From assembly GCF_004153455.1 (NCBI RefSeq), contig NZ_SDQE01000019.1:1-42050 (forward strand): a stretch of 42,050 nt of DNA, given 5' to 3'. The notes below the pieces were generated by a model. That model ran no database searches. It was not told where the DNA came from and was given only the letters and a program-made list of their open reading frames with translations. This DNA is from Allopusillimonas ginsengisoli (lineage in GTDB: Bacteria > Pseudomonadota > Gammaproteobacteria > Burkholderiales > Burkholderiaceae_B). Below, one piece after another: positions 1-42,050 of this stretch (the first letter of the stretch is position 1; every line of letters starts with the position of its first letter). The translations under genes were made by a program, and so were the position numbers.

Positions 1-467
<467 letters not shown>

Positions 468-536
468 AGACTGGCCGCAAACTGGCGGACACAGCGTGTC
501 GGCCAGGTGCAGTAAAAGTAGTACAGTTGTACAAGG

Positions 537-566
537 GCGATGAAGCCGAAAGGATTCATCGCTTTC
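537..566 (+). terminator. Hairpin after tuf
   Basis: GCGATGAA (537-544) pairs with TTCATCGC (555-562), loop of 10 nt, followed by TTTC. The U-run is short, so this may be a weak terminator or a processing hairpin between tuf and tRNA-Trp rather than a full stop. Confidence 0.4.
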
Positions 567-573
567 AGAGTCT

Positions 574-649
574 AGGGGTATAGCTCAATTGGCAGAGCGT
601 CGGTCTCCAAAACCGAAGGTTGTAGGTTCGATTCCTACTGCCCCTGCCA
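574..649 (+). tRNA. tRNA-Trp (anticodon CCA)
   Basis: A full cloverleaf of 76 nt can be drawn. Acceptor stem: AGGGG at 574-578 pairs with CCCCT at 641-645, and the 3' GCCA (646-649) is encoded. The D-arm is AGCTCAATTGGCAGAGC. The anticodon stem is TCGGT (600-604) with ACCGA (612-616), and the seven-base loop CTCCAAA puts CCA at 607-609. The T-arm contains GGTTCGATTCC. It sits between tuf and secE, its common position in Burkholderiales, and is probably read in the same transcript. Confidence 0.97.
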
Positions 650-697
650 GACATTCAGTTACATCGTAGCCGCTCAGGTGGCGCCACCAGCCGGAAT

Positions 698-1078
698 ATG
701 TCGAATAGCAATGTAGAAACCGTTACCAGCACCGTAGATCGCATCAAGCTGGGTCTCGCTGTGCTCGTAATTGTAGCTGGCATCGTTGGTTATTCGATGA
801 TGGAAGGCCAGCCAACCGTCGCGCGCGTCGGTGTCTTTGTTGGCGGCCTGATCGTTGCCGGCATCATCGCCTGGTTCAGCGAACCAGGGCGTCGTACCCT
901 CAGCTTCGGACGCGACTCCTATAACGAAGTCAAGCGTGTCGTGTGGCCCACGCGCAAGGAAACCACTCAAATGACAGGCATAGTATTTGCCTTCGTTGTG
1001 GTGATGGGTATTTTCCTGTGGGTCGTTGATAAAGCGCTGGAGTGGGTCATTTATGGCTTGCTGCTGGGCTGGAGATAA
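698..1078 (+). CDS. secE: Preprotein translocase subunit SecE
   Basis: SecE is the small essential clamp subunit of the SecYEG channel in the inner membrane. The 126-aa product has three hydrophobic segments, roughly residues 15-32, 43-60 and 90-120. This is the longer three-helix form found in many proteobacteria rather than the single-helix form. The conserved amphipathic stretch RDSYNEVKRVVWPTRKET, ahead of the last helix, is the SecE hallmark. The ATG at 698 is used; the gene begins 49 nt after the tRNA. nusG starts 9 nt downstream, giving the classic secE-nusG pair. Confidence 0.96.
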   Translation: MSNSNVETVTSTVDRIKLGLAVLVIVAGIVGYSMMEGQPTVARVGVFVGGLIVAGIIAWFSEPGRRTLSFGRDSYNEVKRVVWPTRKETTQMTGIVFAFVVVMGIFLWVVDKALEWVIYGLLLGWR

Positions 1079-1087
1079 AGGGCACAC

Positions 1088-1621
1088 ATGAGCAAGCGTT
1101 GGTATGTTGTCCACGTTTATTCCGGCATGGAAAAAAGCGTGCACAAGGCACTCCTGGAGCGCATAGAGCGCGCCGGGCTCGAAACGTCTTTCGGGCGCAT
1201 ACTGGTTCCTTCCGAAGAGGTGGTCGAGGTCAAGGGTGGTCGAAAGTCCATTTCCGAGCGCCGCATTTTCCCGGGCTATGTCCTGGTCGAGATGGATCTT
1301 ACGGATGAAACCTGGCACCTGGTCAAGAATACAAACCGGGTAACCGGCTTCCTGGGCGGTTCGGGCAACCGGCCTGCGCCGATCTCCGAGCGCGAAGTGG
1401 AAAAAATCCTTTCGCAGATGGAAGAAGGCGTCGAGAAGCCCAAACCCAAGGTGCTCTTCGAGGTTGGCGAGATGGTTCGCGTCAAGGAAGGCCCCTTTGC
1501 GGACTTCAACGGCAACGTCGAGGACGTCAATTACGAGAAAAGCAAGGTGCGTGTATCGGTCACCATTTTTGGCCGCGCAACACCGGTGGAACTCGATTTC
1601 GGTCAGGTTGAGAAAACCTGA
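1088..1621 (+). CDS. nusG: Transcription termination/antitermination protein NusG
   Basis: NusG binds RNA polymerase, suppresses pausing, and links transcription to Rho and to the ribosome. The 177-aa length matches the family. The N-terminal NGN domain begins [16 protein letters not shown] and contains [13 protein letters not shown] near residues 58-70. The C-terminal KOW domain starts around residue 125 with [18 protein letters not shown]. The gene follows secE by 9 nt and precedes rplK by 64 nt, so it is probably co-transcribed. Confidence 0.97.
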
Positions 1622-1685
1622 ATTTTTAACCCCGGGGAGCTTTCCGCATTTGTCGGAAGGCGTTATCACCCGCAAGGAGTAAAGC

Positions 1686-2117
1686 ATGGCGAAGAAAATC
1701 GTTGGCTTTATCAAGCTGCAAGTACCAGCTGGTAAGGCTAATCCTTCCCCCCCCATTGGTCCGGCGCTCGGTCAGCGCGGTCTGAACATCATGGAATTCT
1801 GCAAGGCATTCAATGCCAAGACGCAGGGCATGGAGCCCGGTCTGCCGATTCCGGTGGTCATCACTGCCTACGCGGACAAGAGCTTCACCTTCATCATGAA
1901 GACGCCGCCCGCCACGATCCTGATCAAAAAGGCCAGTGGTGTACAGAAGGGTTCGGCACGTCCTCACCTGGACAAGGTTGGCACGCTGACGCGCGCCCAG
2001 GCAGAAGAAATCGCCAAAACCAAGGAACCCGACCTGACGGCTGCTGATCTGGACGCCGCGGTTCGTACGATTGCCGGTACCGCCCGCAGCATGGGCATCA
2101 CGGTTGAAGGGGTGTAA
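1686..2117 (+). CDS. rplK: 50S ribosomal protein L11
   Basis: L11 forms the GTPase-associated stalk base with 23S rRNA. The 143-aa product shows the typical N-terminal proline-rich motif ([22 protein letters not shown], here described in part) and the RNA-binding C-terminal end [15 protein letters not shown]. The start ATG at 1686 has an AAGGAG Shine-Dalgarno about 6 nt upstream. rplA follows after 2 nt, so the two are translated together. In enterobacteria this pair is autoregulated by L1 binding to the rplK leader; I did not identify that site here. Confidence 0.98.
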
Positions 2118-2119
2118 GC

Positions 2120-2815
2120 ATGGCCAAGTTGAGCAAGCGCGCGGCCGCTATCGCCGCCAAGATCGATCGCAGCAAGTTTTATCCCGTTGCCGAGGCCCTG
2201 GCCCTGGTCAAGGAAACCGCTACCGCCAAGTTTGATGAGTCCATCGACGTGGCTGTTCAGTTGGGCGTCGATCCCAAAAAATCCGACCAGATCGTTCGTG
2301 GTTCGGTTGTACTGCCTGCCGGCACTGGCAAGTCTGTTCGCGTCGCCGTGTTCGCCCAAGGCGAAAAGGCTGAAGCGGCCAAGGCTGCAGGCGCCGATAT
2401 CGTCGGCATGGACGGCCTGGCTGCCTCCATCAAGGGTGGTCAGATGGATTTCGACGTGGTCATTGCCTCGCCCGACGCCATGCGCGTGGTGGGTGCGCTG
2501 GGCCAGATCCTGGGCCCACGTGGCCTGATGCCCAACCCCAAGGTTGGCACGGTCACCCCCGATGTTGCCCAGGCAGTGAAGAACGCCAAGGCAGGTCAGG
2601 TCCAGTACCGTACCGACAAGGCCGGCATTATCCACGCCACCATTGGCCGCGCATCGTTCGATATCGAACAGCTGCAAAGCAACCTGAATGCACTGGTCGA
2701 CGCCCTGAACAAGGCACGTCCGACGGCTGCCAAGGGTATTTATCTGCGCAAGCTGGCCGTTTCGTCCACGATGGGCGGCGGCGCTCGCATTGAAGTAGCA
2801 TCGCTCGCAGCCTGA
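2120..2815 (+). CDS. rplA: 50S ribosomal protein L1
   Basis: L1 builds the L1 stalk of the large subunit and, in the known family, represses translation of its own operon. The 231-aa product is of standard length. Conserved parts include [20 protein letters not shown], the central [19 protein letters not shown] near residues 125-143, and the C-terminal [19 protein letters not shown]. It begins 2 nt after the rplK stop. A 250-nt leader separates it from rplJ. Confidence 0.98.
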
Positions 2816-3065
2816 TAAGGCTGTGTAGCAAAGAACTTTGGGCCATGTCGGGATTCGTCCCGGCATCGCTGTCAAAGACCGCTGGAGCCTCGCCACGCAA
2901 GCATTCGTGCACGCAAGGTGAAGCTTAATTTCAGGTTCCGGCCTGGGTCCAGCGCAGACGGCGCCCATGGAAGAATTCTTGCAGTACCAAGAACTCGACC
3001 AGGTGCGCCGCATTCGGTTGACGCTAGGGACCCTCCCAAGCGTCGTTTGAAGGAGTGTTCAAACC
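2816..3065 (+). promoter_or_regulatory. rplJ leader (likely L10-L7/L12 autoregulation region and promoter)
   Basis: This 250-nt non-coding gap separates rplA from rplJ. It contains a GC-rich imperfect hairpin around 2840-2870 (GTCGGGATTCGTCCCGGC) and a GCTGGAGCC segment at about 2881-2889. In gammaproteobacteria the equivalent region holds the L10(L12)4 binding site that controls rplJL translation. Position and length suggest the same role, but the RNA fold was not computed. Confidence 0.45.
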
Positions 3066-3590
3066 GTGAGTCTCAATCGTCAAGAGAAAGCGGTAGTCAT
3101 CGAGGAAGTCGGCGCGGAAGTCGCAAAGGCTCAATCGGTCATTATCGCGGAGTACCGTGGTCTGGACGTCGCCTCTGTAACCGTATTGCGCAAAACAGCG
3201 CGTGAGTCGGGCGTGTATCTGCGTGTTCTCAAGAATACGCTGGTTCGCCGTGCCTTGGCAGGAACTCCTTTCGAGGAGATCTCCGCCCAGCTGACCGGTC
3301 CGTTGATGTATGGCATCAGCACTGATCCGGTCGCGGCAGCAAAAGTACTTGCCGGTTTCGCAAAGACCAACGACAAGCTGGTAATCAAAGGCGGGGCATT
3401 GCCCAACAGCCTGTTGAGCCAAGATGGTGTGAAGGCTTTGGCCACCATGCCGTCGCGCGAAGAGTTGCTCTCGAAACTCATGGGTACGATGCAAGCACCC
3501 GTCACGCAATTTGTGCGTACGCTCAACGAAGTTCCCACCAAGTTCGTTCGCGGCCTCGCGGCTGTGCGCGATCAGAAGGAAGCCGCCTAA
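3066..3590 (+). CDS. rplJ: 50S ribosomal protein L10
   Basis: L10 anchors the L7/L12 dimers to the ribosome stalk. The 174-aa product begins [21 protein letters not shown] and carries the conserved [18 protein letters not shown] and [13 protein letters not shown] segments. The start codon is GTG at 3066, preceded by AAGGAG about 10 nt upstream (3050-3055). rplL follows after 67 nt. Length and sequence fit betaproteobacterial L10. Confidence 0.97.
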
Positions 3591-3657
3591 GCGGTCGGAA
3601 TTTCATACTACCGAGCGACAACCAACCTGGTTTTTAAATTTATCTGGAGTTCTTTAA

Positions 3658-4032
3658 ATGAGCAAAGCTGAAATCCTCGACGCCATCGCCGGCATGACCG
3701 TGCTTGAGCTGTCCGAGCTGATCACAGAAATGGAAGAAAAGTTTGGTGTGTCGGCTGCTGCCGCCGCTGTTGCTGTTGCCGCGCCTGCTGCTGGTGGCGC
3801 CGCTGCTGCTGCTGAAGAGCAGACCGAGTTCACCGTTGTTCTGGCCGAAATCGGCGCGAACAAGGTCAGCGTCATCAAGGCAGTTCGCGAAATCACTGGT
3901 CTTGGCCTGAAAGAAGCCAAGGATCTGGTTGACGGTGCTCCGAAGCCTGTCAAGGAAGGTCTGGCCAAGGCTGATGCCGAAGCTGCCCAGAAGAAGCTTG
4001 AAGAAGCTGGCGCAAAAGTCGAACTCAAGTAA
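3658..4032 (+). CDS. rplL: 50S ribosomal protein L7/L12
   Basis: L7/L12 is the multi-copy stalk protein that recruits translation GTPases. The 124-aa product has an N-terminal dimerisation domain ([21 protein letters not shown] region, residues 2-30), an Ala-rich hinge at about residues 38-58, and the C-terminal domain containing [27 protein letters not shown] Shine-Dalgarno lies about 9 nt ahead of the ATG. A terminator-like hairpin follows, which would lower read-through into rpoB, as known for this operon. Confidence 0.98.
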
Positions 4033-4046
4033 GACTTTTTCTGCCT

Positions 4047-4079
4047 GCCCGGGAAGCGCGTGTGCCTTCCCGGGCTTTT
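4047..4079 (+). terminator. rplL-rpoB attenuator
   Basis: GCCCGGGAAG (4047-4056) pairs perfectly with CTTCCCGGGC (4066-4075), with a 9-nt loop, followed by TTTT. It lies 15 nt after the rplL stop. Rho-independent terminator form; by position it acts as a partial terminator so that ribosomal stalk proteins outnumber RNA polymerase subunits. Confidence 0.8.
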
Positions 4080-4085
4080 GCGTTT

Positions 4086-4137
4086 CCAGAAAACCCACGA
4101 TTTGGTGCTGGTTTTTTGCCTGAATCGGGTTTTCTGG
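4086..4137 (+). promoter_or_regulatory. Long hairpin before rpoB, possible RNase III processing site
   Basis: CCAGAAAACCC (4086-4096) and GGGTTTTCTGG (4127-4137) are perfect 11-bp inverted repeats separated by 30 nt, directly after the attenuator and 56 nt before the rpoB start. In E. coli the rplL-rpoB spacer is cut by RNase III in such a stem. The same role here is inferred from position only. Confidence 0.45.
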
Positions 4138-4193
4138 AGTCGTAAACCAGGGCCGTGGTTGACGGCCCATGTAACCCTCGAGTCGGAGTGCTC

Positions 4194-7100
4194 ATGCCTT
4201 ATTCGTATACCGAAAAAAAGCGCATACGCAAGAGCTTCGCCAAACGTGAAGACGTCCAGGACGTCCCCTACCTTTTGGCGACTCAACTGCAATCATACAT
4301 AACGTTTTTGCAGGCGGATACTACACCTTCCAAACGAAAAGATGAAGGCCTTCAAGCGGCTTTCAGTTCTATTTTCCCTATCGTAAGCCATAACCAGATG
4401 GCGCGCCTGGAGTTCGTTAGCTACGTTCTCGGCGAACCCGTTTTCGATGTCAAGGAATGCCAGCTGCGCGGCCTAACCTATGCATCGCCGCTGCGCGCCA
4501 AAGTCCGCTTGGTGTTGATGGATCGCGAAGTCAGCAAGCCAACGGTCAAGGAAGTCAAGGAACAGGAAGTATACATGGGCGAGATACCGCTCATGACCAA
4601 TACCGGTTCATTTGTGATCAATGGCACAGAGCGCGTCATCGTCTCTCAGTTGCACCGCTCGCCCGGCGTGTTCTTTGAGCACGATCGCGGCAAGACGCAC
4701 AGCTCCGGCAAGCTTTTGTTTTCGGCACGCGTGATTCCCTATCGCGGCTCGTGGCTCGATTTCGAGTTCGACCCCAAGGACATCCTGTTCTTCCGTGTCG
4801 ATCGTCGCCGCAAGATGCCCGTGACCATTTTGCTCAAGGCCATCGGCATGACGCCCGAGGCCATTCTGGCCTACTTCTCGGATTTCGATCACTTCGAAAT
4901 TCTGCGCGAAGGGGGCATGCTCGAGTTCGTGCCCGAGCGCTGGAAGGGCGAAGTCGCGCGCTTCGACATCAAGGACAAGGCAGGCAATGTGATTGTCGAG
5001 AAAGACAAGCGCATCAATGCCAAGCACCTGCGCGAGCTGGGCGAAGCCAAGGTCGAGTACATCTCGGTTCCTGAAGACTTCCTCGTGGGCCGTGTGCTGG
5101 CCAAGAACCTGGTCAACGCCGAAACGGGCGAAGTCGTGGCCAATGCCAACGACGAGATCACCGAAACCATGCTGGGCGAGATCCGCACTGCAGGCATTCG
5201 CGAAATCGAAACGCTGTACATCAACGAACTCGATCGCGGCGGGTATATCTCGCAGACCCTGCGCACCGATGAAACCGCCGACCAGATGGCCGCGCGCGTT
5301 GCCATCTACCGCATGATGCGTCCTGGCGAGCCGCCCACCGAAGAGGCGGTCGAAGCGCTGTTCCAGCGCCTGTTCTACAGCGAAGACGCCTACGATCTGT
5401 CGCGCGTGGGCCGCATGAAGGTCAACAGCCGTCTGGGCCGTGGCGAAGATATCACGGGCCCGATGACGCTGACTAACGAAGACATTCTTGAAACCATCAA
5501 GGTGTTGGTTGAGCTGCGCAACGGCCGTGGCCAGATCGATGATATCGATCACCTGGGCAATCGTCGCGTGCGTTGCGTGGGCGAACTGGCCGAGAACCAG
5601 TTCCGCGCCGGTCTGGTGCGTGTTGAGCGCGCGGTCAAGGAGCGTCTCGGCCAGGCCGAAACCGAAAACCTGATGCCGCACGACCTGATCAACTCCAAGC
5701 CTATCTCGGCGGCCATCAAGGAGTTCTTCGGTTCCAGCCAGCTGTCGCAGTTTATGGACCAAACCAATCCGCTGTCGGAAATCACGCACAAGCGTCGCGT
5801 TTCCGCATTGGGCCCAGGCGGTCTTACCCGCGAGCGCGCCGGCTTTGAAGTGCGCGACGTGCATCCCACGCACTATGGCCGCGTCTGCCCGATTGAAACG
5901 CCGGAAGGTCCGAACATCGGTCTGATCAACTCCATGGCGTTGTATGCACGCCTGAATGAATACGGCTTCCTCGAAACCCCTTACCGCAAGATCATTGACG
6001 GCAAGGTCAGCGAGCAGATCGACTATCTGTCGGCCATCGAAGAAAGCAACTACGTGATTGCCCAGGCGAACGCGCATCTGGACGAGAGCGGACGCTTCGA
6101 GGACGACCTGGTGGCTTGCCGTCAGGCTGGCGAAACCATGTTGACCGCGCCGTCCAACGTGCACTACATGGACGTAGCGCCGTCGCAGATCGTTTCCGTG
6201 GCGGCATCGCTGATTCCCTTCCTGGAGCACGATGACGCGAACCGGGCTTTGATGGGCGCCAACATGCAGCGCCAGGCAGTGCCTTGCCTGCGTCCTGAAA
6301 AGCCGCTGGTCGGCACAGGTATCGAGCGTACGGTGGCTGTCGACTCGGGCACCACGGTGCAGGCGGTTCGTGGCGGGGTTGTGGATCACGTAGATGCCGA
6401 GCGCGTGGTGATTCGCGTCAACGACGACGAAAACGTCGCCGGTGAAGTGGGCGTGGACATCTACAATCTGATCAAGTACACCCGTTCCAACCAGAATACC
6501 AATATCAACCAGCGTCCTATCGTCAAGCGTGGCGACCATGTGGCGCGTGGCGACGTGCTGGCCGATGGCGCATCGACGGACCTGGGCGAACTCGCCCTGG
6601 GCCAGAACATGCTGATCGCGTTCATGCCCTGGAACGGCTATAACTTCGAAGATTCGATCCTGATTTCCGAAAAAATCGTGGCCGACGACCGCTATACGTC
6701 TGTTCACATCGAGGAACTCACGGTTGTGGCGCGCGACACCAAATTGGGCGCCGAAGAAATCACGCGCGATATCAGCAACCTGCCCGAGATTCAGCTTAAC
6801 CGTCTGGACGATTCCGGCATTGTCTACATCGGCGCGGAAGTGCGCGCCGACGACGTGCTGGTCGGCAAGGTCACGCCCAAGGGCGAAACCCAGCTGACGC
6901 CAGAAGAGAAGCTGCTGCGCGCCATTTTCGGCGAGAAGGCGTCCGACGTGAAGGATACGTCGCTGCGCGTTCCGTCCGGCATGGTGGGTACGGTTATCGA
7001 TGTGCAGGTCTTCACCCGCGAAGGCATTGAGCGCGACAAGCGTGCACAGTCCATCATCGACGATGAGCTGCGCCGTTATCGCCAGGATCTGAACGATCAG

Positions 7101-8305
7101 CTGCGTATTGTTGAAGACGATACCTTTGACCGTATCGGCAAGTTCCTGACAGGCAAGACGGTCAACGGTGGTCCGCGCAAGCTGGCCAAAGGCACCGAGC
7201 TCACCAAGGAATACCTGTCGGATCTGGATCGCTGGCAGTGGTTCGATATCCGCTTGGCGGACGAAGCACACGCCATCGTGCTCGAGCAGGCCAAGGAATC
7301 GCTTGAACAGAAGCGCCATCAGTTTGACCTGGCCTTCGAAGAAAAGCGCAAGAAGCTTACGCAGGGCGATGAGCTGCCCCCGGGCGTGCTCAAGATGATC
7401 AAGGTGTACCTGGCCGTCAAGCGTCGCCTGCAGCCTGGCGACAAGATGGCCGGCCGTCACGGTAACAAGGGTGTTGTCTCGCGTATTACGCCGGTCGAAG
7501 ATATGCCGCATATGGCCGACGGTACGCCTGCCGACATCGTGCTCAATCCCTTGGGTGTTCCCTCTCGAATGAACGTCGGGCAGGTGCTCGAGGTTCACCT
7601 GGGCTGGGCAGCAAAGGGTCTGGGTTACCGCATCGCCGACATGCTCGACGAAGAAAAGGGCGTGCAGGTCAAGGCGCTGCGCAGCTACCTCGAAACGGTC
7701 TACAACAGCACCGGCACGGGCGCGCACATCGATGAGCTGACCGATGACGAAGTTGTTGCGATGGCGCACAACCTGAAGAACGGTCTTCCGCTGGCAACGC
7801 CTGTGTTCGACGGCGCAACCGAAGAAGAAATCGGCGAGATGCTCAAGCTGGCTTATCCCGACGAGATTGCAGAACGTCTGCAACTGACGGATACGCGCAC
7901 GCAGGCATGGCTGTTTGATGGCCGTACCGGCGAGAAATTCGAGCGCCCGGTCACGATTGGCTACATGCACTACCTGAAGCTGCATCACCTGGTCGATGAC
8001 AAGATGCACGCGCGTTCGACCGGTCCGTACTCGCTGGTTACGCAGCAACCGCTGGGTGGTAAAGCCCAGTTCGGTGGCCAGCGCTTCGGGGAGATGGAAG
8101 TCTGGGCGCTGGAAGCCTACGGTGCTTCGTACACGCTGCAGGAGATGCTTACCGTCAAGTCCGACGATATCTCCGGCCGCACCAAGGTGTACGAGAACAT
8201 CGTCAAGGGCGACCACGTCATCGACGCCGGCATGCCCGAGTCGTTCAATGTTCTGGTCAAAGAAATTAGGTCCCTGTCCCTGGACATGGATTTGGAGCGT
8301 AAATA

Positions 8306-8306
<1 letters not shown>
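4194..8306 (+). CDS. rpoB: DNA-directed RNA polymerase subunit beta
   Basis: RpoB is the beta subunit of core RNA polymerase. I use the ATG at 4194 ([15 protein letters not shown]) with GGAG 6 nt upstream. An in-frame upstream start at 4155 would add an unsupported 13-residue tail. The 1370-aa length fits Burkholderiales. The rifampicin-binding region reads [23 protein letters not shown] with intact canonical residues (Q, D, H, R, S), so no classic resistance substitution is seen. The C-terminal [25 protein letters not shown] stretch is complete. The stop TAA overlaps the rpoC ATG by one base, indicating coupled translation. Confidence 0.98.
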
Positions 8307-12574
<4,268 letters not shown>

Positions 12575-12654
12575 TCTGCTGGTGGGTTAGCCGCTGCGGC
12601 CGTTTGGCCAAGGCGGCGCCTCCGATCAGAAGTGCGTCGGCGCAAGCCATCGCC

Positions 12655-12697
12655 AAAAAAAGCCGGGCCCTGTCATTACGCAGGGCCCGGCTTTTTG
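12655..12697. terminator. Bidirectional Rho-independent terminator between rpoC and LOG gene
   Basis: AGCCGGGCCCTG (12661-12672) and CAGGGCCCGGCT (12681-12692) form a perfect 12-bp stem with an 8-nt loop. An A-run lies upstream (12655-12661) and a T-run downstream (12692-12696). It therefore serves both the plus-strand rpoC and the minus-strand gene that converges on it. Confidence 0.92.
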
Positions 12698-12719
12698 TCG
12701 CTTGCTTACCTTGGCTGGA

Positions 12720-13322
12720 TTATGGCTCGACTTTTTCGGTGGCAGGCATCCATTTGCGATGGGGCGGGGTGTAATCACGAAAACCTGCGAGCAGCACTTC
12801 GAGCGTGTCCGCGAAAATCAGCATATCGTCGTATTGTTGCTTCATGAAGCCTTCTGCGACCATCTTGCGGGTCATTCCGCGCAGGGGGTCGAAATAACCC
12901 TTGGTATTGAGAAAGCCGCAGGGTTTTTGATGAATGCCCAGTTGGGCCCAGGTCCATTGTTCGAAGATTTCGTCCAGGGTGCCGGCGCCACCCGGCAGAG
13001 CGACGAAGGCAGTGGCCAGGTCGGCCATTCTGGCCTTGCGCTGATGCATGTTTTCAACGACGTGCAGATCTGTCAGGCCTGTATGAGCGATCTCGCTATC
13101 GACAAGTGAGCGTGGCATTACGCCGGTAACGCGCCCACCCGCGGCAATCGCAGCATCGGCCAGCGCTCCCATCAGCCCCACGCGGCCGCCCCCGTAGACA
13201 ATCTCGATACCCGCCGAAGCCAGCGCATGGCCGGTTTCCTGGGCCGAGGCGAGGTAGATGGGATCTGTGCCCGGGCTGGAACCGCAAAAGACGCCCACGA
13301 CGAGTTGAGATGTTGCTGCCAT
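12720..13322 (-). CDS. LOG family protein (Rossmann-fold nucleotide phosphoribohydrolase type)
   Basis: The product (200 aa from the ATG at 13322) belongs to the TIGR00730/LOG family. Characterised members release free cytokinin bases or ribose 5-phosphate from nucleoside 5'-monophosphates. The family signatures are both present: GGGRVGLMG near residues 45-53 and the catalytic PGGAGTLDEIFE near residues 97-108. The N-terminus VVGVFCGSSPGTDP is the nucleotide-binding strand. I chose 13322 because an AGGAAG Shine-Dalgarno stands 7-8 nt upstream; a TTG start 21 nt earlier is less likely. The physiological substrate in this organism is unknown. It converges on rpoC. Confidence 0.9.
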   Translation of the reverse strand: MAATSQLVVGVFCGSSPGTDPIYLASAQETGHALASAGIEIVYGGGRVGLMGALADAAIAAGGRVTGVMPRSLVDSEIAHTGLTDLHVVENMHQRKARMADLATAFVALPGGAGTLDEIFEQWTWAQLGIHQKPCGFLNTKGYFDPLRGMTRKMVAEGFMKQQYDDMLIFADTLEVLLAGFRDYTPPHRKWMPATEKVEP

Positions 13323-13571
13323 ATCCAGTGCTTCCTGTATCAACGTCCATAGTATGAAAACAGGTTAGCACGGGGGCGTTTGGCACGCATCAAGCGCAAA
13401 AACGTAAAAATTTGTTCAGCTTAGCGTAAGCAATGACAGATTGAAGTAGCATCAGTAACGTGCCGGATGCGGTTGCAGTAGTGCGCAAGGCACACGCAAA
13501 TCGAGGTGATGGCGGTTGCTGGTTGGCGGCCGAGATCACAACCCAGGGTAGGTCAACCTAAGGAGAGGATC

Positions 13572-14405
13572 ATGCTGATCAGCTACTTTCGGCGTCATTG
13601 TCCGGGTCGCGCCTGCGTGATGGTTGCGGGCAGTTTTCTCATCGTTACGCTGGGTTTTTTGCCTTCAAGCGCTGCGGCAGATACCTTTGATGTCCCTTTT
13701 GTGCCTACCCCGCCCGAGGTAGTGGAGCGCATGCTCAACATGGCGGAAGTGGGGCCGTCGGATCGCGTGATAGATCTGGGGTCGGGAGATGGCCGTATCG
13801 CCATTGCCGCGGTGAAGGACAGGGCTGCGCTGTCTGCGCTGGGGGTGGATTTGAATCCGGTTCGCGTTGAAGAGGCGAAGGCGAATGCGAAAGACGCCGG
13901 GGTGTCCGATCGGGTGGAGTTCCGTCAGGAGGATTTGTTTGACACGGATTTTTCCAATGCAACCGTCTTGACCATGTATTTGCTGCCAAACGTCAACATG
14001 CGTTTGCGTCCTAAGGTGCTGGATCTGGCTGCCGGAACGCGCGTGGTGTCGCATGCCTTCGATATGGATGATTGGGAAAGCGACGATTATGCGCGCTTGG
14101 GCAATCGCGATGTCTATATGTGGGTTGTGCCCGCCAAGGTTGCCGGCGCCTGGCAACTGGATGGCCCGGAAGGTTCGCTGGCGCTGGACGTGGAACAGAC
14201 GTTCCAGCACCTGAGCGGCATTGCACAGACGGCCAAAGGACACGCCATGCCCGTCCGGGGCAAGCTGCGGGGCAAGGAGATCACGCTGCAAATCGGTGAC
14301 GGCAACGAGGCGCGCCATTACACGGGCACGGTGCAGGCGGACACGATGGCGGCCAATCCTGCGACGGGCAATGTTGTGCAGGGCTGGCGTGCGGTTCGGC
14401 GCTGA
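13572..14405 (+). CDS. SAM-dependent class I methyltransferase with N-terminal signal sequence
   Basis: The 277-aa product has motif I of class I methyltransferases, VIDLGSGDGRIAIAA, near residues 59-73, preceded by FVPTPPEVVERMLNMAEV. A motif II-like acidic strand (LGVDLNP) and VLTMYLLPNVNMRLRPKVL follow. The layout resembles the ATPSc-KMT/FAM173 lysine methyltransferase group, but the substrate cannot be named. Residues 1-36 are a basic segment plus a hydrophobic stretch ending SSAAADTF, which looks like an export signal or membrane anchor and is unusual for a SAM enzyme. The ATG at 13572 has AAGGAGAGG just upstream. The permease gene follows after 12 nt, so they are probably co-transcribed. 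Confidence 0.8.
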   Translation: MLISYFRRHCPGRACVMVAGSFLIVTLGFLPSSAAADTFDVPFVPTPPEVVERMLNMAEVGPSDRVIDLGSGDGRIAIAAVKDRAALSALGVDLNPVRVEEAKANAKDAGVSDRVEFRQEDLFDTDFSNATVLTMYLLPNVNMRLRPKVLDLAAGTRVVSHAFDMDDWESDDYARLGNRDVYMWVVPAKVAGAWQLDGPEGSLALDVEQTFQHLSGIAQTAKGHAMPVRGKLRGKEITLQIGDGNEARHYTGTVQADTMAANPATGNVVQGWRAVRR

Positions 14406-14417
14406 CGGGCGGCATTC

Positions 14418-15767
14418 ATGACGGTCAATGTTGCCGCAACAGGCCCGGCTGCGCTGGCACCGCAGGTCGGCGGCCTGTCTGTACTGGACGCGGTGGCGAT
14501 GCTGGTTGGCGTGGTGGTGGGCATCGGCATTTTTGGCTTTCCGCCTTTGGTGGCGCAGCATGCCTGGTCAGCCCCCGTCTATATGGCCTTGTGGCTTGCT
14601 GGCGGCGCGCTCATGTTTGTGGGCGCGCTTTGCTATGCGGAGCTGGGCAGCACCTATCCCGATGCGGGAGGGGAGTACGCTTTTCTGGCGCGGGCTTGGG
14701 GGCGCAATGTCGGCGTGCTCTTCGCATGGGCCCGCGGAACGATTATTCAGACTGGGGCCATCGCCGCCGTGGCCTTCATCTTCGGTGATTATGCGCAGGT
14801 GCTGTGGCCGCTCGGGCCGTACGGTCCTGCATGGTATGGCGCGATGGTCGTGGCTGTGCTCACCGTGATCAATATGGTGGGTGCGCTGGCGTCGCGGCGT
14901 TTGCAGCGCGTCTTGACGCTCTTTACCGTGTTGGCGATGGTCGTCGTGGCGCTGGCAGGGCTGACGCTGTCTACGCCTGTTGACATGCAGGCCGGCGCGA
15001 GCAGCGAGGTACGGCAGATGAGCATGGCCGGCACGCTGGGCATGGGTATGGTATTCGTGCTGTTGACGTATGGCGGTTGGAATGAGGCAGCCTACCTGTC
15101 GGGAGAGCTGCGTGATGTGCGACGCAATATGTGGCGAGTGCTTTTGCTGGGCACGGTGGTGATCACTACCATCTATCTGTTGGTGAATCTGGCCTATCTG
15201 CGGGTGTTTGGCCTGGAGGGCCTGCGGGGCACGCATACGGTGGGCGCAGATATGATGTCCATGTTGGCGGGACCCTGGGCGGCCATACTGCTGAGTCTGC
15301 TGGTGTGTTGTACTGCGCTGGGCACGATCAATGCCTGTATTTTTACGGGTGCTCGTGTGTATTATGCGCTGGGCCGCGACGTTCCCGCGCTAGGGGTTCT
15401 GGGTGCCTGGAGCAATCGAGGCGCGACGCCGGTACGGGCGTTGGCGCTGCAGGGCGGGATTACGCTGTTGCTTATCCTGTTCGGCGCATTCAGCGAGAGC
15501 GGGCTGGAGGCAATGGTGGCCTATACGGCGCCAGTCTTCTGGCTGTTCATGTTTCTGACGGCCATGGCGGTCATTGTATTGCGACGCCGCGATGGTGGAC
15601 GCGAGCGCCCGTTCCGGGTGCCGTTCTATCCCCTGACACCGCTGGTGTTGGCATTGACGTGTCTGGCGCTCTTCTGGGCGAGCGCCCGCTATGCTGGGAC
15701 GGGCGCGTGGCTGGGGCTGGTGGTGCTGGTGGCGGGCCTGCCGCTGTTGTGGGTGGGGCGTCGTTGA
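14418..15767 (+). CDS. APC-family amino acid permease
   Basis: The 449-aa product is a polytopic inner-membrane protein with about twelve hydrophobic segments. The first carries the glycine-rich VGVVVGIGIFGFPPLV motif (about residues 31-46) typical of the amino acid-polyamine-organocation superfamily, where it forms part of the substrate site. Family-like segments YAELGSTYPDAGGEYAFLARAWG and LTYGGWNEAAYLSGE (helix 6 region) are present. The precise substrate cannot be read from sequence. It starts 12 nt after the methyltransferase stop, suggesting an operon. Downstream is the 3' side of a decayed RhuM gene on the other strand. Confidence 0.88.
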   Translation: MTVNVAATGPAALAPQVGGLSVLDAVAMLVGVVVGIGIFGFPPLVAQHAWSAPVYMALWLAGGALMFVGALCYAELGSTYPDAGGEYAFLARAWGRNVGVLFAWARGTIIQTGAIAAVAFIFGDYAQVLWPLGPYGPAWYGAMVVAVLTVINMVGALASRRLQRVLTLFTVLAMVVVALAGLTLSTPVDMQAGASSEVRQMSMAGTLGMGMVFVLLTYGGWNEAAYLSGELRDVRRNMWRVLLLGTVVITTIYLLVNLAYLRVFGLEGLRGTHTVGADMMSMLAGPWAAILLSLLVCCTALGTINACIFTGARVYYALGRDVPALGVLGAWSNRGATPVRALALQGGITLLLILFGAFSESGLEAMVAYTAPVFWLFMFLTAMAVIVLRRRDGGRERPFRVPFYPLTPLVLALTCLALFWASARYAGTGAWLGLVVLVAGLPLLWVGRR

Positions 15768-15942
15768 GGCGCTTGGCGCACGTCGCGGATTGTCCCTTTT
15801 GTCTGTTCTGGTGGAATGGATGCAAATGGGTTAGGGAAGGGGTTGGTTGAGCGTACCCGAGATTTTGTGTTGAATCATCTCTTGCCGCCTGGCTTGCCGT
15901 GGGCACGCTGGCGCCAGACGGCTGTTGGCATTGCGACGGGCT

Positions 15943-16662
15943 GCCTACGTCTGCCTTGCGCACCGAGACACCTTTGGATGCTCCCGGCCAATTGGTCAAC
16001 CCGACGTTCGGTTCCTGCGTATCCACCCGCTGCATGATTAATTCTGCAGCCGTGTGGCCATGTGCGGCCCAGTGCATCTTGTTCTGCACGGTGGCGAAGA
16101 ACTATTTCGATGTTTCCGTGTGCGGGTCGTAATCTAGGCTAGTGGCATAGATGTCCAGCACCTTGCGCCAGAACACCTTTTCCGAGGAGCGGATGTCGCG
16201 GATACGCGCCAGCAATTCTTCGAAATAGTCGGCATCCTCGCCTCGCTTGAAGCGCTCGTCGTCCAGCAGTACGCCCTTGGTCAGGTAGGTCGCAAGTTGT
16301 TCCGTAGCCCAGCGACGGAACTGGGCACCTCGGTGCGACTTCGCACGGTAGCCGACCCCCAGGACCACTTCCAGGCTGTAGTGCTTCTGTCTGCGGCTAA
16401 CTTGCCGTTCACGCTCCCATCGAACCTGTAAGTACGGCTTACAAGTTGCCTCTTCCACCAGCTCCCCGGACTGATAAATGGCGCGGATATGCTGGGTGAT
16501 GTTCTGCGGTGAACACTGATATAGCTCAGCCAGCTGTGCCTGAGTCAGCCAAATGCCGCCATCCTGGGATCGCACCTGGACACGTGTCTGGGCATCTTCG
16601 GTCTGATACAGCAGAAACTCATCCGACAAAGCCTGCAACTGGGCGGCAGACAGGTTCTGCGC
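15943..16662 (-). pseudogene. RhuM-family protein, decayed (no good start, in-frame stop, 3' end lost)
   Basis: One minus-strand frame carries RhuM-family sequence: ALSDEFLLYQTEDAQTRVQV, GGIWLTQAQLAELYQCSPQN (a Bro-N/HTH-like segment), YSLEVVLGVGYRAKS, RGAQFRRWATEQLATYL, ADYFEELLARIRDIRSSEK and IYATSLDYDP. An amber TAG at 16102-16104 interrupts it, and homology resumes in the same frame with FFATVQNKMHWAAHGHTAAELI and NVGLTNWPGASKG. Similarity is lost after about 15943, where the conserved C-terminus should begin. At the 5' end the frame extends past the only TTG start (16638) toward an AAGGA at about 16676 but has no ATG. RhuM proteins are of unclear function and occur in pathogenicity islands and near restriction systems. 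This is a remnant of an acquired gene. Confidence 0.75.
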
Positions 16663-16735
16663 AGACGAAAATTCCTTTATTTACAAGTATTAGATCCACG
16701 TCCGCAGACATCAGTGGATGTCCCTGGACCCCACC

Positions 16736-18223
16736 TCACTTTCCAATACAGAAACTGGAAAAAATCTCCCCCAGCAAATCGTCGCTGGTGAATTGCCCAG
16801 TGATTTCGCACAGAGCATCGTGGGCGAGACGGAGTTCTTCGGCGAATAAGTCGAGCACCTGATCGCTCTGGCTGGCGTGGTCGGCGGCGAGCGCGAGGTG
16901 CTGGCGGGCGGCGTCCAGGGCGAAGAGGTGGCGTTCCCGGGCAAGCCAGGGCGATTCGGCGCCGGGGCTCCAGCCGGCGATGTCCAGCAATCTGCGACGC
17001 AGGCTGTCAAGACCCTGGCCGGTTTTGGCGGAGATGTGCAGAACGGTGGTCTGGCCGTGTTCGGTGCTTTGCCCTTTGCTGGCCGGAGCTGGTGCAGGCT
17101 GGCCGGCGACCTGGCTTGTGCCGCTGGCGGGCAGGGTTGCCTCGTCTGCCGCATTGGCATCGTCTGTCTGATTGATCGCAGACGCGAGTGCCGCGCCGGA
17201 CAGCAGATCCAGCTTGTTGTATACCTTGAGTACCGGGGTGCGGGCGGGCAGCCTTGCGGTGATGGCGGAGTCGAGTTCGTCGTTGGGTTTGCGGGCGTCC
17301 TGCAGGTGAATGATGACGTTGGCTTTCTCGATCTCGGCCCAGCTGCGTGCAATGCCTATGCTTTCGACGGTGTCGTCAGTGTCGCGCAGGCCGGCGGTGT
17401 CGATGATGTGCATGGGCACGCCGTCGATGTGAATCTGCTGGATGACTTTGTCGCGCGTGGTGCCGGCGATGGGGGTGACAATGGCGATGTCGTCGCCAGC
17501 CAGGGCATTGAGCAGGCTGGATTTGCCGACGTTGGGCTGGCCGGCCAGAACCACATGCAGGCCTTCGCGCAGAATCATGCCTTGGCGGGCTTGGGCGGTG
17601 AGGGCGTCAAGGTCTTGGCGGATTGCGGCAAGCGTGGGTGCAGCCTGGTATTTTTCCAGAAAGTCGATTTCTTCTTCCGGGAAGTCGAGTGTGGCTTCGA
17701 CGAGCATGCGCAAGTGAATGATGCGGTCGTTCAGGCCATTGACCTGTGCCGAGAAGGCGCCGCTGAGCGAGGCCATGGCGCTGCGGGCGGCGGCTTCTGA
17801 GGAGGCATCGATGAGATCGGCCACGGCTTCGGCCTGGGCGAGATCCATGCGGTCGTTCAGAAAGGCGCGCTGGGTGAATTCGCCAGGCTCGGCCAGGCGC
17901 AGGCCGTGCGCCTGGCCGATGTCGAGGCAGTGCTGCAGGATGCGCCGCAGGACCGCTGGCCCGCCGTGACCCTGCAGCTCGAGGACGTCTTCGCCGGTGT
18001 AAGAGTGTGGCGCGTTGAAGTAGAGCGCGATGCCGGCGTCCATGGCCATGCCCTGGCTGTCGTTGAAGGGCAGATAGTGGGCGTGACGGGGCGTGAGGTC
18101 GCGCGCAAGCAGTTTGCGAATCAGCGGCTGAAGTTCGCGGCCGGAGATGCGTATGACGCCGATGCCGCCGCGCCCTGGGGCGGTGGCGATGGCGATGATG
18201 GGATCGTGGGCACGCAGGGACAT
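16736..18223 (-). CDS. mnmE: tRNA uridine-5-carboxymethylaminomethyl(34) synthesis GTPase MnmE
   Basis: MnmE works with MnmG (GidA) to modify the wobble uridine of several tRNAs, using GTP and a folate-derived carbon. From the ATG at 18223 ([20 protein letters not shown]) the product is 495 aa. Visible motifs: G1 GQPNVGKSS (228-236), GTTRDK (254-259), DTAGLR (275-280), NKLDL (336-340), SAK (398-400), and the C-terminal FCIGK with the catalytic cysteine. Between the NKLD and SAK motifs lies an Ala/Pro/Ser/Gln-rich insert at about 343-392, which makes the protein about 40 residues longer than E. coli MnmE (454 aa). yidC, its usual neighbour, lies 8 kb upstream. Confidence 0.97.
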
Positions 18224-18414
18224 GGCAAAATATACAGTGGAAAAACGTTGATTGAGCGCATTCATTCCCTGCTATGCCTGGCGCCGGACAAAGGCAGCGG
18301 CGCCGGGGTAGTATTGCGCTAGGGATACAAGGCCCGCCGGATACGAAAGTGTAGCGTTTCGGGGGCGTTTCGGGCACGGTGTCGTGCCGATTCTGATTGC
18401 AAACAGGAGCCATC

Positions 18415-18711
18415 ATGCCATATCTGATTGAAACCTTCGACAAGCCTCACTCTGCAGCGTTGCGCCAGGCGGTGCGCGACAGCCATCTGGATTTCCTGGA
18501 GGAGAACAAGGGGCTGCTGCTGGCGTGCGGAGCCAAGCTGGAGGACGATGGCACGGGAGGTACGGGCAGTGTCTATATCGTGGATGTGGAAACCCGTGCG
18601 GAAGCTGAGGATTTTGTGAATCGGGATCCGTTTGCGGTGGCGGGGCTGTTCGAGCGCACGGTGATTACACGCTGGCGCAAGGCCTATCTGGACGGAAAGT
18701 GTTATCTGTAG
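18415..18711 (+). CDS. YciI family protein
   Basis: The 98-aa product is a small alpha/beta-barrel (ferredoxin-like) protein of the YciI family. Seen: the N-terminal strand MPYLIETFDKP, the conserved histidine in RDSHLDFLEENK (about residue 24), and GSVYIVDVETRAEAEDFVNRDPF near residues 52-75. That last segment holds the DPF motif associated with the putative active site. No catalytic role is established for this branch. The ATG at 18415 has CAGGAG 5 nt upstream. It stands alone on the plus strand, divergent from mnmE and converging on the catalase gene. Confidence 0.88.
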   Translation: MPYLIETFDKPHSAALRQAVRDSHLDFLEENKGLLLACGAKLEDDGTGGTGSVYIVDVETRAEAEDFVNRDPFAVAGLFERTVITRWRKAYLDGKCYL

Positions 18712-18770
18712 GCGCGTAGTTGGCCCCTGCGATGGGCCGGGCGCGGCGCCGTGGGTTGCTCCGCGCAATG

Positions 18771-18808
18771 AACGCCCCCGCTGCCATGCAACGGGGGCGT
18801 TCCCCTTC
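18771..18808. terminator. Hairpin between yciI-like gene and catalase
   Basis: AACGCCCCCG (18771-18780) and CGGGGGCGTT (18792-18801) form a perfect 10-bp stem with an 11-nt loop, located between two convergent genes. There is only a weak pyrimidine run after it (TCCCCTTCTT), so it is a probable shared terminator. Confidence 0.6.
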
Positions 18809-18856
18809 TTGCCCGGTCACGTTCGTGCTTGTCTCACGCTCGCAACTTGGCAATCC

Positions 18857-20344
18857 TTACGCCGTGGTCAGATGGGCGGTTGATTCAGCGCCGACGGACT
18901 GCTCATCTTGGCGCTCGACGGCTATGATGGCGTCGGCCACTCCGGCGCCATAGGCCGGGTCTGCCAGGGCGCAGTGGTCGATGTGCCGTTGCTGGATATC
19001 TTTGCTTACGCCCGCGATGGCTCTGGCGGTGTTATAGAACAACGCCTGTTTCTGTTCATCGTTCATCAGGCGGAACAGATTGCCGGGCTGCGAGAAGTAG
19101 TCCGTGTCTTCGCGGTGGTTCCAGTGATCGGCGGCGCCTTCGATGGACAGTGGCGGCTCGCGGAACTCAGGCTGGTCCTGCCATTCGCCGCTGGCGTTGG
19201 GTTCGTTGCCGGTGATGCCGCCGTGGTTGCCGTCCACGCGCATGGCGCCGTCTCGATGGTAGCTATGGAAGGGGCATTTTGGCGCATTGACCGGAATCTG
19301 GTGGTGGTTCACACCCAGACGATAGCGATGCGCATCGCCATATGAGAACAGACGGGCCTGCAGCATGCGGTCGGGCGAAAAGCCGATGCCGGGCACAACG
19401 TTGGCGGGCGAAAAGGCTGCCTGCTCTACTTCGGCGAAGAAGTTTTCAGGATTGCGGTTCAGTTCCATTTCACCGACTTCGATCAGCGGGTAATCGCCAT
19501 GCGGCCAGACTTTGGTCAGGTCGAAAGGGTTCAGGTGGTAACTGCCGGCTTCTTTCTCGGGCATGATCTGGACATACAGTGTCCAGCGCGGAAAATCGCC
19601 TTTTTCGATGGCTTCGAAGAGGTCGCGCTGGGAGCTTTCGCGGTCGCGTCCGACGATTTCGCTGGCCTGGGCATCAGTGAGGTTTTTGATGCCCTGTTTG
19701 GTGACGAAGTGAAATTTAACCCAGAAGCGTTGGTTCTGTGCGTTGATGAAGCTGAACGTGTGGCTGCCGAACAGGTGCATGTTGCGATAGCCGACGGGGA
19801 TGCCCCGGTCGCTCATGACAATGGTGACCTGGTGTAGTGCCTCGGGCAGGCCGGTCCAGAATTCCCAGTTGTTCTGCGCGCTGCGCATGCCGGTACGGGG
19901 ATCGCGTTTGACGGCATGGTTCAGGTCGGGAAACTTGAGCGGATCTCTAAAGAAGAACACCGGGGTGTTGTTGCCGACCAGGTCCCAGTTGCCTTGCTCG
20001 GTATAGAACTTCATGGCGATACCGCGGATGTCGCGTTCGGCGTCGGCGGCGCCTCGTTCACCGGCTACGGTGGAGAAGCGCGCAAACATGGGGGTTTTTT
20101 TGCCGATTTCGGAGAAGATGCTGGCGCGGGTGTATTGGGTGATGTCGTGCGTAACGGTGAATGTGCCGTAGGCGCCGGCGCCTTTTGCGTGCATGCGGCG
20201 CTCGGGGATGACTTCGCGGTCGAAGTGGGCGAGTTTTTCGATGAGCCAGATGTCCTGTAGGAGGGCTGGGCCACGGGGACCGGCGGTCATGGTGTTTTGG
20301 TTGTCAACGACGGGTGCGCCTGAGGCGGTGGTGAGTTTTTTCAT
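18857..20344 (-). CDS. katA: Monofunctional haem catalase
   Basis: Catalase breaks down hydrogen peroxide to water and oxygen. At 495 aa this is a small-subunit (clade 3 type) enzyme. The distal catalytic histidine is in [16 protein letters not shown] (about residue 53), the distal asparagine in [16 protein letters not shown] (about 126), and the proximal haem tyrosine in [14 protein letters not shown] (about 336). The start [20 protein letters not shown] is usual for the group. No signal peptide is seen, so it is cytoplasmic. Upstream regulation (OxyR is common in the family) was not resolved. The upstream spacer carries the 96-bp repeat array. The symbol katA is by general similarity only. 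Confidence 0.94.
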
Positions 20345-20760
<416 letters not shown>

Positions 20761-21255
20761 CGAATCACCCTGCTGACCTCAGGCTCAGACACCTGGCAGC
20801 GGCGTGGAATGCACCTATGCATGTCTTTTCGCTATGTTTCGGCTCAGCGGCGCGTGCGAATCACGCTGTTGACCTCAGGCTCAGACACCTGGCTGCGGCG
20901 TGGAATGCCGCTATGCATGTCTTTTCGCTATGTTTCGGCTCAACGGCGCGTGCGAATCACGCTGTTGACCTCAGGCTCAGACACCTGGCTGCGGCGTGGA
21001 ATGCCGCTATGCTTGTCCTGTCGCTATGTTTCGGCTCAACGGCGCGTGCGAATCACGCTGTTGACCTCAGGCTCAGATACCTGGCAGCGGCGTGGAATGC
21101 CGCTATGCTTGTCCTGTCGCTATGTTTCGGCTCAACGGCGCGTGCGAATCACGCTGTTGACCTCAGGCTCAGATACCTGGCAGCGGCGTGGAATGCACCT
21201 ATGCATGTCTTTTCGCTATGTTTCGGCTCAGCGGCGCGTGCGAATCACGCTGTTG
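20761..21255. repeat. Tandem array of five 96-bp units plus a partial sixth
   Basis: The landmark CGAATCAC recurs at 20761, 20857, 20953, 21049, 21145 and 21241, an exact 96-bp period. Each unit reads through TGACCTCAGGCTCAGACACCTGG, GCGGCGTGGAATG, CGCTATGTTTCGGCTCA and GGCGCGTG, with few differences between units. Variants are CTGCGG/CAGCGG, CCGCT/CACCT and ATGTCTTTTC/TTGTCCTGTC. Because 96 is a multiple of three, two plus-strand frames stay open through the array. Neither has a good ribosome site or composition like the neighbouring genes, so I treat it as a minisatellite and not a protein. Units contain small hairpins (GCGTG/CACGC). Confidence 0.93.
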
Positions 21256-21286
21256 GGATCGGGCGAAGATGTCTGATGGTGGCGAT

Positions 21287-22000
21287 CTAAACACCCATGT
21301 AGTGTTGGAGTTGGTCGCGTTGGGCGGTAAGCGCTGCGGACGTGCCGGACCAAACGGCGTGGCCTTTTTCGATAATATAGTGACGATCTGCCAGAGGAAG
21401 CAGGGAGTTAAGGTTTTTGTCGATGCAGAGAATGGTCATCCCGAGCGACTTGATTTGGGCCAGGCAGCGCCAGATTTCTTCGCGGATGAGCGGTGCGAGG
21501 CCTTCGGTGGCTTCATCCAGGATAAGCAGCCGGGGGTTGGTCATGAGGGCGCGGCCGATGGCGAGCATTTGTTGTTCGCCACCCGAGAGTTTGCTGCCGC
21601 CGTTGTTGGCGCGTTCTTTGAGTCGCGGAAAGAGCGCGTAGATGCGGTCCAGGGTCCAGGGTTGAGCCAGGCCTTGCCGGTTGTGGGCGGTGGCGACGAG
21701 GTTTTCCTGGACGCTGAGGTTGGGAAATATCTGGCGACCTTCTGGCACGAGGCCGATACCGGCCCGCGCGACTTTATAGGAGGGCAGGCCGGCGATACCT
21801 TGGCCAGCAAATTGTATGGTGCCTTTAGTGGGGGCCATAAGGCCCACAATGGCTTTGACGCTGGTGGATTTGCCCATGCCATTGCGTCCCAGCAGGGTGA
21901 CGAATTCGCCCTCGCTGATCTGGAAGCTCATGCCGAACAGGGCCTGGCTAGCGCCGTAGAAAACGTCGATGTCTTTGACGTCGAGCAGTTCGCGGGCCAT
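21287..22000 (-). CDS. livF: Branched-chain amino acid-type ABC transporter ATP-binding protein (LivF)
   Basis: One of the two ATPases that drive a HAAT-family importer. The 237-aa product has Walker A GRNGMGKST (about residues 38-46), the ABC signature LSGGEQQ (about 138-144), Walker B LLILDEATEGLAP, and the typical LivF ending around ILCIDKNLNSL. The usual switch histidine region reads CIDKNL where relatives have VEQN; this is a variation to note. It overlaps livG by one base (TAATG) and is last in the operon. The 3' side abuts the repeat array, with no clear terminator. Confidence 0.93.
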   Translation of the reverse strand: MARELLDVKDIDVFYGASQALFGMSFQISEGEFVTLLGRNGMGKSTSVKAIVGLMAPTKGTIQFAGQGIAGLPSYKVARAGIGLVPEGRQIFPNLSVQENLVATAHNRQGLAQPWTLDRIYALFPRLKERANNGGSKLSGGEQQMLAIGRALMTNPRLLILDEATEGLAPLIREEIWRCLAQIKSLGMTILCIDKNLNSLLPLADRHYIIEKGHAVWSGTSAALTAQRDQLQHYMGV

Positions 22001-22743
22001 TATGCGTCATCTCCGAGGTAGGCGGCGCGTACGTCCGGGTGGTTGCGGATGTGCTCGGGTGGGCCGCTGGCAATGACGCGCCCATACACCAGTACGGTAA
22101 TGCGGTCGGCCAGCCGGAATACGGCGTCCATGTCGTGCTCGACCAGAACGATGCCGTACTCGCCTTTCAGCTCAAGCAGCAACCGGGTCATTTCGGCGGA
22201 CTCGGCCTGGCTCATGCCGGCCATGGGTTCATCCAGCAATAAAAGCCTGGGTTGTCCGGCCAGCACCATGGCCAGCTCCAGCTGGCGCTGTTCCCCGTGC
22301 GCGAGATCGGCGGCGGGGACGTTGCTGCGATGCGCCAGCCCGGTTCGCTCCAGCATCTGCCGGGCGGGGCCGGTCAGCGAGGATTGGTCGGCGACAGGTG
22401 TCCAGGCCCGAAAACTATGGCCCTGGTGGGCCTGAGTGGCGAGCATCACGTTTTCGAGCGCCGTGAATTCCGGAAAAACCGAGGTGATCTGGTAGGAGCG
22501 TGCCAGGCCGCGCAGGGCTCGCTGGGCGACGGGCACGCGCGTGATGTTTTCGCCATTAAGCAGGATCTGTCCCTCATCGGGGCGTATTTCACCCGCAAGT
22601 TGGGTGATCAGCGTGCTTTTGCCGGCGCCATTAGGCCCGATCACGGCATGCAGTTCGCCCTCGGCAACATCCAGATCAAGGTGGTCGGTGGCCACCAGGC
22701 CACCGTAGCGTTTGACCAGTTTACGGACGGATAGCAAGCTCAT
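22000..22743 (-). CDS. livG: Branched-chain amino acid-type ABC transporter ATP-binding protein (LivG)
   Basis: The second ATPase of the importer, 247 aa. Walker A is GPNGAGKST (about residues 37-45) and Walker B LLLLDEPMAGMS. The signature motif is LAHGEQRQLELAMVLA rather than LSGGQ, a form common in LivG. The switch region is VLVEHDMDAVF. The C-terminal PEHIRNHPDVRAAYLGDD is characteristic of LivG and its BCA_ABC extension. Its start overlaps the livM stop by 4 bases (ATGA), so translation is coupled. Confidence 0.94.
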   Translation of the reverse strand: MSLLSVRKLVKRYGGLVATDHLDLDVAEGELHAVIGPNGAGKSTLITQLAGEIRPDEGQILLNGENITRVPVAQRALRGLARSYQITSVFPEFTALENVMLATQAHQGHSFRAWTPVADQSSLTGPARQMLERTGLAHRSNVPAADLAHGEQRQLELAMVLAGQPRLLLLDEPMAGMSQAESAEMTRLLLELKGEYGIVLVEHDMDAVFRLADRITVLVYGRVIASGPPEHIRNHPDVRAAYLGDDA

Positions 22744-23717
22744 CGTGTCTCCCGGGCCGCACGACGGCGGTCAATGCTATCGAACAGGCCCGCCAGGCCT
22801 CGCCGGCTGACCAGTACCACAAGTACGATCAACGGGCCAAAGATCACCATCCAATGATGGGTGATCAGCTTGAGCCCTTCCTCGGTAAGAATCATGGCCA
22901 TGGCGCCGAACAAGGGGCCGAATAGCGTGCCAATTCCGCCCAGCATGACCATGACGATCAGTTCTCCCGACATCGTCCAGGACATGTAGGAGGGGGAGGC
23001 AAACTGAGTGAGATTGGCGTAGAGCATGCCTGCCACGCCACACAGCATGGCGGAGAGCACGTAGGCCGCCAGTCGATACCGGAAAGTGGGATAGCCCAGT
23101 GCTTTCATGCGGCGCTCGTTGCTCTTGCTGGCGCGTATGACTGTGCCAAAACGAGAGTGCACCAGACGGTGGCAACCATAAAGGCCGGCGCACAGCAGCA
23201 GCAACGTGGTGAAATACAGCACAAGCCCATCTGTCATGACCAGACCGCTGAAGTTGCTGCCTTCCTTGAGCCTCAGGCCGTCATCCCCGCCGTACTGGCT
23301 AAGGCTGACGAGCAAGAAATAAAACATCTGGGCAAAGGCCAGTGTGATCATGATGAAGGAGATGCCGCTGGTGCGCAGCGCTATGCTGCCGGTGACCAGG
23401 CCGACCACGCAGCAGGCGATCAGTGTCGCCAGCAACTGTATCCATCCACTGTCTATGCCATGGAAGCTGAGTATGGTGCTGCCATAGACGCCCAGCCCCA
23501 GAAACAGCGCGTGACCGAAACTCACCATGCCGCCGTAACCCAGAATAAGGTTTAGCGAGAGCGAGGCAAAGGCGAAAACCAGGATGCGGGTGACAAAGGA
23601 AATCAGGAAGGGATTGTCCCGCATCAGGAATGGGAACAGCGCCAGCACCACCAGCAGCACGATACCTGCGATGGTGCTGGTCTGACGATGGCGGAGAACA
23701 TTGAAACTTAAAAGCAT
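22740..23717 (-). CDS. livM: Branched-chain amino acid-type ABC transporter permease (LivM)
   Basis: Inner-membrane channel subunit of 325 aa with about ten hydrophobic segments. The conserved block LSLNLILGYGGMVSFGHALFLG (residues about 52-73) is the LivM/LivH signature near the N-terminus. The coupling-helix region RFGTVIRASKSNERRMKALGYPTFRYRL is present, as is GGIGTLFGPLFGA near residue 265. It ends with SRRGLAGLFD. It lies 50 nt after livH and overlaps livG, within one operon. Confidence 0.94.
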   Translation of the reverse strand: MLLSFNVLRHRQTSTIAGIVLLVVLALFPFLMRDNPFLISFVTRILVFAFASLSLNLILGYGGMVSFGHALFLGLGVYGSTILSFHGIDSGWIQLLATLIACCVVGLVTGSIALRTSGISFIMITLAFAQMFYFLLVSLSQYGGDDGLRLKEGSNFSGLVMTDGLVLYFTTLLLLCAGLYGCHRLVHSRFGTVIRASKSNERRMKALGYPTFRYRLAAYVLSAMLCGVAGMLYANLTQFASPSYMSWTMSGELIVMVMLGGIGTLFGPLFGAMAMILTEEGLKLITHHWMVIFGPLIVLVVLVSRRGLAGLFDSIDRRRAARETR

Positions 23718-23767
23718 GGCGCTGGGTGGACCTGTAATATGGGCATGGGCGACTGACGCGGCGGGTG

Positions 23768-24688
23768 TCAGTGCCTGTGCACTGGGAACAGCCCTTGGGG
23801 CTTGATGGCCAGCACGGCTGCCATCAGCAGATAGATCATCATCGAGGCCAAAGCGGGCCCTGCGATGTCTGCCGCACTGCGCTCGAACATCGTACGCAGG
23901 ATGGAGGGAAGCAGCGTGCGGCCCAGCGTGTCGACCACACCGACGATCAATGAGGCATAAAAGGCGCCACGGATGGAGCCGATGCCGCCAATCACAATAA
24001 CCACCATGGTCAGGATAAGGATGGGTTCACCCATGCCTGCCTGGACGGACATGATGGGTCCCGCCAGCAAGCCGGCCAGTCCAGCCAGTACGGCGCCCAG
24101 CGCGAACAGCATGGCATTGAGCAGGGCTATATTGACGCCCAGCACACCGACCATGGTACGGTTGGTGGCGCCGGCCCGTATCAACATGCCGATGCGAGTG
24201 CGGTGAATCAGCAGATAGCAGCCCAGTGCGGTCAGCAGGCCTGACGCGATAATGAGCAGACGAAAGGCCGGGTAACGTACGCCGAACAGGTTGACGGCGC
24301 CGATCAGCGATTCGGGCACTTCCATGTAAAAGGGCGAAGGGCCCCATATCATCCTGGCCAGCTCATTGAAGAAGAGAATGAGGCCGAACGTCGCCAGCAC
24401 CTGATCCAGGTGGTCACGCTGATATAGCTTGCGCAGCGCAATCCAGTTCACGGCAAGCCCCAGCGCAATCATGGCGGGCACCAGCAGAATGGCCGCCAGC
24501 AGGAATGATCCGGTGTAGTTGTACAGGCTGGCGGCGAAGAACGCCCCCATCATGTACATGGAGCCGTGCGCCAGGTTTACGAAATTCATGATGCCAAAGA
24601 CCAGTGTCAGGCCGGCAGCCATGAGAAACAGCAGTACACCCAGCTGCAGGCCGTTCAGCGTCTGGATGATGAATAGGGTAAAACTCAA
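23768..24688 (-). CDS. livH: Branched-chain amino acid-type ABC transporter permease (LivH)
   Basis: The partner permease, 306 aa, with about eight to nine membrane segments. Seen: QTLNGLQLGVLLFLMAAGLTLVFGIMNFVNLAHGS (two adjoining conserved motifs, residues about 9-43), the cytoplasmic loop RTRIGMLIRAGATNRTMVGVLGVN, and GGIGSIRGAFYASLIVG near the C-terminus. The final KPQGLFP is typical for LivH. It lies 57 nt downstream of the binding-protein gene. Confidence 0.94.
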   Translation of the reverse strand: MSFTLFIIQTLNGLQLGVLLFLMAAGLTLVFGIMNFVNLAHGSMYMMGAFFAASLYNYTGSFLLAAILLVPAMIALGLAVNWIALRKLYQRDHLDQVLATFGLILFFNELARMIWGPSPFYMEVPESLIGAVNLFGVRYPAFRLLIIASGLLTALGCYLLIHRTRIGMLIRAGATNRTMVGVLGVNIALLNAMLFALGAVLAGLAGLLAGPIMSVQAGMGEPILILTMVVIVIGGIGSIRGAFYASLIVGVVDTLGRTLLPSILRTMFERSAADIAGPALASMMIYLLMAAVLAIKPQGLFPVHRH

Positions 24689-24745
24689 GCGCGTCTCCGC
24701 AATGTGTTGGGCGGCCGCCCCGCGCGGCCGCCAGCACTGACTGTG

Positions 24746-25945
24746 CTATTTCATGTCGCATTGCGCCGCGAAGTTGGCGCGGGTCTTGATCTGAATGGGC
24801 GTGGATGCTTCCAGGGCGGCGCCGTCCGGCCCCTTCACAACGTCCACACGATAGAACGGCGCATCGGGGAACTGATTGGAGTCAAAGGTGAAATCACCAC
24901 GCACGGAGTCGAAGTCTGCCGCTTTCAGGGCATCGCGGAAGGCCTGCTTGTCGTCCAGCTTGCCCTGGACTTTGGCCAGCGCCGAGCCGATCAGGTTGGC
25001 GGCGTCGTAGGATTGGGCGGCATACATCGACGGCTGACGCTTGTAGGCTTTGACGAAGGCATCGACAAACTGCTTGTTCTGGGCGTTATCCAGATTGGGC
25101 GCATAGGGGGCGCTGGTGATGGCCCCGACGGCGAGCGACTTGAGCGCGGGCAAGGTGGAACCATCGATGGTGGACACTGAAATCAGCGGCAGCGTGCCCA
25201 GCAGGCCGGCCTGGCGATACTGCTTGACGAAATTCACACCCATGCCGCCAGGGTAGAACACATAGACGGCATCCGGCGAGGCAGCCTGTAGCTGGGCAAT
25301 CTCGGCCGAGTAGTCCGGCTGATTGACCTGTGTGTAGACCTCGTCGATGATATTGCCGGTGTAGTCACGCTTGAAGCCTGACACAGCATCGCGACCAGCC
25401 TGATAGTTGGCTGCCATGACATACATGTTCTTGTAGCCCAGGTCGGTGGCAAGCTGGCCACCGGCCTCGTGCAACATATCGTTGTCCCAGGAGGTGGAGA
25501 AGAAATACGGCGAGCACTCTTTGCCGGCAATGGGGGCGGGGCCTGCGTTGGAGCCTATCAGAAAGACTTCGGATTCGGTGATGGGCTTGTGGATCGCCAT
25601 CATCACGTTGGAGAACGTCACCCCGGTAATAATGGGTACATGCTCGCTCTTGAGCAAGCGGGTGGCTGCCTGGACGCCGATATCCGGCTTGAGCTGGTCG
25701 TCTTCACGGATGACTTCGACAGGCACGCCGCCCAGCTTGCCGTCATTTTGCTGGATGGCCAGCATGAAGGCGTCGTATTGATCCTGGCCCAATGCGCCGC
25801 CAGGGCCCGTCATGGTACCGATAAACCCGATCTTGACGGGCTCTTGCGCATAGCTTGGGGCCGCGCCCAGAGCACCGCACAACAGAGCCATGGTAAGGCT
25901 ATGGCGCAGCAGCCGGCGCCGCGCAGTGGAGGTGGCGTGTGTCAT
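24746..25945 (-). CDS. ABC transporter periplasmic substrate-binding protein (LivJ/LivK type)
   Basis: Periplasmic type I binding protein feeding the LivHMGF-like system. From the ATG at 25945 (with AGGAGA upstream) the product is 399 aa. An N-terminal signal has basic RRRLLRHS, then LTMALLCGALGAAPSYAQE, with likely cleavage after SYA. The mature part starts VKIGFIGTMTGPGGALGQD, the canonical opening of the family, and later has VYVFYPGGMGVNFVKQYRQAGL. Binding proteins of this family take branched-chain or aromatic amino acids, amides, urea or aromatic acids; the ligand cannot be fixed. First gene of the five-gene minus-strand operon. Confidence 0.92.
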   Translation of the reverse strand: MTHATSTARRRLLRHSLTMALLCGALGAAPSYAQEPVKIGFIGTMTGPGGALGQDQYDAFMLAIQQNDGKLGGVPVEVIREDDQLKPDIGVQAATRLLKSEHVPIITGVTFSNVMMAIHKPITESEVFLIGSNAGPAPIAGKECSPYFFSTSWDNDMLHEAGGQLATDLGYKNMYVMAANYQAGRDAVSGFKRDYTGNIIDEVYTQVNQPDYSAEIAQLQAASPDAVYVFYPGGMGVNFVKQYRQAGLLGTLPLISVSTIDGSTLPALKSLAVGAITSAPYAPNLDNAQNKQFVDAFVKAYKRQPSMYAAQSYDAANLIGSALAKVQGKLDDKQAFRDALKAADFDSVRGDFTFDSNQFPDAPFYRVDVVKGPDGAALEASTPIQIKTRANFAAQCDMK

Positions 25946-26000
25946 GTTGTCTCCTGTTCGCACCAGTTCATGCGAAGTCTCTTTGCTTGTTGGGTTGGTT

Positions 26001-26027
26001 AGTATAAGGCCGTTGCGCCCGCATCAA
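26001..26027 (-). promoter_or_regulatory. Possible sigma-70 promoter of the liv-type operon
   Basis: Read on the minus strand: TTGATG (26027-26022), 15 nt, then TATACT (26006-26001), about 55 nt before the binding-protein start. The boxes are good but the spacing is shorter than the ideal 17. No other promoter-like pair is as good in the 240-nt gap to yidC. Confidence 0.35.
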
Positions 26028-26107
26028 GCCTTCGCGACAGCAACATTCGGCTAGACGCTAAATTACATTAAGCCTAAAGCTTTTGCTATCGGGAATAACC
26101 CAATGAG

Positions 26108-26141
26108 AAGAGCCCTTCATGTTATTGCATGAAGGGCTCTT
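26108..26141. terminator. Perfect 14-bp hairpin after yidC
   Basis: AAGAGCCCTTCATG (26108-26121) and CATGAAGGGCTCTT (26128-26141) with loop TTATTG. It lies 48 nt beyond the yidC stop, between yidC and the liv-type operon. No clear U-run on either side, so termination efficiency is uncertain. Confidence 0.6.
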
Positions 26142-26188
26142 GGTGGAACAGGCGACGGCCAGGCCGCTGGCCGGTGTCGCGCAGGCGC

Positions 26189-27886
26189 TCAACGGGCCGC
26201 GGCGGCGGTTTCCTTGTCGAGCTTATGCATGATGTAGCGCTGCTGTGCAATGGATACGGCGTTGTTGACACACCAGTACAGCACCAGGCCGGCCGGGAAG
26301 AAGAACATCATGCCGCCAAAGACCAGTGGCATGATCATCATGATCTTGGCCTGGGTCGGATCGGGTGGTGTCGGGTTCAGCTTGATCTGCAGGAACATCG
26401 TCGCCATCATGATGGCCGGCAGAATGAACCACGGGTCACGCACAGACAGGTCGTGGATCCAGAGTATCCAGGGGGCGCCGCGCATCTCGACACTGCCCAG
26501 CAACACCCAGTACAAGGAAATGAATACGGGAATCTGCACCACCATGGGCAGGCAGCCACCCAGCGGGTTGATTTTTTCGGTGCGGTACATCTCCATCATG
26601 GCCGCGTTGAGCTTGGCCTTGTCGTCGCCGAATTTGTCGCGCAGGGCCTTCATGCGCGGGCCAACCTGCTTCATCTTGGCCATCGAGCGATAGCTGGCGG
26701 CCGACAGCGGGTAGAACACAAGCTTGATCAGCAGCGTGAGTACGACAATGGTCCAGCCCCAGTTGCCCAGCACGCTGTGTATCCAGGTCATGATTTTGAA
26801 CAGGGGCTTGGCAATAATGGTTAGCCAACCATAGTCGACCACCAGCTCCAGCCCAGGCGCGAGGGCGCTCATGGCCTTCTGGTCCTGCGGGCCAACCCAC
26901 AGATGGGAATCGACCGTTACATTCTGGCCGGGCTGCAGGGTGCCCATCGACTCGATGCTGCGGATGGCATAAAGATTGTTGGACAGGTGCAACGCTTCGT
27001 TGTGGCGCACGGTGCCCTCGGGCGGCACCCAGGCGGTGGCGAAGTAGTGCTGCACCATGCCTATCCAGCCATTGTCCGCCTGCTTGGTATAGCTGGCTTT
27101 GCCCTTGTCGATATCCTTGAAGGCGACTTTCTGGAACTTGTCGTCTGCCGAATACAGGGCGGCGCCGGTAAAGGTGCGGTAGAACGGAGAGGAGTCGCCT
27201 GGTTCGCTGTCGTCGCGCGTGAGCTGCAGATACAGCGAGGGCGACACAGGCGCGGCGCCTTGGTTGAAGACGTCGTGGCGCACGTCGATGTCATAGCGGC
27301 CACGGTGCAGGGTGTAGGTCTTGACGACCTTGACGTTGCCAGACTGCGCTTCGAAGATCACGTCCAGCTTGTCGCCAGTGAGCGAACGTTCGGTGGACAC
27401 CAGCTTGAACGGCGTCAGGTGCGTGGGGAAGCTTTCGCCGGCAGGCGCGCCGACGATGCCGCTTTGTGCCAGATAGGTCGACGTTGCGGAGTCGTCCAGC
27501 AAGACCATGGGCTGGCCGTTGTTGTCGGTGTCCGAATAGTGCAACAGCTCGGCTCGCACAAGCTGGGCGCCCTGCGTGTCGAATGTCAGGTTATAGACAT
27601 CGGTGCTGATGTGGATCTTTTCGGAGGTGGCGGCAGGCTGGCTGTTGTCTGGCACATGCGCATCGCCCGCAGTCTGGGCGGCGCGGGGTTGCGCTTGCTG
27701 AACCGCAGCGGGAATGCTGGTGTCTGCCGCCGGCTGCGCAGGGGATGCGTTGTTGGCATCAGCTTGTTGGGCAGCAGGCGTGGGGCCGAAAAGCGAGGCC
27801 TTGCCGTTGTGCACCTGCCAGTTGTTCCACAGCAGCAAGAGCGAGAGAGAAAAAATCATCCAGAGGATGGTACGTCGGATGTCCAT
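26189..27886 (-). CDS. yidC: Membrane protein insertase YidC
   Basis: YidC inserts and folds inner-membrane proteins, alone or with SecYEG. The 565-aa product has the N-terminal membrane anchor (MDIRRTILWMIFSLSLLLLWNNW), an Ala/Gln-rich linker at about residues 35-90, a large periplasmic domain, and the C-terminal conserved core. The core has WTIVVLTLLIKLVFYPLSAASYRSMAKM and GCLPMVVQIPVFISLYWVLL. The core loop contains the conserved positively charged residues, and the last helices include FFFPAGLVLYWCVNN. Length and motifs are typical of Gram-negative YidC. It is downstream of yidD on the same strand. mnmE, commonly next, is displaced. Confidence 0.97.
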   Translation of the reverse strand: MDIRRTILWMIFSLSLLLLWNNWQVHNGKASLFGPTPAAQQADANNASPAQPAADTSIPAAVQQAQPRAAQTAGDAHVPDNSQPAATSEKIHISTDVYNLTFDTQGAQLVRAELLHYSDTDNNGQPMVLLDDSATSTYLAQSGIVGAPAGESFPTHLTPFKLVSTERSLTGDKLDVIFEAQSGNVKVVKTYTLHRGRYDIDVRHDVFNQGAAPVSPSLYLQLTRDDSEPGDSSPFYRTFTGAALYSADDKFQKVAFKDIDKGKASYTKQADNGWIGMVQHYFATAWVPPEGTVRHNEALHLSNNLYAIRSIESMGTLQPGQNVTVDSHLWVGPQDQKAMSALAPGLELVVDYGWLTIIAKPLFKIMTWIHSVLGNWGWTIVVLTLLIKLVFYPLSAASYRSMAKMKQVGPRMKALRDKFGDDKAKLNAAMMEMYRTEKINPLGGCLPMVVQIPVFISLYWVLLGSVEMRGAPWILWIHDLSVRDPWFILPAIMMATMFLQIKLNPTPPDPTQAKIMMIMPLVFGGMMFFFPAGLVLYWCVNNAVSIAQQRYIMHKLDKETAAAAR

Positions 27887-28010
27887 AGCGCCTGTTTCGA
27901 GTTGAAGCCGAGCAAAAGCTCAACAGTTTAACGTAGCTCAGCTGAATCCAGATTGAGCGTAAGCGGAGCGAATAAACCGGTGCAGTCTTATCCCGCTTTC
28001 TGGCGGGATT

Positions 28011-28292
28011 TCAGGGCTGCTCCGGTGGATGCGGCGTGGCCGGACTGGCTGCACTGGCCCGGCCTGTGTTGCTGCGTGCTGGCGGTACGGGATCATGCCC
28101 GCCCCGGCACCATGGGTGGCAGCGCCCGATGCGGCACACGCCCAGGTACAGGCCCTTGGCGGCCCCATGCGTTTCTATGGCCTCTATCGTGTAGGCCGAA
28201 CAGGTGGGTGTGAACCTGCATCCGTGGCCAACCCAGGGGCTCAGAAAGTACCGGTAGAACCGGATGGGAGCGATGAGAAGTGCGCGTATCAT
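28011..28292 (-). CDS. yidD: Membrane protein insertion efficiency factor YidD
   Basis: A small membrane-associated protein of 93 aa that assists membrane protein insertion. The conserved block runs from [23 protein letters not shown] through [32 protein letters not shown], with the family cysteines all present. The ATG at 28292-28290 overlaps the rnpA stop (ATGA), so translation is coupled. The last 25 or so residues (Pro/Ala-rich) are a variable tail. A longer upstream extension in frame is a shadow of rnpA and is rejected. Confidence 0.93.
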
Positions 28293-28654
28293 TGCGCCGC
28301 CTTGTCCAGAAGTGCGTCGGCCTCGAGGCGAACCTGCTTTTTGAGCTGGGTCAGCGTGACGGGGCCAATGCGCGAGTGTAGCCTGAAGACGAGGTCGCGT
28401 TCGGGCAGCAGGTGCTTTTTTTGCCGAAATGCCTCGCGCAGCACCCGCTTGATGGCGTTGCGCGTAACGGCGCGCGCGGCAAATCGCTTGGCGATAATGA
28501 GGCCCAGCCGTGAGCCTTGCCCTTCGAGTGCGTCGTTGCCGCGCGGCGTCATGACAACGAACAAAGCCCCTCTGGCAAGCCGCCGGCCCTTCAGGGCCGA
28601 TGCGTACTCGGAGGGGCGATGCAGGCGTGCCGCAGCGGGAAATGTGGCGCGCAT
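28289..28654 (-). CDS. rnpA: Ribonuclease P protein component
   Basis: Protein subunit of RNase P, which matures the 5' ends of tRNAs. From the ATG at 28654 ([21 protein letters not shown]) it is 121 aa. The RNA-binding signature [29 protein letters not shown] (residues about 57-85) is clear; relatives usually have AKKx in place of AKRF. The gene lies 55 nt after rpmH, shares its transcript as usual, and overlaps yidD by 4 bases. Confidence 0.95.
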
Positions 28655-28709
28655 CGTAGCGGTAAGGCCAGCGGCGCATGTCCGGCTGGCTGCCCGGGCA
28701 GCGACTGGC

Positions 28710-28844
28710 TTAGACGGCCAGTTGCTTGCGGCCCTTGGCACGGCGCGCATTGATAACGGCACGGCCGCCGCGGGTTTTCATGCGGACACGAAAACCGTGA
28801 GTGCGCTTGCGGCGGGTAACTGAAGGTTGGAATGTGCGTTTCAT
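28710..28844 (-). CDS. rpmH: 50S ribosomal protein L34
   Basis: The 44-aa product starts [20 protein letters not shown] and ends [12 protein letters not shown], a textbook L34. It is highly basic, as required for binding 23S rRNA. It heads the rpmH-rnpA-yidD-yidC cluster, divergent from dnaA across a 197-nt spacer, the classic arrangement near bacterial origins. Confidence 0.98.
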
Positions 28845-29041
28845 GGTTGATCCAGATTAAAAGAACGGCCCGCAGCGTATATTCGGCGCTGCCCCGGCGG
28901 GTTGAAAATTCGGTGTCAAGCCCGCCATTTCATCAAATTTTTATAGTTTAGTCAAATGGTTAGCACAGAATAACGTGCAGTTTCATATTCAGGCTTGTGG
29001 ATAACTAGGGCCTCGACAGGGTAGAATCGAGGTTTACCGAA
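28845..29041. other. rpmH-dnaA intergenic region with one consensus DnaA box (origin-proximal)
   Basis: The 197-nt spacer holds an AT-rich stretch at 28930-28975 and a perfect DnaA box, TGTGGATAA at 28996-29004 (TTATCCACA on the minus strand), 37 nt upstream of the dnaA start. One box fits dnaA autoregulation. A full oriC normally has several clustered boxes, which I do not see here, so the replication origin may lie elsewhere nearby. Confidence 0.65.
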
Positions 29042-30469
29042 GTGACCGATATGAAAGATTTCTGGCAGACCTGCGTCCAGCGTCTGGAGCAGGACCTACC
29101 TCCGCAACAAATTAGCGCCTGGATACGCCCTCTTGTACCCGTTGCGTTCGATGAAGCGCAGGCGGTGCTGCGGGTGTCTGCGCCCAATCGGTTCAAGCTC
29201 GATTGGGTGCGCAAGAACTTCTCGCACGAAATCGAGCGCCTGGCGTCCGAGTGGTACGAACGGCCCGTGCAGGTTTCGTTCGAGCTGGCCAGTGCGTCCG
29301 GCGGCATCCATCGTGGCGCCGCCCCCACGCGGTCCGGCGCCGCGCCGCTGTCCGTTGGCTCGCCCCCTGCACCGGTGTCTGCGCCTGCTGTGGCCAACCC
29401 GGGCGCCGCTGCCGCGGCCAACGCGGCGGCCGAAGCGGCCAATGACCGTTCCCGGCTCAATACCGACCTGACCTTCAAGAACTTCGTCACCGGCAAGGCC
29501 AATCAGCTCGCGCGCGCTGCTGCGCTGCAGGTCGCCGAAAACCCCGGCGTGTCCTACAACCCGCTCTTCTTGTACGGCGGCGTGGGCCTGGGCAAAACCC
29601 ACCTGATCCACGCCATTGGGAATGCGCTGGTCGCCAATGGCACTGGCAAGCGTGTGCGCTACGTGCACGCCGACCAGTACGTCTCCGATGTGGTCAAGGC
29701 CTATCAGCGCAAGGCCTTCGACGAATTCAAGCGTTATTACCATTCGCTGGATCTGCTGCTCATTGACGATATCCAGTTTTTCGCCGGCAAGAACCGTACC
29801 CAGGAAGAATTCTTCTACGCGTTCGAGGCGATGGTGGCTCAGCGCAAGCAGATCATCATCACGTCGGATACGTATCCCAAAGAGCTGTCCAACATCGACA
29901 GCCGCCTGATCTCGCGTTTCGATTCCGGCCTCACGGTAGCCATTGAGCCGCCCGAGCTCGAGATGCGCGTGGCCATTCTGCTGCACAAGGCCTCATCAGA
30001 AGGCGTCAGCATGCCCGAGGAAGTCGCCTTCTTCATTGCCAAGCATCTGCGCAGCAACGTGCGCGAGCTCGAGGGCGCGCTGCGCAAGGTGTCCGCCTAC
30101 GCGCGCTTTCATGGCCGCGAAGTGCTCACGGTCGATGTATGCAAGGACGCGCTCAAGGATTTGCTGTCGGTCTCTAATGGACAGATCACCGTCGAGAACA
30201 TCCAGAAGACGGTCGCCGACTTCTACAAGATCAAGGTGGCCGATATGTATTCCAAACGCCGGCCCGCCAATATTGCCATGCCCCGCCAGGTCGCCATGTA
30301 CCTGGCCAAGGAGCTTACCCAGAAAAGCCTGCCCGAGATCGGCGATTTATTCGGCGGGCGGGATCACACCACCGTATTGCACGCGGTGCGTAAAATCGCC
30401 AATGCCCGGTCCAAGCAAACCGAGCTTAACCACGCCCTTCACGTACTAGAACAAACCCTGAAAGGATAA
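29042..30469 (+). CDS. dnaA: Chromosomal replication initiator protein DnaA
   Basis: DnaA binds DnaA boxes and opens the origin. The 475-aa product has domain I (residues 1-80, [21 protein letters not shown]), an Ala/Pro-rich linker domain II (about 85-135), and the AAA+ domain with Walker [10 protein letters not shown] (179-187) and Walker [11 protein letters not shown] (238-247). The domain IV DNA-binding signature is [15 protein letters not shown] (about 437-451). The GTG at 29042 has GAGG 9 nt upstream; an ATG 9 nt later (29051) is a possible alternative start. dnaN follows after 2 nt. Confidence 0.97.
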
Positions 30470-30471
30470 TC

Positions 30472-31581
30472 ATGCAACTCGTACAAGCGACTCGCGATGA
30501 AGTGCTCAAACCGTTGTCGACGGTGGCGGGTATCGTCGAACGTAGGAACACGTTGCCGATACTTGCCAATATCCTGTTGCGCAAGGAAGGCAACAGCGTG
30601 GCTTTCATCGCAACCGACCTTGAAGTCCAGATCACGACGCATGCCGGATTCGGCGTCGGCGACGACAACGAGTCCACCACAGTCGCTGCGCGCAAGCTGC
30701 TCGATATCCTGCGCGCCCTGCCCGACACCTGCGATGTAAAACTGGCTTTGGCCTCGGCCAAGCTTTCGGTGCAGTCCGGCAAAAGCCGGTTCGCCCTGCA
30801 GACCATGCCCGCGCCCGAATTCCCCATTTTGGCCCAGCCCGAAAAATGGGACGTTTCGTTTTCGCTGCCGCAAAAGGCGCTCAAGCATCTGTTCAATTCG
30901 GTGCACTTTGCCATGGCGCAACAGGACATCCGCTACTACCTGAACGGCCTGCTTTTTGTGTTTGAGCCAGGCTTTGTGCGCGCGGTTGCGACCGATGGCC
31001 ACCGCCTTGCCCATAGCGGCACGGCGGTCGAGGGCATCGAGAGCAAGCACGATGTCATCGTGCCGCGCAAGACAGTGCTCGAAATGCAGCGTCTGCTGGC
31101 CGATACCGAAGATCCTGTTTCCATCGATGTGGCCACGGGCCAGATCCGGTTCCGCTTTGGCGATGTCGAGCTGGTCTCCAAGCTGGTCGAAGGCAAATTC
31201 CCCGACTTCACCCGGGTCATTCCCAGCAACTATACGCGCCACTTCTCGGTCAATCGCGACGAGCTGCAGGGAGCACTGCACCGCGCCGCCATTCTCACCA
31301 CCGACAAGCTCAAGGGCGTGCGGGTGCAGTTGTCCGACAACCTGCTCAAGATTTCTTCCTCCAACGCCGAGCAGGAAGAGGCGCAGGAAGAAATCGACAT
31401 CGATTATGCGCACGAGGCGCTCGATGTCGGTTTTAACGTCAGCTACCTGCTCGATGTGCTGGCCAACGTCAAAACCGACAGCGTGCAATGGTCCGTGCAG
31501 CCCGATGTCAATGCGTCCGCGCTCATTACATCGCCCGACGACGACCAGTTCAAATACGTTGTGATGCCGATGCGTATCTAA
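30472..31581 (+). CDS. dnaN: DNA polymerase III subunit beta (sliding clamp)
   Basis: DnaN is the ring-shaped clamp that tethers polymerase III to DNA. The 369-aa product starts MQLVQATRDEVLKPLSTVAGIVERRNTLPILANIL and ends FKYVVMPMRI, both diagnostic. Three-domain length is normal. A motif for clamp opening and partner binding, including the C-terminal MPMR(I/L) end, is intact. It follows dnaA by 2 nt and gyrB comes 95 nt downstream. Confidence 0.97.
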   Translation: MQLVQATRDEVLKPLSTVAGIVERRNTLPILANILLRKEGNSVAFIATDLEVQITTHAGFGVGDDNESTTVAARKLLDILRALPDTCDVKLALASAKLSVQSGKSRFALQTMPAPEFPILAQPEKWDVSFSLPQKALKHLFNSVHFAMAQQDIRYYLNGLLFVFEPGFVRAVATDGHRLAHSGTAVEGIESKHDVIVPRKTVLEMQRLLADTEDPVSIDVATGQIRFRFGDVELVSKLVEGKFPDFTRVIPSNYTRHFSVNRDELQGALHRAAILTTDKLKGVRVQLSDNLLKISSSNAEQEEAQEEIDIDYAHEALDVGFNVSYLLDVLANVKTDSVQWSVQPDVNASALITSPDDDQFKYVVMPMRI

Positions 31582-31661
31582 GGCGTTTCCTGCTTCACGC
31601 GCCACGGGCGCCGGGCCTCCTGTCCGGCGTATCTGTGCAGCCGCCCGTCAGGTTTATATAA

Positions 31662-34127
<2,466 letters not shown>

Positions 34128-34129
34128 GC

Positions 34130-34135
34130 GTGTTG
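34130..34135 (+). repeat. Left flanking direct repeat (GTGTTG), probable target duplication
   Basis: GTGTTG here matches GTGTTG at 40153-40158. With the left end set at 34134 the clean duplication is 4 bp (GTGT); set at 34135 it is 5 bp (GTGTT), the size made by Tn7-type transposases. A one-base loss at the left tip would reconcile both. Confidence 0.55.
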
Positions 34136-34145
34136 TAGGTGAAGG

Positions 34146-34181
34146 CATAAGCTGAGAATTTGAGGCCCATAAGTTGAGAAA
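34146..34181 (+). repeat. Left-end transposase-binding-like repeats L1 and L2
   Basis: CATAAGCTGAGAAT at 34146-34159 and CATAAGTTGAGAAA at 34168-34181; spacing start to start is 22 bp. They face the same way as the terminal repeat and match the CATAANNTGAGAA consensus of the right end. Confidence 0.8.
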
Positions 34182-34247
34182 CTAATGGGTCTCTTGTTTT
34201 TGATTGATGTCTTCCATACTCCTTGAGGTAAGCAAAGGGAATCATAG

Positions 34248-34743
34248 ATGGCTAGCCAAAAACACATTTGCCAAACGAGTCTGCGCTTTATATCTGGAGG
34301 CCAAAACAGGAGCAGATCGGGCTGCACTGGACTTTGCTATCGAGCATGGCTACCCGCATGGTGGCTGGAACCCACGAGGGCGTGAAGCAGAAGATGGCAC
34401 AATTCCACTGAAATACCAACGCACAGAACTGGTTGACGGCGGATATCGCCAACGTAATAAGCATAATGTTGGGGATAGTAATGGCACGTTGGTCATTAAT
34501 ACTGGCGAGCTCGACGGTGGAACCTTGGCAATTCAAGTATTTGCCCAGATGCAGCAGAAGGCGTACTTTCTTGCCCAGGTTGATACCCACTCGCTGGAAT
34601 CTTTGGCGTTGGAGATTGCTGAGTGGCTACGTATCCATAACATTCGAGTGCTCAACGTGGCAGGTCCAAGGGAGAGCAAAAGGCCGGGGATCTATGCCAT
34701 CACGCGTGAGCTGCTAGAGCTTGCCTATGCTGTAAGTAAGTAG
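34248..34743 (+). pseudogene. YpsA-like 'putative molybdenum carrier' protein, frameshifted in its GGQTGADR motif
   Basis: The natural start is the ATG at 34248 (AAAGGGA 8 nt upstream), reading MASQKHICQTSLRFISGGQ. The family motif GGQTGADRAALD then breaks. An extra A in the AAAA run at 34303-34306 (CCAAAACAGG, where CCAAACAGG is expected) shifts the frame, and TGADRAALDFAIEHGYPHGGW continues in the next frame to the TAG at 34741-34743. The remainder is intact: PRGREAEDGTIPLKYQ, VGDSNGTLVINTGELDGGT, VLNVAGPRESKRPGIY. The family (PF12694, Rossmann/SLOG-like fold) is thought to bind nucleotides or cofactors. A start upstream in the second frame (TTG 34204) is an artefact. It could be a sequencing error or a slippage-switched gene. 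Confidence 0.8.
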
Positions 34744-34855
34744 GCTCAAGCAAGCAGGGGAACCGTCCTATACTGGGTACTGAACAACCAATATGGTGAT
34801 TAACCATGTGGCATTGCATGAATGGCAAAATGCCTTACTTCATAGGAGCCCCTGA

Positions 34856-35160
34856 TTGGGCAACGCCCGTTATCGAGAATGGAAAACAGGCGTTACGAAG
34901 TTTGCCACCGTAGATGAATTAACAGAGTTCCTGGATGGGGCTTGGGTCATTAAGGCCAGTCGAGAATGGGTGAGCGACGAGGGCTGGATAGATTGGAGCG
35001 GTGGGGAGTGCCCCCTGAAAGATGGCGATGTAGACGTCTAGTTACGTGGTGGTGACAAGATTTGGCACTAGCAACCCACTCAAGCGGGTGGTACGAGTCA
35101 GTGTTGAAATCATGAGGATGGTTTCGGGGTTGCCTGCGATCCAATAAGGAACTAGTTTAG
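34856..35160 (+). pseudogene. Decayed small phage-type protein with several in-frame stops
   Basis: The frame reads TKFATVDELTEFLDGAWVIKA, then GWIDWSGGECPLKDGDVDV, a stop (35039-35041), and then in the same frame LRGGDKIWH, stop, QPTQAGGTSQC, stop, NHEDGFGVACDPIRN. The pattern W-x-GGECPV...V-V-LRDGD...W-x-HxDxxxDIIAYR is common in small phage and plasmid proteins of unknown role, and the pieces stay in register across the stops. Point mutations (for example TGG to TGA) explain the breaks. The 5' end is unclear; an overlapping frame from the ATG at 34806 may be its shifted start. Similarity is from memory of the pattern, so confidence is modest. Confidence 0.45.
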
Positions 35161-35210
35161 CTCTGTGTCAGTTCCTGAGTAATGGGAATTCATTCATGAA
35201 CGACCTAGCG

Positions 35211-36053
35211 CTATCGTGCAGATTGTCTTCGAGGAATGTATGAGCCATGCTCGTTGTATTTTCGGTCGATATTCCAATCAGGGCCAACCTCAAACATCGA
35301 TGACTCTAGATAGAGTAGGACAAGCGCTGTACCTCCCGTACTAATGAGGCATTGTTCCTGAACCTCATACTCGCCAGCGTCATTATTTCTAAACCAGACA
35401 TTTGCGGGTTGTTTCCTCAGCCCTGGACATTCAGTACCGTAATGGAGTAAGTCGTAGGTAAAGGAGTCTTCGTCTAGTTCCTCTTTTAGGCGCCAGCGTG
35501 TTGGAATATCTTGGGCAGGAATCGCCCAACGTTTTCCATTACGGTCATAGCAAGCAACGATGACTGGCTGCGTATTAACGTCGGCTAAGCGCAATGTGGT
35601 GGTCAGTATGCTTGTCTCAAAATCATGGGCAACATTTATCAGCTGTTGAAATGTTGGTGTGCCGAATGATTTGATCACTGGATTAAATAGCGGTCTAGGA
35701 AGCAATAGATGCGCCGCAAAACTATCCGCTTCTCTCTCCAAAGATCGGTCAGCTGACAAGTTGGTTTCAGGATCATCCACACGGCACCTAAAAGAGCGTC
35801 CTCGATGTAGATGCCAATGCCCAAGTTCATGAGCCACGGAAAATCGCTCGCGACCGCGTACCCCTGATGGGTTGATGGTGGCGATGGCACGATGACGGTA
35901 ACCCACTAGAGACGCCTCACACCCCTTCATAGGTTCATAGACAACTTCAACTTGAGAGTCGAACGCGATGGCTTCGATGTCCAGCTCTTCGGGCCTACTG
36001 ATGCCTAGATCTACGATCAATGCTTCCGCGCGCTCTCCAACGATCGCTGTCAC
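35211..36053 (-). CDS. ImmA/IrrE family metallo-endopeptidase
   Basis: Zinc peptidase of the ImmA/IrrE (DUF955) family. Known members cut a partner repressor in response to damage or phage signals, such as ImmA acting on ImmR, or IrrE/PprI acting on DdrO. The 280-aa product has the zinc motif HELGHWHLH (H75, E76, H79) after RERFSVA. The downstream acidic helix LEREADSFAAHLLLP (about 105-119) supplies the third ligand, which is the family pattern. The C-terminal 130 residues are a separate sensor-like domain of unknown type. Its ATG overlaps the upstream gene's stop by 4 bases, making it the last gene of a coupled three-gene operon. Confidence 0.88.
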   Translation of the reverse strand: MTAIVGERAEALIVDLGISRPEELDIEAIAFDSQVEVVYEPMKGCEASLVGYRHRAIATINPSGVRGRERFSVAHELGHWHLHRGRSFRCRVDDPETNLSADRSLEREADSFAAHLLLPRPLFNPVIKSFGTPTFQQLINVAHDFETSILTTTLRLADVNTQPVIVACYDRNGKRWAIPAQDIPTRWRLKEELDEDSFTYDLLHYGTECPGLRKQPANVWFRNNDAGEYEVQEQCLISTGGTALVLLYLESSMFEVGPDWNIDRKYNEHGSYIPRRQSAR

Positions 36054-36445
36054 CTATCATCTCCGTCCCTAGTCGATTCTTCAAGGCTTTTGAGTTGCGA
36101 GTACAACGCTATCGCCTCAGTGTCGGACAACTCCCCAAGGTTGCGTGCAGCCAGCGTAAATCTGCTGTCATTAGATGCTTTTTCTAAAAAGAGTCGTGCT
36201 TCTTCTGCTGAAACGTTCTGCAGTGTTGCAGAGGGTTGGGCCATTAGAGCTGCATATCCGGCTTTCGCCGCAGCAAGGCGTGAACGACTAGCTTGCGCCT
36301 TGGCGGCTTTGAGCAGGTCAATCCCCTTGGCTTGTACTGTTTCTGGGTTCAGTCCTTCCAGAATCTGGTCATCGGGAGTCTCGATTAGTTCAGAGACAAA
36401 TGTATCAATGAAGTTGTCAAACTCGTTGCTCGACTTTGTATTCAT
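36050..36445 (-). CDS. Small helical protein of unknown function, between sigma-like and ImmA/IrrE genes
   Basis: Not recognised. The 131-aa product (from the ATG at 36445) is rich in Ala, Glu, Leu and Ser and looks fully helical. Central segment: GIDLLKAAKAQASRSRLAAAKAGYAAL; C-terminal: LGELSDTEAIALYSQLKSLEE. No signal peptide or membrane segment. The start overlaps the sigma-like stop (ATGA) and its own stop overlaps the peptidase start (ATGA). This tight coupling suggests the three products work in fixed proportion. By analogy with ImmA/IrrE systems it could be the peptidase's substrate or an anti-sigma-like partner; this is inference. An ATG 12 nt upstream is an alternative start. Confidence 0.8.
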   Translation of the reverse strand: MNTKSSNEFDNFIDTFVSELIETPDDQILEGLNPETVQAKGIDLLKAAKAQASRSRLAAAKAGYAALMAQPSATLQNVSAEEARLFLEKASNDSRFTLAARNLGELSDTEAIALYSQLKSLEESTRDGDDR

Positions 36446-37026
36446 GTTGATCTCCACTCCGTATCCAGCGCGTTTAGTCGGCGCAGGAGCCGGTTTCGGG
36501 CCGCATCATACTTCTTTTCATCCCATCCTAACGTCTCGCGCGCCTCAGCTCCTCGCATGCCGTCAGCCCAGGTCATGACAAGCAACCCAAGGTCTTCGTC
36601 TCCTCCTAGTGCAGCGTATATCTGAGCTATTTGCTGCTTCCCAGACAATTCATCTTCGGGCGTGGCTGTTACTTTGCCATGGGCTACCGGCGTCCTATCA
36701 TCTTCGTCAGCCTCAAATGCCTCGACGACCACGTGTTGGTCGATAGGACTGACATCATTGTGCTTGCGCGCGTTGCTAGCGATGCTATGCATTACGCCCT
36801 TAAGCACGACAAGAGGATGAAGGTCAGCCGGCCAGACTCGGGTTCCGTCCAACAACCGACACAAAGCTTCTTGCAACAAGTCGTCAGGCGTCCAGCCAAT
36901 TAAACCACCACAGAGAAGCGTTGCGATGGACTCTGCTCGCTTCCAGTCAGCTGGACTTAGGCCCTGAAGGGAAGCCTCTACTTCAGCCTTAGATAAGCGC
37001 TCGTTTGGGCTAGTTATAGCAGACAT
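36442..37026 (-). CDS. Sigma-70-like (ECF-type) DNA-binding protein
   Basis: The 194-aa product has the two-part layout of an ECF sigma factor. Residues about 44-90 resemble region 2 (GWTPDDLLQEALCRLLDGTRVW, then LVVLKGVMHSIASNARKHND). Residues about 130-186 resemble region 4 (KQQIAQIYAALGGDEDLGLLVM, then GMRGAEARETLGWDEKKYDAARNRLLRRLNAL, a helix-turn-helix). An acidic linker (VEAFEADEDD) joins them. Whether it truly recruits RNA polymerase is unknown. The ATG at 37026 has GGGAGG about 10 nt upstream; earlier in-frame starts are rejected. It is divergent from the 314-aa gene across 162 nt and heads the coupled operon with the ImmA/IrrE peptidase. Confidence 0.72.
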   Translation of the reverse strand: MSAITSPNERLSKAEVEASLQGLSPADWKRAESIATLLCGGLIGWTPDDLLQEALCRLLDGTRVWPADLHPLVVLKGVMHSIASNARKHNDVSPIDQHVVVEAFEADEDDRTPVAHGKVTATPEDELSGKQQIAQIYAALGGDEDLGLLVMTWADGMRGAEARETLGWDEKKYDAARNRLLRRLNALDTEWRST

Positions 37027-37188
37027 AGATGGGTTCTCCCTCCCTATGACTCTTGACCACGCCTCGCTGGACGGCCTGGGTGAAAAATATTTCTTTATGC
37101 CGGCGTCCACGGAGCCAGTCTCAGGAGCCCTATCAGATAAGAGGCAGAGTTTCCGCCGCCTCACTTACTTTTATAAGGAACTCTTACG
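37027..37188. promoter_or_regulatory. Shared divergent promoter region of the sigma-like operon and the 314-aa gene
   Basis: The 162-nt gap between two divergent starts must carry both promoters. I see good Shine-Dalgarno sequences on both sides (GGGAGG for the minus operon; AAGGA for the plus gene). No clear operator palindrome was identified by eye. Confidence 0.5.
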
Positions 37189-38133
37189 ATGCAGGTTAAC
37201 AGAAAAACCCGAAATATTACAAAATACATCAAGCATCTCCAGCCGCATGAGCCATACATGCTTGGTCTTGCTATTCAGCATGATATTGAGGCACGCCTGA
37301 AGCCACTTGGCTTTGAGGCTTCACTCATTCCAGGACAGCGTATCTTAGCCTCCACACGTAAGGGGGCAGCATCTCGACGCAACGCTGAGGGCTTCGACAT
37401 TATTCATCGTGACCAACCGATGGAAACGGCATACCGCCAAGCTGTTTGGACTTGGAAGCAGTTTGTTGGCCGTAATGATGTTGAGGAAAAGTCGAAGGTC
37501 GTCGATGTTCCCTATAAGCGCTACCCTCGCACGCGCGTCCAACCTTATAGCGTTGAGATAGAAATCAAAATACGCGAGGACGGTCAGAAATACGTGGTGG
37601 CAGGGTCGTTTACAAATGATGAAGCCAGCGTCGTTATAGCAACCAATACCGCCAACATGTTGTACGAAGTATTTGGTGGCTTTGAAATATTGGATAAGAA
37701 CCTAACCAGCTGGGTCAAAGCACCCATTCATCGATTGCATTGGCAGCTACTGCCTCCAGGCCGTAATCCTTGGGATTCTGCTATTCCCGCCCTTGAAAAA
37801 GTTGTAGAACGTGCCCCTAAAGGAAACCAAGGGGTATTGCGAGCTCGATTATCTGCTGTCGGCGCCAAAGAGCCTGATTTTGTGGCGATAGGCGCTGGGG
37901 GATTTGAGGGATATGTCGTATTCGGTTTCGATCGATTAAAACAGTGCGTCCTGGAATGTCCACAAGTGAATAACGCTACCTATGTACTACCCATGGAATC
38001 TTGGGAGCGTATTGCACAGATGACTAAGGCAGAGATCCTAAACAGTGGGGCGCATACTGCTAGGCTCGTTCATAACAGAGGCTGGTTCAATGAGCTTGAC
38101 TCGGTGTTAAGTGATGATCAAAAGTCTGCGTAG
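37189..38133 (+). CDS. Unrecognised 314-aa protein of the island
   Basis: No family recognised. The ATG at 37189 has AAGGAAC upstream. The soluble, mixed alpha/beta product has no signal or membrane segment. N-terminal third is basic (KTRNITKYIKHLQP; RKGAASRRNAEGFD). A middle region has WVKAPIHRLHWQLLPPGRNPWD (about 182-203). The C-terminal part has VVFGFDRLKQCVLECPQ, YVLPMESWERIAQMTKAEIL and ARLVHNRGWFNEL, which could be a small self-contained domain. It is divergent from the sigma-like/ImmA operon with a shared promoter region, so it may be their regulated target or effector. Codon use and AT content match the island. Confidence 0.75.
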   Translation: MQVNRKTRNITKYIKHLQPHEPYMLGLAIQHDIEARLKPLGFEASLIPGQRILASTRKGAASRRNAEGFDIIHRDQPMETAYRQAVWTWKQFVGRNDVEEKSKVVDVPYKRYPRTRVQPYSVEIEIKIREDGQKYVVAGSFTNDEASVVIATNTANMLYEVFGGFEILDKNLTSWVKAPIHRLHWQLLPPGRNPWDSAIPALEKVVERAPKGNQGVLRARLSAVGAKEPDFVAIGAGGFEGYVVFGFDRLKQCVLECPQVNNATYVLPMESWERIAQMTKAEILNSGAHTARLVHNRGWFNELDSVLSDDQKSA

Positions 38134-38577
38134 TGGGTAAATCGGCCATAGGGGGAAGTCCAAAAGGCCATCGCCTTATGACCGACTATTCCGAAATAGG
38201 TTGTTGAGATCGTTGGAGGTGTGCCGCTGCCCAATGGACAGCGGCGAGGTGGCCTGATTCGTGTGGCGGATTTGGGGCGCCTGGTGGTTGCACAGACGAA
38301 GAAGATGTGAGTTTGCATGCCTAGGAATCTGTGTTGAAAAGGATGAATTCCCGCTGGATTGCTGAAGCTATGGTAACTTTATACGCATACAAATAATTAC
38401 ATATAGTCTTGATGTGCTGGGGTTATCTGTACAGTCATTGCGATGAACTCGTTCAAAGCATCTAAGCTAGATCAGATTTTCTGAGAAGATTGAGTTATGA
38501 AAGTATTGCTAGGTTCGTACGCCATAGGTCACCGCACCGAGAAAACCTAAATACAAATACTTGGGCTGATAAGCACT
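38134..38577. other. 444-nt spacer with a short protein-like fragment
   Basis: No intact gene. At 38203-38310 the plus strand encodes VVEIVGGVPLPNGQRRGGL followed by IRVADLGRLVVAQTKKM and a stop. It reads like the C-terminal end of a lost protein but I cannot name the family. The segment contains the hairpin CCGCTG/CAGCGG (38224-38229, 38239-38244) and is more GC-rich than its surroundings. The rest (38320-38577) is AT-rich and probably includes the promoter of the dGTPase gene. Confidence 0.5.
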
Positions 38578-39927
38578 ATGAATAAAAAAATATGGGAAGA
38601 ACGTAGATTGCCTAGTAAGTTACGAGATCGCGATGTGAGATCGGAATGGGAGCGCGATTACGCTCGTTTGATTCATTCGGCAGCATTTCGGCGTCTACAG
38701 TCCAAAACACAAGTCTTAGGGCTTGGTGAAAGCGATTTTTATCGGACGCGACTTACGCATTCCATGGAAGTTGCTCAGATCGGTGTGGGAATTGTTCGTT
38801 GGCTCAAAAAAAAGCATAAAGATAACGCTGAGATTCAATCGGCCTTGCCTGAAGATGCGCTAATAAGCTCCATTTGTCTTGCTCATGATATTGGGCATCC
38901 ACCATTTGGCCATGGCGGGGAGATCGCTCTCAATATTTGTATGAGGCAGTACGGTGGTTTTGAAGGGAACGGTCAAACATTGCGTATTCTGTCCCGCCTA
39001 GATAAATACACCGACCAATATGGACTCAATCCAACTCGTCGCCTCATTCTGGGAGTTCTGAAATATCCTGCGTCGTATTCAGCGACTGTCGTTGATAGCT
39101 CTTATGGCGATATAAATACGTTTAAGTGGCTCAGCAAAGCAGATGATCACAAGCCCCCAAAGTGTTATTTGGATGATGAGCGGGACGTAGTAAATTGGCT
39201 GTTAGAGACTTTGGATCCCGAGACAAAATCGGCCTTCATAAGTGTCGAACATAAATTTGATCAGAGCACTCAAAAGCGCATTCACAACAAACCAATTCAT
39301 AAAGCATTAGATACGTCTATTATGGAGTTGGCTGATGATATTTCCTATAGTCTGCATGACCTAGAAGACGCAGTTTCGTTGGGTATGGTTACGCGAAAAG
39401 GTTGGGAAAAACATAACGAAGGTGCTGTAGATCTTTTCAAGAACTGCGGTATTGATTACCACGCTTTGTCAGAAGAGTTGTTTGGGGATGAAAGCTATCT
39501 GCGTAAGAATGCAATAGGTGGGTTAGTTAATAAGTTCATTACCAATGCTGTCGTGAGGCCGTCGGCCATGCCACATTCGAAGTGCGAGTTGATAAAGTGG
39601 AATGCGTATATAGACAAGAAGCACGAGGGCTTGCTTGGCCACATATTTAATCTCGTCAGGGATCAGGTTATTAAGAGCTGCAACGTGCAACAGTTGGAGT
39701 TCAAAGGCCAAAAACTTGTGATTGAGCTTTTTGATGCTTTGATTTCCGATCCAGAGAGGCTCTTGCCCGGAAGCACGCTCAAACGCTATGCCGCCGCTGA
39801 AGGTGTTCAACAAAAGCAAGCTCGTGTCATTTGTGATTTTATTGCTGGCATGACAGATGAGTACGCCACTAGGTTATACGAGAAGCTGTTCTACCCGCAT
39901 AAAGGATCAATCTTTGACAAGTATTGA
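38578..39927 (+). CDS. HD-domain deoxyguanosinetriphosphate triphosphohydrolase, anti-phage type
   Basis: The 449-aa product is a dGTPase of the HD superfamily, which cleaves dGTP to deoxyguanosine and triphosphate. It has the opening RDARSEWERDYARLIHSAAFRRLQ-like block (residues 20-40) and the HD metal ligands: H61 in TRLTHSMEVAQIG, H103-D104 in LAHDIGHPPFGHGGE, and D in ELADDISYSLHDLEDA (about 253). GFEGNGQTLRILSRL (about 128-141) is the substrate region. Related dGTPases starve phages by depleting dNTPs (established for defence homologues). Its location in a mobile element with no housekeeping context supports that role here. Length and motifs are complete. A GATGGCA hairpin follows the stop. 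Confidence 0.87.
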   Translation: MNKKIWEERRLPSKLRDRDVRSEWERDYARLIHSAAFRRLQSKTQVLGLGESDFYRTRLTHSMEVAQIGVGIVRWLKKKHKDNAEIQSALPEDALISSICLAHDIGHPPFGHGGEIALNICMRQYGGFEGNGQTLRILSRLDKYTDQYGLNPTRRLILGVLKYPASYSATVVDSSYGDINTFKWLSKADDHKPPKCYLDDERDVVNWLLETLDPETKSAFISVEHKFDQSTQKRIHNKPIHKALDTSIMELADDISYSLHDLEDAVSLGMVTRKGWEKHNEGAVDLFKNCGIDYHALSEELFGDESYLRKNAIGGLVNKFITNAVVRPSAMPHSKCELIKWNAYIDKKHEGLLGHIFNLVRDQVIKSCNVQQLEFKGQKLVIELFDALISDPERLLPGSTLKRYAAAEGVQQKQARVICDFIAGMTDEYATRLYEKLFYPHKGSIFDKY

Positions 39928-39946
39928 TGGCAGTAAAATTGCCATC
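39926..39946 (+). terminator. Hairpin overlapping the dGTPase stop
   Basis: GATGGCA (39926-39932) and TGCCATC (39940-39946), loop GTAAAAT. Stem of 7 bp, no U-run afterwards; possible weak terminator or mRNA-stabilising hairpin. Confidence 0.35.
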
Positions 39947-40049
39947 CAAGTCTGTGTCGATCTCAAAATCATTTGTTCTATTAAACGTGATGGGTGCACC
40001 CTGAAGGCGTGCTGCTGGTTGCGATGAACGATAGCAACTATAGGAAAAA

Positions 40050-40140
40050 ATTCTCACTTTATGGGTACCAAATTCTCAGTTTATGGGTACACTCGTTTTG
40101 TAAGCCATTGATTTTAATAACGCAGGATTCTCATATTATG
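40050..40140 (-). repeat. Right-end transposase-binding-like repeats R3, R2 and R1
   Basis: Read on the minus strand: CATAAAGTGAGAAT (40063-40050), CATAAACTGAGAAT (40085-40072) and CATAATATGAGAAT (40140-40127). R3-R2 spacing is 22 bp, R2-R1 is 55 bp. They are inverted relative to the left pair, each preceded by CC in this orientation (ACCCATAA). Together with the terminal TGTAGGT they make the right end of the element. Confidence 0.82.
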
Positions 40141-40169
40141 GGTTTACCTACAGTGTTGCGTGGAGCATT

Positions 40170-40404
40170 ATGCCCCGCTGGCTACCGTTCTCGTTCGCTA
40201 ATGAAGAGCGTACGGCTCACCCGAAGAAGGGGTCGAAAATTTCGACCTTCGCAGCCCTGGCGGATGCGCGAGCTTGTTAAGCACGCGCAAGAGCTGCCGC
40301 AGGACATTATCATGCATGGCAAATCCGTTGCCGTGATGATTTTGCGCGCGGCATTCGATCATCCGGGCGTTTCGCTCATCAACCCCCGGCATACAGGAAC
40401 TTGA
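40170..40404 (+). pseudogene. Possible Phd/YefM-type antitoxin remnant (frame-shifted)
   Basis: One frame from the ATG at 40170 gives KGSKISTFAALADAR before stopping at 40280. A second frame continues ELVKHAQELPQDIIMHGKSVAVMILRAAFD. Joined, they resemble the order found in Phd/YefM antitoxins (DAR..L.ELV..A...GPQ.I..HGK.VAV....FD). No toxin gene follows. The pieces are short, so this is only a likely remnant. It lies outside the transposon, just after the right end. Confidence 0.4.
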
Positions 40405-40407
40405 AAC

Positions 40408-40824
40408 ATGAAAATCTGGCTGACAGCGATCGCGTTTGCCGCGGCCTCTTCTTTGGCGCAGGCTGCGGATAGCGCCATGACCGTCTATCAGGATCCCAGT
40501 TGCGGCTGTTGTTCCGGCTGGGTCGACCATATGCGGGCGTCTGGCTTTGAGGTAAAAGCCATCGAGACAAGCAATATGGCGGCAGTCAAGCAGAGGCTGG
40601 GCGTGCCGGTGGCGCTGAGCTCTTGCCATACGGGTGTGATCGACGGTACAGGGCAGATTGTGGAAGGGCATGTGCCAGCCAGTGTGGTGCGCAAGCTCCT
40701 GGCGGATGCGTCGGTAAAAGGCGTTGCCGCGCCCGGCATGCCATTGAATGCGCCCGGCATGGGCGAGCTGGATGGCAATCTGGTTACCGTGGATTTTCTG
40801 GGGCAGCCATTTTCCAGGGACTAG
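40408..40824 (+). CDS. DUF411 domain exported metal-binding protein
   Basis: The 138-aa product has a signal peptide (MKIWLTAIAFAAASSLAQA, cleavage after AQA or AQAA) and a DUF411 domain. The domain opens with MTVYQDPSCGCCSGWVDHMR, where the CGCC cysteines are a likely metal site, followed by the invariant SCHTGVIDG and EGHVPASVV. DUF411 proteins often accompany copper or other metal resistance genes and are thought to bind metal in the periplasm. No other metal gene is visible here. The ATG at 40408 has CAGGAAC 8 nt before it. A strong hairpin follows the stop. Confidence 0.9.
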   Translation: MKIWLTAIAFAAASSLAQAADSAMTVYQDPSCGCCSGWVDHMRASGFEVKAIETSNMAAVKQRLGVPVALSSCHTGVIDGTGQIVEGHVPASVVRKLLADASVKGVAAPGMPLNAPGMGELDGNLVTVDFLGQPFSRD

Positions 40825-40884
40825 CCGGCAGCATCGCATCGTGATTGTGTCTGGCAGCGCTGGCATGCTGTCGCAGACCGCTTG

Positions 40885-40914
40885 GCAAGAGGCCGGGTTT
40901 TCCCGGCCTCTTGC
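40885..40914. terminator. Strong hairpin after the DUF411 gene
   Basis: GCAAGAGGCCGGG (40885-40897) pairs perfectly with CCCGGCCTCTTGC (40902-40914), loop TTTT. A 13-bp stem located 60 nt past the stop. There is no long U-run, but stem strength and position suit a terminator. Confidence 0.65.
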
Positions 40915-41180
40915 TATTGGGATAAACAAAACCGAATTTGGATCGACGTCTGGAAACCCGCATTAATTAATGCTTTCAGCGTGCCGCGCTATTGATCTTT
41001 CGCAATACGCAAAAGCTGATTATGTAATAAGCAACTTGCCCGCGCTATACCTTCGTTGCACACTTTTCCCCATTCGACGCCCCGCAATGCGCATGGGCGG
41101 CCAATTCAGGACAGGTGTGAGACAAGGAAAACAGAAATGATTCGATATGAGTCGTGCTGTACCAGCAAGGGCGAGCGGCG
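40915..41180. other. Spacer before the peptide permease
   Basis: No gene recognised in about 265 nt. It is AT-richer around 40955-41040 and must contain the promoter of the permease gene; I could not single out promoter boxes with confidence. Confidence 0.5.
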
Positions 41181-41936
41181 ATGATACAGTGGCTTACCAA
41201 GCGGCTGCTGCAATCAGTGGTTGTCATCCTCTTGATGACCTTGATTGTGTTCATCGGGCTGCATGCGATCGGCGATCCGGTCGATATCCTGATCGGCCAG
41301 GATGTGGATCAGGTCGATCGCGCAAGAATCATCGCTCAGCTGGGGCTGGACCAACCGTTGTGGCGGCAGTATCTGTCGTTTCTTGGCGGGGCGCTCAACG
41401 GCGATCTGGGCAAGAGCTTTGTCTACAACACCCCCGCGATTCCCCTTATTTTGCAGCGCTTTCCCGCTACGCTGGAACTGGCGCTGGCCGCGATGGTGAT
41501 TGCGGTCGTGATCGGTGTGCCGACGGGGCTGATGGTGGGCCTCAAGCCTGAGGCGCCCTTGTCTCGCGCAGTGATGGCAAGCAGCATACTGGGCTTTTCG
41601 CTGCCCACCTTCTGGGTTGGGCTGATGCTGATCATGGCATTCAGTGTGCTGCTGGGCTGGCTGCCGGCCAGTGGGCGCGGCCAGACGGTAGAGTTTCTGG
41701 GTGTGCAGTGGTCCTTCCTGACGTGGGACGGCCTCAAACACATGTTCCTGCCCGCGCTGAACCTGTCCTTGTTCAAGCTTTCGCTGGTGATCCGCCTGAC
41801 CAGCGCCGGCGTGCGCGAAGTGCTGCCGCTGGACTACATCAAGTTTGCGCGCGCCAAGGGATTATCGCCCTTGCGAATTATCGGCGTGCATGTCCTGCGC
41901 AATATTCTGATTCCCCTGGTGACGGTGCTCGGGTAA
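41181..41936 (+). pseudogene. DppB-type peptide ABC transporter permease, cut short by an IS3-family element
   Basis: Inner-membrane permease of the DppB/OppB family. From the ATG at 41181 it reads IQWLTKRLLQSVVVILLMTLIVF, then AQLGLDQPLWRQYLSFLGGALNGDLGKSF and LILQRFPATLELALAAMVIAV. The EAA-like coupling loop DYIKFARAKGLSPLRIIGVHVLRNILIPLVTVLG follows. The product stops at 251 residues with a TAA that belongs to the inserted DNA. Family members are about 310-340 aa and should continue with a further membrane segment containing a GG..LTE.VF.WPG motif. The truncation point coincides with the IS edge. The rest of the operon (DppC, DppD, DppF types) would lie past the IS. Confidence 0.85.
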
Positions 41937-42050
41937 TCCCCCCATTTTTAACGGTCGTTAAAAGTAGAGGCTATGCGGCTAAGGCCATTTTTTGAATTGG
42001 TGTAATGCCGCCCAAGGCCATATTTGGCCTTTCGTTATTGTAAGTCCAGA
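41934..42050 (-). mobile_element. Edge of an IS3-family insertion sequence (runs out of the window)
   Basis: The permease coding sequence breaks at about 41934-41938, where TAATCCCCCCATTTTTAACGG begins. Just inside, the minus strand encodes the end of an IS3-type transposase. The exact terminal repeat cannot be confirmed because the other end is outside the window. Confidence 0.75.
41971..42050 (-). CDS. IS3-family transposase, C-terminal end (partial)
   Basis: On the minus strand the frame reads WTYNNERPNMALGGITPIQK and MALAA, ending at TAG (41973-41971). The motif YNxERPxxALGGxTPxQ is the C-terminus of IS3-family OrfB transposases (DDE, rve-type). Only 25 or so residues are visible. The remaining transposase lies to the right of the window. 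Confidence 0.88.
   Translation of the reverse strand, partial: WTYNNERPNMALGGITPIQKMALAA

What the first reader, a model, noticed from the sequence alone, without database searches (positions are those of the whole stretch)
34134..40152. Transposase-less, Tn7/Mu-like-ended defence element inserted 6 bp after the gyrB stop
The ends carry a 26-bp imperfect terminal inverted repeat (21/26, tips 5'-TGTAGGT), and inward-facing CATAANNTGAGAA copies (two left, three right) at a 22-bp pitch. GTGT/GTGTTG direct repeats flank the element. Multi-site ends with a roughly 22-bp pitch and 5'-TG tips are the architecture of Tn7/Mu/Tn552-group transposons (TnsB/MuA/TniA binding sites). The 6-kb interior has no transposase, integrase or ATPase gene but carries defence-like cargo and is AT-richer than both flanks. 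Non-autonomous Tn7-like cargo elements mobilised in trans are little described, and I know of no reported element fixed at the gyrB end.
Basis: partly seen in the sequence, partly recalled or inferred. Interest (0 to 1): 0.92.

Follow-up and report, generated by a model that had tools for sequence, protein, structure and literature searches.

The report
Transposase-less Tn7-like defence element at gyrB
A 6-kb DNA element carrying anti-phage genes sits just after the gyrase gene gyrB; it is a cut-down relative of Tn7-like jumping genes that have repeatedly chosen this same spot in many related bacteria, a landing site we could not find described.

Summary
The element is real: both ends, five 13-bp repeats, a 21/26 terminal inverted repeat and a GTGT flanking repeat are confirmed; no transposase gene was found inside.

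An exact scan of 84,980 species genomes found the same left end at 52 loci; 36 have gyrB upstream, usually with the tip 6-8 nt after the stop. Six complete relatives at gyrB (22-59 kb) encode TnsA, TnsB, TnsC and TniQ and have perfect 5-bp duplications, so the ends are Tn7-like. Four end types use this site; 40 of 90 surveyed family genomes carry one (shuffle mean 3.2).

Six other transposase-less elements at gyrB keep both ends; four have perfect 5-bp duplications, three of these without any detected tns relic. The left end folds into a partly covarying hairpin followed by T's, inferred to replace the gyrB terminator; the right end has an IHF-like site.

Not shown: present mobility, mobilisation in trans, TniQ binding to gyrB. 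No empty site was found in the genus. Literature searches found no gyrB attachment site. New variant of a known kind.

The parts
31677..34127 (+). gyrB; its conserved 3' end is the inferred attachment site read by TniQ/TnsD
   Evidence: ORF; tips lie 6-8 nt after the stop in 31 of 34 loci where a stop was placed by pattern
34130..34133 (.). left copy of the GTGT flanking repeat
   Evidence: sequence; 4 bp, not the 5 bp of most relatives
34134..34200 (+). left end (LE): TG tip plus two putative TnsB sites at +13 and +35
   Evidence: the double repeat is shared by the 52 loci by construction, and 40 of these 52 also begin TGTAG (counted)
34146..34158 (+). putative TnsB-binding repeat L1
34168..34180 (+). 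putative TnsB-binding repeat L2, inside the hairpin
34163..34192 (+). terminator-like hairpin followed by a T-rich run, inferred replacement terminator of gyrB
   Evidence: fold -14.7 kcal/mol, z -3.44; pairing across 36 loci; not listed by the simple scanner
34204..34743 (+). cargo: circularly permuted YpsA-type SLOG protein
   Evidence: Pfam PF12694 E 4.7e-45
35211..36053 (-). cargo: CapP-like IrrE-type metallopeptidase
   Evidence: PF06114 E 1.5e-14; PADLOC capP E 1.7e-58
36050..36457 (-). cargo: weakly CapH-like small protein
   Evidence: PADLOC capH E 1.2e-5
36442..37164 (-). cargo: possible sigma-factor-like protein
   Evidence: only a sub-threshold NCBIfam SigX hit, E 0.024
37189..38133 (+). 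cargo: unknown 314-aa protein
   Evidence: no Pfam, PADLOC or NCBIfam hit
38200..38310 (+). relic of the C-terminus of tniQ/tnsD (36 codons and stop)
   Evidence: 75% identity over 28 aa to the G089 TniQ, E 8e-9; 69%, E 1.3e-7; frame
38578..39927 (+). cargo: anti-phage dGTPase family protein
   Evidence: NCBIfam NF041026 559.8 bits, cut-off 400; PADLOC dGTPase E 3.5e-147
40051..40152 (-). right end (RE): tip repeat at +13, IHF-like site at +40, repeat pair at +68 and +90
40101..40113 (-). IHF-like site AATCAATGGCTTA
   Evidence: only full-consensus match in the 42-kb window on both strands; consensus recalled
40153..40156 (.). right copy of the GTGT flanking repeat

Best explanation
A transposase-deleted member of a gyrB-homing Tn7-like family. 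Autonomous relatives encode TnsA and TnsB (excision and joining; TnsB inferred to read the 13-bp end repeats), TnsC (AAA+ regulator) and a ~600-aa TniQ/TnsD inferred to bind the gyrB 3' end, so that insertion falls 6-8 nt past the stop, left end towards gyrB, with a 5-bp duplication. The window copy has lost tnsABC and all but ~36 codons of tniQ, kept both ends with all five repeats, and carries a dGTPase and a CapP/CapH-like module. Its left end supplies a terminator-like hairpin that probably replaces the gyrB terminator displaced by insertion; the right-end IHF-like site probably bends DNA so that the tip repeat meets the inner pair. Shown by sequence: end architecture, site, orientation, duplications and tns genes in relatives, relic. 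Inferred: TniQ-gyrB recognition, terminator and IHF roles, any movement in trans.
For: Ends and repeats. TniQ relic. 36 of 52 scanned left ends have gyrB upstream, one of them 163 nt away; tip 6-8 nt after the stop in 31 of 34 measured. Six complete tnsABCD elements at gyrB with perfect 5-bp duplications: G643 TCGAA, G654 ATTTT, G671 ACCAT, G674 CGTCT, G678 TCTAG, G687 CCGAT. Four tns-less elements at gyrB with perfect 5-bp duplications: G662, G688, G679, G109. Hairpin pairing across loci. RE layout and IHF-like site.
Against: The window's flanking repeat is 4 bp, not 5; G083 is likewise off and G013 has none. No empty site in the genus. 16 of 52 same-type ends have no gyrB in the fetched DNA, though one of them, L174, proved to be the second element in a gyrB array. 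The full IHF consensus is absent from 7 of 13 right ends examined. The simple terminator scan did not list the left-end hairpin, and only one of the two variable inner pairs beats shuffles. The three type-A TnsA proteins tested reach no Pfam family; their identity rests on operon position and a BLAST E of about 1e-10 to a TnsA that does. rve and Mu-transpos_C are below cut-off in the G678 TnsB.
Confidence: 0.88

Rival explanations
1. Non-autonomous element mobilised in trans: tns-less cargo elements with intact ends are moved by TnsABC+TniQ of co-resident or incoming relatives, as satellites of the family.
For: G662, G688 and G679: both ends, perfect 5-bp duplications at gyrB, no tns relic at E 1e-3, no TnsB at E 1e-30 in the genomes. 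A 1.5-kb element with an HTH gene on a B. ambifaria plasmid, away from gyrB, with duplication CTCAG. All three window RE repeats are exact.
Against: Loss of tns after insertion explains the same facts; window, G083, G109 and G013 keep TniQ relics. No genome was shown to hold an identical tns-less copy at two sites, and no helper was found in the window genome.
Confidence: 0.35
2. Dead remnant: an autonomous element inserted once, decayed in place, and its left end is kept because it is now the gyrB terminator.
For: TniQ relic; off-length GTGT repeat; no transposase found in the genome; hairpin pairing.
Against: The right end, which has no terminator role to preserve it, has three exact repeats and a full-consensus IHF-like site. 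The block from capP to the relic's start is 93% identical in another genus.
Confidence: 0.45
3. The left-end sequence is simply a conserved ancestral gyrB terminator, not a transposon end.
For: Found after gyrB in many genera and folds as a hairpin.
Against: The same repeats occur inverted as right ends with 5-bp duplications, at non-gyrB loci and on a plasmid; type A is patchy (10 of 90, plus 2 doubly classified), and other end types occupy the same position.
Confidence: 0.02
4. IS21-family, Tn5053/Tn402 or Mu-like derivative.
For: TG tips and multiple end repeats also occur in those groups (recalled).
Against: Relatives with these ends encode the four-gene TnsA-TnsB-TniB/TnsC-TniQ operon and show 5-bp duplications.
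Confidence: 0.03

Closest known systems
Tn7 (glmS-targeting, TnsABCDE)
   Same: TniQ/TnsD-type selector and insertion in fixed orientation at the 3' end of a conserved housekeeping gene (glmS role: PMC11406308 passages); several transposase sites per end and 5-bp duplication (recalled for Tn7)
   Different: Site is gyrB; the gyrB-proximal end carries a terminator-like hairpin; no tns genes in the window copy; the related G089 TniQ (613 aa) resembles solved TniQ/TnsD chains only over part of its first 180 residues
Tn7017/EasCAST, a type I-F3 CAST with a TniQ-targeted parE site
   Same: Also lands at a type II topoisomerase B-subunit gene (PMC11406308 passages)
   Different: parE rather than gyrB; CRISPR-associated, whereas Cas genes were not looked for here
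Tn7-like transposons with defence cargo (Benler et al. 2021, PMC8649781)
   Same: dGTPase and ImmA-type genes are listed as cargo there (passages)
   Different: The words gyrB, gyrase and non-autonomous do not occur in that main text
Tn6022 / comM-targeting elements (TniQ+TnsF)
   Same: Site-specific Tn7-like elements (PMC10293859 passages)
   Different: Insert in comM using a separate TnsF; TnsF was not looked for here

Membership tests
Tn7-like transposon | encodes TnsA, TnsB, TnsC and TniQ/TnsD | tested here: not met
   window: only a TniQ relic. Met in six complete relatives at gyrB
Tn7-like transposon | several transposase-type repeats in asymmetric ends with 5'-TG tips | tested here: met
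   2 left and 3 right repeats
Tn7-like transposon | 5-bp target-site duplication | tested here: inconclusive
   window 4 bp (GTGT); 11 of 13 other two-ended elements show a perfect 5 bp (G083 offset, G013 none)
Tn7-like transposon | fixed site and orientation next to a conserved gene | tested here: met
   36 of 52 left ends have gyrB upstream on the same strand; 6-8 nt in 31 of 34 measured
Tn7-like transposon | TniQ/TnsD binds the attachment gene and recruits TnsC | not testable with these tools
   needs biochemistry
IS21 family | istA/istB as the only transposition genes of elements with these ends | tested here: not met
   related complete elements have TnsA-B-C-TniQ operons
Tn5053/Tn402 | no TnsA; TniR resolvase (recalled) | tested here: not met
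   a TnsA-position gene with BLAST similarity to a PF08722 TnsA is present in type-A relatives; TniR not searched
CRISPR-associated transposon | Cas genes and guide array inside the element | not tested
   no Cas search was run on the relatives

The most novel reading that the evidence does not exclude
gyrB is a shared landing site for at least four Tn7-like lineages, each carrying its own terminator in the gyrB-proximal end, so that insertion swaps the gyrB terminator for the transposon's. Resident ends then become necessary to the host, elements stack in tandem, and transposase-less defence cassettes are mobilised in trans as satellites, of which the window is one.
Probability: 0.3. Interest if true: 0.85.

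Novelty: new variant of a known kind. Interest (0 to 1): 0.68.

Why it matters
It adds an essential gene's 3' end, gyrB, to the Tn7-like attachment sites found in the papers seen, occupied in about two fifths of the surveyed genomes of one family. It shows tns-less derivatives with complete ends and defence cargo at that site, and suggests how a transposon can sit beside an essential gene: by bringing a terminator that overlaps its own transposase site. It offers a ready computational handle (the 35-bp double repeat) and a candidate new site-specific insertion system.

Tried and rejected
Considered IS21 origin from the end layout; dropped once relatives proved to carry TnsA-TnsB-TnsC-TniQ. Considered a conserved ancestral gyrB terminator; dropped because of inverted right ends, 5-bp duplications and non-gyrB copies. 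Blast of each end (106 and 141 bp) against the plasmid collection gave one useful hit, B. ambifaria NZ_CP066764, and only short unrelated-looking matches for the right end. A sixth exact motif in the genome, G000:C12:17806, is a lone copy and was not pursued. The plain terminator scanner missed the hairpin, so that claim rests on folding and on pairing across loci. Looking for an empty site through the window's right flank gave only scattered matches, mostly to two stretches of the flank. No left-end-like repeat of types A-D with tip was found in the first 1,048 bases right of the element (one 3-mismatch type-A hit judged chance).

Limits of counts. In one search (33 genomes, up to 3 mismatches) the reversed-pattern control gives about as many hits as the pattern, and the printed list was cut; so only second tips with 0-2 mismatches on the same contig were taken, each then checked by its duplication, and no count of left ends lacking a right end is given. 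In the survey the 90 genomes are the 30 best gyrB matches plus the next 60, passing over 13 already in hand because of ends, TniQ or element matches, and one at a contig edge (G144); leaving those 13 out lowers the type-A share. 43 of the 146 genomes with a gyrB match were not examined. One search covered 40 of the 52 loci's genomes. The offset count used a stop pattern on all 52 loci and placed 34. Class labels A, B, C, D are mine; A and D patterns overlap, hence one 'AD' genome; one 'AC' also occurred. Structure prediction was not used.
Full report
OBSERVATION. The gyrB stop is 34125-34127 and the element begins at 34134. The ends match at 21 of 26 positions. The motif CATAANNTGAGAA occurs without mismatch at two places in the left and three in the right end (0.37 expected with one mismatch allowed, 0 of 100 shuffles reach 5). 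Of six exact genome copies, five are here. Measured from the tips the layout is L: +13, +35; R: +13, +68, +90. The flanks carry GTGT on both sides.

INTERIOR. Seven ORFs were scanned, six of them: cpYpsA SLOG protein, CapP-like IrrE peptidase, weakly CapH-like protein, a possible sigma-like protein, an unknown 314-aa protein, an anti-phage-family dGTPase (NF041026, 559.8 bits against a cut-off of 400), and a 61-aa ORF without hits. No transposition gene is among them. A relic of the C-terminus of TniQ is open from 38200 to a stop at 38308: 75% identity over 28 aa, E 8e-9 against the window, and E 1.3e-7 in a separate genome search. DNA homology to another genus (G020, 93% over about 3 kb) runs from capP to 38206, i.e. 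to the start of this relic.

NO TRANSPOSASE FOUND IN THE GENOME. The 4.52-Mb assembly has no Mu-transpos_C match (3 of 9 genomes searched had one, G000 not) and no relative of the type-A TnsB at E 1e-6.

THE SITE. In 151 family genomes the double left-end motif (up to one mismatch) was found in 11, the window included, at 13 places; 9 of the 13 places are directly after gyrB. An exact scan of the 84,980-species collection gave 52 loci: 36 have gyrB upstream on the same strand, one of them 163 nt away. In the 34 loci where a stop could be placed by pattern, the tip lies 6, 7 or 8 nt after it in 31. Hosts of gyrB-adjacent ends include Paraburkholderia, Caballeronia, Burkholderia, Ralstonia, Cupriavidus, Robbsia, Hydrogenophaga, Rhodoferax, Giesbergeria, Roseateles, Pelomonas, Castellaniella and Pollutimonas (record titles).

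AUTONOMOUS RELATIVES. Six complete elements at gyrB carry a tnsA-tnsB-tnsC-tniQ operon and a perfect 5-bp duplication: G643 (25.9 kb, TCGAA), G654 Paucibacter sp. TC2R-5 (21.7 kb, ATTTT), G671 Hydrogenophaga aromaticivorans (31.1 kb, ACCAT), G674 Burkholderia sp. Ac-20365 (59.2 kb, CGTCT), G678 Ralstonia sp. A12 (43.4 kb, TCTAG), G687 H. palleronii (29.1 kb, CCGAT). G643 and G654 have a variant repeat (CATAANNTGGCA-like). Pfam: TniB and TniQ in G089, G112 and G678; Mu-transpos_C above cut-off in G089 and G112 but just below in G678; rve above cut-off only in G112. The three type-A TnsA proteins tested reach no Pfam family; the G089 one is similar by BLAST (E about 1e-10) to the PF08722-positive TnsA of G112. 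G089 carries a type-A operon about 50 kb downstream of gyrB with a type-A right end beyond it; its boundaries are unresolved.

OTHER END TYPES. Three further repeat families sit directly after gyrB: B (AGTTGGCCA), C (TTTAGATTTTTCCC), D (CACAATTAGTGAAAA). Each has at least one genome with a tns operon downstream of gyrB in the same orientation: B in G112, G130, G074, G041; C in G131; D in G095 (two TniQ). In G131 and G095 only TniQ was found by search; the other genes are named by operon layout. Right ends of these were not located. Of 90 family genomes, 40 carry a recognisable type within 75 nt of the gyrB stop (B 12, A 10, C 8, D 8, AC 1, AD 1). Controls: Markov shuffles mean 3.2, maximum 8; reversed sequences 0; reverse complements of the distal part 2. 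Tandem stacking is seen in G109 (type A element, then a type C left end), G654 (right end-ATTTTTTT-left end), G017 (right end-GCGTT-left end), G655, G657 (two left ends 152 bp apart) and perhaps G687 (a type-D-like tip after its right end).

TRANSPOSASE-LESS RELATIVES. Besides the window, seven elements with both ends lack tns genes. At gyrB, six: G083 (4.8 kb), G109 (5.6 kb, GGTGT), G662 Paraburkholderia silvatlantica (23.3 kb, GTCTG), G688 Caballeronia arationis (10.1 kb, GTGAG), G679 P. sejongensis (3.1 kb, GTAGT) and G013 (3.7 kb, no duplication). Elsewhere, one: the B. ambifaria plasmid (1.5 kb, CTCAG). TniQ relics remain in window, G083, G109 and G013; none at E 1e-3 in the other four. 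Of 40 genomes with the left end, 12 hold a TnsB at E 1e-30 and 28 do not, including G662, G688, G679 and P. nitritireducens. Of nine cargo proteins scanned, PADLOC marks Wadjet components in G688 (JetC and JetD in full; the JetA hit spans half the profile; JetB not scanned) and type I restriction, OLD/AriA/GajA-like and PDC-S73 proteins in G662.

HOW IT PROBABLY WORKS. By analogy with Tn7 (PMC11406308, passages seen), TniQ/TnsD binds the coding 3' end and recruits TnsC and TnsAB. Two end features were observed here. First, the second left repeat lies in a hairpin followed by T's: window -14.7 kcal/mol, z -3.44; L142 z -6.09; L159 z -4.75 (three sequences folded). Across the 36 gyrB-adjacent loci 349 of 396 cells pair, against 113-194 when slid by 1-3; the variable pair 10-19 pairs in 32 of 36 with GC, CG, AT and GT forms and 0 of 2000 shuffles reach that, while pair 11-18 does not exceed shuffles (629 of 2000). 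I infer that it serves as the gyrB terminator after insertion. Second, an IHF-like site (consensus WATCAANNNNTTR, recalled) starts at exactly +40 in 6 of 13 right ends at 9/9, with 8/9 and 7/9 in two more at the same place; the other five lack it there. The mean best score over nt 27-75 is 7.23 against a shuffle mean of 5.67 (maximum 6.23). In the window it is the only full match in 42 kb.

LITERATURE. Searches joining gyrB or att site with Tn7-like, TnsD, insertion-site or genomic-island terms (listings only) and passages of PMC10293859, PMC8649781 and PMC11406308 show no gyrB attachment site; glmS, parE, comM, yhiN and tRNA sites are named. PMC12452197 uses gyrB for phylogeny (passages). Supplements and most subscription papers were not seen.

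LIMITS. Whether the window element moves today, and in trans, is not shown; loss of tns after insertion explains it equally well. No empty site was found in the genus, and the window's right flank is not beside gyrB in the listed hits among 268 family genomes. Many genomes are drafts.

Noticed in passing
35211-37164 (-): Three overlapping genes: possible sigma-like protein, weakly CapH-like protein, CapP-like IrrE peptidase, with no CBASS cyclase among the scanned cargo; could be a protease-released regulatory switch.
   Followed up: partly
37189-38133 (+): Unknown 314-aa protein without hits in Pfam, PADLOC or NCBIfam, within a 3-kb block 93% identical in another genus (G020).
   Followed up: partly
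L206 1548-12021 (G020:C1): Block with hsdM/S/R-like genes, a kfrA-like gene, an unknown, capP, capH-like, sigma-like and the 314-aa gene; pieces of the same order appear in the G109 and window elements, suggesting a common ancestral cargo.
   Followed up: partly
L174 / G654:C41:129504-129561: Tip-to-tip right end and left end separated by ATTTTTTT: tandem Tn7-like elements at gyrB.
   Followed up: yes
L030, repeats at 337 and 499 (G020:C1): Two type-A left ends about 160 bp apart at a place without gyrB.
   Followed up: no
L224 1933-8697 (G688): Wadjet-like JetA/JetC/JetD genes inside a transposase-less element; the JetA ORF seen covers only half the profile.
   Followed up: partly
L006 1501 (G000:C12:17806): Lone exact copy of the end repeat elsewhere in the window's genome; no second repeat within the 3 kb fetched.
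   Followed up: no
L160, L177: Loci in Hydrogenophaga and Comamonadaceae where the double repeat follows an AATCAACG-like stretch, resembling the inner pair of a right end rather than a left end.
   Followed up: no
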